Translations under genes and position numbers: made by a program | The notes under the pieces: model-generated | The model's input: the letters and a program-made list of their open reading frames with translations, nothing else | What the model was told of the DNA's origin: nothing | Database searches by the model: none | Shown here: piece by piece, positions 1 to 64,000 of the stretch | Numbering within the stretch: position 1 is the first letter of the stretch | Layout of the letters: every line of letters begins with the position of its first letter | Assembly (NCBI RefSeq): GCF_019635455.1 | Contig: NZ_JAHBZJ010000013.1 | Coordinates: forward strand, 1-64,000 | Origin: Sphingomonas sp. | GTDB lineage: Bacteria > Pseudomonadota > Alphaproteobacteria > Sphingomonadales > Sphingomonadaceae | Direction: 5' to 3' | Length of the DNA: 64,000 bases

Positions 1-1
1 C

Positions 2-592
2 GTCAGCCGTAACGCCGTGATCGGCAAGGCGCACCGCCTGGGCCTTCCCGCGCGCCCGTCGCCGGTGAAGCCCAACGAAGCCAAGGCCGCCGCGAAAGCC
101 CAGGCGGCCCCCGCCGCGCCCAAGCCAGCGCCCGCCGCCGCGCCGCCGCCTGCCGCCCCCGCATCGGCGCCCGCGCCGGCGCCGCGCATCGACGCGACCA
201 CTTCGACCCCGAGCGCCACCGGCGAGCTCGCCGGCGCGCCCAAGGCCGCCGAAGGCCCGGTGATGCGCTCGGTCGGCCCCGGCGGCTTCCTTCGCCAGAA
301 TCCCGGCGAGCAATCCGCGCCGATCACGCCGGCGCCGCCGCGCCGCCTGGTCCCCGCCAAGCCCAGCAAGGCGATCGAGGGCAAGACCAGCCTGCTCGAT
401 CTGAACGACCGCATCTGCAAATGGCCGCTTGGCCATCCGGGCGAGCCGGACTTTCATTTTTGCGGCGTCAAGGTGAACCCCGGCTTCCCCTATTGCGTCG
501 AGCATTGCGGCCACGCCTATCAGGCACAGCTGCCGCGCCGCGACCGCCGGCCGCCGCCGCCGCTGCCCTATGGGGGACCGCGCGTTCGGTAA
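2..592 (+). CDS. gcrA: GcrA family cell cycle regulator (5' end outside window)
   Basis: GcrA is an alphaproteobacterial transcription factor that works with sigma-70 RNA polymerase, often at CcrM-methylated promoters, to time cell-cycle genes. The frame is open from base 2 and reads VSRNAVIGKAHRLGLPARPS, the end of the conserved N-terminal helix-turn-helix, so the true start lies upstream. A low-complexity Pro/Ala linker follows. The conserved C-terminal module then has the CKWPLGHP motif and cysteines in FHFCGVKV and YCVEHC, ending in a basic Arg/Pro tail. The GTG at 17 is internal. Family identification is firm; only about 40 N-terminal residues appear to be missing. Confidence 0.93.
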   Translation, partial: VSRNAVIGKAHRLGLPARPSPVKPNEAKAAAKAQAAPAAPKPAPAAAPPPAAPASAPAPAPRIDATTSTPSATGELAGAPKAAEGPVMRSVGPGGFLRQNPGEQSAPITPAPPRRLVPAKPSKAIEGKTSLLDLNDRICKWPLGHPGEPDFHFCGVKVNPGFPYCVEHCGHAYQAQLPRRDRRPPPPLPYGGPRVR

Positions 593-676
593 GGCACGGT
601 TTCCATAACGAAAAAATTCGTCGAAAACGGATCTAGTTTACCAGCCGATAACCAACGCGCCGCTAATCGACGCCCG

Positions 677-997
677 GTGTTCTCTCGGGTTTCCTTTCTT
701 GCAGCGGCATTGATCCCGATCCAGATCGGACTCGTTCTGGTAACGATATCAGCTGTCAGCTTTGCTCCGCCTGCTCATGGCGCGATGGCGCTGATCGCAC
801 TCGACGGCACCGTCGGCGACCGACTGGCCGGGCCTGCCATTGCGCGCGGGGCCGACCTGCTGGGCCGTGGACCGGCGCGAAACATCCTGCTGATCCGCGC
901 CGATCGCGGCCGGATCTTCCTGCCGATGCTCTCTCGCGGGGTACTCGTCATCGCCGCTCCCCAAAGCTGGTGTGGCGCCGGAAAGGACCCGTCATGA
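677..997 (+). CDS. small protein with N-terminal hydrophobic segment, coupled to MCP gene
   Basis: I do not recognise this 106-residue protein. It uses a GTG start at 677 and has a hydrophobic N-terminal segment (about residues 5-32) resembling a signal sequence or membrane anchor, ending near PPAHGA. The rest is short and Arg/Gly/Leu-rich with one late cysteine. Its stop overlaps the ATG of the downstream chemotaxis-type gene in an ATGA, which argues for co-translation. An ATG at 784 would give a version without the hydrophobic segment. It might also be only a leader ORF, so confidence is moderate. Confidence 0.5.
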
Positions 998-2520
998 CGC
1001 CGCCGGAAGTCCTGCAACTGCGCCGTCGCGGCACCCATATCCTGATCGCCGCGTCGTGGTTCCTCACGGCGTTCATCGCGCTGGCGAGCGCATTCCTGGC
1101 GCACGGCACCGCGCTGCCCGTGTTTCTGGCCGGAGCGCTGGCCAATGCGATGCCGACCTTCATGGTGCTGCGCGGACGGGCGGACCGGCAGACCCGGCTG
1201 GCGATCGGCACCCTCGCCGCGGTCCTTCCGGCGCTTGGCGTGTATGCGCTTGTCGGCGACCCTTGGCAGATGGATGCGCATCTGTACTTTCTGGTGACCC
1301 TCGCGGGACTGACGATCCTGTGTGACTGGCGGCCGATCGTGCTGGCGGCGGCGCTGATTGCCGCGCACCATTTGCTCCTTCTCTATCTGGTCCCTGCCTG
1401 GGTGTTCAGCGGCGGCGGCGATATCAAACGCGTATTGTTCCATGCCGCCGCAGTGGTGATGGAAGCGACGGTGCTGGTCTATCTGACCACCATGTTGCGG
1501 ACGCTGTTGCAGGTGCAGGCCGACGCCCGCGACGCCAGCGAACGAACCGCGGTGATCGCCGACGATCGGCGCGAAATCGCCGAGCGGGCGATGTCCGACG
1601 CCGCCGATGCGGCGCGGCGCGAGGCGCAGGAACGCGGGCAGCGCGAAGCGATCGCCAGTGAGGCGGAAGCCCAACGCCGCATCATGCAGCGCGACCTGAC
1701 CGACGCGTTTCAGGCGTCGATGGCCGGCGTGGTCGGCACCGTCGGCACCGCTGCGGCGGAACTGGAACAGCTTTCGACCTTGCTGGCCGAACTGGCGCGG
1801 CGAACGAATCAGGAAACGCGCGAATCCGCCTCGAATGCCGTTCAGACGTCGAACGCGATCGAGACGCTCGCGACCCAGCTGCGCGACCTGTCCACCTCGA
1901 TCACCGCGATCGCGGCGAGCGCGGACCAGCAGGCGCAGCGCAGCGACGACGCCACGGCGATCTCCGATGGCGGGCGCGGCGCGGTTGCCGCGCTCACCGA
2001 GCGGTCGAACACGATCACCGGCTTTGCCCAGTCGATCCACGAGATCGCGACCCGGACCAACCTGCTCGCACTCAACGCCACGATCGAGGCGTCGCGCGCG
2101 GGCGAGGCGGGACGCGGCTTCGCGGTCGTCGCGCATGAGGTGAAGCAGCTGGCCGGGGAAGCGGCGCGCGCGACGGGCGAAATCCACTCGCTCGCCGATT
2201 CGATGCATGACGGCGCCGAAATCGCGCAGGGCGCGCTGACCGAGATCACCGCGATGGTGGCGGACCTGGCGACTGCGGCAGAATCGATCCGCGCGGCGGT
2301 CGATACCCAGCGCGAAACCGCGGCCGCGATCGATGATTCGGCGCGCGATGCCGCCGGCGGCGCGGCGTTCATGGTGGAACATATCCGGGGCGTCGCGACA
2401 ATGGCGGGAGAGACGCAGTCGCTGTCCGATCGCGTCGCCACCGCCGCCGCCGCGCTGTCGAGCACCGCGCGCGCACTCGACGATTCGACCCGCGGCTTCC
2501 TGGCGCGGATCGCCGCATAG
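994..2520 (+). CDS. methyl-accepting chemotaxis-type signalling protein
   Basis: This 508-residue protein has about five or six hydrophobic segments in residues 10-165 and no sizeable periplasmic loop. A helical coiled-coil stretch (about 170-235) and a C-terminal MCP signalling domain follow. The signalling hairpin tip is clear: [20 protein letters not shown] followed by [13 protein letters not shown], matching the family consensus that contacts CheA/CheW. I chose the ATG at 994 over GTG 970 because GGAAAGGA precedes it at good spacing and it makes an ATGA overlap with the upstream small gene. The lack of a ligand-binding periplasmic domain suggests it senses a membrane or internal cue (inference). 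No che genes are nearby. Confidence 0.88.
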
Positions 2521-2568
2521 GCAACGGAACAGCCGCCCCGCTTGCCCGCGCCGGGGGGAACGATATAG

Positions 2569-5290
<2,722 letters not shown>

Positions 5291-5293
<3 letters not shown>

Positions 5294-5317
5294 ACTTTTT
5301 TGACGCCGGGGTGTAAG
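5291..5317 (+). promoter_or_regulatory. candidate ECF-type promoter of the sigma factor gene
   Basis: TGAAC followed by a T-tract begins at 5291, overlapping the stop of the preceding gene. GTGTAAG follows at 5311-5317, about 15 bases after the AAC. An AAC plus T-tract upstream element is characteristic of ECF sigma promoters, and the next gene encodes an ECF-like sigma factor, so autoregulation is plausible. The -10 element is guesswork. Confidence 0.4.
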
Positions 5318-5347
5318 AAGCCGGCGTTCCGCGCGACTAAAGGGGGT

Positions 5348-5884
5348 ATGGGCGGACACCTCACCAACCAGCGCCACGCGGCAGCGGACCGGCTCTATGC
5401 CGAGGCCTGTGCCGTCCACGCGCCGGCGCTCGCCCGGTTGGCGCGCGCGGTCGAGCGCGACGCGGATCGCGCCCGCGACCTGGAGCAGGACATCCATCTG
5501 GCGCTATGGCGCAGCCTGGCGCGTTATGACGGCCGCTGCGCGCTCGGCACCTGGACCTATCGCGTCGCACACAATGTCGCCGCAGGCCACGCCACGCGCG
5601 GCGCGCGATCGACGCGGCTGGTGGCGCTGGAGGAGGCCGACGCGCTGGCCGCCGATGACGACCCGGAAGCCCAGGCGGGCGAGGCCTGGGTGATCGAGCG
5701 GCTTCACCGCCTGATCGCCGCGCTGAAGCCCGCCGACCGCAGCGTGATCCTGCTCTATCTCGAAGGCCTCGACACCGCGACGATCGCGGACGTCACCGGC
5801 CTTTCATCCAGCAATGTCGGCGTGAAGGTGCATCGCATCAAGGCGATGCTGGCGCGCCAGTTCAATTCCGGAGACCCCGTATGA
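5348..5884 (+). CDS. ECF-like RNA polymerase sigma factor
   Basis: A 178-residue sigma-70 family protein of ECF size. The sigma2 region lies at about residues 20-85, including DLEQDIHLALWRSLARYDGR and the promoter-melting/-10 segment GTWTYRVAHNVA. Sigma4 lies at about 115-172, with LYLEGLDTATIADVTGLSSS as the helix-turn-helix contacting the -35. The ATG at 5348 directly follows a strong AAAGGGGGT ribosome-binding site; TTG 5300 is an inferior alternative. The gene overlaps the next one (ATGA), a membrane protein that could be a signalling partner. No canonical zinc-binding anti-sigma HxxxCxxC motif is present nearby. Confidence 0.85.
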   Translation: MGGHLTNQRHAAADRLYAEACAVHAPALARLARAVERDADRARDLEQDIHLALWRSLARYDGRCALGTWTYRVAHNVAAGHATRGARSTRLVALEEADALAADDDPEAQAGEAWVIERLHRLIAALKPADRSVILLYLEGLDTATIADVTGLSSSNVGVKVHRIKAMLARQFNSGDPV

Positions 5885-6465
5885 GCGACCCGCTGATCCA
5901 CCTGTGGACCGCGCGCGAGGCGGACGCCGGCGCGATCCCGCCCGAACAGCTGCGCGCCCGCGATGCCGCCCTGCGCCGCCGGGCATGGCGTCGCGACCTG
6001 ATCGAATATGCCGCCGGCGCGCTGGTCGTCGCGATATTCGCCTGGTATATCCTGCTCATCCCCGAAACGTCGATGCGGATCGCGAGCGCGGTCATCATCG
6101 CCGGCACGCTGATCGTCATGCGGAATCTGTGGAAACGCCGTGCGGTCGAGGATCCGGCGGCATTGGCCGATGATGCGATCGCCTGTTACCGGTCGCGACT
6201 GGCGCAGCAACGCGACATGCTGGCGAGCGTCGCGCGATGGTATCTCGCGCCGCTCGTTCCCGGGCTGGTGCTGTTCGTGATCGCGACCGTCGTCGCCAGT
6301 GCGCGGGTGATGGCGATCGGCCCGGCGCTGGCCACCGGCGCGATCACCCTGGCCTTTGCCGGCGCGCTGTTCGTCGGCATCCTGCTGCTCAACCGCCGCG
6401 CCGCGCGCACGCTCGACGCGGAAATCGCCGCGCTCGACGCGATGCGCGACCCCCCATCGCGCTGA
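5881..6465 (+). CDS. four-helix membrane protein coupled to the ECF sigma gene
   Basis: A 194-residue protein of no family I can name. Hydrophobic segments lie at about 42-60, 65-81, 121-140 and 148-170, with a charged cytosolic N-terminus of about 40 residues. The start overlaps the sigma-factor stop in an ATGA, so translation is probably coupled. Position and topology fit a membrane regulator (possible non-canonical anti-sigma factor) of the upstream sigma factor. This is inference from context, as no ZAS motif is present. Confidence 0.7.
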   Translation: MSDPLIHLWTAREADAGAIPPEQLRARDAALRRRAWRRDLIEYAAGALVVAIFAWYILLIPETSMRIASAVIIAGTLIVMRNLWKRRAVEDPAALADDAIACYRSRLAQQRDMLASVARWYLAPLVPGLVLFVIATVVASARVMAIGPALATGAITLAFAGALFVGILLLNRRAARTLDAEIAALDAMRDPPSR

Positions 6466-6482
6466 ATTCAAAGGAGATGTTG

Positions 6483-7787
6483 ATGCGACCGATGCTTATC
6501 GCCGCGCTTGGCCTGCTGGCGGCTCTCCCCGCCCCGATCGCGGCACAGACGCCCGCCCCGCCGCCGGCCGCCGCGGCGACCCCTTCCCCCGCCTTGTCCC
6601 AGCGGATCGCCGCGCTTCCGGACATCGTCGGCGGGAGCGGCGATTTCGACGCCTATTTCGCCCCCGCCTTTCGCGCCCAGGTGCCGAAAGAGACGTTCGA
6701 CGAGGTCGGGCGCCAGTTGAAGGCGCAATATGGCGCGGTGACGAAGGTGGAGTCGGTCACCGCCATCTCGCCCACCAGCGCCGGGGTGCAGCTGGGATTC
6801 GAGCGGGGGATCGCCCGGCTGGACATCGTCATCGACGCCGCCCCGCCCCATGCGGTGACCGGCCTGCGCATCACCGGCACCCAGCCGCGCGTGGAAAGTG
6901 CAGAGGCGATCGAGGCGGAATTTCGCGATCTGCCCGGCAGCGCCGCCTATGGCGTCTATGCGCTTGGCCACAGCGTCAGCCCGGTCACCGAAATGGCCGG
7001 CGACCGGCTGATGCCGCTCGGCTCCGCGTTCAAGCTGTGGGTGCTGGCGGAGGCGGCGCGGCAGGTTTCGGCCGGGGAACGCGGCTGGACCGATATCATC
7101 CGCCTGGGCGAACGCTCGCTCCCGTCGGGAATGATGCAGAACTGGCCCGAGGGGGCGCCAGTCACGCTGCACACGCTGGCGACGATGATGATCTCGATCA
7201 GCGACAATAGCGCGACCGACACGTTGCTGCGCACGCTGGGGCGCGATCGCGTCGATGCGATGGTGCGCCGGATCGGTCATTCGGACGCACGCGCGACCCT
7301 GCCGGTGCTGACGACGATCGAGGCGTTCCGGTTGAAGGCGGCGGACAATGCGGCGCTGGCGGCACAGTGGCGGGCGGCGGGACCCGATGGGCGACGGCGG
7401 ATGCTGCGCGAACAGGCGGAACGGATCGCGGCGACGCGGATGGACCCGGCCTGGTTCGCGGCCCGGCCCCGCGCGCTCGACGTCGAATGGTTCGCCACGC
7501 CGCGCGACGAGGCGGCGGTGATGAACTGGCTGCGCGTGAAGGGCGGCGCGGACGCGCTGGCCATCCTGGCGATCAACCCGACCACCACGATCGCCGACCA
7601 GTTCGATTATGTCGGGTTCAAGGGCGGATCGGAAACCGGCGTAGTCTATGGCAATTGGCTGGTGAAGACGAAGCGCGGCAACTGGTATGCCGTCACCGGC
7701 GGGTGGAATCGCGCCGACGCCGGCGTCGATAATGGCGCGTTCATGGCGCTGATGAACCGTGTACTGGCGCGGGTCGCCACGCAATGA
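6483..7787 (+). CDS. periplasmic class A beta-lactamase-fold serine hydrolase
   Basis: A 434-residue secreted protein with a signal peptide (about 1-21, ending AAQ), a Pro/Ala linker, an N-terminal domain of about 100 residues and a C-terminal DD-peptidase/beta-lactamase fold. Catalytic motifs are in order: S181-x-x-K184 (SAFK), SDN (240-242) and K380-G-G. The ATG at 6483 is preceded by AAGGAG at proper spacing; the ATG at 6477 abuts that site. At this length, with an extra N-terminal domain, it resembles Beta-lactamase2-family (PF13354-type) hydrolases rather than classical resistance enzymes. It lies 17 bases after the sigma/membrane gene pair and may belong to that transcript. Confidence 0.85.
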   Translation: MRPMLIAALGLLAALPAPIAAQTPAPPPAAAATPSPALSQRIAALPDIVGGSGDFDAYFAPAFRAQVPKETFDEVGRQLKAQYGAVTKVESVTAISPTSAGVQLGFERGIARLDIVIDAAPPHAVTGLRITGTQPRVESAEAIEAEFRDLPGSAAYGVYALGHSVSPVTEMAGDRLMPLGSAFKLWVLAEAARQVSAGERGWTDIIRLGERSLPSGMMQNWPEGAPVTLHTLATMMISISDNSATDTLLRTLGRDRVDAMVRRIGHSDARATLPVLTTIEAFRLKAADNAALAAQWRAAGPDGRRRMLREQAERIAATRMDPAWFAARPRALDVEWFATPRDEAAVMNWLRVKGGADALAILAINPTTTIADQFDYVGFKGGSETGVVYGNWLVKTKRGNWYAVTGGWNRADAGVDNGAFMALMNRVLARVATQ

Positions 7788-7791
7788 GGGA

Positions 7792-8049
7792 TCACAGGTC
7801 GCCGCGCATCCGGTTGCGGTGATAGCGGGTGCGCACCGCGACGCCGGTGACGATGAGCATCACCGCCGGTCCGATCACCAGCATCGGGACCCAGCGCGGC
7901 AGGCCCAGGAACGGCGCGGCAAAGGCGATGCCCGCGCCGATCACCGCCAGCCCCAGCGCCGAGGTGCGCAGGCCCCGCGCGACACCGCGCAGTTCCTGGC
8001 GATAGGCGGCCCGCTGGACCGGGTCTTCAAGATCAGGCGGCTGTGGCAT
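7792..8049 (-). CDS. small two-helix membrane protein
   Basis: An 85-residue protein with hydrophobic segments at about 31-48 and 54-72 and a basic C-terminus (RTRYHRNRMRGDL). I do not recognise a family. It starts inside the end of the upstream GNAT gene (17-base overlap) and ends four bases from the convergent serine hydrolase. It is likely the last gene of the LysR-GNAT transcript. Confidence 0.65.
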   Translation of the reverse strand: MPQPPDLEDPVQRAAYRQELRGVARGLRTSALGLAVIGAGIAFAAPFLGLPRWVPMLVIGPAVMLIVTGVAVRTRYHRNRMRGDL

Positions 8050-8578
8050 TCCATTCCTCCCGCAACAGACCGTAGATCACCGAATCGCGCACGCCCAGAT
8101 GCGTTTCCCACTCGCCGCGCAAATGCCCTTCCAGCGTGAAGCCCAGCCGTTCGAGCAACGCGCGCGAAGATGAATTGTCGGAATCGGTATCGGCGAACAC
8201 GCGCCGCTGTCCCTCGGCAAAAATGCGATCGATCACCGCGCTCACAGCTTCGCGCGCGATTCCCGTGCGCCAGTGGGTCCGGGCGAGCAGGTAGCCCAGT
8301 TCGCTCACATTCCCCTGGCGTTTCTCGCCGGCGGCGACGACGCCGATCGCGCTGTCGTCGCCGCGCAGGGTGATCGCCCACGCGCGCCAGTCGGACGCGT
8401 GCCGCACGAAATCGGCGCGCGTCTGTTCGATGTCGGTGTGCGGCGGACCGGACCAATAGGTCATCAGGTCGGGATCGGCGTAGCTGGCGTGCAGCGCGTC
8501 GGCATCCTCGACCCGACGCGGGCGCAGGATCAGCCGTGGGGTTTCGAGCCTAGCCGTCTCGCGCACCGGCAGGCTCAC
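8033..8578 (-). CDS. GNAT family N-acetyltransferase (RimJ/RimL-like)
   Basis: A 181-residue acyl-CoA-dependent N-acetyltransferase. The N-terminus TARLETPRLILRPRRVEDAD is the hallmark of RimJ/RimL-type GNATs. The acetyl-CoA-binding motif A region is ELGYLLARTHWRTGIAREAV, followed by the NSSSRALLERLGF helix typical of the subfamily. I chose the GTG at 8578, which forms a GTGA overlap with the LysR stop; the longer frame to 8650 lies within LysR. The substrate (ribosomal protein, amino acid or antibiotic) cannot be told from sequence. Confidence 0.87.
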   Translation of the reverse strand: MSLPVRETARLETPRLILRPRRVEDADALHASYADPDLMTYWSGPPHTDIEQTRADFVRHASDWRAWAITLRGDDSAIGVVAAGEKRQGNVSELGYLLARTHWRTGIAREAVSAVIDRIFAEGQRRVFADTDSDNSSSRALLERLGFTLEGHLRGEWETHLGVRDSVIYGLLREEWNATAA

Positions 8579-9369
8579 GCCTCGCCCAGCGCCTCGACCA
8601 GCGCCTTCACCTTCTTCTGCCGCCATTGCGGCAGCGGCGCGACCATCCAATAGCCCAGTTTCGACGGTCGCGGCTCACCGACGATGGTCAGCGCGCCGGC
8701 GGCAATCGCATCGCGCGCCAGCAATTCGGGAACCGTCGCGTGGCCCAGCCCCTGCGCCGCAGCGTCGAGCGCCAGGCCCGCGTCGCCGACGCGCACCAGC
8801 GCCGCATCGTCCGGGGCGATGCAGCCGGGCCAGGCGATCGGGGTCTGCGCGGTGGAGCCGGGCCGCGCCACGGTGACGACGCCGTCGCTCTCCAGCGCCT
8901 CGCCCTCATGCTCGCCCGGCCCCTCGCCCCAGCGGATCGCGAGGTCGAGATTGGCTTCGGTGAATTCGATCGCATCGTCGGCGGCGATCAGTACGAACCG
9001 CAGATCGGGATCGGCGCGCGCAATTTCGGCAAGGCGCGGCATCAGCCATTTTTCGGTCAGGTCGCGCGGCGCGGCGATGGTCAGCGACTTGGACGATTGA
9101 CCCGCCTGCATCGCCCGCACCGCTTCCTCGAACTGAAGGAAGCCGGCGCGCAGCGCGGCAAGCCCCGCCTCTGCCTCAGGCGTCAGCTCCAGCCCCTTGG
9201 TGGTGCGGCGGAACAGGACGACGCCCAGCGTGTCCTCCAGCGCGCGAATCTGCTGTCCGACAGCCGCCGGCGTCACCGCCAGTTCGTCGGCGGCGCGCGT
9301 GAAGGACAGGTGCCGCGCCGCCGCGTCCAGGACGCGCAGGCCGTTGAGCGGAAGATGGGTGCGTTTCAC
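8575..9369 (-). CDS. LysR family transcriptional regulator (GcvA-like)
   Basis: A 264-residue LysR-type regulator with a GTG start. The N-terminal winged helix-turn-helix (about 1-65) contains LSFTRAADELAVTPAAVGQQ, and the PBP-like effector domain begins near residue 90. The spacing and the LPLNGLRVLDAAARH opening are typical of the GcvA-like subgroup. It is shorter than the usual 290-310 residues, mainly in the effector domain. It is coupled to a downstream acetyltransferase gene rather than facing a divergent target gene, so its regulon is not evident here. Confidence 0.88.
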   Translation of the reverse strand: MKRTHLPLNGLRVLDAAARHLSFTRAADELAVTPAAVGQQIRALEDTLGVVLFRRTTKGLELTPEAEAGLAALRAGFLQFEEAVRAMQAGQSSKSLTIAAPRDLTEKWLMPRLAEIARADPDLRFVLIAADDAIEFTEANLDLAIRWGEGPGEHEGEALESDGVVTVARPGSTAQTPIAWPGCIAPDDAALVRVGDAGLALDAAAQGLGHATVPELLARDAIAAGALTIVGEPRPSKLGYWMVAPLPQWRQKKVKALVEALGEA

Positions 9370-9379
9370 CGACGGCGCC

Positions 9380-9778
9380 CTATTGCGTAACCGCCGGCGC
9401 GCGCAGCGCGAAGCGCGGGATTGCGACGTCGAATTCGCGCCCGTCCGCGCCGACCATCACATAGCTTCCCTCCATATGACCGGTCGGCGTGGTGAGCGGG
9501 CATCCGGAGACATAGTCAAAGCTCGATCCCGGCGCGATCATCGGCTGTTCGCCGACCACGCCCTCACCCTCGACGCTGTGCTGATGGCCGCGTCCGTCGG
9601 TGATCGTCCAGCGGCGCGACAGCAGCTGGACGGCCTGATGCGCGCCATTTTCGATCCGGATGTGATACGCCCAGAACCACCGCCCGCGTTCCGGCTGCGA
9701 CTGTTCGGGCAGATAGCTGACCGAAACCCGCACGGTGATGTCGCGGGTCGTCGCGTCCTGTTCGAACAGCGCATTCAC
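9380..9778 (-). CDS. apaG: ApaG domain protein (Co2+/Mg2+ efflux-associated)
   Basis: A 132-residue protein of full family length with the fibronectin-III-like ApaG fold. Diagnostic segments are RWFWAYHIRIEN, LLSRRWTITDGRG and PLTTPTGHMEGSYVM. ApaG affects divalent metal tolerance in Salmonella, but its molecular activity is unsettled; related domains occur in FBXO3 and PDIP38. The GTG start overlaps the metZ stop (GTGA), so apaG is translated downstream of metZ. A metZ-apaG pair is common in sphingomonads. Confidence 0.93.
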   Translation of the reverse strand: MNALFEQDATTRDITVRVSVSYLPEQSQPERGRWFWAYHIRIENGAHQAVQLLSRRWTITDGRGHQHSVEGEGVVGEQPMIAPGSSFDYVSGCPLTTPTGHMEGSYVMVGADGREFDVAIPRFALRAPAVTQ

Positions 9779-10983
9779 AGCCCGACCGTCGCCAGCGCCC
9801 GATCGAGATCCTCGATCAGGTCGTCGGCATCCTCAAGCCCGACATTGAGCCGCAGCATCCCTTCGCCCACGCCCATCGCCAGCCGCTGGTCCTCGGCGAC
9901 GCCGCTGTGGGTGGTGGAGGCGGGATGGGTCATCAGCGACCGTGAATCGCCGATATTGTTCGAAATGTCGATGAGGGCCAGCGCATCGAGCAGGCCATGC
10001 GCCTGCGCCCGCCCGCCATCGACTTCGAACGAGAAGATCGGCCCTGCCGCCGCCATCTGGCGCATCGCCAGGTCGTGCTGCGGATGGCTGTCCAGGCCGG
10101 GATAATTGACCGCCGGCACCCGCCCCGCAAGGAAACGCGCGACCCGCATCGCATTCTCGCTCTGTCGCCGGATGCGCAGATCGAGCGTTTCCAGCCCCTT
10201 CAGCACCACCCACGCGTTGAACGGCGAGAGCGTCGGCCCGGTATTGCGGTGGAAGGGGAGCAGCGTGTCGTTGATGAACGCGTCGGTGCCGCACACCGCG
10301 CCGGCCAGCACACGCCCCTGCCCGTCCATCATCTTCGTCGCGCTGTACGCCACGACGTCCGCACCGAACTCCATCGGGCGTTGCAGCGCCGGAGTGGCAA
10401 AGGCGTTATCGACAACGGTGGTGATACCGCGCTCTTTCGCGATGCCGCACACCGCCGCCAGATCGACGACGTCCATCGTCGGATTGGCGGGAGTTTCGAA
10501 GAAGAAGACCCGCGTATTCGGGCGGATCGCGTCGATGAACTGCTGGGGATCGCGCGCATCGACCACCGTCGTCTCGATCCCGAAACGCGGCAACAGCGTA
10601 TCGGTGAGCCAGCGGCACGAACCGAACGCCGCGCGCCCGCCGACCAGATGGTCGCCGCTCGACAACTGGCATAGCAGCGCGGCGGTCATCGCCGCCATGC
10701 CCGACGCGGTGGCGCGACACGCCTCCGCCCCCTCGAGCAGCGCGATCCGCTGTTCCAGCATCTCCACCGTCGGATTCTGGAGCCGCGAATAGGTCATGCC
10801 CTGTTGCTCGCCGGCGAACCGCGCGGCGGCGTCGCCGGCGCAGTCATAGGCGTAACCAGAGGTGAGGAAGAGCGCCTCGCTCGTCTCCCCCCATTCGCTG
10901 CGCGCGGTTCCCCCGCGCACGGCCAGCGTTGCGGGCTTCCAGCCCCTCGTGATCTCGCGATCCTGTCCGGTACGGCGCTTCAT
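9775..10983 (-). CDS. metZ: O-succinylhomoserine sulfhydrylase
   Basis: A 402-residue PLP enzyme of the Cys/Met metabolism family, which converts O-succinylhomoserine plus sulfide directly to homocysteine in methionine synthesis. PLP-binding features include YSRLQNPTVEMLEQRIALLE (phosphate-contacting region), the ATASGMAA loop, VVDNAFATP and K217 in the SATKMMDGQGR Schiff-base motif. The ATG at 10983 gives the usual MetZ start; 11019 would be a 12-residue extension. MetZ is favoured over MetB/MetC by overall resemblance and the apaG neighbour. The exact substrate specificity is inferred. Confidence 0.9.
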   Translation of the reverse strand: MKRRTGQDREITRGWKPATLAVRGGTARSEWGETSEALFLTSGYAYDCAGDAAARFAGEQQGMTYSRLQNPTVEMLEQRIALLEGAEACRATASGMAAMTAALLCQLSSGDHLVGGRAAFGSCRWLTDTLLPRFGIETTVVDARDPQQFIDAIRPNTRVFFFETPANPTMDVVDLAAVCGIAKERGITTVVDNAFATPALQRPMEFGADVVAYSATKMMDGQGRVLAGAVCGTDAFINDTLLPFHRNTGPTLSPFNAWVVLKGLETLDLRIRRQSENAMRVARFLAGRVPAVNYPGLDSHPQHDLAMRQMAAAGPIFSFEVDGGRAQAHGLLDALALIDISNNIGDSRSLMTHPASTTHSGVAEDQRLAMGVGEGMLRLNVGLEDADDLIEDLDRALATVGL

Positions 10984-11081
10984 GGCGGCCCATGTGACCG
11001 CTCGCGCGCGCGGACGCAAGGGACAGCGGACGCAAGGGACAGGCGTGACGGCGGCGCGAAGCTCAGCTATCGACCCGCACC

Positions 11082-12320
11082 ATGCTCGACCAGCTCGAAC
11101 AACGCCCGATGCTCCTCGCGCTGCTGCTCGGCGGCATCGCGGCGATTCTGTTCGCGATCGGCCTGGATCGCCCCGGCATCCTCACCTTTGACGAGGTGCA
11201 TTATGTGAAGGCCGCGCGGGTGCTGATCGATCTGGCGCACATCACCAATCCCGAACATCCGTTGCTGGGCAAGAGCCTGATCGCACTGGGCATGCTGATC
11301 CTTGGCGACAATCCGATCGGCTGGCGGGCGATGTCGGTCGTGGCGGGAAGCGTCACCGTGGTCGGCCTCTATGCCTTTACCCGGCAGCTGACCGGGGCGA
11401 CGCGCGCGGGCCTGTTCGCGGCGCTGTTCGCGATGCTGGGCCAGATGCTGTTCGTCCAGGCGCGGATCGGGATGCTCGACGTGTTCCTGGGCGTGTTCCT
11501 CGTCTGGGCGGGTGTCGCCTTCATCGCGGCGATGCGGGCAGGGCCGCGATCTGCGTGGCGGTGGTGGATGGCGTGCGCGGCGCTGTTCGGCTGCGCGGTC
11601 GCGGTCAAATGGGCGGCGGTTCCCTATGTCGCACTGGCGGGCGCGCTGTTCCTGTGGCTGCGGCGCGGCGATCCGGCGCGGTTCGGCGCCATGGGTTGGC
11701 CGACCGGCCTGGCCATTCTGGGCGGGGTGAGCATCCCGGTCTATTTCCTCAGCTTCGCCCCCGCCTTTTTCTATACCGAACAGCCGATGACGCTGGCCCG
11801 GCTGATCCCGTTCCAGATCGAGATGTGGCAGTTGCAGACCCAGGTGCTGCCCCCGCACAATTACCAGTCGAGCTGGTGGAGCTGGCCGCTGATGATCCGG
11901 CCGATCTGGTATTTCTACGAACCCGATCAGGGCGCGGTGCGCGGCGTGCTGCTGATCGCGAATCCGGTCGTGCAATGGGGCGGCCTGATCGCGGTGGCCG
12001 CATGCTGGTGGGCGGGGTTTCGCGAAAAGGCGCCCGCGCCGATGGCGGCGGCGATGCTGTGGGTGTTCGCGCTGGGCGTCTGGGCGATCATCCCCAAGTC
12101 GCTCGGATTCTTTTACTATTACTATATTCCCCACCTGCTGCTGTGCGTCGCGCTGGCGGTGGCGTCCGATCACTGGCGCGCGCGGCTGGATGGGAAGGAC
12201 GAATGGCTGCTGGTGGTGGCGGTCGGCCTGTTCGCCTATTTCTATCCGATCCTGGCCGCGCTTCCGCTGTCCGGGGATCGCGGCTTCGAACGCTGGGTGT
12301 GGTTCCCCAGCTGGGCCTAG
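11082..12320 (+). CDS. PMT-type phospholipid carrier-dependent glycosyltransferase
   Basis: A 412-residue polytopic membrane protein with about ten hydrophobic helices. The GT39/PMT signature is clear: a Asp-Glu pair in the first extracytoplasmic loop (FDEVHY, D37-E38) and HPLLGKSLIALG (59-70), matching the HPPLGK motif of protein O-mannosyltransferases. Such enzymes transfer a sugar from a polyprenyl-phosphate to an acceptor outside the membrane; lacking the large MIR domain is normal in bacteria. Whether the acceptor is protein or lipid is unknown. Its stop shares a CTAG with the convergent GT2-GtrA gene, which may make the donor. Confidence 0.87.
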   Translation: MLDQLEQRPMLLALLLGGIAAILFAIGLDRPGILTFDEVHYVKAARVLIDLAHITNPEHPLLGKSLIALGMLILGDNPIGWRAMSVVAGSVTVVGLYAFTRQLTGATRAGLFAALFAMLGQMLFVQARIGMLDVFLGVFLVWAGVAFIAAMRAGPRSAWRWWMACAALFGCAVAVKWAAVPYVALAGALFLWLRRGDPARFGAMGWPTGLAILGGVSIPVYFLSFAPAFFYTEQPMTLARLIPFQIEMWQLQTQVLPPHNYQSSWWSWPLMIRPIWYFYEPDQGAVRGVLLIANPVVQWGGLIAVAACWWAGFREKAPAPMAAAMLWVFALGVWAIIPKSLGFFYYYYIPHLLLCVALAVASDHWRARLDGKDEWLLVVAVGLFAYFYPILAALPLSGDRGFERWVWFPSWA

Positions 12321-13420
12321 TAGCGCCCCCACACGAAGCGCGAGGATAGCGCGAAATTCCACACCGCCGCGACCAGAATCCCGGCGAGCGCCGCCGGCAT
12401 CCAGCGCGCCTGCTGCACATCGTGGAGGAATGCCGCGACGCCCACATTCGCAATCGCCCCGACCGAGCAGACGAGGCAGAAGCCGACCCATCCGTCGAGC
12501 AGCTTGCGGAAACCGCGCAGCCGGGTGTCGCGATAGGTGAGGGCGTTGTTGAGGAAAAAGTTGAACGTCATCGCCACCAGCGTCGCGGCGATCGTTCCCG
12601 TCAGGAAGCTGGCGCCAAGCTGGCGAAAGACCAGCCACAGCACCGCAAAATGCACTCCGGCGCCGAGCGCGCCGATACCGGAGAACATCACGAAGCGGAC
12701 CGGCACCACCCGGCCGAACATCCGGTCGTAGAGCGCGATCAGATATTCCATCGCGACGACGTGATCGAGCTTGCTCTCCCCCTCCTGCCGGGTGCGGAAG
12801 ACATAGGGAAGTTCGACAAAGGCGAGCGTGCGCGGGCTGGCGGTCATGATGTCCAGCAGAATCTTGAACCCGATCCCCGACAGATGGGGAACGATGCCGC
12901 GCACGACATCGGCGCGGATCATGAAAAAGCCGCTCATCGGATCGCTGAGATCGACTTTCAGAACCTGGCGCGACAGGCGCGTGGCAAAGGCCGATTTGGC
13001 GACGCGATCGCGATCCCATTCGCCGGTGCCGCCCCCATCGACGAAGCGCGACCCGATTGCGAGGTCGAGCGCGGCGTCCCCCTTCAGCGCGTCGAGCATG
13101 CGGGGCAACAGCGTCTCATCATGCTGCATGTCGCCGTCGATCACCGCGACATAGGGGGCGGCGGTGGCGCACATCCCCTCGATCGTCGCCGAAGACAGGC
13201 CGCGCCGGCCGATCCGCTGAATCACCCGGACGCGCGGATCGGTGCGCCCCAGGTCGCGGGCCGCGTCGGCGGTGCCGTCGGGACTGTTATCATCGACGAA
13301 TATCGCTTCCCAGCGCCGCCCGGCCAGCGCACGGTCCAGCGCCGCGACGAGCAGCGGCACATTGGCGCGCTCGTTGAACGTCGGGACGACGACCGCCAGT
13401 TCGAGCGGACCTGCGCTCAC
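12317..13420 (-). CDS. GT2 dolichol-phosphate-mannose-synthase-like protein with GtrA domain
   Basis: A 367-residue fusion. The N-terminal GT-A domain (about 5-230) has PTFNE (13-17), DDNSPDGT (43-50), the metal/nucleotide motif DGDMQHD (95-101) and the DPMSGFF segment seen in dolichol-phosphate mannose synthases. The C-terminal GtrA-like region (about 250-365) has four hydrophobic helices, proposed to anchor or flip the lipid-linked sugar. The predicted reaction is NDP-hexose plus polyprenyl phosphate to polyprenyl-P-hexose. The GTG at 13420 overlaps the leuB stop (GTGA); the longer frame lies inside leuB. A convergent PMT-like transferase is a plausible user of the product. Confidence 0.88.
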
Positions 13421-14463
13421 GCCAGCGCCTTCACCACCGCGTCGCCCATCGCCTCGGTCGACAGGTCGCCGCCCAGATCGGGGGTACGCGCGCCAGAGGC
13501 AAGCGCGGCGATCACCGCCGCCTCGATCCGGTCGGCGGCAGCGTCCATGCCCAGCGAATAGCGCAGCATCATCGCGGCAGAGAGGATCGTCGCACAGGGA
13601 TTGGCCCTGCCCTGCCCGGCGATATCGGGGGCGGAACCGTGGATCGGTTCGTAAAGCCCCTTTCCCGCGCCATCGAGCGCGGCGGACGGCAGCATCCCGA
13701 TCGACCCCGCACACATGCTCGCCTGATCCGACAGGATGTCGCCGAACAGATTGCCGGTGACGATGACGTCGAACTGACCGGGATTGCGCACCAGCTGCAT
13801 CGCGGCGTTATCGACGTACATATGTGTCAGCGCGATGTCGGGATATTGCGCCGACATCTCGGTCACCACGTCGCGCCACAGCTGGGAGGTTTCGAGGACG
13901 TTCGCCTTGTCCACCGAACACAGGCGGCCCCGGCGCGCGCGCGCGGTCTCGAACCCGACCCGGGCGATGCGCGCCACCTCCTCCTCGTCATAGGACATGA
14001 GGTCATAGCCCTCGCGCCGGCCGGCCGCGGTGGTCCGCATGCCCTTGTCGCCGAAATAGACGTCGCCATTGAGTTCGCGGACGATCACCATGTCGATCGC
14101 GCCGGCGACTTCGGGCCGCAACGCCGATGCGTCCTCAAGGCCGGGGAAGAGCTTTGCCGGGCGCAGATTTGCGAACAGGCCAAGCTCGCTGCGCAGACCA
14201 AGGATCGCCTGTTCGGGACGAAAACGCCGTTCGAGCGCATCGCAACGCGGATCGCCGACCGCGCCGAACAGGATCGCGTCGGCGCGTTGCGCCAGATCGA
14301 GCGTCGCGGGCGGAAGCGGATGCCCGTCGGCGAAATAGGCGGCGCCGCCGACCGGCGCCTCCGCAAACGTCAGGTCGAGGTCGAGCGCATCCAGCACGCG
14401 GCGCGCCTGCGTCGTCACCTCCGGTCCGATCCCGTCGCCGGGCAGGATTGCGATCAGCGGCAT
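13417..14463 (-). CDS. leuB: 3-isopropylmalate dehydrogenase
   Basis: LeuB oxidatively decarboxylates 3-isopropylmalate in leucine synthesis. The 348-residue protein starts [16 protein letters not shown] and has [26 protein letters not shown] (catalytic Lys region), [19 protein letters not shown] (metal-binding aspartates) and [18 protein letters not shown] near the C-terminus. The ATG at 14463 fits the family N-terminus; 14517 adds an unlikely leader. It sits between recO and the GT2-GtrA gene, away from other leu genes in this window. Confidence 0.96.
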
Positions 14464-14549
14464 GTTCTCAGGTCCCTTTTCGGCGGCGGTGGACACGGCG
14501 CCGGGCCGGTGCCGCAAATCGACGCCCGCGCATTACCGCGTTCGCGGCC

Positions 14550-15281
14550 TCACGCAACCGCCCTCTTCAGCCGATCGATCAGCCGCGCGCGCGCCGCCAG
14601 GACCTCCGCCGCCCGGCCATGCAGCAGATCGCGCGCCAGGAAATGGCCGGTGATGCGAAGGCCGGCCATGATGTCGGTCCATTCCGCCGCCCCGCCGTGA
14701 CGCAGAAAGGGCGGGAGCGGGAACAGCTGCCGCTCATAGCCCGCCGCGCCGGCGCCGCTCACCGCGCGCCCGCTTTTGGGACTGACAAAGGCGAGATCCT
14801 CGCCCTCCCCGGTCGCGGCGCAGCGTTCGAGATCGAGTCCGAAGCCAAGCGCGGCGAGCAGCAGCAGTTCGTACCGGACCAGCGCCGCCGCCCAACCGCG
14901 CGCCGCCGGCGCCGCCTCGATCGCGTCGAGCATGCCGCCGAGCGCGGCATGGATCTGCGGATAGGCCTGTCCTTCCGGCAAGGTCGCGGCGGTCAGCGCG
15001 GTCGCCCAGTCGAACGCGGCGGCGGGAAGCGGTTCGCGATGCATCGCGGCGCGGCTGTGGACCAGTTCGACGGTCAGCGCGGGCAACTGGTCCTGTGTCC
15101 GTGCGCGCCAGTCGCCCAGGATCACATTGCCCGGCTGGAGCACCGGACGATGCTGGCGCGAACGGCCACCGCGCACATAGCCAGCGAGCATCCCGGCCTC
15201 TTCGGTCAGAGCGCGCACGATCGCCCCGGTTTCGCCATGCGGTCGGATCGCGAGGACGATGGCGGTTGCGGCGAGGTGCAT
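14550..15281 (-). CDS. recO: DNA repair protein RecO
   Basis: A 243-residue recombination mediator that loads RecA with RecF/RecR. The N-terminal OB-fold is recognisable from VLAIRPHGETGAIVRALTEE and GMLAGYVRGGRSRQHRPVLQ, followed by the helical domain with RYELLLLAALGFGLDLERCA. The zinc-binding cysteine cluster of some RecO proteins is not evident; only one or two Cys are present, as is common in this lineage. The gene begins 9 bases after the stop of the upstream BioF2-like gene, so they likely share a transcript. Confidence 0.92.
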   Translation of the reverse strand: MHLAATAIVLAIRPHGETGAIVRALTEEAGMLAGYVRGGRSRQHRPVLQPGNVILGDWRARTQDQLPALTVELVHSRAAMHREPLPAAAFDWATALTAATLPEGQAYPQIHAALGGMLDAIEAAPAARGWAAALVRYELLLLAALGFGLDLERCAATGEGEDLAFVSPKSGRAVSGAGAAGYERQLFPLPPFLRHGGAAEWTDIMAGLRITGHFLARDLLHGRAAEVLAARARLIDRLKRAVA

Positions 15282-15290
15282 CGCCGGGAT

Positions 15291-16217
15291 TTAGCCGCGC
15301 CGCAATTTCCTTGCCAGCTTCTCGAGCCCCATCATGCCGACCAGCTTCTTGCCGCCCGCCACGCTGTGGTTGAATGCGCCCAGCGCCGCCGTCGTCACGC
15401 GGTTGGCCAGGCTCGGCCGCAGCAGCAGCAGATCGAGGCACGGGACCGCGCCGGTCGAGAATTGCCGCTTGTGCTGTCCTTCGCCCTCGGTGAAGTCGAA
15501 GCGCGTGAAGCGCCGCTCCTCGAACAGGTCGCGAAACGCCTCGATCTGAAGGACCGCGCCGGGCGACAGGTCGTTGAACGCCGGATCATGCCCGACATAT
15601 TCGTAGATCAGCGTATCGCCGCGCGCGGGACAGTAGAGATACGCCGCCGGTTCGCCGGCGATATGCAGCAGCCACGCGCGAACCGCGTCACCGGCGCCGC
15701 GCGCCAGCATGTCGCGGACGAATTCCGGCGTGTCGGGCAGCCCCTCCCCCATCAGCTTTTCCTGATAGGTGCGCAGCGCGATGCGCCGGGCGATGTCGTG
15801 GAATTCCTCAAGCTCGGCAGGCGCCGTATAGCGGCGCACGTCGATCGTGCCGCCCGAAACCTGGGCGATCTTCTTCGCCTTGCGCCGGACGCCCTGCCGC
15901 GCGCTGGAGGACAGGCCGGCAAGATAGCCGTCATAGCCGCCGGTCAGATCGGCGAAGTAGCGATGATAACGCTGGCGCACGAACCCGATCATATGGCCGG
16001 AGGCATAGATCATCGCGTCGAGCCGGTCGGCGGGAAGCGAGGTGACGATATAGCCGTGCGCGTCACGCGGCAGCGGCGGCAGGACCGGCAGGCGGCCCTC
16101 GCGCGCCTCGTCCAGGCTGACCGGAACGCGGATCATCGACCGCTGTACCGCCATCAGCGTGCGCGCGCCGATCTGGAAATTGAGCGCGGTCGGGCGCGGG
16201 GCGGTCGTCGCGTTCAT
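15291..16217 (-). CDS. BioF2/FemAB-like GNAT-fold acyltransferase
   Basis: A 308-residue protein with the pattern of the BioF2-like acetyltransferase_6 family: a basic RQGVRRKAKKIAQ segment, then the GNAT core with AWLLHIAGEPAAYLYCPARG, TLIYEYVGHDPAFNDLSPGA and a conserved FDFTEGEGQHKRQFST stretch. Such proteins occur in exopolysaccharide and cellulose-related loci, where they are thought to acylate or transfer aminoacyl groups. The ATG at 16217 overlaps the deacetylase stop (ATGA); the frame extends further upstream only within that gene. An envelope-polysaccharide role is inferred from the neighbour. Confidence 0.8.
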   Translation of the reverse strand: MNATTAPRPTALNFQIGARTLMAVQRSMIRVPVSLDEAREGRLPVLPPLPRDAHGYIVTSLPADRLDAMIYASGHMIGFVRQRYHRYFADLTGGYDGYLAGLSSSARQGVRRKAKKIAQVSGGTIDVRRYTAPAELEEFHDIARRIALRTYQEKLMGEGLPDTPEFVRDMLARGAGDAVRAWLLHIAGEPAAYLYCPARGDTLIYEYVGHDPAFNDLSPGAVLQIEAFRDLFEERRFTRFDFTEGEGQHKRQFSTGAVPCLDLLLLRPSLANRVTTAALGAFNHSVAGGKKLVGMMGLEKLARKLRRG

Positions 16218-17167
16218 GCCGCGCGCTCCTCGACCAGGTTCGACCAGAGCTGCTGCGCCTGGCGCAGGCCGGTGCGGAGGAGGCTGGGGCCGAGCGGTTG
16301 GTCGCAGCGATCGAGCGGCAGGTCGGGCAGGCTGGCGAATGTCGTCGTGACGATCGCCCCGCGCCGTTCGGCGAGCATCGCGCACAGCGTCTCGAACCGG
16401 TGAACATGGATCGCGTTGGGCCGCGTGCCGGCCCGGTTCGACAATTCGAATCCGTGGCTGACGATCGTCACCGCCGCATGGCTTTCGCGCACCGCGTGAT
16501 CGAGCGCGTCGCGCATCTCTGCGGTCGAAAGCGCGCAAATCTGGAAATGCCGCAAATGGCCGCGCTTGTCCTCGATCAGCGTGACCGGCACCTCGACCAC
16601 GCCCTGATGCATGCAGGGCGCGATCCGGCGCGGATCCAGCCCGATCGCGCTGGGCCAGGGATGTTCGGAGCCATTGTGGCTGCTGTCATAGCGGATACCG
16701 AGCGCGGCGAGCGCGGCGAGCGTGTCGTCGCTCGCGCAATAGCTGCCCGCGCGAAACGCGATCGGGCGCGGCGCGCCGGCGGCGACCAGCAGATCGGACG
16801 CGGCGCGGATCAGTTCGCGCTGTTCGATATAGGTGAAGTCGATCAGTTCGAACGAGGCATGGGCGGTTCGATCCTCGTCGCTGGCCGCCGCCCAATTGGG
16901 GTGGAGATGCAGCTGGACATCCTGTCCCGCCTCCAGAATGGCATCGACGACGCGGCGGATCGGATCGAGTCCATGCGCCACCGCCGGCATGGGATCGACG
17001 AAGAACGTCGCCTTCAGATCGTGCTGCGCCAGCATCCGCAGCTGGTGGGAAATTCCCACCCCCGCCGGTTCCAGCGAACGTGCGGCGATGGCGTCGATAT
17101 CCAGCCCGGCGGCGTGGTGGCGCCACATCAATTCGGTATCGACGGTCAGGAATGCGCGTGTCGGCAT
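16214..17167 (-). CDS. polysaccharide deacetylase-like protein
   Basis: A 317-residue NodB-fold protein. It has TVDTE (8-12) as the Asp motif, a central H87-L-H89-P metal-binding motif, AFRAGSYCASD resembling the R-x-P/G-G motif 3, and a late IVSHGFEL supplying a possible catalytic His. No signal peptide is visible, so it may act on a cytoplasmic or lipid-linked substrate. The ATG at 17167 starts directly at the fold (MPTRAFLTVDTE); 17206 is an upstream alternative. It is the first of a five-gene minus-strand run ending at the GT2-GtrA gene. Confidence 0.82.
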   Translation of the reverse strand: MPTRAFLTVDTELMWRHHAAGLDIDAIAARSLEPAGVGISHQLRMLAQHDLKATFFVDPMPAVAHGLDPIRRVVDAILEAGQDVQLHLHPNWAAASDEDRTAHASFELIDFTYIEQRELIRAASDLLVAAGAPRPIAFRAGSYCASDDTLAALAALGIRYDSSHNGSEHPWPSAIGLDPRRIAPCMHQGVVEVPVTLIEDKRGHLRHFQICALSTAEMRDALDHAVRESHAAVTIVSHGFELSNRAGTRPNAIHVHRFETLCAMLAERRGAIVTTTFASLPDLPLDRCDQPLGPSLLRTGLRQAQQLWSNLVEERAA

Positions 17168-17227
17168 GATCGGCGCTCTATCGCACGCGGGTGAAGAAAT
17201 TCCCAAGGAAGCGGCCAGCGCCCCGCT

Positions 17228-20017
17228 TCACGGCTTGATCCCGTACCGCGCATATTCGGCATCGATGCCCGGCGACATCAACCGGGCGCCAGCCAGATCC
17301 GCGGCAGCCCGCGCGTCGCCCCTGGACTTGCGGATGACGCCGCGCATGAACACGCTGGCGGTCAGGTCCGGTTCCTGCTGCAACGCCGCGTCGATATCCG
17401 CCAGCGCGGCGTCCATGCGCCCCATCCGGAAATAGACCAGCGCGCGGCTGTCGAGATAGGCCGAATTGTCTTCGCTCAGTTCGATCGCCTTGGTGCAGTC
17501 CTGAAGCGCAGCCTCCAGTTCGACATTGTGCGTGCCGCGCATCCAGCATCGCGTGTTGAACAGTTCGGTGCTGCGCGGATAGGATTCGATCAGACCGTCC
17601 ATGATTCCCACGGCCTCCTCGACCTTCCCCGAATCCGCCAGATACTTCGCGCGCTGGGCGGCATAACCGGCACGGACCTTGTCGTTCGTCATCTCGATCT
17701 GTTCGTCCGCGATCGCGATCGCACCGGCATAATCGCCCTTGCTCGCGCGATAGTCGATCGCAAGCTTGATCGCATGATGCGACGAAGGGTCAAGTTCGCG
17801 CGCCTTGTCCGCATCGGCGATCGCCTTGTCATGCCGGCCCAGCAGGTCGAAGACCGACGCGCGCTGCGCGTAGAGGTCGGCGCTCGGCGCGAGCGCGAGC
17901 GCGCGGTCGAAATCGCCGATCGCGGCCGCATAGTCGAACACGGACAGGCGGAATCCGGCGCGGGCGAGATACACCGTCGCCGATTGCGGATCGGCGGCCA
18001 CCGCCTCGTCCAGGATCGCGTTGATCTTTGCGAACGCGCCGGGCCTGCCCTCCTGCCAGCGCTCCGGATATCCGGCCGGCGCCACCAGACGGAGCAGCTT
18101 GGCCTTGGCCATCGCCAATTCGCGCCGCGTCGCCGGCACCTGCGCCGGATCGATCTCCGCGCCGGTGGTGATCAGCTGATCCTCGACGGTCACCGTCCCG
18201 CCGGTCAGCGATGCGCGGCGACGCAGCACCCGGCCGGCAAGCTGTGCGGGAAGCGTTTCCGCGCCGTCAAGCGCGAACCCTGCCCCCGCCTTGGGGAGCC
18301 GGTAACTGACGCGAATCCGAATATTCGAAGGGTCGCCCGTCGTCACCGGCAGGTCCCGCCAGCTGGCACGGCCGCGATCGGGATTGAACGTAATCGCCTG
18401 AACCGCGTGATCGACCGTCAGTCTGCGACGCCCGTCGTCCAGGTTCCAGCCGGGTTCGGCGACGCCGGTGGCGCTGATGATCGCGGTTCCCGCCGCATCG
18501 TCGAAATCGATCCGCCGGCGGACGAGCGCGACGATCGATGCATAGTCGCCGAGCGCTCTCGCGACCATCTGGTCGCGCTGTTCCTTGCCCATCGTCGCAT
18601 CGGCAGTGCGCAACAACTGAACGACGGGTCCGTGCAACGTGACCTTTGCGGTTACCGGCGCAAGGAAGTTGATCCCGGCGCTCTGATCGAAGTCGAGCGC
18701 CACGTCGAATTGCGGCCGCGCATCGGGCTGGAGCGGCAGATCGACCAGCCCCGCCCCCGCCATGCGCAGCGGCAGCGCATGCCGAAATGGTGGCACGTCG
18801 CCCAAATCCTCCAGACGATCGCCGTTCGAGGTTCCGTCGAGCCACAGGCTGGTGCCGTCGATGGTCGCATGCACGATGACATGGTCGAACGCGGCCGGCA
18901 TCGGCAGGCGCTTCGGCACCAGGTCTCCAAGCGTCGAATGCACCAGCACCGCCTCCGCCTCGATGCCCAGTTCACGCAGGATCGCAAGCAGCAGCAGCGA
19001 CTTCGCCTTGCAGTCGCCATAGCGGGCCGACCAGGTTTCGGCGGGCGACTGGGGCGCGTAATTGCCCTGCGCCATACCGTTGAACAGGTATCGCACCTTG
19101 TCCTGCACCAGTCGCAGCGCGGCCGCCGCCCGGCGTCGCGGCTCCGGCGAAGCGGCGGCGATCGCGGCGACCTCCTGCGCCAGCGCGCTACCCGGCGCGA
19201 TCAGCCCCTGGGTCCGATAGAGCGGCGCCATCGCCTTCGATACCGCCTGCCAGTCGGGATAGCTGGCCGCGTCAAGGATCGCGACCGGCCGATACCGCAC
19301 CGGAATATCCTTTGGCATCTCCGGCACCTTCGGGAGCGGGAGGGCAATCTCCAGCTCCTTCATTCCTGCGACCGTCCGCGGTGGCTGAATCCTCGACCAG
19401 TCGGCATAGGAGCGCCAGACGATCGGCGCCGCTTCCGGCCAGATCAGGCGGACGCGCCCGAATTGCGTGCGCATCGGCTCAGCGAACAGCGGCAGCGAGC
19501 TTTGCACCTGCCCGCCCAGCACGCGGTCGCGGCGGGTGACGGTGAAGCGCAGTCGCAGCACGTCGCCGACCCGCAGCCCCTCGACCGGCATCGTGGCGGT
19601 CAGCACGCCGTCGAGTTGCAGCTGCTCCAGCTTCTGCTCGCGGCGAATTACCGGAATCTGCTTCCCCCCGGCGAGCAGGTCGATCGTCTCGCTGCCGCGC
19701 AGGATGCTGGCGCTGTGGACCGTCAGATCGCCCTGGTCCGGGTTCCACGGCAGCTGGATTGTTCCCGCCTGGGCCAGGATTTCGGGGGACGCGATCCGGG
19801 TCGCACTTTCGACATAATGCGCAACCTCGCCATCGGCGAGACGCTCCTGCTGGTCGATGATCAGGAAGATCGGCGAGGCGTCGGTGATCGTCGTCATATC
19901 GACCGGCGGCGCTGGCTTCACCCACGCCGGCACGGGCGCATAAAGCAGCTTGTCGCCTGCCCATGCGGGCGCGACGACGACGGTCAAAGCCGCGAACGGC
20001 GCAATGATACGGATCAT
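17228..20017 (-). CDS. large periplasmic DUF3857/transglutaminase/TPR protein
   Basis: A 929-residue exported protein. Signal peptide about 1-20 (ending AWAG); DUF3857-type beta domain about 60-210; transglutaminase-like core about 270-420, with C336 in WSARYGDCKAKSLLLL and a following FDHVIVHATIDG (His) and WLDGTSNG (Asp); a second beta domain; then TPR-like helical repeats from about 640 to the end (LARAGFRLSVFDYAAAIGDF and similar). The Cys-His-Asp triad suggests a peptidase or amide-bond activity in the periplasm. The ATG at 20017 gives a clean signal peptide. The natural substrate is unknown. Confidence 0.85.
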   Translation of the reverse strand: MIRIIAPFAALTVVVAPAWAGDKLLYAPVPAWVKPAPPVDMTTITDASPIFLIIDQQERLADGEVAHYVESATRIASPEILAQAGTIQLPWNPDQGDLTVHSASILRGSETIDLLAGGKQIPVIRREQKLEQLQLDGVLTATMPVEGLRVGDVLRLRFTVTRRDRVLGGQVQSSLPLFAEPMRTQFGRVRLIWPEAAPIVWRSYADWSRIQPPRTVAGMKELEIALPLPKVPEMPKDIPVRYRPVAILDAASYPDWQAVSKAMAPLYRTQGLIAPGSALAQEVAAIAAASPEPRRRAAAALRLVQDKVRYLFNGMAQGNYAPQSPAETWSARYGDCKAKSLLLLAILRELGIEAEAVLVHSTLGDLVPKRLPMPAAFDHVIVHATIDGTSLWLDGTSNGDRLEDLGDVPPFRHALPLRMAGAGLVDLPLQPDARPQFDVALDFDQSAGINFLAPVTAKVTLHGPVVQLLRTADATMGKEQRDQMVARALGDYASIVALVRRRIDFDDAAGTAIISATGVAEPGWNLDDGRRRLTVDHAVQAITFNPDRGRASWRDLPVTTGDPSNIRIRVSYRLPKAGAGFALDGAETLPAQLAGRVLRRRASLTGGTVTVEDQLITTGAEIDPAQVPATRRELAMAKAKLLRLVAPAGYPERWQEGRPGAFAKINAILDEAVAADPQSATVYLARAGFRLSVFDYAAAIGDFDRALALAPSADLYAQRASVFDLLGRHDKAIADADKARELDPSSHHAIKLAIDYRASKGDYAGAIAIADEQIEMTNDKVRAGYAAQRAKYLADSGKVEEAVGIMDGLIESYPRSTELFNTRCWMRGTHNVELEAALQDCTKAIELSEDNSAYLDSRALVYFRMGRMDAALADIDAALQQEPDLTASVFMRGVIRKSRGDARAAADLAGARLMSPGIDAEYARYGIKP

Positions 20018-20153
20018 GTAAAGCCCCCTGTCTGCGACGAAACCTAGCGGCGCGCATGTGATGGGCAAGCGCATTTGCGACCGATCCGGAACCGCGCGGG
20101 ACGCCCGGGGGTTGGACGCGCATGATCGTTTCGAATCCGGTCCGGTCGACCCG

Positions 20154-21383
20154 ATGAGCCGCTGGGCATGGGTGTGGCATGTGCTGTCGCGGCGGCTGTG
20201 GTTTCGCGCCGCCGCATTCTGCGTGGCCGCCGTGCTGCTGGCGCTGGTCGCGCCGCTCACGGCGCCGCTGATTCCCTATCAGCTCGGCGCGAAGCTGGGG
20301 GCCGATGCGGTCGGCAACATCCTGACGATCCTGGCGTCGAGCATGCTGACCGTCACCACCTTTTCGCTGGCGGCGATGGTCGCGGCCTATGGCGCGGCGA
20401 CCACCAATGTCACCCCGCGCGCGGTGACATTGCTGGTGCAGGACAAGACATCGCAGAACGCGCTGTCGACCTTTCTCGGCGCGTTCCTGTTCGCGATCGT
20501 CGGCATCTGCGCGCTATCGACCGGTTTCTACGGCGCACAGGGGCGGGTGCTGCTGTTCGGCGGCGCGATCGCGCTGATCGTCATCATTGTCGTCACGCTG
20601 CTGCGCTGGATCCAGCATCTCGCCAAGCTGGGCCGGGTGCATGACAGCATCGTGCGCGTCGAGCGTGCGGCGTTGTCGGCGGTCGATTCGGTGCAGCACC
20701 CGCCGCGCATCGCCGCGCTGGCGATGCCGCCGGTGCCGGCCGATGCCGAACCGGTCTTTTGCGCCGACCGGATCGGCTATGTCACCAATATCGATCTGGG
20801 CGAGTTGCGCGATGCGATGGGCGATTGCGGCGGGCGGGTGATGCTGGGCGTGGTGCCGGGCAGCTTCATCGACCCCGGGCGGGCCGCCGCCTGGGTGACC
20901 GGTGGCGATGCCGCGACGATCGATCGCGTGCGCCGCGCGATCACGATCGAGCGCGACCGCAGTTTCGACCATGATCCGCGATTCGGCCTGATCGTGCTGT
21001 CCGAAATCGCCTCACGCGCGCTGTCGCCGGCGGTGAACGACCCCGGCACCGCGATCGCCGTGCTGGGCGCACAGTTGCGGGTGATGCAGAAGCTGTCGCA
21101 GAGCGAGGGGGCGCCATTCGACGAACGCGTGGTGCTGCCGGCCCTGGCGATCGAGAAGCTCGTCGCAGACGCGTTCCGCCCGGTCGCGCGCGACGGCGCC
21201 GGACAGATCGAGGTGGCGCTCAAGCTTCAGAAGGTCCTCGCGGCGCTCGCGCATATCGAGCCGCAATGGTCGCCCGCCGCGCGTGCCGCCGCGCGTGAGG
21301 CGAGCACGCGGGCGAGCGCCGCGCTCGCGCTGCGGGACGACGCGCTGGCGGTGGCGCGCGCCTTTGACGACTGGCCGGACTGA
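20154..21383 (+). CDS. DUF2254 family membrane protein
   Basis: A 409-residue protein with four hydrophobic helices in about residues 15-160, a conserved SSMLTVTTFSLAAMVAAYGAA segment in helix 2, then a large soluble domain of about 250 residues with RALSPAVNDPGTA, the diagnostic DUF2254 motif. The function is unknown; the architecture suggests a membrane channel or sensor with a cytosolic domain. The ATG at 20154 (MSRWAWVWH) removes a charged extension of 32 residues that would start within the intergenic region upstream. Confidence 0.85.
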   Translation: MSRWAWVWHVLSRRLWFRAAAFCVAAVLLALVAPLTAPLIPYQLGAKLGADAVGNILTILASSMLTVTTFSLAAMVAAYGAATTNVTPRAVTLLVQDKTSQNALSTFLGAFLFAIVGICALSTGFYGAQGRVLLFGGAIALIVIIVVTLLRWIQHLAKLGRVHDSIVRVERAALSAVDSVQHPPRIAALAMPPVPADAEPVFCADRIGYVTNIDLGELRDAMGDCGGRVMLGVVPGSFIDPGRAAAWVTGGDAATIDRVRRAITIERDRSFDHDPRFGLIVLSEIASRALSPAVNDPGTAIAVLGAQLRVMQKLSQSEGAPFDERVVLPALAIEKLVADAFRPVARDGAGQIEVALKLQKVLAALAHIEPQWSPAARAAAREASTRASAALALRDDALAVARAFDDWPD

Positions 21384-21391
21384 CGGGGAGG

Positions 21392-23308
21392 TCAGCCGGG
21401 GTGGTAGAAGTCGTGGACCTGCTGCGCGACCGCCGCTGACACGCCGGGCGCTTTTTTGAGGTCGTCCAGGCTGGCCCCGCGCACCGCCCGCGCGGTGCCG
21501 AAATGCATCAGCAGCGCCTTTTTCCGTGCCGGACCGATGCCCGGCACTTCATCCAGCGGCGATGCGCCGATCGCCTTTGCGCGCTTCGCCCGGTGCGCGC
21601 CGATGGCGAAGCGGTGGACCTCGTCGCGCAGCTTCTGGATGTGGAACAGCGCCGCCGCGTTGGTCGGCAACATCCGCTCGCTGCCGTCCATCAGGTGGAA
21701 CACCTCGCGCCCCTCACGCCCATGATGCGGCCCCTTGGCGACACCGACCAGGCAGACGTCCTCGATCCCCATCTCCTCCAGCACCGCGCGCGCGGCGTTG
21801 AGCTGGCCCTTGCCCCCGTCGATCAGGACAAGGTCGGGCCACACGCCCCTGTCGCGGTCGGGGTCCTCCTCCTGCGCGCGGGCGAAGCGGCGGGTGAACA
21901 CCTCACGCATCATCGCGAAATCGTCGTCGGTCGCCGCGCTCTTGATGTTGAACTTGCGATACTGGCCCTTGCGGAACCCTTCCGGCCCGGCGACGATCAT
22001 CGCGCCGACCGCGCTCGTCCCCTGGATATGGCTGTTGTCATAGACTTCGATCCGGTCGGGCGGTTCGGCCAGCCCGAACAGGTCGGCGATCTCCCGCAGG
22101 ATCCGCGCCTGCGTCGTCGATTCGGCCATGCGGCGATCCAGCGCCTCGACCGCGTTGCGCTCGGCCTGTTCCATCAGCTTGCGCCGCGCGCCGCGCTGCG
22201 GACGGCTGATCTCGACCTTGAATCCCGCACGCTCGCCCAGCGCCTGCGCCACCACGTCGCACTCGGGCAGGTCGCGATCGATCAGCACCGTACGCGGCGG
22301 CGGCACCTCCTCATAGAATTGCATGAGGAACTGGGTCAGCACCTCCTCGTCCGGCACTTCGGCGGTGTGCGCGGGGAAAAAGGCGCGATGCCCCCAATTC
22401 TGGCCGCCACGAATGAAGAAGGCCTGGATGCCGATCTGTCCCTGTTTGGCGGCGAGCGCGAAGATGTCGGCATCGCCCACCCCCTCCGCATTGATCGCCT
22501 GCGACCCCTGGATGAAGGTCAGCGCCTTCAGCCGGTCGCGCAGCACGGCGGCCAGTTCGAAATCGAGGGTCTCCGCCGCCGCCTGCATCTGCTCGCCGAG
22601 CTTCGCCTGCACCTTGGTCGATTTGCCCATCAGGAAATCGCGCGCGTCGGACACCAGTTCCTCATACCCCGCCTTGTCGATGCGATCGACGCAGGGGGCC
22701 GAGCAGCGGCGGATCTGATAGAGCAGGCACGGCCGGTCGCGGGTATTGAAGAACCCGTCGGTGCAACTGCGCAGCAGGAACAGTTTCTGAAGCGCGTTCA
22801 GCGTCTTGCGTACCTGCCCCGCGCCCGCGAACGGGCCGAAATAATCGCCCTTGGCCCGTCGCGCACCGCGATGCAGCTGGACGCGGGGAAAGTCGTGATC
22901 GCCGCGCAGCAGGATGTAGGGAAAGGATTTGTCGTCGCGCAGCAGCACGTTGTAGGCGGGCCGGAACCGCTTGATCAGCTGCGCCTCGAGCAGCAGCGCC
23001 TCGGCCTCGTTATTGGTCGTCACGACGGTCATGCCGCGCGTTTGCGCGATCATCCGACGCAGGCGGTTCGACAGCTTCGCCGGCTGGGTGTAGTTGGCCA
23101 CGCGATTTTTCAGCGCGCGCGCCTTGCCGACATAGAGAACGTCGCCGCGCGCATCCTGCATGCGATAGACGCCGGGGCGCGCGGGCAGCGTCTTCAGCAC
23201 GTTGCGGATCGCCGCGACGCCGGCATCAAGGTCGGGCGTTTCCGACCCGCGCACCGCAAAGGTCGCGCCTTCCTCATTGAACCGGTTCGGGGAATTGGGG
23301 GAGGACAT
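21392..23308 (-). CDS. uvrC: UvrABC excinuclease subunit C
   Basis: UvrC makes both incisions in nucleotide excision repair. This 638-residue protein has the N-terminal GIY-YIG nuclease (LPARPGVYRMQDARGDVLYV, GKARALKNRV), the cysteine cluster CTDGFFNTRDRPCLLYQIRR followed by C-S-A-P-C, a UVR UvrB-binding motif (about 215-250), the RNase H-like 3' nuclease domain (YDNSHIQGT, LVLIDGGKGQLNAA) and a C-terminal helix-hairpin-helix (DEVPGIGPARKKALL). All key parts are intact. It converges with the DUF2254 gene, leaving only eight bases between stops. Confidence 0.97.
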   Translation of the reverse strand: MSSPNSPNRFNEEGATFAVRGSETPDLDAGVAAIRNVLKTLPARPGVYRMQDARGDVLYVGKARALKNRVANYTQPAKLSNRLRRMIAQTRGMTVVTTNNEAEALLLEAQLIKRFRPAYNVLLRDDKSFPYILLRGDHDFPRVQLHRGARRAKGDYFGPFAGAGQVRKTLNALQKLFLLRSCTDGFFNTRDRPCLLYQIRRCSAPCVDRIDKAGYEELVSDARDFLMGKSTKVQAKLGEQMQAAAETLDFELAAVLRDRLKALTFIQGSQAINAEGVGDADIFALAAKQGQIGIQAFFIRGGQNWGHRAFFPAHTAEVPDEEVLTQFLMQFYEEVPPPRTVLIDRDLPECDVVAQALGERAGFKVEISRPQRGARRKLMEQAERNAVEALDRRMAESTTQARILREIADLFGLAEPPDRIEVYDNSHIQGTSAVGAMIVAGPEGFRKGQYRKFNIKSAATDDDFAMMREVFTRRFARAQEEDPDRDRGVWPDLVLIDGGKGQLNAARAVLEEMGIEDVCLVGVAKGPHHGREGREVFHLMDGSERMLPTNAAALFHIQKLRDEVHRFAIGAHRAKRAKAIGASPLDEVPGIGPARKKALLMHFGTARAVRGASLDDLKKAPGVSAAVAQQVHDFYHPG

Positions 23309-23337
23309 CGCCCCCGATCTAGGGACTGTCCACCGAT

Positions 23338-24840
23338 TCAGCTAGCCGGCAGCGTGGCGATCCACGCCTCGATCCCGTCGGTATCGGCCAGCGCGCCGTT
23401 CCAGCGATATTTGGGTACCGCCGGCACATTCGATCCACGGGTACGGCCGCGATACACCTTTGTCGGTAGCCAGGCCCGCATGACTCCGCCGGGCAGTTCG
23501 AACCCCCGCACCTCCATATACAGCGTGTCGGCATCGGTTTCCTGCCCCACCTGGGTCGCACCCAGATCGGTCAGGACATCGACCGCGTCGAGACAGGCCG
23601 ACGCACAGCCGAAATCGGTGAGCACGAAGATCCGGGCGCGCACCGGATCGGCGCCCGCGGGCAGAGCAGGGCGGACGCCGGACGGATTCTCTGGGTCCGC
23701 AAAGCGCCAGAACGCCTGCCCCTTTGCCTTTGCCCCCTCCATGCCGGCGATCATCAGCTTCACGAGCCGGTGGAGTTCCGGACTGTCGGCCGGGTCGAGC
23801 TTCTTGGCGAAGTCGCTGAAATTGGCGATGTTGCCGTCCGACACGCGATAGTCGGTTTCCGACGCGCTCCAGGTCTTGGCATCGTACCAGGGCTTGCCCC
23901 ACAAGGCGCGCGCCGTGCGCGCCATCCATTCGGATGACCCCCCGCTATTGCCACGCAGGTCAAAGACGAGGCGCGGCGCGGACGCCAGTTCGGCATGGCG
24001 CGATTCGATCTCGCGCACCAGCGCGGTCAGTTGCGCCCCGTCCTCGCTCTGGGGATCGCTTTCGAACGTCCCCATGCGGATCCAGAAGCCGCCATCGGCC
24101 TGTTTCCTCAGACCGATTCCCGTGCCGAACCGGGTCCCTACCGTCTCTGCGATCAGCGTGCTGCGACGCGTGCTGTCGATTGGCGTCCAGTTCAGCCGAT
24201 AGCCCATCCGCTTCCCCGCCGATTCGAACGTGCAGCGCTTCGCCGGCGCGCGCCATGGATTGTCGGACCGCAGGAACAGGCGCGGCGCGGTCCGCACGCG
24301 CGTCGCGGTCAGCCGCCACCGCCCGGTCAGCGGCCCTAGCCGTTCCGCCGCGAATTGCTCGACACCCTTGCCATCGCACCCGATCAGGCGTGCGCCCGGC
24401 GCGGGCCGCGCTTCGCCTTCGCGCTGCACGACGCGCCACGCGCCGTCACGCAGCGCGACGACGAAACCGGGCCAGGTGAACGCCCAGGGGTGCGCATAGC
24501 CCTGATCGATCGGCGCGACACCCAGATGCCCGTCATCAAAGGCGTTGCCGAATTCGACCATCGCCCAATAATATTCGCGATAGCCGATACCGGCTTTCGC
24601 CCGAGACATCGCGAGGCGGTAACTGCGGTCGAGCAGCGCGTCGAAGCCGGGATTTTCCGTGTCCAGAGGACCGGGATGCGAATCCAGAATCGCGGCACGA
24701 AACGCGGTCGCGTCCTGACGGAGCAGGGACGCGTAATCGCGCGCCGGTGCCTTTTGCACGCCGGCATCGGATTGTGCCGACGCCGCACCAGCGACGACCA
24801 GCGCCACCGCAGCAACGGCACATGCAACGGATTTCACCAC
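23338..24840 (-). CDS. exported S41-like (tail-specific) protease homologue
   Basis: A 500-residue protein with a signal peptide (about 1-22, ending ASAQ) and a C-terminal S41 peptidase-like domain. The fold signature LVFDLRGNSGGSSEW and the nucleophile region FVLTDFGCASACLDAVD are visible; the Ser in CASAC sits where S41 enzymes carry their catalytic serine, though flanked by cysteines. A middle domain lacks an obvious PDZ. Paired GTG codons at 24840/24837 follow a GGAGGA ribosome-binding site. It probably hydrolyses peptides in the periplasm, but activity is not assured. Confidence 0.78.
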   Translation of the reverse strand: MVKSVACAVAAVALVVAGAASAQSDAGVQKAPARDYASLLRQDATAFRAAILDSHPGPLDTENPGFDALLDRSYRLAMSRAKAGIGYREYYWAMVEFGNAFDDGHLGVAPIDQGYAHPWAFTWPGFVVALRDGAWRVVQREGEARPAPGARLIGCDGKGVEQFAAERLGPLTGRWRLTATRVRTAPRLFLRSDNPWRAPAKRCTFESAGKRMGYRLNWTPIDSTRRSTLIAETVGTRFGTGIGLRKQADGGFWIRMGTFESDPQSEDGAQLTALVREIESRHAELASAPRLVFDLRGNSGGSSEWMARTARALWGKPWYDAKTWSASETDYRVSDGNIANFSDFAKKLDPADSPELHRLVKLMIAGMEGAKAKGQAFWRFADPENPSGVRPALPAGADPVRARIFVLTDFGCASACLDAVDVLTDLGATQVGQETDADTLYMEVRGFELPGGVMRAWLPTKVYRGRTRGSNVPAVPKYRWNGALADTDGIEAWIATLPAS

Positions 24841-24940
24841 CCCGATACTCCTCCATCGGCAGCTATAGCCGGGCTTTTGCCCCCTTCCACTGCGATCTGC
24901 GCGGGGCTAGCCTGCCGCGATACAAAAGGGGGATTATCAC

Positions 24941-26266
24941 ATGCGCCTGCTCGCCGGCCTGCTCGCCACCAGCCTTCTTGCCGCGCCGGCGCTTGCCGGA
25001 CCCGATTTCGCGCCGGCGGTGGAGGCCGATTATGCGGCGCACCTCGAAAAGCTGTTCGTCGATTTCCACCGGAATCCGGAATTGTCGTTCAAGGAAACCC
25101 GCACCGCCGCGATCATGGCAAAGGAATTGCGCGCGGTCGGCGGGATCGAGGTGACCGAGGGCGTGGGCGGCACCGGCGTCGTCGGGGTGATGAAGAATGG
25201 CGAGGGTCCGACGGTGCTGGTGCGCGCCGACATGGACGGCCTGCCGCTCAAGGAAGACAGCGGCGTCGCCTATCCCTCCACGGTCACCCAGGTCGATATC
25301 GACGGCGTGACGAAGCCGGTGATGCACGCCTGTGGCCATGACGTGCATATCACGTCGATGATCGGCACCGCGCGCCAGCTGGCGCGGATGAAGGATCGCT
25401 GGCGCGGCACCGTCGTGTTCGTGGTGCAGCCCGCCGAGGAGCGGATCGGCGGCGCGCGCAAGATGATGGAGGACGGCCTCTATACGCGGTTTCCAAAGCC
25501 CGATTATGCCGTCGCGTTTCATGTCGCGGCGGGGGTTCCCACCGGCAAGCTGATGCTGGAGCCGGGGATTTCCTCCTCTTCGTCGGACAGCGTGGACATC
25601 ACCGTGTTCGGCGTCGGCACCCATGGCGCCGCGCCGCATATGGGCAAGGACCCGATCGTCATGGGCGCCGAGATCGTGATGGCGTTGCAGACGCTGGTCA
25701 GCCGGGAGATCGCCCCTCTCAGCCCCGGCGTCGTCACCGTCGGATCGTTTCATTCGGGGTTCAAGCACAACATCATCTCCGACAAGGCGGAACTGCAACT
25801 GACCGTGCGGTCCGACGATGAGGGGACGCGCAAGAAGCTGCTCGACGGGATCAAGCGCATTGCCGAGAATGTGGGGCGGATGAACGGCCTGCCCGAGGAC
25901 AAGCTGCCCAAGGTGCGCGTCGGATTCGAATCGACGCCGGTGACGATCAACAACCCGGCGCTGACGGGGCGCGTGCAGAGCGCCTTTACCGGCGCGTTCG
26001 GCGAAACGATCCTGCATCGCGAACCGCGCCAGTCGATGGGCGCGGAGGATTTCGCCTATTTCATTCAGCAGGACAGCGGCGTTCCGGGCGCCTATTTCCA
26101 GGTCGGCGGCACCCCCCAGGCGGAGATCGACGCGGCGAAGAATGGCGGCAAGCCGGTGCCTTCACACCATTCGCCCTTCTTCAAGATCGACCCCAAGGCG
26201 TCGGTGACGCTGGGGACCGAGGCGACGACGGTCGCGGTGCTCGATCTGCTCAAGCCCAAAAGCTAG
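24941..26266 (+). CDS. secreted M20-family amidohydrolase/carboxypeptidase
   Basis: A 441-residue zinc amidohydrolase of the HmrA/hippurate-hydrolase type. A signal peptide (about 1-20) precedes the catalytic domain, with RADMDGLP (95-102), the metal site HACGHDVH (129-136, C131 and H133) and QPAEE (163-167). The dimerisation domain inserts in the middle (THGAAPHMGKDPI), and QSMGAEDFAYF supplies the last metal region. It likely hydrolyses N-acyl or peptide amides in the periplasm. The start follows AAGGGGGAT at good spacing. Its stop shares a CTAG with the convergent DUF202 gene. Confidence 0.92.
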   Translation: MRLLAGLLATSLLAAPALAGPDFAPAVEADYAAHLEKLFVDFHRNPELSFKETRTAAIMAKELRAVGGIEVTEGVGGTGVVGVMKNGEGPTVLVRADMDGLPLKEDSGVAYPSTVTQVDIDGVTKPVMHACGHDVHITSMIGTARQLARMKDRWRGTVVFVVQPAEERIGGARKMMEDGLYTRFPKPDYAVAFHVAAGVPTGKLMLEPGISSSSSDSVDITVFGVGTHGAAPHMGKDPIVMGAEIVMALQTLVSREIAPLSPGVVTVGSFHSGFKHNIISDKAELQLTVRSDDEGTRKKLLDGIKRIAENVGRMNGLPEDKLPKVRVGFESTPVTINNPALTGRVQSAFTGAFGETILHREPRQSMGAEDFAYFIQQDSGVPGAYFQVGGTPQAEIDAAKNGGKPVPSHHSPFFKIDPKASVTLGTEATTVAVLDLLKPKS

Positions 26267-26655
26267 CGCTCGACGCGCGCGTCCATGATCCAGAGCGCGG
26301 CCAGAAGCGCGAGCGCACCGATGGTATAGACCCAGGCGATCAGCCGGATGTTGAGCGCGCCGAGTTGCTTGATCCGGTGCGCCGACAGCCGCGACTGGAT
26401 CGCGCAGGCACGGCGTTCGGCCATCCAGACGATCAGGATGCCCAGCGCGACGAACAGCGTCGCGATGACGCGCGGCAGCCAGACGGGTTCGATCGCGCCG
26501 AACAGCACGTGAAAGCCCAGGCCGATTCCCACCGTCGCGAGCGCGGTGCGCGCCCAGCCGCTGAAGGTTCGCTCATTCGCCAGAAGGGTGCGGTCCTCGG
26601 CCAGATCGGTCCGCTCTTCGGCCAGCCGGTTCTTGGTCTTCGCGTCATCGCCCAT
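26263..26655 (-). CDS. DUF202 (YidH-like) membrane protein
   Basis: A 130-residue protein with the DUF202 hallmark LAEERTDLAEDRTLLANERT followed by FSGWARTALA, then three hydrophobic helices (about 37-55, 60-80, 103-122). The function of YidH-type proteins is not established; in other organisms family members associate with membrane complexes. It ends on the same CTAG as the M20 amidohydrolase and begins about 80 bases from the divergent methyltransferase gene. Confidence 0.88.
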   Translation of the reverse strand: MGDDAKTKNRLAEERTDLAEDRTLLANERTFSGWARTALATVGIGLGFHVLFGAIEPVWLPRVIATLFVALGILIVWMAERRACAIQSRLSAHRIKQLGALNIRLIAWVYTIGALALLAALWIMDARVER

Positions 26656-26697
26656 GCCGGCTCAACGCCCGACGCGGCGGATTGCTTCGCGCGCCAA

Positions 26698-26727
26698 CCA
26701 GTGTAATGGTGAGATAATACACACTGG
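26698..26727. promoter_or_regulatory. inverted repeat over the methyltransferase promoter/RBS
   Basis: CCAGTGT (26698-26704) and ACACTGG (26721-26727) form a perfect 7-base inverted repeat with a 16-base AT-richer spacer holding GATAAT at 26713-26718, a possible -10. The right arm abuts the GGAGG ribosome-binding site of the gene starting at 26736. It looks like a repressor operator; no binding protein is identified. Confidence 0.5.
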
Positions 26728-26735
26728 AGGGTTCG

Positions 26736-27494
26736 ATGAAGCTGTTCGCCTGTGCAATATCCGCCGCATCGCTGGCCGCGATCGCGGTCCCGGCCATTGC
26801 CGGCCAGACGGTCAGCAAGCCGGTGGTCGCCGCGCTCGCCAATCCGGACCGACCCGCCGATCAGCGGGCGATCGACGGTCGGCGCAAGGCGGGTGAGATC
26901 CTGACCTTTGCCGGGATCAGGCCGGGGGACAGGGTCGCGGACTTCGTGATGGGCGGCGGATATTGGACCCGCATCCTTTCACCGCTCGTCGGTCCGAAAG
27001 GCAAAGTCTATGCCTACCAGCCCGCCGAGTTCATCAAGTTTCAGCCATCCTATGCCGAGCAGCAAAGGGCCGCCGTCGCCGGTCTGTCCAACGCCGTCGC
27101 GAAGGATGAGAGCTTTGGCGCGCTCGCCTTTCCGGAAAGGCTGGATGCGATCGTCACCGTCCAGAATTATCACGACCTGTTCCTGAAACCCTTTCCCCGC
27201 ACCCTGGCCGCGGACGTCACGAAGAAGTTGTTCGACGCGCTGAAGCCGGGCGGCGTGCTGCTGGTCGTCGATCATGTCGCGGCGAGCGATCCGGACAATG
27301 TCGCGCCCGACAAGCTGCACCGGATCGATCCCGCCATCGCGCGGGCGGCGATCGAACAGGCGGGCTTCCGCTTCGCGGGGAAGCTGGACGTGCTGCGCAA
27401 TCCCGACGACCCGCACGGCGCCAGCGTGTTCGACCCGTCGATCCGCGGCAAGACCGATCAGTTCATCTATAAATTCGTGAAGCCGAAACGCTGA
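26736..27494 (+). CDS. class I SAM-dependent methyltransferase-like protein with signal peptide
   Basis: A 252-residue protein whose first 22 residues (Lys, then FACAISAASLAAIAVPAIAG) form a convincing Sec signal peptide, followed by a Rossmann methyltransferase-like domain. Motif I is VADFVMGGGYWTRILSPLVG and a motif near the end of the fold is LKPGGVLLVVDHVAA, similar to ubiquinone/menaquinone methyltransferase-type proteins. The FVMGGGYWT glycine motif deviates from the usual GxGxG. SAM is not known to be freely available in the periplasm, so the protein may be non-catalytic or bind another ligand. It is a single-gene unit behind an inverted repeat. Confidence 0.82.
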   Translation: MKLFACAISAASLAAIAVPAIAGQTVSKPVVAALANPDRPADQRAIDGRRKAGEILTFAGIRPGDRVADFVMGGGYWTRILSPLVGPKGKVYAYQPAEFIKFQPSYAEQQRAAVAGLSNAVAKDESFGALAFPERLDAIVTVQNYHDLFLKPFPRTLAADVTKKLFDALKPGGVLLVVDHVAASDPDNVAPDKLHRIDPAIARAAIEQAGFRFAGKLDVLRNPDDPHGASVFDPSIRGKTDQFIYKFVKPKR

Positions 27495-27636
27495 GGCCAT
27501 GCGGACACGCGCCGGCATCGCCCCACAGGCGAGCGGGCGGCGACCGATGCGGACTGGCCCGAACCGGCGGGTGGCGCCATCCCGCCGTCCCGTGGCCGAC
27601 GCGCGCGTGATCCGGCAACACGCTTGACCGACAACG

Positions 27637-27673
27637 AAAAGGCCCGCGATCCGGATGGACCACGGGCCTTTTT
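27637..27673. terminator. bidirectional intrinsic terminator
   Basis: AAAAGGCCCG (27637-27646) pairs with CGGGCCTTTTT (27663-27673) across a 16-base loop. The T-tract follows the stem on the plus strand and the A-tract gives one on the minus strand. It lies between the convergent methyltransferase gene and atpF and can end both transcripts. Confidence 0.85.
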
Positions 27674-27691
27674 CAACGGCTTCAGCGCCGG

Positions 27692-28339
27692 TCAGTTGAC
27701 CGTGCCGAGACCCGCGATCGTGCGATCCACCAGCGCCTTGTCGGCACCGGCATCATGCTTCTGCGCGATGATCGCCGCAGCGGCCTTAGCGGCGGCATCG
27801 GCGGCGCGCGCGCGGACCTGGTCGATCGCGGCGCGTTCGGCGGCGGCGATCTTCTCCTCCGCCATCTTGCCGCGACGCTTCACCAGATCGTCGGCGTCCT
27901 GCTTCGCCTTCGCGACCAGCGCCTTCGCTTCCTCATCGGCATGGGCGACCATTTCGGCGGCCTGGGCCTCAACACTGGCGATCCTGCGCGCATATTCGTC
28001 GCGCAGCGCCTCGGCCTCGTTGCGCAGCGCCTTCGCCTCGTCCAGCCGGGCGCGAATCTGGGCGATCTGGGTATCCAGCCCACGCGCGATCAGCCCCGGA
28101 ACCTTCTTCCACAGAAGGATCAGGATGAAGGCGAGCATCGCGATCGACACCCACACGGTCGAGGTCAGCAGACCGAAGCTCGCGGGGTCGGCATGCGCCT
28201 CGCTCGGCCCGCCATGCTGAATGGTCACCGCCTTCGTTCCGGTGTCGGGAAGGCCCATGCCCTTGCCCTTCGCCGCTTCGCTCAAATTCTCTGCCACGGG
28301 ATCCCCCGCCTGGGCAGGCGCCGTCTGAACGTCAGCCAT
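27692..28339 (-). CDS. atpF: F0F1 ATP synthase subunit b
   Basis: Subunit b is part of the peripheral stator stalk linking F0 to F1. This 215-residue version has a non-canonical N-terminal extension of about 50 residues (Ala/Gly/Pro-rich), one membrane helix (about 60-78, VSIAMLAFILILLW) and a long Ala/Glu-rich coiled coil (about 85-200). It is the last gene of the minus-strand F0 operon, overlaps the b' gene by 8 bases and is followed by an intrinsic terminator. The extension is longer than in E. coli b (about 156 residues in total). Confidence 0.93.
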   Translation of the reverse strand: MADVQTAPAQAGDPVAENLSEAAKGKGMGLPDTGTKAVTIQHGGPSEAHADPASFGLLTSTVWVSIAMLAFILILLWKKVPGLIARGLDTQIAQIRARLDEAKALRNEAEALRDEYARRIASVEAQAAEMVAHADEEAKALVAKAKQDADDLVKRRGKMAEEKIAAAERAAIDQVRARAADAAAKAAAAIIAQKHDAGADKALVDRTIAGLGTVN

Positions 28340-28823
28340 TGAGCGCCGCCTTCACTGCCGTCTTTGCCTCGGCAGCGGTGACCTTCGCCCCCGAAACCTT
28401 GGCGACGATGTCCTGCGCCGCCTCGGCGGCGACCGCTTCGATCTCGCCCTTCGCCGCTTCGGACGCCGCAGCGATGCGCGCCTCCGCCTCGACGACTCTC
28501 GCGTCGAGTTCGCCATTCGCGACGGCGAGCTTCTTCTCGGTCTCGGCGGCGGCCTTGCCGCGCGCCTCGGCGAGCTTCGTCTGCGCCGCCTCACGCGCCG
28601 CATTTTCATGCGCCCGCCAGCTTTCCTCGGCGGCGTCCGCCTGGACGCGCGCCGCCTCGGCCGCCTTAAGGTCGTCGGCCACGGTCTGATCGCGCTGATC
28701 GACCGTCGCCTGAACCTTGGGCGCCATGCCCCGGCCGATGACGAAATAGACGATGCCGAAGGTCACAAACAGCCAGAACAGCTGAGAGGCCCAGGTCGCC
28801 GCGAGTTGCGAGATTTGAGGCAT
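28332..28823 (-). CDS. atpF2: F0F1 ATP synthase subunit b'
   Basis: A 163-residue second stator subunit that forms a b/b' heterodimer in alphaproteobacteria and photosynthetic bacteria. It opens MPQISQLAATWASQLFWLFV, the recognisable b' N-terminus, with a membrane helix at about 14-32. A charged Ala/Glu/Lys coiled coil fills the rest. It lies between the c-subunit gene and atpF, and its end overlaps the start of atpF by 8 bases. Confidence 0.93.
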   Translation of the reverse strand: MPQISQLAATWASQLFWLFVTFGIVYFVIGRGMAPKVQATVDQRDQTVADDLKAAEAARVQADAAEESWRAHENAAREAAQTKLAEARGKAAAETEKKLAVANGELDARVVEAEARIAAASEAAKGEIEAVAAEAAQDIVAKVSGAKVTAAEAKTAVKAALNG

Positions 28824-28887
28824 ATTGATCCTGTCCTGTCACGGACCGGAGCAGCGGAACGCCGCCCCGGCCCGAACGGGAGAGCAG

Positions 28888-29133
28888 TTACGCGACGAAG
28901 ATCAGGATCATCGCGACGACGAACGCGAGCAGGCCGAGAAGCTCGGCGGCCGCGAAGCCGATGAACAGGCGGCCCTGCTGGCCGTCGGCCGCACCCGGAT
29001 TGCGCAGCGCGCCTTCAAGGAACGAGCCGAAGACGTTGCCCACACCGATCGCGGCCATGCCCGCGCCGATCGCGGCAAGGCCGGCGCCGATGAGCTTCGC
29101 CGCTTCCGGGCTGATCATGCTGGTCGGTTCCAT
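28888..29133 (-). CDS. atpE: F0F1 ATP synthase subunit c
   Basis: An 81-residue proteolipid forming the rotor ring. Two hydrophobic helices are joined by the polar loop [11 protein letters not shown]; the proton-carrying Glu is in the second helix ([13 protein letters not shown]). The Gly/Ala-rich first helix ([17 protein letters not shown]) is typical for ring packing. The ATG at 29133 (MEPTSM) is chosen; the frame continues to 29238 without a good start. Glu rather than Asp at the ion site is usual for this group. Confidence 0.96.
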
Positions 29134-29182
29134 TTTCAAAACTCCTGCTTCAAATTCAGTTGGTGGTTGTTGACGAAAAAAC

Positions 29183-29965
29183 TCAGTGCAGATGCTCGGC
29201 GTCGTGGATGTAGAGCGCGGTGAGCAGCGCGAAGACATAGGCCTGAATGCCCGCCACCAGCACTTCGAGCGCCGAAATGCCGACCATCAGCGCGAAGCTG
29301 GGGATGCCGACGATCCCGCCCCACATCGGGCTGGCCGCGCCGGAATTGATGACGAAGCCGGCCAGCACCTTCAGCAGGATGTGGCCCGCGGTCATCGCGA
29401 CGAACAGTCGCAGGCCCAGGCTGAACGGGCGGAACAGGAACGAGATCAGTTCGATGACAAAGATCATCGGGACCATATAGCCCGGCGTGCCGGCCGGCAC
29501 GAACAGGCTGAAGAAGTGAAAGCCATGCTTCCAGAAGCCGACGATCAGCACGATCGAGAAGCTGAGCAGCGCGAGCACGCCGGTGATCGTGAAATGGCTG
29601 GTGAAGGTGAACGGATGCACGCCGAACAGCCCGAGCGGCAGCAGCCCCAGCAGGTTGGCGAACAGGATGAACATGAACAGCGAGAAGACATAGGGCAGAT
29701 ATTTCCGCCCGCCCTTGCCGATATTGTCATCGACCAGCTTGGCGATGAAGCCGGTGAAGTTTTCCACCAGCATCTGCCAGCGGCCGGGTACGACCTGCTG
29801 CTTCATGCCGCCGGCCATGAAGACCCACAGCACGATCATCGCGACGACCATCCACAGCGCCGAGTTGGTGAAGGCGATCTGATGCCCGCCGATGTTGAAA
29901 CCGTCCCAGATCGTCTGCACCTCAAACTGGTGCATCGGGTCGATCTTGCCAGATTCTGCCGCCAC
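29183..29965 (-). CDS. atpB: F0F1 ATP synthase subunit a
   Basis: A 260-residue membrane subunit that forms the proton half-channels. It has five to six helices, including the conserved [20 protein letters not shown] segment whose Arg (in LGLRLF) faces the c-ring, and a C-terminal helix with [20 protein letters not shown]. It uses a GTG start at 29965 ([16 protein letters not shown]); an ATG at 29935 would remove ten residues. It sits between atpI and atpE in the F0 operon. Confidence 0.96.
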
Positions 29966-30080
29966 GCCGTCTTCCTGTTTGATCGGCCCGCCGGGGCGCG
30001 CCGCTCTTCGTTTGTCTACCGCGATTTCCGGGCGCCGCGCGCGGGCGGCTGGAAATCACTTTGGCAAAAGCGCCCGAAAG

Positions 30081-30398
30081 TCACTTCGAGCGCTGGTTCG
30101 AAATCCTGAAGATGTTCCTGAACGCGACCCCGATTCCGAGGAACAGCATCACGAGCAGGAGCCAGGGGGATGTTCCGAGGAACCGATCGAGCAGCCACCC
30201 GATCAGCGCCCCTCCCGCCAGACCGCCGACCAGCTCGGCGAGAACGCGATTGCCCAGGCGATAATCATCCTCGCCCTTGTCGTCGCTCTCGCCTCTGCGG
30301 ATCGCCTCATCGGTTTGCGCCCGCGCCAGCCGCTCGTTCAGCGCGGCGATGCGTGCATCCTCCTTGAGGGGGTCCAGTCCGGGCTCGTTCTCGGCCAT
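30081..30398 (-). CDS. atpI: AtpI-family F0 assembly protein
   Basis: A 105-residue protein, first gene of the F0 operon. It has a charged N-terminal half with an acidic RRGESDDKGEDDYRLGNR stretch, then two membrane helices (GGLAGGALIGWLLDRFLG and LLLVMLFLGIGVAFRNIFRI). AtpI assists c-ring assembly or Mg2+ supply in other bacteria. The start at 30398 (MAENEPGLD) is preferred over the long frame to 30473. It is divergent from radC, with about 210 bases between starts. Confidence 0.88.
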   Translation of the reverse strand: MAENEPGLDPLKEDARIAALNERLARAQTDEAIRRGESDDKGEDDYRLGNRVLAELVGGLAGGALIGWLLDRFLGTSPWLLLVMLFLGIGVAFRNIFRISNQRSK

Positions 30399-30608
30399 CT
30401 CGTCTCTCCACAGCCTCCAGCCACGTCGCAGGACACCGGGCAAAACGCATGCGCCGAGCGGCAAGCCCGCCAAGGCACGCGCGCTTTAGAAAGGGGGGGG
30501 AGCCGAGTCAACCGCGGTGCAACAATCGTGCGTGCGAACGCGCGACGCCCGGTTGCCGACCGCCCCCGCCGGGAACCGCTTCCCTTCGGCAGGATCACCC
30601 TCTACCCA

Positions 30609-31307
30609 ATGCCTATGGGCGCGGCCGACAGCGATGCGATCACCGACGGCAGCGGACATCGCGCGCGACTGCGCCAGCGCCTGTTGAGCGACGGCGAGGG
30701 TCTGCTGGACCATGAGCTTGTCGAATATCTGCTCGCACTGGCGATTCCCCGCCGCGATACCAAGCCGCTGGCAAAGGCGCTGCTCCATGAATTTGGCGGG
30801 CTGACCGGCCTGTTGACCGCGGAAGCGGAAGCGATCGCGCGCGTACCGGGAATGGGCGAGACGTCGGTCGCGGCGATCAAGATCGCGCACGCCTCCGCCC
30901 TGCGCCTGCTCAAGGGCGAGGTGGCGGCGCGGCCGGTGCTGGCGAACTGGCAGGCGCTGCTCGACTATCTGCGCGCCGACATGGCGCCGCATGTGATCGA
31001 GCGGGTGCGCGTGCTGCACATGAATTCGCGCAACATGCTGATCCGCGACGAATTGATGCAGGAAGGGTCGGTGGACGAGGCGCCGGTCTATGTCCGCGAA
31101 GTGATCCGCCGCGCGCTGGAACTGGGATCGGCGGCCATCATCCTGGTGCATAATCATCCCAGCGGCGATCCCGCGCCCAGCCGGGCCGATATCGAATTGA
31201 CCCGCAACATCGTCGAGGCGGGCAAGCGACTGGGCATCGCCGTACACGATCACATCATCATCGGCTCCACCGGCCATTCCAGCCTGCGGGGCATGGGCCT
31301 GATGTAA
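30609..31307 (+). CDS. radC: RadC family JAB1/MPN-domain protein
   Basis: A 232-residue RadC protein. An N-terminal helix-hairpin-helix-like region (about 15-105, with AIARVPGMGETSVAAIK) is followed by the JAMM metalloprotease-like domain with H181-N-H183-P-S-G-D and D194 as metal ligands. RadC was named for a supposed repair role that was later withdrawn; its true function is unsettled. The ATG at 30609 gives the usual length, with 30615 the alternative; the long upstream frame runs antisense through atpI. It is a single-gene unit. Confidence 0.9.
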   Translation: MPMGAADSDAITDGSGHRARLRQRLLSDGEGLLDHELVEYLLALAIPRRDTKPLAKALLHEFGGLTGLLTAEAEAIARVPGMGETSVAAIKIAHASALRLLKGEVAARPVLANWQALLDYLRADMAPHVIERVRVLHMNSRNMLIRDELMQEGSVDEAPVYVREVIRRALELGSAAIILVHNHPSGDPAPSRADIELTRNIVEAGKRLGIAVHDHIIIGSTGHSSLRGMGLM

Positions 31308-31348
31308 GCGCGCGCACATGCGGGCGCGCACGGAGATTTGACGCGGAA

Positions 31349-31376
31349 CGGCCGCCGGACCGAAATCCGGCGGCCG
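31349..31376. terminator. strong hairpin between convergent radC and EF-hand genes
   Basis: CGGCCGCCGGA (31349-31359) and TCCGGCGGCCG (31366-31376) form an 11-base perfect stem with a six-base loop. No T-tract follows on either strand, so it may end transcription only weakly or protect 3' ends. Its position between two convergent stops fits a terminator. Confidence 0.6.
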
Positions 31377-31415
31377 CTGGACGGGAGATGCGGATACCCG
31401 TCCGGGAGGGGCCTC

Positions 31416-31976
31416 TTACGAAGGCTGGGGGGCAAGGAAGCCCTTGAGTTCATCCTTGCTCACACCGCCCGATTTGTCGGTATCGGCCGCAGCCATCGCC
31501 TTGCCGATCCATTCCTTGTCCGCTGCCGACTCACCGGTGAAGGCTGGTTCGGCTGGCGAACGCAGCGCGACCATCCAGGCGCCGAATTCCTCGCTCTTCA
31601 GATTGCCGTCGGCATCCTTGTCATAGGTCGGAAAGTCCTGATCTACGATCTGGGCGATCTGCGCCGGGGTCGCCGGCTGCTTTGCAGGCTGCGACTGCGC
31701 CATCTGCGGCTCCGAAGTCGCCGGCTCGGCCGGGGTGGCCGGTGTCGTGGGCGTTGCCGCCACGGGCGTGCCGGGTGCCGTATCGGCCGGTTCATCCGTC
31801 GCCGATGGCGTGGCCGCCTGTGGCGGCGTTGCAGGTTCCGCCGGTGTGGCCGGCTCGGCTGGCGTGGCGGGCGCCGCCGGCGGCGATTCGGCCTGCGGCT
31901 CGCCAGCCGGCATGTCCTGCGCCAATACCGGCGCAGAAATCGTCATCGCGCCGGCAAGAAATATCGTCTTGAGCAT
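31416..31976 (-). CDS. secreted EF-hand calcium-binding protein with Pro/Ala/Thr-rich linker
   Basis: A 186-residue exported protein. Signal peptide about 1-20 (ending VLAQ), then a low-complexity linker (about 25-105) of repeated TPAEPA-type units, then two EF-hands. Loop 1 has D119, D121, D123, N125 and E130; loop 2 has D165, D167, S169, G171 and E176. The ligand pattern is close to canonical, so Ca2+ binding is likely. Similar small EF-hand proteins are frequent in sphingomonads, with no assigned role. Its promoter lies in the AT-richer gap shared with purB. Confidence 0.85.
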   Translation of the reverse strand: MLKTIFLAGAMTISAPVLAQDMPAGEPQAESPPAAPATPAEPATPAEPATPPQAATPSATDEPADTAPGTPVAATPTTPATPAEPATSEPQMAQSQPAKQPATPAQIAQIVDQDFPTYDKDADGNLKSEEFGAWMVALRSPAEPAFTGESAADKEWIGKAMAAADTDKSGGVSKDELKGFLAPQPS

Positions 31977-32121
31977 TGAAAATCTCCTGCTCTATTGGAC
32001 GAGAGGCACGTGATATTCAGCGCCACCCGTGAAGATATCGAACACCCAACAAACGCGTTGCATTTTTACAACGTTCCCTGAAAAATTACTTCGCTATCAA
32101 CTTGACGATACATAACCTCGA

Positions 32122-32154
32122 CTCGTCGCGTCACCGTTTGGATTTTGCGACGAG
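32122..32154. promoter_or_regulatory. inverted repeat upstream of purB
   Basis: CTCGTCGC (32122-32129) and GCGACGAG (32147-32154) form a perfect 8-base inverted repeat with a 17-base T-rich spacer, 75 bases before the purB ATG. It could be an operator or a 5'-leader hairpin. The rest of the gap 31977-32228 is unusually AT-rich and otherwise shows nothing I can name. Confidence 0.45.
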
Positions 32155-32228
32155 ATGAAGCGCGGGGATGCGGTTTACGGCGCCCGCCCCGCTTTGCTAG
32201 GGGCGCGGCGCACCACGAAAGGCTTGCC

Positions 32229-33542
32229 ATGGTTCCCCGCTATTCCCGCCCCGAAATGACCGCCATCTGGTCGGCCGAAAGCCGCTATGGCATCTGGTTC
32301 GAGATCGAGGCGCATGCGACCGACGCCCTGGCCGACCTTGGCGTCGTCCCGAAATCCGCGGCCAGGGCGCTGTGGGACTGGTGGGCGACGAACCCGTCGA
32401 TCGACGTCGCGGCGATCGACGCGATCGAGGCGGTGACGAAGCACGACGTCATCGCCTTTCTGACCTGGGTCGCGGAAAATGTCGGCGAGGAAGCGCGCTT
32501 CATGCATCAGGGCATGACGTCGAGCGACGTGCTCGACACCTGCCTGGCGGTACAGCTGGCCCGCGCGGCGGACATTCTGCTGGCGGATATCGACGCGCTG
32601 CTCGCGGTCCTCAAGCGGCGGGCGGAGGAGCATAAATATACGCCCACGATCGGGCGCAGCCACGGCATCCATGCCGAACCGGTGACGTTCGGCCTGAAAA
32701 TGGCGGAAGCCTATGCGGAGTTCGCCCGCAACAGGACGCGCCTGGTCGCCGCGCGCGCGGACATCGCGACCTGTGCGATCTCCGGCGCGGTCGGCACCTT
32801 CGCCAATATCGATCCCCGGGTGGAAGCGCATGTCGCCGGGAAGCTGGGCCTGGCGGTCGAGCCGGTTTCGACCCAGGTCATCCCGCGCGATCGCCATGCG
32901 ATGTTCTTCGCCACGCTGGGCGTCATCGCCAGCTCGATCGAGCGGCTCGCGGTCGAAATCCGCCACCTTCAGCGCACCGAGGTGCTGGAGGCGGAGGAAT
33001 ATTTCTCCCCGGGCCAGAAGGGCAGCAGCGCGATGCCGCACAAGCGCAATCCGGTGCTGACCGAAAACCTGACCGGCCTTGCCCGCATGGTCCGTAGCGC
33101 CACGATCCCGGCGATGGAGAATGTCGCCTTGTGGCACGAGCGCGACATCAGCCATTCGTCGGTCGAGCGCTATATCGGTCCGGACGCGACGATCACGCTC
33201 GATTTCGCGCTGGCACGGCTGACGGGGGTGATCGACAAGCTGCTGGTCTATCCCGCGCGCATGCAGAAGAATCTCGACCGGATGGGTGGCCTGGTCCATT
33301 CGCAGCGCGTGCTGCTGGCGCTGACCCAGGCCGGAGTGAGCCGGGAGGACAGCTATCGCCTGGTCCAGCGCAACGCGATGAAGGTGTGGGAGAGCGACGG
33401 CGACCTGTCGCTGCTCGACCTGCTCAAGGCCGATCCCGACGTGACCGCCGCGCTATCGACGCAGGAGATCGAGGAAAAGTTCGACCTCGACTATCATTTC
33501 CGACAGGTCGATACGATCTTTGCACGGGTGTTCGCCGAGTGA
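32229..33542 (+). CDS. purB: adenylosuccinate lyase
   Basis: PurB cleaves SAICAR and adenylosuccinate in purine synthesis. The 437-residue protein has the fumarase/aspartase superfamily signature GSSAMPHKRNP (265-275) and the short-form PurB N-terminus MVPRYSRPEM. The active-site region QGMTSSDVLDTCLA and the catalytic His region IGRSHGIHAEPVTFG are intact. The start at 32229 matches the family; the frame extends to 32145 without a conserved sequence. It is monocistronic or leads the small basic-protein gene 66 bases downstream. Confidence 0.96.
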   Translation: MVPRYSRPEMTAIWSAESRYGIWFEIEAHATDALADLGVVPKSAARALWDWWATNPSIDVAAIDAIEAVTKHDVIAFLTWVAENVGEEARFMHQGMTSSDVLDTCLAVQLARAADILLADIDALLAVLKRRAEEHKYTPTIGRSHGIHAEPVTFGLKMAEAYAEFARNRTRLVAARADIATCAISGAVGTFANIDPRVEAHVAGKLGLAVEPVSTQVIPRDRHAMFFATLGVIASSIERLAVEIRHLQRTEVLEAEEYFSPGQKGSSAMPHKRNPVLTENLTGLARMVRSATIPAMENVALWHERDISHSSVERYIGPDATITLDFALARLTGVIDKLLVYPARMQKNLDRMGGLVHSQRVLLALTQAGVSREDSYRLVQRNAMKVWESDGDLSLLDLLKADPDVTAALSTQEIEEKFDLDYHFRQVDTIFARVFAE

Positions 33543-33608
33543 TGCGCGGTCCGGACGATTGACGGCGCGGCGCCTTGGTGATTTACCCGAATAATACAGG
33601 AGTGATCG

Positions 33609-34184
33609 ATGGCCAAGGCGAAGAAACTGAAGGCGAAAGCCGAAAAGGCGCTGAAGACCGGCAAGCTGCCCAAGAAGGTGGCCGGAATCGAGCTGCCGAA
33701 GGAATTGCGCAAGCAGGGCGGAAAGCTGCTGGAGATGGCGCGCAGCCCGCTGGTCGGCGACCTGCTGGCCGCCGGGCTGGTGGCGCTGGCCGCGAACGTG
33801 CGCAACCAGAACCGGCCCAAGGACGAAAATGGCGCGAAGAAGGACCGGTCGGGCGCTGCCGAAGCGCTGGGTCAGACCGCCGCGACGCTCGCGACCGTCG
33901 TCGCCGCCCGGGCAGCGGAGAAGATCACCGGCAAGCTGACCGAACGCGCCGCGCCACCGGCCGCGCCCCGAGCGCCGGACGCGCCGGCGCCCCCGACCGC
34001 ACCGGTCCCGCCGGAAAAGCCCGAACCGTCAGCGCCGCTCAAAACCACCGGAACCCGCAGATCCGCCGCCAAGCCCGCACCGGCACCGGTGAAGACGCCG
34101 CGCGCGAAGGCGCAGCCGCCGCTCAAGGCGGGCGCGACCCGCAAGCCGGCCACCCGCAAGCCGCGCGCGAAGCCGGCATCCTGA
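33609..34184 (+). CDS. Lys/Ala/Pro-rich basic protein, histone H1-like tail
   Basis: A 191-residue protein of no named family. The N-terminal 25 residues are Lys/Ala-rich (MAKAKKLKAKAEKALKTGK). A predicted helical core (about 30-115) contains one hydrophobic helix (SPLVGDLLAAGLVALAANV). The C-terminal about 75 residues are Pro/Ala/Lys/Arg-rich with histone-H1-like units (TRKPATRKPRAKPAS). It could bind nucleic acid or membranes; neither is shown. It is followed by a DUF4126 gene 13 bases downstream, suggesting an operon. Confidence 0.7.
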   Translation: MAKAKKLKAKAEKALKTGKLPKKVAGIELPKELRKQGGKLLEMARSPLVGDLLAAGLVALAANVRNQNRPKDENGAKKDRSGAAEALGQTAATLATVVAARAAEKITGKLTERAAPPAAPRAPDAPAPPTAPVPPEKPEPSAPLKTTGTRRSAAKPAPAPVKTPRAKAQPPLKAGATRKPATRKPRAKPAS

Positions 34185-34197
34185 TCCGCGCAGCCCG

Positions 34198-34800
34198 ATG
34201 AGCGCGGTCGAGATCATCGGGCTGGCCGCCAGCGTCAGCCTGTTGGCGGGATGGCGGCTGTATCTGTGCGTGTTCGCGGTCGGGCTGGCGATGCACGGCG
34301 GCTGGGTGGCGCTGCCCGAACAACTGCGCGCGCTCGACGTGCTGGCCAATCCATGGGTGATCGGCGTCGCCGGCGCCGGCGCGGTCGCCGAATTTCTTGC
34401 CGACAAGGTGATGTGGATCGATTCGGCATGGGATGCGGTCCACACGCTGATCCGTCCGGTGGGCGGGGCGCTGCTGGCGCTGGCGATCGTCGATCCGTCC
34501 AACCCGGCCTGGCAGGTGGCGGTCCTGCTGCTGGGCGGGGGCAGCGCGCTGCTGACCCATGGTGCGAAGGCAGGCGCGCGCGCAGCGGTCAATGCCAGTC
34601 CCGAACCGTTCAGCAACATCGCGGTATCGACCGGCGAGGATGTGCTGACCGGCGGACTGCTGGTGCTGGCGCTGGCGAATCCGGTCGCCGCGGTCGGGAT
34701 CGCCGCACTGATCGCATTGGCCGCCCTCGCGGCGCTGGTGATGCTGCGCCGACTGCTCAGGCGGCTGTTGCGGCGAACCGCGCAGGCACGCCCCGACTAA
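34198..34800 (+). CDS. DUF4126 family membrane protein
   Basis: A 200-residue protein with about five hydrophobic helices. The arrangement EIIGLAASVSLLAGWRLYLC at the N-terminus, FLADKVMWIDSAWDAVHTLI in the middle and the small-residue helix LLGGGSALLTHGAKAGARAA match DUF4126. The function is unknown. Its start lies 13 bases after the basic-protein gene. Confidence 0.83.
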   Translation: MSAVEIIGLAASVSLLAGWRLYLCVFAVGLAMHGGWVALPEQLRALDVLANPWVIGVAGAGAVAEFLADKVMWIDSAWDAVHTLIRPVGGALLALAIVDPSNPAWQVAVLLLGGGSALLTHGAKAGARAAVNASPEPFSNIAVSTGEDVLTGGLLVLALANPVAAVGIAALIALAALAALVMLRRLLRRLLRRTAQARPD

Positions 34801-34831
34801 CGGCCGCGCGTTCGGCCCGTGCCGCCGCCAT

Positions 34832-35557
34832 TCACGCGAACAGTTCGTCCAGAAAATCGCGCATCGCCTGCCAGCTGCGGCGATCGGCATCCGCATGATA
34901 GCCGAATCCCGGCCGATCCGATCCGGCCATGCTGGCGTCGGTGAAGCCATGTCCCGCCCCGCCATACCCATGGATCTGCCAGTCGGCGCCGCCCGCAGAC
35001 AGCTCCGCCGCAAGTCCAACGACCCGGTCGGGCGGCGCGAGTGGATCGTCCCAGCCGTGACAGACGAGCAGCCGGGTCGCGATCGGCGTGGGATAGGCAT
35101 AGCCAGGCGGATCGAACAGACCGTGAAACGCCACCACGCCGCGCACGTCCCCACCCGCCCGGGCGAGGTCGAGCACCGCCTTGCCCCCGAAGCAATAGCC
35201 GATCGCGGCCATGCGCGCGGGATCGACATGCGGCTGCGCGCGCATCGCGGCGACGCTGGCGAACAGGCGGTCGCGCAGCAGCGCGCGGTCGGCGTTGAGC
35301 TGGTTCATATACACTGCCGGGTCCGGCGACTCGCGCGTCGTTCGCTTGCCCTGGCCGTACAGATCGGCGACGAACCCGACATAGCCGAGCGCCGCCAGAC
35401 GGTCGGCGACGGCATCGTCCTGTTCCTTCCGACCCAGAACGTTCGGCACCACCAGCACGCCCGGCCGCGCCGCCCCGTCGGTGGTATCGCGCGCCGCGCA
35501 CCCTTCGAACGGACCGCCCGGTCCGTCATAGATGATGCGTTGTCTTTCCACCGCCAT
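34832..35557 (-). CDS. dienelactone hydrolase family protein
   Basis: A 241-residue alpha/beta hydrolase of the dienelactone hydrolase family. The nucleophile elbow is AIGYCFGGKAVLDLA, with Cys as the nucleophile (G-x-C-x-G), and the C-terminal YGGAGHGFTDASM supplies the His; an Asp lies in CHGWDDPLAPP. Family members cleave dienelactones in chloroaromatic degradation, but many have broader esterase roles. No aromatic pathway genes are present here. The ATG at 35557 has GGAGG at the right distance; the ATG at 35563 abuts it. Confidence 0.88.
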   Translation of the reverse strand: MAVERQRIIYDGPGGPFEGCAARDTTDGAARPGVLVVPNVLGRKEQDDAVADRLAALGYVGFVADLYGQGKRTTRESPDPAVYMNQLNADRALLRDRLFASVAAMRAQPHVDPARMAAIGYCFGGKAVLDLARAGGDVRGVVAFHGLFDPPGYAYPTPIATRLLVCHGWDDPLAPPDRVVGLAAELSAGGADWQIHGYGGAGHGFTDASMAGSDRPGFGYHADADRRSWQAMRDFLDELFA

Positions 35558-35626
35558 GGCCATCCTCCGTTGCCCTGTCGCCACCATGCGCTAAGGACGC
35601 GGGCGACATCCCGCAAGGAGTAGCCC

Positions 35627-36313
35627 ATGCCCACGCTCGTCCTGATCCGCCACGGCCAGTCCGCCTGGAACCTGGAGAACCGCTTCACCGGCTGGTGGGA
35701 CGTCGATCTGACGGCGCAGGGTGTGGAAGAGGCCTGGGCCGCCGGACGGTTGATGAAGGAGAAGGGTGTCGATTTCGACCTGACCTTCACCAGCTATCAG
35801 ACACGCGCGATCAAGACGCTCAACCTCGCGCTGGAGGCGATGGGGCGGCTGTGGCTGCCGACCGAGAAATCGTGGAAGCTGAACGAGCGCCATTATGGCG
35901 GCCTGACCGGCCTGGACAAGGCGGAGACCGCGGCGAAGCACGGCGATGAACAGGTCAAGCTGTGGCGCCGCAGCTTCGACATTCCGCCGCCCCTTCCCGA
36001 GGAGGGATCGCCCTGGGACCTGGCCAAGGACGAACGCTACAAGGGCATCCCGATCCCCCAGACCGAGAGCCTGAAGGACACGATCGCGCGCGTCCTCCCA
36101 TATTGGGAGGAACGGATCGCCCCCGAATTGCGGGCGGGCAAGCGCGTGCTGATCGCGGCGCACGGAAATTCGCTGCGCGCGCTGGTCAAGCATCTGTCGG
36201 GCATTTCGGACGAGGAGATCACCGGGCTGGAAATTCCGACCGGCCAGCCGATCGTCTACGATCTCGCCGACGATCTGACCGCGACCGATCGCTATTATCT
36301 CAGCGAGCGCTGA
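35627..36313 (+). CDS. gpmA: 2,3-bisphosphoglycerate-dependent phosphoglycerate mutase
   Basis: GpmA interconverts 3- and 2-phosphoglycerate in glycolysis. The 228-residue protein has the phosphohistidine motif RHGQSAWN (H9), [15 protein letters not shown] and the second catalytic His in [16 protein letters not shown]. Its length fits the dimeric or tetrameric dPGM group, slightly shorter than E. coli GpmA. The ATG follows CAAGGAG. It appears monocistronic and faces a convergent regulator gene. Confidence 0.95.
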
Positions 36314-36344
36314 CACATATCCGGGCCGGACGGGAAGGACCGGG

Positions 36345-36827
36345 TCAAAGGTTGTCGCGGAACATCGCGACCATGTCCTCGACCCGGTCGATATGCGCGG
36401 GCGCGATCGACACGATCGTGCGCCGGCTGTCCATCGGATGGACCTCGCGCACCAGGATGCCGGCGCTGGCGAGCCGTTCGACATGGCGCAGCGCGGTGGT
36501 GCTCGGTACGCCCGATCCGTGGCACAGCGCCTTGACGCTCACCTCGCGCCCCTCGGCACGCGCGGCGACCAGATCGAGCAGCATGTCCCATGCCGGATCG
36601 CGCATGCACTCGATGCCGAGCAGGGTGTTGCGACGGGTGCGCAGGCGGCGCAGGCGGCCGGCATAATCGCCGACGGGACGCCCTTCCGCACGCTTTTGCG
36701 CGGCACCGGTAACCGCCTCTTCGATCCGGTCGATCGCTTCGGTGATCGAACAGCCGTTGCGGTTCGAAACCGCCATGGCCAGACCCAGCAGACGCGCCAG
36801 ATCGTCGGGAGAAAACTGATGATTCAC
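36345..36827 (-). CDS. MarR-like winged-helix regulator
   Basis: A 160-residue protein with a C-terminal winged helix-turn-helix: GREVSVKALCHGSGVPSTTA as the HTH and LVREVHPMDSRRTIVSIAP as the wing, which is the MarR-type pattern. The N-terminal 60 residues are helical and charged and do not match the classic MarR dimer helix. A GTG start is used. The target is unknown; gpmA is convergent and osmC lies upstream on the same strand. Confidence 0.75.
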   Translation of the reverse strand: MNHQFSPDDLARLLGLAMAVSNRNGCSITEAIDRIEEAVTGAAQKRAEGRPVGDYAGRLRRLRTRRNTLLGIECMRDPAWDMLLDLVAARAEGREVSVKALCHGSGVPSTTALRHVERLASAGILVREVHPMDSRRTIVSIAPAHIDRVEDMVAMFRDNL

Positions 36828-36878
36828 GCTGATTTACGAACCGCCCCTGCTACACGGGACGTCCTTTGACACCAAAAT

Positions 36879-36906
36879 GGAGCCGGCGTGTACGCCGAAC
36901 GGCTCC
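36879..36906 (-). terminator. hairpin downstream of osmC
   Basis: GGAGCC (36879-36884) pairs with GGCTCC (36901-36906), with a nested GGCG/CGCC stem. On the minus strand the hairpin follows the osmC stop by about 40 bases and is succeeded by ATTTTGG. It is a plausible but modest terminator for osmC. Confidence 0.5.
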
Positions 36907-36943
36907 GCTTTAGCAATCCATTTCGGGTAACCCGCGCGCCCGA

Positions 36944-37378
36944 TCAGCCGGACGCGTTCAGATTATGGGTCAGACCGATCTCTGCGTTCAACAGCTTCGA
37001 AACCGGACAGTTCGCCTTTGCCTCGGCCGCCAGGCGCTCGAACTCCGCCGGGTCGATTCCCGGCACCGACGCATCGAGCGTCAGATCGGAACGCGTGATC
37101 GTGAAGCCGCCATCGCGCTGTTCCAGCTTGACCGCAGCCTTTGTTTCCAGCGTCCCGTCCGCATGGCCCGCACGGGCGAGCGCGAAGCTGAGCGCCATGG
37201 TGAAGCAGGCGGCGTGCGCCGCGGCGATCAGTTCCTCCGGATTGGTGCCGGGTTCGTCCTCGAACCGCGTGTTGAAGCCATAGGGCTGGTCGGACATCAC
37301 CCCCGACTGGGTCGAGATGCTGCCCTTCCCCGCCTTGCCGAAACCGGAATAGCGGGCGCTGGCGGTGCGGGTGGTCAT
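36944..37378 (-). CDS. osmC: OsmC family peroxiredoxin-like protein
   Basis: A 144-residue OsmC/Ohr-fold protein, expected to reduce organic hydroperoxides with two cysteines. Both are visible: HAACFTMALS and ANCPVSKLL. The opening ARYSGFGKAGKGSISTQSG and the EDEPGTNPEELIAAAHAA motif favour OsmC over Ohr. The ATG at 37378 has AGGAGA upstream. It starts about 120 bases from the divergent histidine kinase gene. Confidence 0.9.
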   Translation of the reverse strand: MTTRTASARYSGFGKAGKGSISTQSGVMSDQPYGFNTRFEDEPGTNPEELIAAAHAACFTMALSFALARAGHADGTLETKAAVKLEQRDGGFTITRSDLTLDASVPGIDPAEFERLAAEAKANCPVSKLLNAEIGLTHNLNASG

Positions 37379-37496
37379 CGATCGATCTCCTGATAGTCGG
37401 TTCGCAGCAGCAACGACGGGGCGGGGCCGGCGTTCCATGCCTGCGACCGGTCCTTCCCACATCCCGAGCCACGATGTAGAGCGGCGAGCGACGCAC

Positions 37497-38594
37497 ATGA
37501 AGAATCCGACCGTCCTCTCTCGCCCCTTTTTCGAGCAGAAGAGCCGCGCCTTCTGGATGCTTCAGGGTGCCGGCTGGGGCGGCTATCTGATGCTGCGCGC
37601 GGTTTCCAACTTTTCAAACCGCACCTTCAGCTTCGAAGACCTGATCCGCGTCACGATCGAATCGATCGTCGGCTATTGCCTGACGCTGCTGCTGTCCGCG
37701 CTGTACGGCTATTATCGCCGCGTGCCGCGTGTTTCGGGCGTGCTCGCGACGATCGCCACGTTGTTCGCGGCGACGCTCGTCTATGCCGTGCTCAACGCCT
37801 TTACGGTGTCGGTGATGCGTGGCGATCCGGGGATCGAGCTGCCGCTGATCCTGGGCAGCCTGTTCCTCAATTTCACCGTGCTCGCGGGCTGGTCCGCGCT
37901 ATATTACGGCATCAACTTCTACCTGATCGTCGAGGACCAGACCGATCAGATGCGGGTGCTGGAGAATCAGGCGAGCAGCGCCCAGCTGGCGATGCTGCGC
38001 TATCAGCTCAACCCGCATTTCCTGTTCAATACGCTCAATTCGATCTCGACGCTGGTGCTGCTCAAGCAGACCGACCGGGCGAACGCGATGCTGGCCCGGC
38101 TGTCCAACTTCCTGCGCTACACGCTCGCCAACGAACCGACCGCCCATGTCACGCTGGCGCAGGAGGTCGAGACGCTGAAACTATATCTCGAGATCGAGAA
38201 GATGCGCTTCGACCAGCGCCTCAAGCCGGTCTTCGACATCGATCCGCGCACGGTGAAGGCGCGCCTGCCCTCGCTGCTGCTCCAGCCGCTGGTCGAAAAT
38301 GCGATCAAATATGCCGTCACCCCGCGCGAGGAGGGTGCCGAAATCTGCGTGCGCGCTCGGCTCAGCGGCGATCGGGTGCGGATCACCGTATCGGACACCG
38401 GACCGGGATTGATCGAGGGCGAGAACCGGCCAAGCCTTTCAACCGGGGTCGGGCTCACCAATATCAGGGAACGGCTGGCACAGGCGTTCGGCCCGGATCA
38501 CCGGTTCGAAACCCGGTCGGACCCCGGACGCGGTTTCCGCGTTGAGATCGAAATCCCGTTCCAGATCGAGGAACAGGCACGGGAAGCGGCATGA
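37497..38594 (+). CDS. LytS-type sensor histidine kinase
   Basis: A 365-residue kinase of the His_kinase (PF06580) type. Four hydrophobic helices occupy about 20-150 and there is no recognisable extracellular sensor domain. The phosphoacceptor is H174 in QLNPHFLFNTLNSIS, the hallmark of this family. The ATPase has LLLQPLVENAIKYA (N box), DTGPGL (G1) and STGVGLTNIRERL (G2). The LytTR response regulator follows about 100 bases downstream, making a two-component pair. The stimulus is unknown. Confidence 0.92.
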   Translation: MKNPTVLSRPFFEQKSRAFWMLQGAGWGGYLMLRAVSNFSNRTFSFEDLIRVTIESIVGYCLTLLLSALYGYYRRVPRVSGVLATIATLFAATLVYAVLNAFTVSVMRGDPGIELPLILGSLFLNFTVLAGWSALYYGINFYLIVEDQTDQMRVLENQASSAQLAMLRYQLNPHFLFNTLNSISTLVLLKQTDRANAMLARLSNFLRYTLANEPTAHVTLAQEVETLKLYLEIEKMRFDQRLKPVFDIDPRTVKARLPSLLLQPLVENAIKYAVTPREEGAEICVRARLSGDRVRITVSDTGPGLIEGENRPSLSTGVGLTNIRERLAQAFGPDHRFETRSDPGRGFRVEIEIPFQIEEQAREAA

Positions 38595-38697
38595 TCGGAA
38601 CCGGTCCGTAACGATTTCGTTGGGAGGTCAAAGGCAGGGGATAGTACGGCACCGCGCCGGGGGCATCGGCGCAGACCGAAAGCAGAGTAGAGGAACC

Positions 38698-39498
38698 ATG
38701 ACGATCCGCACCATCCTGGTCGATGACGAACCCCTGGCGATCCAGGGGCTGGAGTTGCGCCTACAGGCGCATGACGATGTCGAGATCATCGAAAAGTGCC
38801 AGAACGGGCGCGAGGCGATCCGCGCGATCAAGACGCACAAGCCCGATCTTGTCTTCCTCGACATCCAGATGCCCGGATTCGACGGCTTTTCGGTCGTGCA
38901 GGGATTGATGGAGGTCGAGCCGCCGCTGTTCGTCTTCGTCACCGCCTATTCCGACCACGCGATCCGCGCGTTCGAGGCGAATGCGATGGACTATCTCATG
39001 AAGCCGGTGGACGAGGCACGCCTCGCCGACACGCTCGACCGGATTCGCCAGCGCATCGCCGAGAAGCGCGGCGTCGAGGAAGTCGAAAAGCTCAAGGAAG
39101 TGCTGGCGGAGGTCGCCCCGGAAGCGGCCGAGGAACTGGCGACCGATGCCGGCGAAGTGTCAGCCAACCGCTACGAAAAGCTCATCAACATCAAGGATCG
39201 CGGCCAGATCTTTCGCGTCGATGTCGATACGATCGAGGTGGTCGAGGCGGCGGGCGACTATATGTGCATCAAGACCGCCGACAATACGCTGGTCCTGCGC
39301 GAGACGATGAAGGATCTGGAAAAGCGCCTCGACCCGCGCCGGTTCCAGCGCGTCCACCGCTCCACCATCGTCAACCTCGACCAGGTGAAACAGGTCAAAC
39401 CGCACACCAACGGCGAATGTTTCCTGATCCTCGATTCGGGATCACAGGTGAAGGTCAGCCGCAGCTATCGCGACGTGGTGGCGCGGTTCGTCCACTGA
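38698..39498 (+). CDS. LytTR-family response regulator
   Basis: A 266-residue response regulator. The receiver domain (about 1-125) has acidic D9/D10, phosphoacceptor D55 (VFLDIQMPG), TAYSDHAIRAF and the K in YLMKPVD. After a Glu-rich linker (about 125-160), the LytTR DNA-binding domain (about 165-265) shows VEAAGDYMCIKTADNTLVLR and FQRVHRSTIVNLDQVK. The ATG at 38698 has AGAGGAA before it. It is the partner of the upstream LytS kinase; LytTR pairs are a minority of alphaproteobacterial two-component systems. Confidence 0.93.
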   Translation: MTIRTILVDDEPLAIQGLELRLQAHDDVEIIEKCQNGREAIRAIKTHKPDLVFLDIQMPGFDGFSVVQGLMEVEPPLFVFVTAYSDHAIRAFEANAMDYLMKPVDEARLADTLDRIRQRIAEKRGVEEVEKLKEVLAEVAPEAAEELATDAGEVSANRYEKLINIKDRGQIFRVDVDTIEVVEAAGDYMCIKTADNTLVLRETMKDLEKRLDPRRFQRVHRSTIVNLDQVKQVKPHTNGECFLILDSGSQVKVSRSYRDVVARFVH

Positions 39499-39507
39499 CC
39501 CCGGACG

Positions 39508-39528
39508 GGCGCGGCGGTCTGCCGCGCC
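39508..39528. terminator. GC hairpin between convergent LytTR and DUF3297 genes
   Basis: GGCGCGGC (39508-39515) and GCCGCGCC (39521-39528) form a perfect 8-base stem with a five-base loop, ten bases after the LytTR stop. There is no clear T-tract, so termination strength is uncertain. Confidence 0.5.
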
Positions 39529-39544
39529 ACGCCGGTCGAGCGAT

Positions 39545-39817
39545 TCAATCCTGCTGCGGCGCGGCCTCTTCGCCGTCCGCGGGCGCTTCGTACCAGGCCT
39601 CGACCGGGCCGTTCAGCTTGATCGTCAGCGGATTGCCCTTGCGATCGACCTTCTTGCCGAGCTGCACGCGGATCCAGCCTTCGGAAATGCTGTATTCCTC
39701 GACATCGCGGCGCTCATTGCCCTTGAAGCGGATGCCGATGCCACGACGCAGCACATCGGCGTCGAAATGCGGACTTTTCGGATTGACCGAGAGCCGGTCG
39801 GGAGGCGTGTCACTCAT
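39545..39817 (-). CDS. DUF3297 family protein
   Basis: A 90-residue conserved proteobacterial protein. It matches DUF3297 by DRLSVNPKSPHFDADVLRRG, GIRFKGNERRDVEEYSISEG and WIRVQLGKKVDRKGNPLTIK. An acidic tail (DGEEAAPQQD) follows. The function is unknown. It lies between two hairpins and appears monocistronic. Confidence 0.88.
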   Translation of the reverse strand: MSDTPPDRLSVNPKSPHFDADVLRRGIGIRFKGNERRDVEEYSISEGWIRVQLGKKVDRKGNPLTIKLNGPVEAWYEAPADGEEAAPQQD

Positions 39818-39846
39818 GAGGCGCGCCTCTAGCTAACTTCGCGGAC

Positions 39847-39879
39847 AAAAAAAAGCGGCGCGGGACACGCCCGCGCCGC
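39847..39879 (-). terminator. intrinsic terminator of the Tyr-rich protein gene
   Basis: On the minus strand GCGGCGCGGG (from 39879) pairs with CCCGCGCCGC (to 39855) and is followed by eight Ts (39854-39847). It is a textbook rho-independent terminator, 24 bases after the stop of the gene ending at 39903. Confidence 0.92.
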
Positions 39880-39902
39880 CTCTTAGTTCCGATGCCCGCA
39901 GA

Positions 39903-40295
39903 TCAGCCGCAGTAACGGACGCGCACGTTGCGCCGCAGATACGGGTCATAGACCCGGCGAACGGTGCAGCCACGCCAGCCGCTGCGCTCATACTGGCGAT
40001 AATAATAGCCGTCGCGCGGATAGTAACCACGCTCCCGGTAATAGGGCTGGTCGTAATTATAGTAGCGATTGTCGTAGTTGTAATAGCGACGATCGTAGCG
40101 GTCGTAGTACCGATCGCGGCTCGATCCCGCGATCGCGGCGCCGATGACGACGCCGGCGATGCCGGCAGCGACGGCGGCCCCGGCATTGTCGCGATCCCGA
40201 TGGCGATAGCGCTGCGCCTCTGCCGGCGCTGCCGCGGTGAGGGCGGTGGCGCCGAGCGTCAGACCGAGCACCGCCTTGGTAATGGTGGTCTTCAT
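39903..40295 (-). CDS. exported Tyr/Arg-rich glycine-zipper protein
   Basis: A 130-residue exported protein. The signal peptide is about 1-28 (ending APAEAQ). A glycine-zipper helix (AGAAVAAGIAGVVIGAAIAG, about 38-57) is followed by an extremely Tyr/Arg/Asp-rich stretch (about 60-105) with tandem RYYNYDN/RYYNYDQ units, then two cysteines (GCTVRR and the terminal RYCG) that could pair. The ATG at 40295 is chosen; 40361 is an upstream alternative in the same frame. Similar envelope proteins are common in sphingomonads; no function is assigned. Confidence 0.8.
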   Translation of the reverse strand: MKTTITKAVLGLTLGATALTAAAPAEAQRYRHRDRDNAGAAVAAGIAGVVIGAAIAGSSRDRYYDRYDRRYYNYDNRYYNYDQPYYRERGYYPRDGYYYRQYERSGWRGCTVRRVYDPYLRRNVRVRYCG

Positions 40296-40482
40296 GACTT
40301 CCTCCTCGTGCATCTGCACTTTCTGACGCCGGAAACGCATGAGCGGGCGCCGTGGATGCATTTATGGACGAGTCGGCCTGAACTGCCCCGGAATCGGATG
40401 TTCACTTGCGGTTTAGGCGGATTTGGGGTTGGAGGACCGCCCCTGCCCGCTCCGCGCGCCGACACAAGACGAGGAATGGTCG

Positions 40483-40884
40483 ATGAATCTGTGGCTGATG
40501 AAGTCGGAACCGGAAACCTTCAGCTGGGACGATCTGGTCCGCGACGGCAGCACCGAATGGGACGGCGTGCGCAACTATGCCGCCGCCAACAATCTGAAGG
40601 CGATGAAAAAGGGCGACCGCGCCTTTTTCTACCACAGCGTCAAGGGGCTGGAGATTGTCGGCATCATGGAGGTGTCGCGCGAGGCGAAGCCCGATGGCGA
40701 CGGCAAGCATTGGGTATCGGTCGAGGTGAAGCCGATCGCGCCGCTGGACCACCCGGTGTCGCTGAAAGCGGTGAAGGCCGAGCCCCGGCTCGGCGCGATG
40801 GAGCTGGTCAAATATTCGCGCCTGTCGGTCGGCAAGGTGACACCCGATGAGTGGAAGCAGGTCATCGACATGTCGAAGGGCTGA
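40483..40884 (+). CDS. EVE domain-containing protein
   Basis: A 133-residue protein of the EVE/PUA-like fold (human THYN1 family), which reads modified bases in nucleic acids. The opening NLWLMKSEPETFSWDDLVRD and the FFYHSVKGLEIVGIMEV segment are diagnostic. EVE domains are often fused to restriction or defence enzymes, but this stand-alone form is a housekeeping-type protein common in proteobacteria. The ATG at 40483 matches homologues. It precedes the tol operon by about 50 bases and could share its promoter region. Confidence 0.92.
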   Translation: MNLWLMKSEPETFSWDDLVRDGSTEWDGVRNYAAANNLKAMKKGDRAFFYHSVKGLEIVGIMEVSREAKPDGDGKHWVSVEVKPIAPLDHPVSLKAVKAEPRLGAMELVKYSRLSVGKVTPDEWKQVIDMSKG

Positions 40885-40937
40885 TCCGCCCGCCGTCCCT
40901 TTATCTCGCCCGCGCGCTTCGCTAGACGCCGCAGGGC

Positions 40938-41387
40938 ATGGCAGACGACCTTCCGATCGCCGGCCGCTTCGACGGTAACGCGCACCGCTTCCCCGTTCGT
41001 GTCTATTTTGAGGACACCGACCTGTCCGGGGTGGTCTATCACGCCAATTATCTGCGGTTCATGGAGCGTGCGCGCTCCGATATGCTGCGCTGTGCCGGCA
41101 TCGACCAGCGCGCCGCGTATGAAGGCGGCGAGGGTGTATATGTGGTTCGCGACATCGCGATCCGCTTCTCCGCCCCCGCCCGCCTTGACGACGCGCTCGT
41201 CATTGTCAGCCGGGTGCTCGATGTACGGGCCGCCTCGGTGCTTATTCATCAACGAGTCATGCGGGACGGGGAATTGCTGACCGACGCCAGGGTGGAAGCT
41301 GCGTTCGTATCGCCACAGGGGCGACCGAAACGACAGCCCAGAGGCTGGGTGGACGCGTTCGTGCCGCTTGTTTGGAAGGGAAGCTGA
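40938..41387 (+). CDS. ybgC: tol-pal-associated acyl-CoA thioesterase
   Basis: A 149-residue hotdog-fold thioesterase, first gene of the tol operon. The active-site motif is visible: VYFEDTDLSGVVYHANYLRF with the catalytic Asp, then MERARSDML. YbgC hydrolyses acyl-CoA or acyl-ACP thioesters and associates with phospholipid synthesis enzymes in E. coli. tolQ begins seven bases after its stop. Confidence 0.93.
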   Translation: MADDLPIAGRFDGNAHRFPVRVYFEDTDLSGVVYHANYLRFMERARSDMLRCAGIDQRAAYEGGEGVYVVRDIAIRFSAPARLDDALVIVSRVLDVRAASVLIHQRVMRDGELLTDARVEAAFVSPQGRPKRQPRGWVDAFVPLVWKGS

Positions 41388-41394
41388 GCGACAC

Positions 41395-42123
41395 ATGGAC
41401 TGGTTCGTGAATACCGACGCGGCGACGATGTCTCCCCTGGGCCTGTTCCTTCAGGCCGACTGGGTGGTGAAGGCCGTGATGATCGGCCTGTTGCTGGCGA
41501 GCATCTGGACCTGGGGCATCATCTTTTCGTTGCGGGGGCGCATCGCGAAAGCGCGCAAGGCCGCCGACCGGTTCGAACGCGATTATCGCAAGAGCGACGA
41601 TATCGACGCCTTTCACCGCCTGCACGGCGACGAGGACCACCCGGTCGCGCGCGTGTTCGCCGCGGGCGTGACCGAATGGCGGCGATCGACCGGCGGCCGC
41701 TCCCTGGACAAGGAAGGGACGCGCGAGCGCCTGGCGACGACGATGGGCGCGGCGGTCGCGCTGGAGATCGACCGGCTGTCGGACCGGCTCAACATCCTCG
41801 CCACGGTCGGGTCGGTCGCGCCGTTCGTCGGCCTGTTCGGCACGGTGTGGGGCATCATGCGCAGCTTCACCGCGATTGCGAGCGAACAGAATACCTCGCT
41901 CGCGGTGGTTGCGCCGGGGATCGCCGAAGCGCTGTTCGCCACCGCGATCGGCCTGTTCGCGGCGATCCCGGCGGTGATCGCGTACAACCGGTTCAGCCAT
42001 GGCATCAACAAGGTCGAGGCGCGGCTGAACCGCTTTGCCGACGGGTTCCACGCGACGTTGAGCCGCCAGCTTGACGGCGGCGTCGGCGGCGGGACCGCGC
42101 CGGCGCAGAAGTCGCTGCTCTGA
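41395..42123 (+). CDS. tolQ: Tol-Pal system inner membrane protein TolQ
   Basis: A 242-residue ExbB/TolQ-family proton-channel subunit that energises outer-membrane constriction with TolR and TolA. It has an N-terminal membrane helix (about 25-45), then paired helices about 130-160 and 172-195. The conserved ATVGSVAPFVGLFGTVWGIM and PGIAEALFATAIGLFAAIPA segments line the channel. The ATG at 41395 gives MDWFVNTDAAT. Its stop overlaps the tolR start (TGATG). Confidence 0.95.
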   Translation: MDWFVNTDAATMSPLGLFLQADWVVKAVMIGLLLASIWTWGIIFSLRGRIAKARKAADRFERDYRKSDDIDAFHRLHGDEDHPVARVFAAGVTEWRRSTGGRSLDKEGTRERLATTMGAAVALEIDRLSDRLNILATVGSVAPFVGLFGTVWGIMRSFTAIASEQNTSLAVVAPGIAEALFATAIGLFAAIPAVIAYNRFSHGINKVEARLNRFADGFHATLSRQLDGGVGGGTAPAQKSLL

Positions 42124-42554
42124 TGGGGGTGCAGCTTCCCTCCGCCCGCGGAAAGGGGCGTCGCGCGCCGATGGCGGACATCAATGTCACGCCGCTGGTC
42201 GATGTGATGCTGGTGCTGCTCATCATCTTCATGGTCACCGCGCCGTTGCTGACCGCCGGCGTGCCGGTGAACCTGCCCGAAAGCCGCGCCAAGCCGCTCG
42301 ACCAGGACCGCAAGCCGGTCCAGATCTCGATCGACGAAAAGGGCGCGATCTATCTCGACAACAGCGAGGTGGACGAGGCCGGCCTTCCCGCGCTGCTCGA
42401 TGAGATCGCGGCGCAGCGCGGCGCGGAAAAGCCGCAGATCTTCCTGCGCGCCGACATGCGGCTCGAATATGGGAAGGTGATGCGGGTGATGGGCGAGCTT
42501 AATCGCGTCGGCCTGAACAAGGTGTCGCTGGTGACGACGCCGGTGGATCGCTGA
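42123..42554 (+). CDS. tolR: Tol-Pal system protein TolR
   Basis: A 143-residue ExbD/TolR protein. The single membrane helix contains the essential proton-carrying Asp: INVTPLVDVMLVLLIIFMV (D27). The periplasmic domain follows (about 50-143), ending KVMRVMGELNRVGLNKVSLV. It partners TolQ in the channel. Both ends overlap neighbours by TGATG, showing tight translational coupling through tolQ-tolR-tolA. Confidence 0.95.
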   Translation: MGVQLPSARGKGRRAPMADINVTPLVDVMLVLLIIFMVTAPLLTAGVPVNLPESRAKPLDQDRKPVQISIDEKGAIYLDNSEVDEAGLPALLDEIAAQRGAEKPQIFLRADMRLEYGKVMRVMGELNRVGLNKVSLVTTPVDR

Positions 42555-43369
42555 TGGCGGCAGCGCTCGACCGTCGCGAATCGATCGGGATCGGCCTGGC
42601 GGTGCTGGGCCATATCGTCCTGTTCGGCGTGCTGACGGTCGGGTTCCTGTCCACGCCCAATCCCCGCAAGCTCGAGGCGACCCCGATCGAGATTTCGCTG
42701 ACCGACGAGGTGGGCCTCAAGAGCGAGGCGCCGGTGGTCAATCGCGAAGCCCCGGCCGAACGGCTGGCCGAAGTGCCGGCACCGCCGACGCTCGACACGC
42801 CGCCGCCGGTGGAGCGGCCCGAGCCGGAGCCGGTGGTTCGCCCCGACCCCGCCCCGCCCAAGGCACAGCCCCAGCCCGCCCCCAAGCCCGAGCCGAAAAA
42901 GGCCGAGCCGAAGTCCAGCGCAGCGCCCCCCAAATCACCGCCCAGGCCGACCACGAAACAGGTGCGCCCGACCGGCCGCCTGTCCGGCATCGTCGATGGC
43001 CTGACCGATCAGCCGAGCAAGGGCAAGGCGACCACACCGCAGGCGGCGACGATCGGCCCGGCGGTGCGCAGTTCGGTGTTCGGGCTGATCCGCAAACAGG
43101 TTCAGCCGCACTGGCGTTCGCCGACCGGGGCGGATGTCAACCTGCTCGTCACCAATGTCGAGGTGCGGCTCAATCGCGACGGATCGCTCGCGGCCGAACC
43201 GCGTATCGTCGGGCAGACGGGCGAGACCGAAAGCAATCGCCCGCAGCAGCAATTGCACAAGGAACGCGCGATCAGCGCGATCAAGCAGGCCGCCCCCTTC
43301 AAGGGCCTGCCCGACGAATATTATGACGCCTGGAAAGGCTTTGTCCTGTCCTTCGACCGGAGACTGTAG
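42554..43369 (+). CDS. tolA: TolA-like/TonB-family energy transducer
   Basis: A 271-residue protein with one membrane helix (about 11-33, containing the conserved SxxxH pattern SIGIGLAVLGHIVLF), then a long Pro/Glu/Lys/Ala-rich rigid segment (about 65-150) and a C-terminal globular domain (about 175-271). The SxxxH membrane motif is shared by TolA and TonB and contacts TolQ/TolR. Its place in tolQRAB makes it TolA. The central region is shorter and more Pro-rich than the long Ala-helix of E. coli TolA (421 residues). Confidence 0.9.
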   Translation: MAAALDRRESIGIGLAVLGHIVLFGVLTVGFLSTPNPRKLEATPIEISLTDEVGLKSEAPVVNREAPAERLAEVPAPPTLDTPPPVERPEPEPVVRPDPAPPKAQPQPAPKPEPKKAEPKSSAAPPKSPPRPTTKQVRPTGRLSGIVDGLTDQPSKGKATTPQAATIGPAVRSSVFGLIRKQVQPHWRSPTGADVNLLVTNVEVRLNRDGSLAAEPRIVGQTGETESNRPQQQLHKERAISAIKQAAPFKGLPDEYYDAWKGFVLSFDRRL

Positions 43370-44761
43370 ATGCGCATTCGACTTCTCATTGCCGCCGCCG
43401 CGCCGGCGATCTTCCTCGCCGCGCCCGCACATGCGCAGACGCCGGCGCAGGTCCGGCCGCCCGTCGTGGCCGCGCCGCAGCAGCCGGCACAGGATGGCCA
43501 GTTGCCGGTCATCGACGTCACCGACGAGAGCGCGCAGGACCTGACGATCCTCATCCCCGCGATGCCGACGGCGCAGGTGGTGAGCACGCCGGCAGGCAGC
43601 ACCGACGCGCTGGGGCGACAGATTTCCGAAGTCATCGCCGCCGATCTGGGCAATACCGGCCTGTTCAAGCCACTTGGCCCCACCGGCGTCCGCGCGATCC
43701 CCTATGGCGAAGTGAGCGCCCCCGATTTCGCCTATTGGCGCGGCGCCAGCGCGCAGGCGCTGGTTCAGGGGTTCGTCCGCGCCGGCGGGGACGGCACGCT
43801 GACCGTGGGATGCTATCTCTATGACATCGCGCTGGGGACCGAGAGCGCCCGACAGGGCTTTGTCGTGCAGCCGAGCGAATGGCGCCGCGCCGCGCACAAA
43901 TGCGCCGACACCATCTACACCCGCCTGACCGGCGAAGGGCCGTATTTCGACAGCCGCGTGGTCTATGTCAGCGAGACGGGGCCGAAGAACCGGCGCATCA
44001 AGCGGCTGGCGATCATGGATCAGGACGGCGCCAATCACCGGTTCCTGACCAATGGCCAGTCGATCGTGCTGACCCCGCACCTGTCGCCCGACGATCGTCG
44101 CATCGCCTATATGAGCTATCAGAACGACAAGCCCTCGCTCTATGTGTACGACCTGTCGAACGGGACGCAGCGGTTGCTGGTCACGAATGTCAGCCTGGCC
44201 TTCGCGCCGCGTTTCAGCCCCGACGGGCGGTGGGTGCTGTTCACCATGTCGACGGCGGGCAATGCCGATATCTATCGCATCCCCGCGACCGGCGGCACGC
44301 CGCAACGGCTGACCAACAGCCCCGGCATCGATACCGGCGGCAGCTTTTCGCCCGATGGCAGCCGGATCGTGTTCGAAAGCGACCGCTCCGGCACCCAGCA
44401 GCTGTATGTGATGAACGCCGACGGATCGAACCAGCAGCGGATCAGCTTTGGCGGCGCGCGCTATGCGACGCCGGCATGGAGCCCGCGCGGCGACCTGATC
44501 GCATTCACCCGTATCGGCGGCGGATTCCGGATCGGCGTGATGAGCCCGTCGGGCGGCGGCGAAAAGCTGCTGACCGACAGCTGGGGAGACGAAGGGCCGA
44601 CCTGGTCCCCCAATGGCCGCGTGCTGATGTTCTTCCGCGGCGCACAGGGGCCGTCGGGCAAGGCGGATGTGTGGTCGGTCGATCTGACCGGCACCAATGC
44701 GCGCCGGATTCCGACGCCACTGGACGGATCCGATCCCGCATGGGGACCGCTGCGTCCATGA
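43370..44761 (+). CDS. tolB: Tol-Pal system beta-propeller protein TolB
   Basis: A 463-residue periplasmic protein. Signal peptide about 1-22 (AHAQ), an N-terminal alpha/beta domain, then a six-bladed beta-propeller with repeated PD40 motifs such as LSPDDRRIAYMSYQ, FSPDGRWVLFTMS, FSPDGSRIVFESDR and WSPNGRVLMFFRG. TolB links TolA and Pal during division. The ATG immediately follows the tolA stop. Pal follows after about 90 bases, a wider gap that may hold an additional promoter. Confidence 0.96.
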   Translation: MRIRLLIAAAAPAIFLAAPAHAQTPAQVRPPVVAAPQQPAQDGQLPVIDVTDESAQDLTILIPAMPTAQVVSTPAGSTDALGRQISEVIAADLGNTGLFKPLGPTGVRAIPYGEVSAPDFAYWRGASAQALVQGFVRAGGDGTLTVGCYLYDIALGTESARQGFVVQPSEWRRAAHKCADTIYTRLTGEGPYFDSRVVYVSETGPKNRRIKRLAIMDQDGANHRFLTNGQSIVLTPHLSPDDRRIAYMSYQNDKPSLYVYDLSNGTQRLLVTNVSLAFAPRFSPDGRWVLFTMSTAGNADIYRIPATGGTPQRLTNSPGIDTGGSFSPDGSRIVFESDRSGTQQLYVMNADGSNQQRISFGGARYATPAWSPRGDLIAFTRIGGGFRIGVMSPSGGGEKLLTDSWGDEGPTWSPNGRVLMFFRGAQGPSGKADVWSVDLTGTNARRIPTPLDGSDPAWGPLRP

Positions 44762-44850
44762 AACGGGGTTGACGCACACCGGAACACTCACGCACCCTGA
44801 CCGTTACGTTCGGGTATCGAATTTTGAAGCGAGCTATAGGGAGACACATC

Positions 44851-45360
44851 ATGGCGAAGCTGAAGACCGCCCTGATCATTGCGACGATGGCCGTCGCGGT
44901 GGCGGGCTGCCAGAAAAAGCGGCCGGAAACGCTGCCCCCCGGCCCCGGCCCGGTCGATCCCGGCCCCGGCCCCGGACCCGGCGGCGGCATGGCCCAGCCC
45001 GGCACCCCCGAGCATTTCCGCCAGAATGTGATCAGCGACACGATCAATTTCGGGTTCGACCAATATGACATCGACGCGCGCGCGCGCCAGATCCTGGACA
45101 GTCAGGCGCAGTGGCTGATGCAGTTTCCGAACACGCGCATCACGATCGAGGGACATTGCGACGAACGCGGCACGCGCGAGTATAATCTTGCACTCGGCGA
45201 TCGCCGCGCCAATGCCGCGAAAAACTATCTCGCCGCGCGCGGGGTCTCGCCGGCCCGGATCACGACGATCAGCTATGGCAAGGAACGTCCGATCGCGCTC
45301 GGTTCGGACGAGGCCAGCTGGGCGCAGAACCGCCGGGCGGTGACGATCGTCCTGAACTGA
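44851..45360 (+). CDS. pal: peptidoglycan-associated lipoprotein Pal
   Basis: A 169-residue lipoprotein. The lipobox VAGC puts the lipidated cysteine at residue 20. A Gly/Pro repeat linker (about 30-50) is followed by the OmpA-like peptidoglycan-binding domain with [20 protein letters not shown] and [16 protein letters not shown]. The ATG at 44851 gives the standard start. Many alphaproteobacteria carry cpoB/ybgF after pal; here a strong terminator and an unrelated cassette follow instead. Confidence 0.96.
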
Positions 45361-45380
45361 CCAATCCTGTACACATATAG

Positions 45381-45415
45381 AAGGGGGCGTGGCCTGCGGG
45401 CCGCGCCCCCTTTTT
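45381..45415 (+). terminator. intrinsic terminator of the tol-pal operon
   Basis: GGGGGCGTGGCC (45383-45394) pairs with GGCCGCGCCCCC (45399-45410) with one T-G pair and a four-base loop, followed by five Ts (45411-45415). It starts about 20 bases after the pal stop and separates tol-pal from the SPFH cassette. Confidence 0.93.
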
Positions 45416-45462
45416 CGCGCGCGACCGTTCCGCGCCCGTCCGATTTCGCTTGCGCCTTCCGT

Positions 45463-45497
45463 GATTCGATATAAAGATGATATCATAATTATGGAGG
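45463..45497 (+). promoter_or_regulatory. AT-rich palindromic leader of the SPFH cassette
   Basis: This short block is the most AT-rich stretch in the neighbourhood. It contains GATATA (45468-45473), a 10-base perfect palindrome ATGATATCAT (45477-45486), the palindrome ATAATTAT (45485-45492) and the GGAGG ribosome-binding site at 45493-45497. TATAAA at 45470-45475 is a possible -10. The arrangement suits an operator covering the transcript start. The cassette's own RHH/AT-hook protein is the obvious candidate binder (inference). Confidence 0.55.
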
Positions 45498-45502
45498 CAA
45501 AC

Positions 45503-46405
45503 ATGTCCGACTTCGATTCCCGCGCGCTGCGCAGCAGCAGCGAGCGCCCCGCCGCCACCGTCAGCGGCTATGCCATGCTGATCGCGATGCTGGTGCTGAT
45601 CGCGGTGCTGATCTTTGCGATCACCCAGATCAAGGATGGTCCGCCCGCCCCATGGGAAGGGGGGGCGCTGATCGCGAGCGTGATCGGCCTGAGCTTCATC
45701 GCGCCGGGCTTTTACCTGCTTCAGCCGAATCAGGCGGCGGCGATCCTGCTGTTCGGCGATTACAAGGGGACCGACCGGACCACCGGGCTGCGCTGGACCT
45801 GGCCATGGATGATCAAGAAGAAGATTTCGGTGCGCATCCACAACATCACCTCCGAACGGCTGAAGGTGAACGACCTGCGCGGCAACCCGATCGAAATCGC
45901 GTCGAACGTGGTGTGGCGCGTTGCCGACACCGCCCAGGCGCTGTTCGATGTCGATGACTATCGCGAATTCGTCCACATCCAGATCGAGAGCGCGGTCCGC
46001 GCGATCGGCTCGCGCTATCCCTATGACGATTTCACGCATGAAGAGATGACGCTGCGCGGCAATGCCGATCATGTGAGCGAGGAACTGCGCACTGAGTTGC
46101 AGGATCGCGTGGTGGCGGCGGGCGTCCATATCGACGAATGCCGGCTGACCCACCTGGCCTATGCGCAGGAGATCGCCCAGGCGATGCTGCGGCGCCAACA
46201 GGCCGAGGCGGTGATCGCCGCCCGCCAGAAGCTGGTCGAAGGTGCCGTGTCGATGGTCGAGACGGCGCTGGAACAGCTGAGCGAGAAGAATGTCGTCGAA
46301 CTGGATGACGAGCGCCGCGCGGCGATGGTGTCGAACCTGATGGTCGTGCTGTGTTCGGAACGCGATACCCAGCCCGTCGTCAACACCGGTTCGCTCTACC
46401 AATAA
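45503..46405 (+). CDS. SPFH/Band 7 domain membrane protein
   Basis: A 300-residue protein with two membrane helices (about 23-41 and 54-73) and an SPFH/Band 7 domain (about 74-290). Recognisable parts are [28 protein letters not shown], the [16 protein letters not shown] segment and the Ala/Gln/Glu-rich helix [24 protein letters not shown] proteins oligomerise into membrane microdomains or cages. I chose the ATG at 45503 because GGAGG sits just before it and overlaps the ATG at 45491. No NfeD or FtsH/HflC partner is nearby. It heads a four-gene coupled cassette. Confidence 0.88.
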
Positions 46406-46416
46406 CGGCGGCGAGC

Positions 46417-46629
46417 TTGGCAGCCCCACCCAAAAAGGCGTTCCCGCTCCGTCTCGACCCGGCTCTGTATGCGGCGATCGAGCGGAGCGCGGCGACCGAT
46501 TTGCGCAGCGTGAATGCGCAGGTCGAATGCCTGTTGCGCGAGGCGCTGGGCCGGCGCGGCGTCAAGCTGGCCGATCCGGTGCGGGCGCGCCGCGGACGGC
46601 CCCCGAAGAACGAAGGAGACGAGACATGA
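46417..46629 (+). CDS. ribbon-helix-helix (Arc-like) protein with C-terminal AT-hook-like motif
   Basis: A 70-residue protein. KKAFPLRLDPALYAAIERSA followed by RSVNAQVECLLREALG matches the Arc/HicB-type ribbon-helix-helix. The C-terminus carries RRGRPPK (58-64), an AT-hook-like core. A TTG start at 46417 fits the family (MAAPPKKAFPLRL); longer frames run into the SPFH gene. RHH proteins are usually autorepressors, and the AT-rich leader of the cassette is a fitting target. Databases may call such proteins HicB antitoxins, but no HicA-like toxin is here. Confidence 0.8.
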   Translation: MAAPPKKAFPLRLDPALYAAIERSAATDLRSVNAQVECLLREALGRRGVKLADPVRARRGRPPKNEGDET

Positions 46630-46724
46630 TGATGGCGTTTTTCACCCGTCGCGAACGGCTGCCATGGCTGGTCGCGGGATCGCTGCTGCTGCTCGGCATC
46701 GGCCTGACGCTGGTGCTGTCATGA
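46626..46724 (+). CDS. 32-residue single-pass membrane peptide
   Basis: A very small ORF of 32 codons. It has a basic N-terminus (MMMAFFTRRERLPW) and one hydrophobic helix (LVAGSLLLLGIGLTLVLS). Its start overlaps the RHH stop (ATGA) and its stop overlaps the next start (ATGA), so it is flanked by coupling on both sides. GAAGGAGACGAGAC supplies a ribosome-binding site. Size puts it below many gene-calling cut-offs. The double coupling argues that it is real. Confidence 0.72.
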   Translation: MMMAFFTRRERLPWLVAGSLLLLGIGLTLVLS

Positions 46725-46993
46725 AGCCGGATGAGGTGCGCGCGCATTTTCGCGTGCGCGAGGGATATTGGTTCGCGCCCAAGCTGTTCGGCTATGGCGC
46801 GACTCCGGCGACCTGGCAGGGTTGGCTCAGCCTGTTCGGCTTTGTCGGTGCGATCGCCCTGCTGGCGCACACGATCCGCCAGCCTGGCCTGCTGATCGCG
46901 GCGGTGGCGCCGCTTACCATCGCCTATATCTGGTTCGTCTATACGAAGACGGATGGCGGATTCCACTGGCGCTGGGGCCCGGGAAAGGACTGA
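46721..46993 (+). CDS. 90-residue two-helix membrane protein
   Basis: A 90-residue protein with two hydrophobic helices (about 35-52 and 56-72) between an amphipathic N-terminus (EVRAHFRVREGYWFAPKLFG) and a C-terminus with clustered aromatic residues (GGFHWRWGPGKD). I do not recognise a family. It is the last gene of the SPFH cassette, joined to the 32-residue peptide by an ATGA overlap. A role as partner of the SPFH membrane assembly is inferred from context only. Confidence 0.75.
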   Translation: MKPDEVRAHFRVREGYWFAPKLFGYGATPATWQGWLSLFGFVGAIALLAHTIRQPGLLIAAVAPLTIAYIWFVYTKTDGGFHWRWGPGKD

Positions 46994-47082
46994 CGCCAAG
47001 ACGCCTTGCGCGCGTGAAATCAGCGGCCTAGCCTTTGCGCCGCAGGGGGATCGACCCCGCGACCCAGGCGCGGAGTGTACCC

Positions 47083-48510
47083 ATGGCGTTCACCGATACC
47101 GGCACCGGCCCCGACGGCGAGGATATCGCCGACCCGCGTGGCGACCGCGCGCAGCATATCCGCAACGACACCGCGTTTTTCGGTCACCCGCGCGGCCTGG
47201 GCTTTCTCGCCGGGTCGGAGATGTGGGAGCGTTTCTCGTTCTACGGGATGCAGGCGCTTCTCATGCTCTACATGACGAAGCTGCTGCTCACCCCAGAGGT
47301 CGAGCCGGGGGTGTTCGGCCTTGCCGCGTTCCGCGCGCTGCTTTCGGGCATCTTCGGTCCGATGACCGATCTGGCGTTCGCGGCGCAGACCTTCGGCCTT
47401 TATTCCGGGACGATCCTGGTGACGCCGCTGATCGGCGCATGGCTGGGCGATCGGGTGCTGGGGCGGACGAAGACGGTGTCGATCGGCGCGCTGCTGATGG
47501 CGGCGGGGCATCTGACGATGGCCAGCGAACGCGCATTCCTGATCGCGCTACTGCTGCTGATCCTGGGCGGCGGCTGTTTCATCGGCAATCTTCAGGCCCA
47601 GATCGGCGGCCTGTACGCACCCGACGACAGCCGGCGCACCCGCGCGTTCGGCATCTATCTGATGGCGCTCAACGTCGGAGCGCTGATGTCCCCGCTGATC
47701 GTCGGCACGCTGGGGGAGAAGCTGGGGTTCCACTGGGGATTCGGCGCGGCGGGGATCGGCATGCTGTTCGGGCTGGTGATCTATCTCGTCGGGCGCCCCC
47801 ACCTTGCCCCCGACCTGATTTCGAAGGGCGAGCGGCCGGCGCCGCTGAACCGCGCGCAATGGGTGACGGTGGCGGCGCTGATCGTCACCTTTCTGCCCCG
47901 GATTTTCGCCAATGCCGCCGCGCAACAGGCCTATGGCATCATGGTGGTATGGGCCGACGGCGCGGTCGATCGCACGATCTTCGGGTGGGAAATGCCGGTC
48001 ACCTGGGTGCTGACCGCCGACGGCATCCTGACGATATTGGGCGTGCTGCTCGCCAACCGGATCTGGATGCGATTGGCGCGGCGAGGGCGCGAGCCGGGGG
48101 ATATCGCCAAGATCGGCATCGGCAATATGATGATCGTGGTGGCGTTCGTCACGGTCGGCCTGCTGGCGACATTGCCGAAGGTGCCGATCTTCGGCTGGCT
48201 CGGCTTCTACCTGCTGCTCACCGCGTCCTATGCGTGGTTCGATCCGCCGGGCAAGGCGCTGATCTCCCGCTACGCCCCGGCATCGATCAACGGCACGATG
48301 TTCGCCGTGTCGAACGTGGCGTCGGCGCTGGGCTTTTTCCTGCTCGGCTGGCTGGGGCGCTTCTACGAGCCGCTGGGGCCGTCACTCTATTTCATGCTGA
48401 CCGCGACGCTGCCGATCGGCGGCGCGGCGCTGATGTTCCTGTTCCACCGCCCGCTCCGGCGCGCGCTGGAAGCGGCGGAGTCTCGCGAAACCGGGCAGGG
48501 CGCGCCCTAG
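47083..48510 (+). CDS. POT/PTR2-family peptide MFS transporter
   Basis: A 475-residue proton-coupled oligopeptide transporter. The family signature ExxERFxYYG appears as EMWERFSFYGMQALLMLYM in the first helix, and about 12-14 hydrophobic segments follow, with the conserved GGCFIGNLQAQIGGLY motif in the PTR2 region. It probably imports di- and tripeptides. The ATG at 47083 is chosen over longer frames. Its stop shares a CTAG with the convergent S1/P1 nuclease gene. Confidence 0.92.
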   Translation: MAFTDTGTGPDGEDIADPRGDRAQHIRNDTAFFGHPRGLGFLAGSEMWERFSFYGMQALLMLYMTKLLLTPEVEPGVFGLAAFRALLSGIFGPMTDLAFAAQTFGLYSGTILVTPLIGAWLGDRVLGRTKTVSIGALLMAAGHLTMASERAFLIALLLLILGGGCFIGNLQAQIGGLYAPDDSRRTRAFGIYLMALNVGALMSPLIVGTLGEKLGFHWGFGAAGIGMLFGLVIYLVGRPHLAPDLISKGERPAPLNRAQWVTVAALIVTFLPRIFANAAAQQAYGIMVVWADGAVDRTIFGWEMPVTWVLTADGILTILGVLLANRIWMRLARRGREPGDIAKIGIGNMMIVVAFVTVGLLATLPKVPIFGWLGFYLLLTASYAWFDPPGKALISRYAPASINGTMFAVSNVASALGFFLLGWLGRFYEPLGPSLYFMLTATLPIGGAALMFLFHRPLRRALEAAESRETGQGAP

Positions 48511-49382
48511 GACGCCCTTGCCGGCGCCGACGCGGGTGGCGCGAACGCCTCGTCGAGCAGGCGGGCGAGCCGCAGCCCGCCGCGCGTCACCTGCTTGCGA
48601 AGCACCGGCACCAGCTTGTCCACGGCGGCATCGTCCAGCTTGCCGCGCGCCGGCTGATCGGGCGCGCACGGATCATCGCCATAGGCGACCGCATAGGCCT
48701 CATGCGCGATCTGCCAGTTTTCGCGGCTCCAGTCCTCGATCGTGCCGGCTTCCATCGTCGCGCGCTCGCCCGCCGGATAGACATGGACCAGCGGCGGCGG
48801 TGTCGAAATCGCGCGTTCGGCCAGCCAGCCATCCCAGATGCTGTGCAGATTGAGCCGGTCGGTCGAATAGATGCCGTAATCTGATTTCGCCCGGTTTCCG
48901 CCCAGATCGCCCTTGTCGCCGGCATGGAGCGGCTGGTGAAGATCGCCCACCAGATGGACCAGGAACGCCAGCGCCATCACCTTTTCGCGCTGCGGCACCT
49001 TCGGGTCCTGCAACAGCTTCACCTGACGTTCGATCTGCGCCGACACACAATTTCCGTCGGGGCAATTGCCCTTCAGCGTGAACGGCTTGCAGATGTTCAC
49101 ATTCTGATAGTGCCAGTTATAGGCGTAGCTGAACCGGGGACCCAGTTGCTTGATGCAGTCGGGCCACACGCTCGCCTCCTCGATCGTGCGCGCCGGACAG
49201 GTCGGCGTTTCGAGCAGTCCCTGCTGGCGCAACAGCCGGTCGATCGCCCGCTTCGTTTCGGGCCGCACATTCTTGTACGCGATCGCGGCGACCGTCTCAT
49301 GCCCATATTCCCAATAGGCGAAGGCGGGCGTGGCGAGGACCGCGCTGAACAGCGCGAGCAGGGCAAGCAGACGGCGAATCAT
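48507..49382 (-). CDS. secreted S1/P1-type nuclease
   Basis: A 291-residue zinc nuclease acting on single-stranded DNA/RNA, often with 3'-nucleotidase activity. Signal peptide about 1-22 (PAFA), then YWEYGHETVAAIAY (W24, H28), the HLVGDLHQPLHAG metal motif and NLHSIWDGWL with later ligands. Conserved cysteines (CPAR, CIKQ, CKPF, CPDGNC) would form disulfides. In characterised enzymes Trp1 binds zinc through its free amine; here a Tyr would precede the Trp if cleavage is after AFA. It sits just downstream of an isoaspartyl peptidase gene. Confidence 0.92.
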   Translation of the reverse strand: MIRRLLALLALFSAVLATPAFAYWEYGHETVAAIAYKNVRPETKRAIDRLLRQQGLLETPTCPARTIEEASVWPDCIKQLGPRFSYAYNWHYQNVNICKPFTLKGNCPDGNCVSAQIERQVKLLQDPKVPQREKVMALAFLVHLVGDLHQPLHAGDKGDLGGNRAKSDYGIYSTDRLNLHSIWDGWLAERAISTPPPLVHVYPAGERATMEAGTIEDWSRENWQIAHEAYAVAYGDDPCAPDQPARGKLDDAAVDKLVPVLRKQVTRGGLRLARLLDEAFAPPASAPARAS

Positions 49383-49391
49383 GTCGGTCCC

Positions 49392-50378
49392 TTACTCTTC
49401 GTCGCCATAGATCGCGATCACCTTCTTGCCGCCGGCCGATGCCTTGCCGCGATACATGCCGGGCGTGTTGAAACTCCATCCCATCTCGCCGGTCGGTCCG
49501 GTGACGATGACACCGCCGCTGCCGCCCAGCGCCTTCGTCTCGCCCATCACGACATCCGCCGCCGTCTTCAGGCTCTCGCCCTTGAACCGCACGCGGGCGC
49601 AGATTTCGTGCGCCACACCCTCGCGGATGAAATATTCGCCCGAACCGGTCGCGGAAATGGCGCAGCCGCGATCGTCTGCATAGGTCCCGGCGCCGATAAT
49701 CGGCGAATCGCCAACCCGGCCCCATCGTTTCCCGGTGACGCCGCCGGTCGAAGTCGCGGCGGCGACATGCCCCGCCTTGTCCTTCGCCACCGCGCCGACG
49801 GTGCCGTATTTCATATCGACGTCGAACCAGCTGGTCTTCTTCGCCTTCATCTTTTCGAGCTGCTGGCGGCGTTCGTCGGTCGCGAACCAGCTGGGATCGG
49901 CCTGTTCCAGCCCCTTTTCCGCGCTGAAGATATCGGCGCCCTTGCCCGCCAGCATCACATGGGGGCTGTCCTCCATCACCTTGCGGGCGAGGCTGACGGG
50001 ATGGCGGGTGCGGGTGACGCCGGCGACCGCGCCCGCCGCACGGGTCGCGCCGTCCATGATCGACGCGTCGAGTTCGTTCGTCCCCTCATAGGTGAAGACC
50101 GCGCCGCGCCCCGCGTTGAAGTTGGGATCATCCTCCAGCACACGGATCGCCGCCTCGACCGCGTCGAGCGCGCTGCCGCCGCCCGCCAGCACCTTTGACC
50201 CCGCGTCGAGCGCGGCATCAAGGCCGGCACGCGCCGCAGCCTCGCGCTCGGGCGTCATCTTGTCACGCTGCAGCACGCCCGCGCCGCCATGGATGACGAG
50301 CGTCCATTCGGGGGCGGACTGGGCGGCGGCAGGAAGAGACATCGAAAGCACTCCAAGCAGGGAAATCAGGCGGATCAT
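49392..50378 (-). CDS. isoaspartyl peptidase/L-asparaginase (Ntn hydrolase)
   Basis: A 328-residue plant-type asparaginase (IaaA-like). Signal peptide about 1-20 (AAAQ), then WTLVIHGGAGVLQRDKMTPE, the FNAGRGAVFTYEGTNELDAS substrate region and the autocleavage site KYGTVGAVA with nucleophile T193. STGGVTGKRWGRVGDSPIIG follows in the beta subunit. It removes isoaspartyl residues from peptides, here in the periplasm. The ATG at 50378 overlaps the stop of the upstream acyltransferase gene (ATGA). Confidence 0.93.
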   Translation of the reverse strand: MIRLISLLGVLSMSLPAAAQSAPEWTLVIHGGAGVLQRDKMTPEREAAARAGLDAALDAGSKVLAGGGSALDAVEAAIRVLEDDPNFNAGRGAVFTYEGTNELDASIMDGATRAAGAVAGVTRTRHPVSLARKVMEDSPHVMLAGKGADIFSAEKGLEQADPSWFATDERRQQLEKMKAKKTSWFDVDMKYGTVGAVAKDKAGHVAAATSTGGVTGKRWGRVGDSPIIGAGTYADDRGCAISATGSGEYFIREGVAHEICARVRFKGESLKTAADVVMGETKALGGSGGVIVTGPTGEMGWSFNTPGMYRGKASAGGKKVIAIYGDEE

Positions 50379-51538
50379 ATGGCCTCCGGATTTGGGGCGG
50401 GCGTCGGCGCGGGGCGATCCCGTCGCTGCATCCTGAGGCCGATGAGCGGCCGCAGCAATGGCACTTCGCGGCCATAGCGATAGAACAGCCAGCAGCCCAG
50501 GATCGTTACCGGCACCAATACCACGAATTCGACAAGCCCCCCCACCCGCGCCTTCAGCAGCCAATACATCGCGACCACGATGATCGTCTGATGGATCAGG
50601 TAAAAGGGGAACACCGCCTCGGTCAGCATCGGGCGCAGGCGATGGTCGCGGTTGAGGAACACCTCCGCGATCCCGATCAGCGCCGCGATCATCATCCAGG
50701 ACTGGATGTAGCGCGCCGCGAGCATCACCCGGCCCAGGATCCAGGGATGATGGCCCCAATAGGAAATGGTGATCGCCACGCTGACCGCATAGGCAGCGAG
50801 GCCGATCGCCAGCGCGGGCGCCCACAGCCGCGCGATCCAGCCCATCACCGCCTCCGACCGGGCCAGCGCGAAGCCGAACAGAAAGGCGGGAAAATAGGCC
50901 AGGTGGGCGATGCCGTCATGGATGACGTCGTGCGTGTCGCTCCACCGCTGAAAGAACACCACCTGAGACAGCAGAAGATAGGCGGTGGGCAGCCACAGCA
51001 CGCGCGTGCCGGCAAAGGCACGATCGAACATGCGCTGTACCCATGCGCCGCCCGGCAACAGCACGATGAGCGCGAGCGCCATCGTATAGATCCACAGATA
51101 GCCGACGAACCACAGATGGTTCCAGGTCGGAAACACCAGGCCGTGAAAAACGCCGAACCGCCAGAAATCACGGGTCCAGAAATACCACAGGCCGTGAGAA
51201 TAGATGTGCTGCGTCTTCAGCTCGACATAGCTTTGCGGCGGGACGATCAGGGCGATGCCGAACAACAGCGGCACGATCAGCCGCCAGGTGCGGTTGGCCG
51301 AAAAGTCGGTGACGCCATCGGACCGGGTCCACAGCGCGCGGCTGGCATAGCCGGAGACGACGAACAGCAATGTCAGACGCCACGGATTGGTGAACAGCAT
51401 CGGCACCGTGACCCATGCGGCCGGGTGCGCGGTCTTCGCATGATAGCCCCATGGCACGAAGACCATCCCGATATGATAGAAGATCAGCAGTCCGAACGCG
51501 CCGATCCGCAACCAATCCATGCCGTAATGCCGTTTCAC
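50375..51538 (-). CDS. acyltransferase-3 family membrane protein (copy 1)
   Basis: A 387-residue membrane O-acyltransferase with about ten helices. The family's Arg-x10-His pattern is present in the first helix (DWLRIGAFGLLIFYHIGMVF), and WNHLWFVGYLWIY and [16 protein letters not shown] are typical. Relatives include OpgC, which succinylates periplasmic glucans, and sugar O-acetylases; the substrate here is unknown. A GTG start is used. It is a clear tandem paralogue of the next gene upstream and is coupled to the isoaspartyl peptidase gene. Confidence 0.9.
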   Translation of the reverse strand: MKRHYGMDWLRIGAFGLLIFYHIGMVFVPWGYHAKTAHPAAWVTVPMLFTNPWRLTLLFVVSGYASRALWTRSDGVTDFSANRTWRLIVPLLFGIALIVPPQSYVELKTQHIYSHGLWYFWTRDFWRFGVFHGLVFPTWNHLWFVGYLWIYTMALALIVLLPGGAWVQRMFDRAFAGTRVLWLPTAYLLLSQVVFFQRWSDTHDVIHDGIAHLAYFPAFLFGFALARSEAVMGWIARLWAPALAIGLAAYAVSVAITISYWGHHPWILGRVMLAARYIQSWMMIAALIGIAEVFLNRDHRLRPMLTEAVFPFYLIHQTIIVVAMYWLLKARVGGLVEFVVLVPVTILGCWLFYRYGREVPLLRPLIGLRMQRRDRPAPTPAPNPEAI

Positions 51539-51569
51539 CCGCGCCCCTTAGCGCGCGGGGACGGGATTG

Positions 51570-52742
51570 TCAGGCCGCTTGCGGCGAGGAACCGCGCGCA
51601 CGGCGGCCCGGCCGGCGCGAAAGCCCGATCAACGGCCGCAGCCAATCGACCTCCCGGCCCAGGAGATAGAAGAGGGTGCTGGCCGCCAGGGTGCCGGCCG
51701 CGAGCAACGCGAATTCGACCGTCGCGGACAGACCCATGGGCAGCGTGTGCCAGGCGATGAGCACGATCACCGGCTGGTGGATCAGATAGAAGGGAAACAC
51801 CGCCTCCGCGATCGTCGCGCGCCAGCGGTGATCGCGATTGAGCATCCGGTCCGCGAAGTGGAACAGCACCAGGATCATCGTCCACGCCATGACGGTGCGG
51901 GCCGCGCGATCAGCGGCCATGATCCAGTGCGGCGGCAGCATGTCGCCCGGATAGCTGAGCTCGACCGACAGGACAGTCGCGCCCGAGGCCAATGCGAGCA
52001 TCAGCGCCGCCGGCCATAGTTGCGCGATTCGCGGCCAGATCTGCGGCGCGCCGGCAAGGATGAAGCCGAACAGGAAGATCGGCACGAACCGCGCATGACC
52101 CGACCAGTCGGTGAGCAGCCCCTTTTCCTCAGGCACGACGAACAGCAGGGCCAGGCGCAGGATCGTCATGACCACGATCGGCACCCAGAGCAACCGACGC
52201 CCTTCGAGCAGCCAGGCGACGAGCCTGTCCGCCCCGCGTCGAAGCGCCGGCCCGTGCAGCATCAGCGCGAGCGCGAGCACCGCCGTGTACGCCCAGAGAT
52301 AGGCGACGAACCACAGATGCTCCCAGCTTGGCAGGACGCGCCCGTAAAATTCGCCCCAATGCCAGTAATCGAGCAACCAGAAATGAAGATAGCCATGGGG
52401 ATAGCCCCCTTCCTGCACGCGCACCCACATCTCCGGCGGGATCAGCACCGCCATGCCGAATGCCAGCGGGACCAGCAGCCGCAGGTTGCGCGATCGCAGG
52501 AACGCGCCCGCGCCGCCCGATCGTTCGAACAAATGGCGCGAGGCGAAACCGGACACCGCGAACAGCAGCGGCAGCCGCCAGGGCGTGAGCAGAGCCATCG
52601 GCGGAACGAGCGCGGTGATCGCATGGGGCGTCTTGATCACCCAGCTCCAGGGCGAGAAGACCATCCCGATATGATAGAGGATCAGCAGTCCGAACGCGGC
52701 GATGCGCAGCCAGTCCAGGCCATAATGGCGCCCATTGCGCAT
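51570..52742 (-). CDS. acyltransferase-3 family membrane protein (copy 2)
   Basis: A 390-residue paralogue of the preceding gene, sharing [20 protein letters not shown] with its DWLRI...YHIGMVF counterpart, [15 protein letters not shown] and [16 protein letters not shown]. Two adjacent copies 31 bases apart point to a tandem duplication with divergence, possibly for different acyl donors or acceptors. The ATG at 52742 aligns best with the start of copy 1; a GTG at 52766 would add eight residues. It is divergent from ispG. Confidence 0.9.
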
Positions 52743-52869
52743 CGGTGCCGGCTCGGACGGGTTCACGTCCGGCCCATATCCGCTCAGGCGTCACCAATTG
52801 GTTAGCGCCGCCGCCTTTTTCCGCGCGGACACGTCGGCTATAGCGGCGCCGAAGCAGAGGAACCGTCCC

Positions 52870-53988
52870 ATGTCCGTTCGTCCCTGGCGCGATATCGTGC
52901 GCCGCCCCAGCCGCCAGATCATGGTGGGCAACGTTCCCGTCGGCGGCGACGCTCCGGTCACCGTTCAGACGATGACGAACACCCCGACATCCGACGCGCG
53001 GGCGACGATCGACCAGATCCGCCGCTGCGAGGATGCCGGCGTCGATATCATCCGTGTCTCGTGTCCCGATGTCGAAAGCACGGCCGCGCTGCGCCAGATC
53101 GTCCGTGCGGCGCGCGTACCGATCGTCGCCGACATCCATTTCCACTATAAGCGCGCGCTCGAAGCCGCCGATGCGGGCGCCGCCTGCCTGCGCATCAACC
53201 CGGGCAATATCGGATCGGCGGAGCGGGTGAACGAAGTGGTCAACGCCGCCAAGGCGAACGGCTGCGCGATCCGCATCGGCGTGAATGCGGGCAGCCTGGA
53301 AAAGGACCTGCTCGAAAAATATGGCGAACCCTGTCCCGCCGCGCTGGTGGAAAGCGCGCTGGATCACATCAAGCTGTTGCAGGATCGCGATTTCCACGAA
53401 TTCAAGGTCGCGGTGAAGGCGAGCGACATCTTTCTTGCCGTCGCGGCGTATCAGCAGCTGGCCGAAGCCGTCGATTGCCCGCTGCATCTGGGCATTACCG
53501 AGGCCGGTGGATTCGTCGGCGGGACGGTGAAGAGCGCGATCGGCATCGGATCGCTGCTCTGGTACGGCATCGGCGACACGATCCGCGTCTCGCTTTCGGC
53601 CGAACCGGAAGAGGAGGTGCGCGTCGGGTTTGAAATCCTGAAGGCGCTGGGCATCCGCAACCGCGGGGTTCGCGTGGTTTCCTGCCCCAGCTGCGCACGC
53701 CAGGGATTCGACGTCATCCGCACCGTTCAGACGCTGGAGGAGCGGCTGCAACATATCCGCACGCCGATGTCGCTCAGCGTGCTCGGTTGTGTGGTGAACG
53801 GGCCGGGCGAGGCGCGCGAGACCGATATCGGCGTAACCGGAGGCGGCAATGGCAAGCACATGGTCTATCTGTCGGGCGTGACCGATCACCACGTGCAGGA
53901 CGCCGACATGATCGATCATATCGTCCGCCTGGTCGAAGCGAAGGCGGCAGAGATCGAGGCTGCCGGGGCGGAGGCCGCGGCGGCCTGA
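52870..53988 (+). CDS. ispG: 4-hydroxy-3-methylbut-2-enyl diphosphate synthase
   Basis: IspG (GcpE) is the [4Fe-4S] enzyme of the MEP isoprenoid pathway. The 372-residue protein has the TIM-barrel N-terminal part ([42 protein letters not shown]) and the cluster ligands C272 and C275 ([11 protein letters not shown]), C307 ([11 protein letters not shown]) and E314. The start at 52870 ([12 protein letters not shown]) follows GCAGAGGAAC. It lies divergent from the acyltransferase pair and convergent with DUF1345. Confidence 0.97.
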
Positions 53989-53989
53989 T

Positions 53990-54634
53990 TCAGCCGCCGC
54001 CGAGCACGTTGATCGTGAACGCGATCACGCCGAGGTTGAAGACGAACGCGACCATCGAATGCAACGTCACCACCCGCCGCAGCCGGGTCGTGCAGATCGC
54101 GGTATCCGACGTCTGGAAGGTCATTCCGAGGGTGAAGGCGAAGTAGATGAAGTCCCAGTAGGCGGGCGTTTCGGTTTTCGGAAAATCCAGCCCGCCCGCG
54201 TCGCCATCCTCCCCCTTGCTGTAGAACAGATGCGCATAATGCAGCGCGTAGACGGTATTGGCGAAACACCATGCCAGCATCAGCGTGGCGACGATCAGCA
54301 CGATCATCGGACCCGATGTCCGCTCGTTCCCCGCAAGTTCGGCGGCGACGGCAGCCAGAATGGCGATCATGGTCGCCGCGCTGATCAGCAGAAGGAGCGC
54401 GCGATTGGCATCATTGTCGCGGGCGACCACGCGCATGCGATCGGTATCCGCGCCAAGCAGCGGCACCAGCGAGACCAGAAAGACCAGCGCGGCGATATCG
54501 AACGCGATCATCAGCCCCGTCGACCACTCGCTCGCCCCGATCGCGATCGGCGTGGCGATGGCGGCGATCAGGCAGAAGGCGAGAAAGCGCGGCGGCGCGA
54601 TCCGATTGCCGAGCCGAAACGGCCCCCGCTTCAC
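53990..54634 (-). CDS. DUF1345 family membrane protein
   Basis: A 214-residue protein with about five hydrophobic helices, a GTG start, and DUF1345-like segments LMLAWCFANTVYALHYAHLF, LDFPKTETPAYWDFIYFAFT and LGMTFQTSDTAI. The latter two are strongly conserved in the family, whose function is unknown. Its stop is one base from the ispG stop. Confidence 0.88.
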   Translation of the reverse strand: MKRGPFRLGNRIAPPRFLAFCLIAAIATPIAIGASEWSTGLMIAFDIAALVFLVSLVPLLGADTDRMRVVARDNDANRALLLLISAATMIAILAAVAAELAGNERTSGPMIVLIVATLMLAWCFANTVYALHYAHLFYSKGEDGDAGGLDFPKTETPAYWDFIYFAFTLGMTFQTSDTAICTTRLRRVVTLHSMVAFVFNLGVIAFTINVLGGG

Positions 54635-54685
54635 GACACGCCGCCGGATGGCAGCGCGCCGATCGCACGGGTTGGGCGGCCCACC

Positions 54686-55441
54686 CTATTCGCCGGGCGC
54701 GGCAATCGCGTCGCCAAGTCGGAATACGGTCTGGTCCACCACCAGGGCGTCGTCCGGGGCGAGCGGAACCGGCGCAGAAGCAGCGGCCTGATCTCGCGCA
54801 TCGATCCCCGCGCCGGCAATGGGCAGCGGAGCGGGCGAAGCCGCGCGCGCCGCCGTTCCCGAACTCGCCAGGATGGACGCGATATCCGCCGGCGGTTCCA
54901 GTCCCGGGGAGATGACCGCCGACCTGCGTTGCCGGACGCGCCGTTCAAGCTCCGCGATCGCCAGCCGCTCATGTTCCAGAAACTGTAACTCCTGCCGTTG
55001 TGGATCGGCTTCATAACCACGCGACATCGCAAAGGAAGCGGGGCGAAGTTGCAGGAGCGTATCCGCCTCGATCATCATGAATCCGGCGGCGGAAGGGACG
55101 AGCATGAACGCCGCCCAGCGCCGGCGCGACACCGTCGACCGCGCCGGCGCGGCCCGATAGACGGGGGAGGCACGCCTGTGAGCCTGAGGCGCGTGCATCG
55201 CCGATCCGGCCGGTCGAGCGGCGCGCGGGCGGCGTGACGCATCATAGGCCGCACGCCGTGCCGGATCGCTGAGGAGCGCAAAGGCCGCGTTGATTTCGGC
55301 AGACCGTCGCGTGGCATCCGCCGACCGGTTGATGTCAGGATGGTGATCGCGGATCAGGCGGCGGTACGCGACGCGAATCGCGTCACCGTCTGCGGTCGGC
55401 GAGACGCGCAGCGTTGCATATGGATCTGAAGGACCGGACAT
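54686..55441 (-). CDS. J-domain protein with membrane helix
   Basis: A 251-residue protein. The N-terminal J domain (about 7-68) has the HPD motif (34-36, RDHHPDIN), which stimulates DnaK ATPase. A basic Ala/Arg/Pro linker, a short hydrophobic segment (AAFMLVPSAAGFMMI, about 112-126) and a low-complexity Ala/Pro tail follow. No DnaJ zinc finger or client-binding domain is present. The ATG at 55441 starts the J domain correctly; the longer frame is not conserved-looking. Client unknown. Confidence 0.82.
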   Translation of the reverse strand: MSGPSDPYATLRVSPTADGDAIRVAYRRLIRDHHPDINRSADATRRSAEINAAFALLSDPARRAAYDASRRPRAARPAGSAMHAPQAHRRASPVYRAAPARSTVSRRRWAAFMLVPSAAGFMMIEADTLLQLRPASFAMSRGYEADPQRQELQFLEHERLAIAELERRVRQRRSAVISPGLEPPADIASILASSGTAARAASPAPLPIAGAGIDARDQAAASAPVPLAPDDALVVDQTVFRLGDAIAAPGE

Positions 55442-55560
55442 CCGCCGTCGCGCCCCCTGTTTCCCGGCCCGAACCCGGCCGCCACGGACAAGACATATCG
55501 CGCCCGATCGAAGAGGACAACCGCCTCGCCCTCGCCCGACATCCGCGCTAGGGCGCGGCG

Positions 55561-56460
55561 ATGCGCCCCGCTCCTCCCCTGCTCGCGTTCGCGGTCGCGT
55601 CGCTCGGCATCGCCATTTTCTCGTCGATGGATGCGGTGATGAAGGGCCTCGTCCTCGCGCTGGGCGCGTATAACGCGCTGGCATGGCGGACGATGGCCGG
55701 GATCGTGGTGAGCGGCATTCCCTATCTGTTGTCGCGTCCCGCCCGGCCGCGCCGCGCGGCGATGCGGCTGCACCTGATCCGCGCGGCCGTCGCGGCGGTG
55801 ATGGCGCTGCTCTTCTTCTGGGGCCTCGCGCGCGTGCCGATGGCCCAGGCGATCGCGCTGTCCTTCATCGCGCCGATCCTCGCGCTGTTTCTCGCGGCTC
55901 TCATCCTCGATGAGCGAATCACGCGCACGGCGATCGTCGCCACCGGCCTGGCATTTGGGGGGGTGCTGCTGATCCTGTGGGGGCAGGCGCGGGCGGAAAT
56001 GGGACATGCGGCGTTGATGGGCGCCATCGCGATCCTCGCCTCGGCCTGCTGCTATGCGTGGAACATCGTGCTGATGCGGCAGCAGGCGCTGATCGCCGGG
56101 CCGGCGGAGATCGCCTTTTATCAGTCGCTGTTCGTCGCGCTGGCGTTCCTGATCGGCGCCCCCTTCCTGCTGGAGGTACCGGCGATCGATCACGCCCCGG
56201 CGCTGATCGGTGCGGCGGTGCTGGCGACCGTGTCGCTGTTCCTGCTTTCATGGGCCTATGCGCGCGCCCAGGCCAATTATCTTGCGCCGACCGAATATAC
56301 CGGCTTTCTGTGGGCGACGATGTGGGGGTGGCTGGTGTTTGGCGAGCATGTTTCCTTTTTCACGGTTGCCGGCGCGGCGTTGATCGTCGGGGGATGCATC
56401 ATCGCCGCCCAGCGTCGCGATCTGGCGCCGGTGGCGGATACCGAGGCCCAGTTGCCATGA
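55561..56460 (+). CDS. EamA/DMT-family transporter
   Basis: A 299-residue protein with ten predicted helices in two EamA repeats. Typical motifs are AWRTMAGIVVSGIPYLLSRP, the AQAIALSFIAPILALFLAAL helix and YLAPTEYTGFLWATMWGWLV in the second repeat. It probably exports a metabolite or amino acid. Its stop overlaps the next start (ATGA), so it heads an EamA-GNAT-TfoX transcript. Confidence 0.9.
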   Translation: MRPAPPLLAFAVASLGIAIFSSMDAVMKGLVLALGAYNALAWRTMAGIVVSGIPYLLSRPARPRRAAMRLHLIRAAVAAVMALLFFWGLARVPMAQAIALSFIAPILALFLAALILDERITRTAIVATGLAFGGVLLILWGQARAEMGHAALMGAIAILASACCYAWNIVLMRQQALIAGPAEIAFYQSLFVALAFLIGAPFLLEVPAIDHAPALIGAAVLATVSLFLLSWAYARAQANYLAPTEYTGFLWATMWGWLVFGEHVSFFTVAGAALIVGGCIIAAQRRDLAPVADTEAQLP

Positions 56461-56936
56461 TCTGCATTCGACCTGCCGAACCCGATGATTTCGACCTGAT
56501 CGCGCAGTTCATCCGCAAGCTCGCCGCCTATGAAAAGCTGACGCACGAGGTACGCTTCGATGCCGATGTCATGCGCGGGCATCTGTTCGCAGACCGGCCC
56601 GCCGCCGACGTGCTGATCGGCGAGATCGACGGCGTCCCGCGCGGGTTCGCGCTGTTCTTTCAGACCTTTTCCACCTTCGAGGGAAAGCCCGGCATTTGGC
56701 TGGAGGATCTGTTCGTCGATCCCGATGCGCGCGGATCGGGCCTTGGCCGCGCGCTTCTGTCCCGATTGGCGGCGCTGGTGGTCGAACGTGGCGGCGCGCG
56801 CCTCGAATGGGCGGTGCTGGACTGGAACGAGCTGGGCAAGGGCTTCTACCGATCGATCGGCGCCGCGGCCGTCGATGGATGGGAACGGTGGCGGATGGAG
56901 GGCGCGGCGATCGAGCGACTGGCCAATGGCGGCTGA
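56457..56936 (+). CDS. GNAT family N-acetyltransferase
   Basis: A 159-residue GNAT enzyme of the diamine/aminoalkyl acetyltransferase-like group. Residues IRPAEPDDFDLIAQFIRKLA open the fold; IWLEDLFVDPDARGSGLGRA is motif A with the R-G-S-G-L-G pyrophosphate loop, and WAVLDWNELGKGFYRSIGA is motif B. The opening and the central ALFFQTFSTFEGKPG resemble spermidine/spermine acetyltransferases, so a polyamine or amine substrate is possible. It is coupled at both ends by overlaps. Confidence 0.9.
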   Translation: MICIRPAEPDDFDLIAQFIRKLAAYEKLTHEVRFDADVMRGHLFADRPAADVLIGEIDGVPRGFALFFQTFSTFEGKPGIWLEDLFVDPDARGSGLGRALLSRLAALVVERGGARLEWAVLDWNELGKGFYRSIGAAAVDGWERWRMEGAAIERLANGG

Positions 56937-57279
56937 CGCGGGCCTGATCGCCTGGGCGAAGGAGGCGCTCGAACCGCTGGGCCATGTCACCCATCGCGCG
57001 ATGATGGGCGCGGCGGTGCTCTATTGCGACGGCACCGTCTTTGCCGTGGTCGATGCCGAGGCGATCTATTTCAAGGCCGACGCGACGAGCGCGCCCGCCT
57101 GGGACGCCGCCGGCTGTCCACCCTTCACCTTCACCAACAAGCAGGGTGAGACGGTGTCGATGAACTACCGGCGCGCACCCGACGACGTGTATGACGATGC
57201 CGATGCGATGCGCGAATGGGCGGCGCTGGGCATCGCCGCCGGGCAGCGCGCGCCCGTCAAACGCAAGCGCGTGCGATAG
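56926..57279 (+). CDS. TfoX/Sxy N-terminal domain protein
   Basis: A 117-residue protein with the TfoX N-terminal fold: AWAKEALEPLGHVTHRAMMG, LYCDGTVFAVVDAEAIYFKA and the FTFTNKQGETVSMNYRRAPD segment. TfoX/Sxy co-activates CRP at competence genes in gamma-proteobacteria; alphaproteobacterial single-domain forms have no proven role. It overlaps the GNAT gene by 11 bases, with the ATG at 56926. It ends three bases from the convergent ppa stop. Confidence 0.87.
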   Translation: MAADAGLIAWAKEALEPLGHVTHRAMMGAAVLYCDGTVFAVVDAEAIYFKADATSAPAWDAAGCPPFTFTNKQGETVSMNYRRAPDDVYDDADAMREWAALGIAAGQRAPVKRKRVR

Positions 57280-57282
57280 GCG

Positions 57283-57822
57283 TCAGGCCGCCTTCGCGTT
57301 CTTTGCCGCCTCGATCGCTTCCAGCACGATCCGACGCGCTTCCTCGGCATCGCCCCATTCGCCGATCCGGACCCATTTTTCGGCTTCCAGGTCCTTGTAA
57401 TGCTTGAAAAAGTGCTCGATCTGCTGAAGCACGATCGAGGGCAGGTCCTGCCGCTCCCCGACATCGGAATAATAGGGGAAGGTGGTATCGACCGGCACAC
57501 AGATCAGCTTTTCGTCGCCGCCATGCTCGTCTTCCAGTTTGAGCACGCCGATCGGGCGGGCGCGCACCACGCACCCCGCGATGAACGGCGAGCGTGAAAT
57601 GACCAGCGCGTCGAGCGGGTCGCCGTCGGGCGACAGGGTGTGGGGAACGAAGCCGTAATTCGCCGGATAGCGCATCGGCGTGTGAAGGATGCGGTCCACG
57701 AACAGCGCGCCCGAGGCCTTGTCGAACTCATACTTCACCGGCTCGCCGCCCGTCGGGACTTCGATGATGACGTTCAGGCTGTGCGGCGGATTGTCGCCGA
57801 CAGGAATCATGTCGATGCGCAT
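57283..57822 (-). CDS. ppa: inorganic pyrophosphatase
   Basis: A 179-residue family I pyrophosphatase. It has the active-site pattern VPTGGEPVKYEFDKASGALF, YGFVPHTLSPDGDPLDALV (the DGDPLD metal site) and EDEHGGDEKLICVPVD, with the KHYKDLEAEKWVRIGEW C-terminal segment. It hydrolyses PPi from nucleotide and polymer synthesis, including galU action nearby. It appears monocistronic, with the M61 peptidase upstream on the same strand 31 bases away. Confidence 0.97.
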   Translation of the reverse strand: MRIDMIPVGDNPPHSLNVIIEVPTGGEPVKYEFDKASGALFVDRILHTPMRYPANYGFVPHTLSPDGDPLDALVISRSPFIAGCVVRARPIGVLKLEDEHGGDEKLICVPVDTTFPYYSDVGERQDLPSIVLQQIEHFFKHYKDLEAEKWVRIGEWGDAEEARRIVLEAIEAAKNAKAA

Positions 57823-57853
57823 TCGTCTTCCTTGCTGTGGTTCGGTATTCCCG

Positions 57854-59758
57854 TCAGCGCGGGGCTAGCAACCGATCCAGGCCACCCTCTCCGGTGCCGA
57901 TTTTTTCGAGGCGCGGATAGCGCAGCCCATCATGATAGTCGATGGCGATTTCGCGATAGCGGGTGCCGTTCTTGACCAGCAGCCGGATCGGCGCCTTCGC
58001 ATCTTTCGCAAGCGTCACCGCTTCCTTCAAACGCTCGTCCGAATATTCGCGCCCCTCCACCGCGACGATCGTGTCGCCCACGTCCAGCCCGGTTTCGAAT
58101 GCCGGCGAATCCCAGATCACGCTGTTGATCGCCCCGCCCTTTCCGACCGACAGGCCGATCGAATAGCTGAGATCGGTGGCGCCGCTGCGCTTTTCGCCAT
58201 TCCTGAACGCGGTGGTCGGCTCCGCCGTATAGACCAGCCGATATCCGTTATCGGTGAAACCCGTCAGCGGCGCGCGCGCCGACACCTCATAGACCCGCTT
58301 GCGCAGGAAACCGGCCCAGTCATAGGGCTGGATCGCATTGAGCGTGGCGACCACATCGTCGAACCGATAGGTCAGCGTTCCCCAGTCGCCATCGCGCATC
58401 CCGAAAAAGGCGCGCGCGAAATCGTCCATCGACTTGCTGCCGCCCGACTGCTGCCGAAGGATCGAGTCCACCTCCATCCAGATCAGCAGACCTTCATTGT
58501 AATAATCCTCCGACCGCTGCCAGCTGACCCACCCCTTGGGGCGGCGTGCGGAGATGATCGGATCGTTGGTGGTATCGATCAGCGGCCGCCAGCTGCGCGC
58601 CGGGCGATGGTCGAGATTGGCGGCGATGCCGGCGAGCATGTCCAGCGTATCCTGTTTCGACACGATGCCCGAGCGCGCCTGGAGGACATAGCCCCAGAAC
58701 TGCGTCTGCCCCTCGTAAACCCACAACAGGCTGTCGCGCATCGGAGTGCGGAAATCGGGCGTCCACAGATCCGCGCCGCGACGAAACTTGCCGTTCCAGC
58801 TGTGGGTGAATTCGTGCGGGAGCAGGTTGCGCGACCCCGGCCCCTCATTCCACTTGGTGAAATAGCCGGGCTTCACCCCGTTTTCCGAGCTGCGATGATG
58901 TTCCAGCCCGATGCCGCCCATCTCGTCGGTGATCGCGAACAGGAATTCATACTGATCGTAATGCTGTGCGCCGAACAGCTTCACCGCCTGCGTCACCAGA
59001 TTGCGATGCGCCTCGATCTGTTCGGGCTTCGCCTCCAGCTCCGCGGGATCATCGGCGAAGACGTTGAGATCGACGCGATCCGACAATTTCCATTCGCGAT
59101 AATAGCGGCCCGCAAAGACCGGCGAATCGATCAGCGTATTGTAGGTCGTCCGGTCATAGACATAGTCGCCGCCCTGCTTCTTCGCGGGAAGCGCGGAGAC
59201 GGCGGTCCAGCCTTCCGGATAGGTCACCGTCGCCTCGATCGGGATGCGGCGGGTGAAATAGCCCGCCGGATACAGGCTCACCTGCTCGAACTGAAGGTTC
59301 AGCATCGCCGGCGCGATCGACACGCGGCCCTGATTGCTCTCGGTGGCGCCGGTGAACTGGAATTCGATGTCGAGTTGCTTCGCCCCGGCAGGCACATCGA
59401 TATGAAACGCCCACACATCGACCGGATCGCGCAGCCACGCGATCGGCCTGCCATTCGCACTGATCCTGAGGCCGGTCAGCTTTTCGACCTCGCCCCGCGC
59501 CGCATGCTTGCCGGGCAGCCATGCCGGCATCAGCAGCGTCATCGGTCCGGCGGCGGCGACCGGCACGGTTTCCTTCACCCGATAGATCGCCTGCTGCACA
59601 TTGGTCGCATCGACCTTGATCTTCAGGACGCCGGGATAGTCGATATCGCGCGCGGCGGGGATGTCGTTGTCGAACGGCAGCGGCTGGGGCGCGCTGTTCT
59701 GGGCCAGAACCGGAGCCGAAGCGAGCAACAGGGCGGATATCGCGAAAACGCGGCGCAT
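57854..59758 (-). CDS. secreted M61 family metallopeptidase (glycyl aminopeptidase-like)
   Basis: A 634-residue exported zinc peptidase. Signal peptide about 1-19 (VLAQ), an N-terminal beta domain, the HEFTH zinc motif (315-319, within LLPHEFTHSWNGKFRRG), the third ligand Glu region in LLWVYEGQTQFWGYVLQA, and a C-terminal PDZ-like domain (about 530-610, SVGKGGAINSVIWDSPAFET). M61 enzymes from Sphingomonas capsulata are glycyl aminopeptidases, supporting the assignment. It is one of several periplasmic peptide-hydrolysing enzymes in this window. Confidence 0.93.
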   Translation of the reverse strand: MRRVFAISALLLASAPVLAQNSAPQPLPFDNDIPAARDIDYPGVLKIKVDATNVQQAIYRVKETVPVAAAGPMTLLMPAWLPGKHAARGEVEKLTGLRISANGRPIAWLRDPVDVWAFHIDVPAGAKQLDIEFQFTGATESNQGRVSIAPAMLNLQFEQVSLYPAGYFTRRIPIEATVTYPEGWTAVSALPAKKQGGDYVYDRTTYNTLIDSPVFAGRYYREWKLSDRVDLNVFADDPAELEAKPEQIEAHRNLVTQAVKLFGAQHYDQYEFLFAITDEMGGIGLEHHRSSENGVKPGYFTKWNEGPGSRNLLPHEFTHSWNGKFRRGADLWTPDFRTPMRDSLLWVYEGQTQFWGYVLQARSGIVSKQDTLDMLAGIAANLDHRPARSWRPLIDTTNDPIISARRPKGWVSWQRSEDYYNEGLLIWMEVDSILRQQSGGSKSMDDFARAFFGMRDGDWGTLTYRFDDVVATLNAIQPYDWAGFLRKRVYEVSARAPLTGFTDNGYRLVYTAEPTTAFRNGEKRSGATDLSYSIGLSVGKGGAINSVIWDSPAFETGLDVGDTIVAVEGREYSDERLKEAVTLAKDAKAPIRLLVKNGTRYREIAIDYHDGLRYPRLEKIGTGEGGLDRLLAPR

Positions 59759-59808
59759 GAACGGGCCTCTCGGATGAAATGATGCGAGTGCGTTCTTAGG
59801 CAGGAAGG

Positions 59809-59832
59809 GCCGCAGGGGTAAAGCCCCGCGGC
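59809..59832. promoter_or_regulatory. hairpin in the divergent gap between M61 and ICMT-like genes
   Basis: GCCGC-A-GGGG (59809-59818) pairs with CCCC-GCGGC (59824-59832) across a five-base loop, with one bulged A. It lies about 35 bases before the ATG at 59868. It could be a leader hairpin or an operator. No promoter box is obvious. Confidence 0.35.
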
Positions 59833-59867
59833 AACAGGCTTCACGCCTTGCTTACCATTGCGGCGTT

Positions 59868-61205
59868 ATGGGATGCGGCATGTATCACGACGCTGCTCTC
59901 GGTCGCCGCGCAAAGGCGGATCCGCGGCCCAAATCGGCGGTCAGCACCGGATGCGGGCTGGCCGGCCTTGCCGGCATGGCGATCTGGCTGGCGGTGGCGC
60001 GCGCCTATCATATGGACGGGCCGTTCTCCGCGCTCGTCAATCTGCTCGCCTGCGGCATTCCGATGGCGTTGTGGGCGGTGGTCATCGACAAGGTGCATCG
60101 CAATCCCTCGACCGGCGTCCGCTGGGCCGATCCGCGCCCGCTGCGCGAAACGCTCGACATTTCGCTGACGAAGATCGCGGGGCTGTGGCTGACCTGGGGC
60201 GGCATCGCGTTCATCTATTCGATCTGCCGCTTTTACTGGGAGGGGAATTTCGCCTTTGCCATGTGGTGCTTCCAGATGGCGGCGCCGGCGATCTTCGTGC
60301 TTTCGGTCCCGTATCTGCTGTGGATCGACCGCCATCTGGAGGATCCCAAGGACGGCGCGTGGATGCTGGGCGCGTGGATGATGGGATCGCGGGAAGCGAT
60401 CGATCACGCCGCGATCCACAACCATCTGCGCAGCTGGGGCGTGAAGGCGTTTTTCCTCGCCTTCATGCTGGCGATCGTACCGCCCGGTTTCGGCGCGTTC
60501 ATCCGCGCCGATGCAAGCGGCATCCTGACCAATCCGGTGGCGCTGACCAACTGGCTGGTGACCGGCATGTTCATGATCGACGTCGCCTTTGCGACGGTCG
60601 GATACATGCTCACCTTCCGGCCGCTCGACAGCCATATTCGCAGCGCCAATCCCTATGCCGGCGCCTGGGCGATCGCGCTGATCTGCTACCCGCCCTTCAT
60701 CCTGATGGGGAATGGCGGGCCGCTCGATTACCACCCCGGCACGTCGGACTGGACCTATTGGCTGGCCGGACACCCGGTCGCGCTGTGGATCCTGGGCGCG
60801 GTTCTGGTCGCGCTGACCGCGATCTACGCCTGGGCGACGATGGCGTTCGGGTTCCGCTTTTCCAACCTCACCCATCGCGGCATCATCACGCACGGCCCCT
60901 ATGCGTTCAGCCGTCACCCCGCCTATCTGTCGAAGAACCTGTTCTGGTGGCTGTCCACCTGTCCGCTGCTGGTGACCACCGGCAGCCTGGCCGACGCGGT
61001 GCGCGCGACGGCGCTGTTGTCCGTCGTCAGCGCCGTCTATTACGTGCGCGCCAAGACCGAGGAACGGCATTTGAAGGCCGATCCCGCCTATCGCGACTAT
61101 AGCGAATGGATGGAGCGCAACGCGCCGATCCCGCGTTTCTTCGCCTGGATCGGCGGTCGCCGGCAGCCGCCGTCATCGGCGACCCCGGCGCCGAGCGAAA
61201 GCTAG
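59868..61205 (+). CDS. isoprenylcysteine carboxyl methyltransferase-like membrane protein, extended
   Basis: A 445-residue polytopic protein. The C-terminal third has the ICMT/PEMT pattern GIITHGPYAFSRHPAYLSKN and KTEERHLKADPAYRDY, which bind SAM in membrane methyltransferases. The N-terminal about 270 residues contain six or so further hydrophobic helices, more than twice the usual bacterial ICMT length (about 200), suggesting a fused membrane module. The substrate is unknown; bacteria lack prenylated CaaX proteins. Its stop shares a CTAG with galU. Confidence 0.82.
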   Translation: MGCGMYHDAALGRRAKADPRPKSAVSTGCGLAGLAGMAIWLAVARAYHMDGPFSALVNLLACGIPMALWAVVIDKVHRNPSTGVRWADPRPLRETLDISLTKIAGLWLTWGGIAFIYSICRFYWEGNFAFAMWCFQMAAPAIFVLSVPYLLWIDRHLEDPKDGAWMLGAWMMGSREAIDHAAIHNHLRSWGVKAFFLAFMLAIVPPGFGAFIRADASGILTNPVALTNWLVTGMFMIDVAFATVGYMLTFRPLDSHIRSANPYAGAWAIALICYPPFILMGNGGPLDYHPGTSDWTYWLAGHPVALWILGAVLVALTAIYAWATMAFGFRFSNLTHRGIITHGPYAFSRHPAYLSKNLFWWLSTCPLLVTTGSLADAVRATALLSVVSAVYYVRAKTEERHLKADPAYRDYSEWMERNAPIPRFFAWIGGRRQPPSSATPAPSES

Positions 61206-62080
61206 CCCAGCAGCTGCTGGGCAAAGGCGCGAACCGCAGGCCCGATATCCTCACGCTCCAGTGACAGCGCGAAATTGGCCTGCGCATATCCCGCCTTGTC
61301 CCCGCAATCATAGCGGACCCCCTGAAAGGTGACGCCATGGAACGGCTGATCGCCGATCATCCGTGCCATCGCATCGGTCAGCTGGATTTCTCCGCCGGCG
61401 CCCTTTTCCTGCGTTTCGAGCACGCGCATGACTTCGGGTTGCAGGATGTAGCGACCGATCACCGCCAGGTTGGAGGGGGCGGTGCCGGGCCTGGGCTTCT
61501 CGACCAACCCCCTGACCTCGGTCAGCACGCCGTCGCGGCCGCCCGGCGTGATCACGCCATATTTGTCGGTCTGGTCATCGGCCACTTCCTGCGCACAGAT
61601 CAGGTTGCCGCCCACCTTGTTATACGCCTCGACCATCTGCTTGAGGCACCCTGGCGCCGCCTTGCCACCGACCATGAAATCGTCGGCGAGCAGCACCGCG
61701 AACGGTTCGTCGCCGACGATGTCGCGCGCGCACCACACGGCGTGGCCAAGGCCCATCGGCTCCTGCTGGCGGACATAAGCGACCGCACCCGGCTTCAACC
61801 GGGTCGAATCCAGCACATCAAGCGACTTTCCGCGCGCCGACATCGTCGTTTCGAGTTCGTAGGCGATATCGAAATGGTCCTCGATCGCGCTCTTGCCGCG
61901 CCCGGTGACGAAGATCATCTGCTCGATCCCCGCTTCCAGCGCCTCATCGACGGCATATTGGATGAGCGGACGATCGACGACGGGCAGCATCTCCTTTGGC
62001 ATCGCTTTCGTCGCGGGCAGGAAACGGGTGCCGAGTCCGCCGACGGGGAACACCGCCTTGCGCAGGGGTTTGAATGTCAT
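61202..62080 (-). CDS. galU: UTP--glucose-1-phosphate uridylyltransferase
   Basis: GalU makes UDP-glucose for exopolysaccharide, LPS and trehalose. The 292-residue protein opens RKAVFPVGGLGTRFLPATKA (nucleotide-binding loop with catalytic Lys) and has PKEMLPVVDRPLIQYAVDEA, the DDFMVGGKAAPGCLKQM metal region and the LVEKPRPGTAPSNLAVIGRY signature. The length is standard. It is transcribed away from the window's end and converges with the ICMT-like gene. Confidence 0.96.
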   Translation of the reverse strand: MTFKPLRKAVFPVGGLGTRFLPATKAMPKEMLPVVDRPLIQYAVDEALEAGIEQMIFVTGRGKSAIEDHFDIAYELETTMSARGKSLDVLDSTRLKPGAVAYVRQQEPMGLGHAVWCARDIVGDEPFAVLLADDFMVGGKAAPGCLKQMVEAYNKVGGNLICAQEVADDQTDKYGVITPGGRDGVLTEVRGLVEKPRPGTAPSNLAVIGRYILQPEVMRVLETQEKGAGGEIQLTDAMARMIGDQPFHGVTFQGVRYDCGDKAGYAQANFALSLEREDIGPAVRAFAQQLLG

Positions 62081-62132
62081 GGCGGGTCAGATAGCGGACT
62101 TGCCCCCGGCGCGCAAAGCCGGGTTGCGCACG

Positions 62133-62873
62133 TCAGCGATCAGCCGGGCCGAGCCAGAAGGTGAAGGCGTCGTCCAGCACATCGTCCGGAATTTCGTGGA
62201 GGCCGTCGAACGGCCGGAACGTGACCTGAAGACCGGCGGCGATCAGCGCCGGCACGAACCGGCTTCGGCTCGCGTCGAACGAGAGCACCGGGTCCTTTCG
62301 GCCATGCGACAGAAAGAGGCGCTGGCCGGCATGATCGCCACCGGAAAGATATGCCATGCCCGGCGAAAAGATCAGCAAGGTGCGGAACAACGGTGGGTTG
62401 GCGGTCCCCACCGTCAGGGCATAGGTCGCGCCGTCCGAAAAGCCGCCGATCGCCACCCGGCCAGGATCGATATGGACGAAGGGGCGCAGCGCGTGAAAGG
62501 CCCGGTTGATCCGCGGCGGATCGACCGACAGGCGCGCGGTCGGCGCGGTGCGAACCAGGGCGCGTCGCGCACGACCGATCTCTTCGACCATGTCCCATGT
62601 CGCGCCGGTCGATTTGGGCGCGAGCAGGATGATCCCCCGGCGCACGGCGGCGTCGCGAAACCGGCCCAGCATCTCTTTCGGACTCCCCCCACCGCCGTGG
62701 AGCAGCACCAGAAGCGGCGCCGGTGCCTCAAGACCGGGCGGGACGAAGGCAAGCGCGCCCTCCGGCAACTCGACCACGCCGCTCACCGCCACAATCCGTG
62801 CCGCCGGGTCCGCTGCGGCCGGCTGAAACAGCGCGGCCGAAGCTGCGGACAGGCAGGCCAGGAAGGCGGGCAT
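62133..62873 (-). CDS. exported alpha/beta hydrolase (PHB depolymerase/carboxylesterase-like)
   Basis: A 246-residue hydrolase. An N-terminal hydrophobic segment (about 1-22, PAAAD) looks like a signal peptide. The oxyanion HGGGG (59-63), nucleophile S146 in GGFSDGAT, an Asp in GRKDPVLSFD and His in GLHEIPDD complete the triad. The pattern resembles phospholipase/carboxylesterase and LpqC-type esterases. The ATG at 62873 is preferred over the GTG at 62882. It lies 52 bases upstream of galU on the same strand. Confidence 0.83.
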   Translation of the reverse strand: MPAFLACLSAASAALFQPAAADPAARIVAVSGVVELPEGALAFVPPGLEAPAPLLVLLHGGGGSPKEMLGRFRDAAVRRGIILLAPKSTGATWDMVEEIGRARRALVRTAPTARLSVDPPRINRAFHALRPFVHIDPGRVAIGGFSDGATYALTVGTANPPLFRTLLIFSPGMAYLSGGDHAGQRLFLSHGRKDPVLSFDASRSRFVPALIAAGLQVTFRPFDGLHEIPDDVLDDAFTFWLGPADR

Positions 62874-62923
62874 CGGCGACACGCGGCGACGCTAGCGCAC
62901 GGCGCCTGCCCCCGCCAGCGCCC

Positions 62924-63316
62924 TCAACCGCCGAGTCGATCCATCGGCGTCTGTTCCGGCCGCACGCCGGCGAGCGCGGGTTCGAGTGCCGCGCGGTCGC
63001 CGGCCTTCAGCGCCGAATCCATGTCGGGGCGGAAATGCGGCGGCGCGCGATCGTCGGCGCCGGGATGAGTTGCGGTTTCGAGATCGGGGGCGGGATGTCC
63101 GTCGGCCGGTGCATCCGCGTCGTGGCGGGTGAAGAACAGCGCAGCGGCGGCCGCCGCGCCGGCGGCGACGGCACCGGCGATGGGAATGGCGTTGTCCCGC
63201 AACACCCGGCCAGCGCTTTGCGCAGCCTTCCGGGCCGTCGTGCTGACCATCGGCTCCGGCGCGGTCTTCGCGGTCTTGCGGGGACGGGCATTGGGGGTGG
63301 ATTTGGGTGTGGCCAT
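62924..63316 (-). CDS. small basic N-terminus protein with one membrane helix
   Basis: A 130-residue protein of no recognised family. Residues 1-45 are basic and Ala/Pro/Thr-rich (MATPKSTPNARPRKTAKTAP). One Ala-rich membrane helix (about 46-63, IPIAGAVAAGAAAAAALFF) and an acidic Asp/Pro/His-rich C-terminal half follow. It superficially resembles the basic protein at 33609-34184, which also joins a Lys/Pro-rich segment to one hydrophobic helix. The ATG at 63316 is preceded by CAGGAGAAGC. Confidence 0.65.
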   Translation of the reverse strand: MATPKSTPNARPRKTAKTAPEPMVSTTARKAAQSAGRVLRDNAIPIAGAVAAGAAAAAALFFTRHDADAPADGHPAPDLETATHPGADDRAPPHFRPDMDSALKAGDRAALEPALAGVRPEQTPMDRLGG

Positions 63317-63409
63317 GGCGCTTCTCCTGGATATCAAAGGCTTTACGTGTGAACGGTGGGACAGGCGGAGGAGTTCCGGCCAGGCTCGGGCCATGGGGGG
63401 ATTGGCGGC

Positions 63410-64000
63410 ATGTCGGCATTCGAACTGGTGTTCGCGGTCTATGGCCTGCTGCTCGGGCTGGCGATTGCCGAAGTGCTGGGCGGTTTCGCCCGGGCGCTGA
63501 AGCTCAAGCGCGCGGCCAAGCCGGTGCGGATCGGGTGGCTGACCCCGCTGCTGGGCGTCGTGGTCGTGCTCGACCTCACCAATTTCTGGATGGTCGCGTG
63601 GGAGGCCCAGCCGCAGATCGGCGCCAACTACGTCACGCTGGTCGCGGTGCTGGCGATCGTCGGCACCTATTACCTTGCCGCGTCGCTGATCTTTCCCGAC
63701 GAGCCGGCGGAATGGCCCGATTTCGACGACTGGTACGACCGGCAGAACCGGCTGGTCATCGCCGGGCTGCTCGCCGCGAATATCGGCAGCTGGATCGCCA
63801 CCATCGCGCTCGAGATCGTCGCGCCAATTCCGGACGAGCCGGTGGGCGGCATCGGCGACGCGATCGAGGTGCTGGGCGGCTTTTCCATCCTGATCCTGCT
63901 GATCGCATTGTTGCGGATCAAAAGCCGGCGGTGGAATGTCGCGGCGCTGGTGGCGATCGGCCTGTTGCTGCTCGTCACCGGCACCGCGGAGCTGTTCTAG
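63410..64000 (+). CDS. polytopic membrane protein of unknown function
   Basis: A 196-residue protein with about six hydrophobic helices (roughly 5-25, 42-60, 72-92, 115-135, 150-165, 172-192) and an acidic loop (PDEPAEWPDFDDWYDRQNR). I do not recognise a family. The ATG at 63410 is chosen over 63356. The stop TAG occupies the last bases of the window, within a CTAG at 63997-64000. Confidence 0.75.
   Translation: MSAFELVFAVYGLLLGLAIAEVLGGFARALKLKRAAKPVRIGWLTPLLGVVVVLDLTNFWMVAWEAQPQIGANYVTLVAVLAIVGTYYLAASLIFPDEPAEWPDFDDWYDRQNRLVIAGLLAANIGSWIATIALEIVAPIPDEPVGGIGDAIEVLGGFSILILLIALLRIKSRRWNVAALVAIGLLLLVTGTAELF

Follow-up and report, generated by a model that had tools for sequence, protein, structure and literature searches.

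A predicted exported protein family with a class I methyltransferase fold and an altered SAM signature

Analysis of a 64,000-nt stretch of DNA (hereafter the window, at its full length) identified an ATG-initiated ORF of 252 amino acid residues, at positions 26736 to 27494 of the plus strand, as the gene of an exported protein with a methyltransferase fold. The ORF is a genuine gene, and the genome that contains it, of 3.15 Mb, is Sphingomonas-like. The fold, a conserved export signal, a depletion of cysteine and the loss of the usual SAM signature all come directly from computation on this protein and its relatives, and from them we infer enzymatic activity, the absence of SAM use and the class of substrate. 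We see about an even chance that the protein is an active extracytoplasmic enzyme that keeps the methyltransferase fold, has a non-canonical pocket and makes no canonical use of SAM. In this model, which is built on sequence and predicted structure, the Sec-exported and cysteine-free protein would work in the periplasm, many of its relatives being probable membrane-anchored lipoproteins. Its pocket would no longer be a canonical SAM pocket, with Q95 in place of the ribose-binding acid and another residue, in most members a bulky one, at the first glycine position of motif I. Residues R39, D47, R50, H146-D147, D179-H180, H195-R196-x-D198 and D225 would lie mostly at strand ends, the place of the active site in this fold, and the enzyme would act on a small periplasmic molecule. 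It is the combination of an altered pocket with near-invariant polar residues that argues for an active enzyme without canonical SAM use; against it stand broad structural matches to SAM-using enzymes and a second exported protein of the same genome, a lipoprotein linked to prfB, in which the canonical signature is present.

The gene is preceded by a Shine-Dalgarno sequence, GGAGGG (26726 to 26731, plus strand), and none of the other in-frame starts within codons 1 to 80 (GTG30, GTG71 and ATG72) has one when judged by eye. To its left lie genes for an M20 amidohydrolase (24941 to 26266, plus strand) and a DUF202 protein (26263 to 26655, minus strand); to its right, the minus strand reads as an ATP synthase F0 operon from its ORFs. 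The earlier note had attributed dedicated regulation to a 7-bp inverted repeat, CCAGTGT-16-ACACTGG (gap of 16, positions 26698 to 26727). The letters are there, and the right arm does touch the Shine-Dalgarno sequence, sharing two G with it, but the regulatory claim did not hold up: when the 85-bp stretch was shuffled with its dinucleotides preserved, a repeat of this kind arose in 150 of 2000 cases, and one occurs in 17% of the 80-bp tiles of the window; none of the 11 homologue loci checked has the repeat within 90 bp upstream, two of them (L005 and L048) being identical to each other there. We rejected it as an operator for these two reasons, chance-level occurrence and lack of conservation. 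The exact sequence occurs once genome-wide, and no sigma-70-like promoter was found. The repeat was also rejected as an RNA hairpin because the region folds no better than its shuffles (z-score of 0.06, 102 of 200 shuffles as stable); no Rfam match was found within positions 20000 to 34000.

The methyltransferase-like Rossmann domain proposed in the earlier note proved to be a seven-strand, Rossmann-like class I methyltransferase fold according to AlphaFold, Foldseek and VIA-align alike. The model was computed on an alignment of 60 hand-chosen sequences, the window gene and 59 others, near-identical rows having been removed earlier (69 of 107 retained), and it reached a mean pLDDT of 94.5 with low confidence at the N-terminus, in the signal peptide region. 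Foldseek and VIA-align matches are class I methyltransferases throughout and cover SAM-using enzymes broadly. The top PDB match is the Aquifex aeolicus methyltransferase 3dh0 (Z of 19.4, rmsd of 2.7 over 171 residues), which is also the top sequence-profile match (E of 6e-17) and shares an H-[DE] pair after strand beta4; unlike our protein, 3dh0 has in its aligned sequence the acid after beta2 and the motif I glycines. Foldseek rank 4 is 3ocj of Bordetella parapertussis, titled “possible exported protein”. No Pfam or NCBIfam model matched the 252-aa protein above its cut-off; only weak methyltransferase matches were obtained among PF01135, PF13489, PF13649, PF13847 and PF01209, the best scoring 17.4 bits against a cut-off of 20.3. 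UbiE (PF01209) resembles the protein in its class I fold and weak profile similarity, whereas 18 of 19 UbiE proteins have no signal peptide, all 19 have D after beta2, and our protein falls below the Pfam cut-off. The family is presumably COG4798 / PIRSF031679, “predicted methyltransferase, Alr7345 type”, and its plasmid relatives are annotated as methyltransferases, for example “class I SAM-dependent methyltransferase”. Searches for COG4798 or Alr7345 returned no publication, and searches on exported, secreted or periplasmic methyltransferases returned none on this family, as judged by title and abstract.

Export is a well-supported trait of the whole family, as far as sequence can tell, and not the oddity of one gene. 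The predicted Sec signal peptide occupies residues 1 to 22 (26736 to 26801, plus strand) and reads MKLFACAISAASLAAIAVPAIA|GQ, with a predicted cut after AIA22 at an AxA site judged by eye; the predicted mature domain, residues 23 to 252 (26802 to 27491, plus strand), comprises the seven-strand fold and contains no cysteine. To count signals, we applied a heuristic of our own rather than SignalP, which looks for a charged start followed by an uncharged hydrophobic stretch from every possible start of each ORF. Among 108 family ORFs, from which rows above an E of 1e-15 had been excluded beforehand, 103 have a signal whose N-terminus carries positive charge and 4 more pass without the charge; the last, L026, is a 500-aa ORF beyond the length filter of the rule, yet it has a lipobox. 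By the same rule, 1 of 19 cytosolic UbiE controls passes. The signal peptide called in the earlier note is genuine and conserved, and the true downstream start in homologues that could have undone it was not found, the signal being kept across the family. In a distant set of 36 ORFs, which again includes the window gene and copies of L017 and L021, 33 pass, the misses being L155, L156 and the second copy of L143. A lipobox was detected in 34 of the 108 family ORFs with a loose pattern, some of the cysteines counted falling inside the hydrophobic stretch. As a side observation, L026 appears to contain two family domains in tandem behind one lipobox, and tandem family copies, two or three in a row, occur at L008, L069, L091, L096 and L143. 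After residue 30, 59 of the 60 aligned members have no cysteine, compared to 4 of 19 UbiE cores, a depletion that fits an oxidizing periplasm. The export of the family can be regarded as settled to the extent that such data allow.

The cofactor pocket departs from the usual signature at two positions. Position 95, at the end of strand beta2 (27018 to 27020, plus strand), is the D/E site of SAM methyltransferases and is acidic in none of the 60 aligned members, where it is Q (16), W (15), N (11), V (8) or others; by comparison, D is found there in 19/19 UbiE proteins, and D or E in 5/5 of the PDB alignments shown. Outside the alignment, L154 (D) and L211 (E) are exceptions. The atypical motif I pointed out in the earlier note as FVMGGGYWT lies in DFVMGGGYWTR, residues 69 to 79 (26940 to 26972, plus strand), in which V71 takes the place of the first glycine. 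That glycine occurs in 3 of the 60 members and is replaced mostly by I, V, L or F, whereas D69 and the last two glycines of the D/ExGxGxG motif are retained. Since UbiE has alanine at the first glycine in 19/19 sequences, its absence alone is not diagnostic, and only the bulk of the replacement is unusual. Together, these changes lend support to the suspicion, also voiced in the earlier note, that the cofactor is unusual. Six polar residues are invariant in all 60 members (R39, D47, R50, D137, H146 and H180), and D147, D179, H195, R196, D198 and D225 are nearly so. H146-D147 follows strand beta4 (27171 to 27176), H180 ends strand beta5 (27273 to 27275), and H195 and R196 (27318 to 27323) are each present in 58/60, all on the plus strand. 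The location of these conserved residues, mostly at strand ends, suggests that they cluster in space at the active site of the fold.

The main rival of this reading is that the protein is a true SAM-dependent methyltransferase working outside the cytoplasm, with Q95 replacing the acid and SAM supplied by leakage, lysis, uptake or an exporter, which we hold to be possible, though rather doubtful. The high-confidence methyltransferase fold and the exported-protein title of 3ocj are compatible with it, and a side chain of Q or N at position 95 could still form a bond with the ribose. Its strongest point is a second exported family of the genus, a paralogous lipoprotein encoded in the same genome directly downstream of prfB (L183:1434-2198, on G000:C9). 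At an E of 1e-15 or less, this lipoprotein was found in 19/19 sampled genomes of the genus, our own included, and in 0/12 others; a lipobox is present in 19/19 homologues and is the only feature with a full count, the acid pattern being unmatched in L196 and L207. Like our protein, it is an exported methyltransferase-like protein of the same genome; unlike it, it adjoins prfB and has a canonical SAM signature, with DIGAGEGYYT, GRVLAEDI and a D after beta2 in our own genome. With such a signature on an exported protein, SAM chemistry beyond the cytoplasm becomes easier to conceive. Against this explanation stand the lack of any acid at position 95 and the rarity of the first glycine throughout the alignment, and we know of no source of SAM in the periplasm.

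We find it unlikely that the protein is a non-catalytic relic of a methyltransferase, kept for ligand binding or scaffolding. The relic proposed in the earlier note would agree with an altered SAM signature and with a gene neighborhood that is not constant, but it is disfavored by the invariance of H146, H180, D47, R39 and R50: a set of His, Asp and Arg residues preserved across 28–68% identity argues against decay and is a pattern more typical of an enzyme. The neighborhood itself was considered as a functional clue and set aside, since it is not uniform over the 68 loci examined, and we base no function on it. A uvrC gene is nearby in 18 loci, an M20 amidohydrolase gene in 2, and, in Caulobacterales, a gene for an ECH_2 (3-hydroxyisobutyryl-CoA hydrolase-like) protein in 26 and one for 3-hydroxyisobutyrate dehydrogenase in 24; the two largest clusters obtained by neighbor-gene clustering mixed real and antisense ORFs and were left out. 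In these Caulobacterales loci (L056, L086, L173 and others), many of the family copies have a lipobox, and the adjacent ECH_2 and dehydrogenase genes give a valine-degradation-like cluster.

It is very improbable that the protein is instead a cytoplasmic methyltransferase, with a hydrophobic N-terminal stretch that either stays on as an anchor or results from a wrongly placed start. A signal-less branch does exist, and in L143 the longer N-terminal anchor of the second copy fails the charge rule; yet the signal is kept while its sequence varies, many relatives resemble lipoproteins, cysteine is depleted, and an anchor with a positively charged N-terminus would, by an established topology rule, put the domain outside anyway.

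The preferred reading, an exported enzyme with an altered pocket, extends to a widely distributed family. Matches at an E of 0.001 or less, distant paralogues included, were found in 60 of 61 genomes (our own and relatives), with two in our own (L002 and L003); close orthologues, of at least 57% identity, are patchy and mostly from Sphingomonas and Caulobacter (67 loci). Across a sample of the phylum, matches at an E of 1e-20 or less occur in 75 of 299 genomes and 52 of 180 genera. The signal-less branch consists of L155, L156 and copies from Nostoc, Rhizobium and Paraburkholderia. In a tree of 97 rows, these six proteins form a single branch with a support of 100/100, inside a 38-row node (100/98) whose other rows carry a signal; the tree is midpoint-rooted, and the fork that links the branch to its neighbors is weak (91/47). 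One copy of this branch (L217:2986-3615) is carried by the Rhizobium plasmid pTiB21_90 among SDR oxidoreductase and NTF2-like genes, and near copies are found on Nostoc plasmids. The branch also lacks the acid after beta2 (V95), which indicates that the change of the pocket does not simply track export. Export as the driver of that change, which we considered, is weakened by this observation and by the acid found in L154 and L211. The altered pocket looks like a property of the whole family, with export ancestral and lost once.

We tentatively suggest, as a scenario less probable than its rejection, that a widespread proteobacterial family left the cytoplasm, gave up SAM in favor of a different ligand or chemistry and came to work as periplasmic enzymes or lipoproteins, and that one branch later lost its signal and returned. 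The common assumption is that class I methyltransferases depend on the SAM of the cytosol. A family that is large, exported and changed in its pocket throughout would imply either that SAM can be had beyond the cytoplasm or that the fold has been repurposed, and labels given in databases, “class I SAM-dependent methyltransferase” for example, may mislead as to both the cofactor and the compartment of its members.
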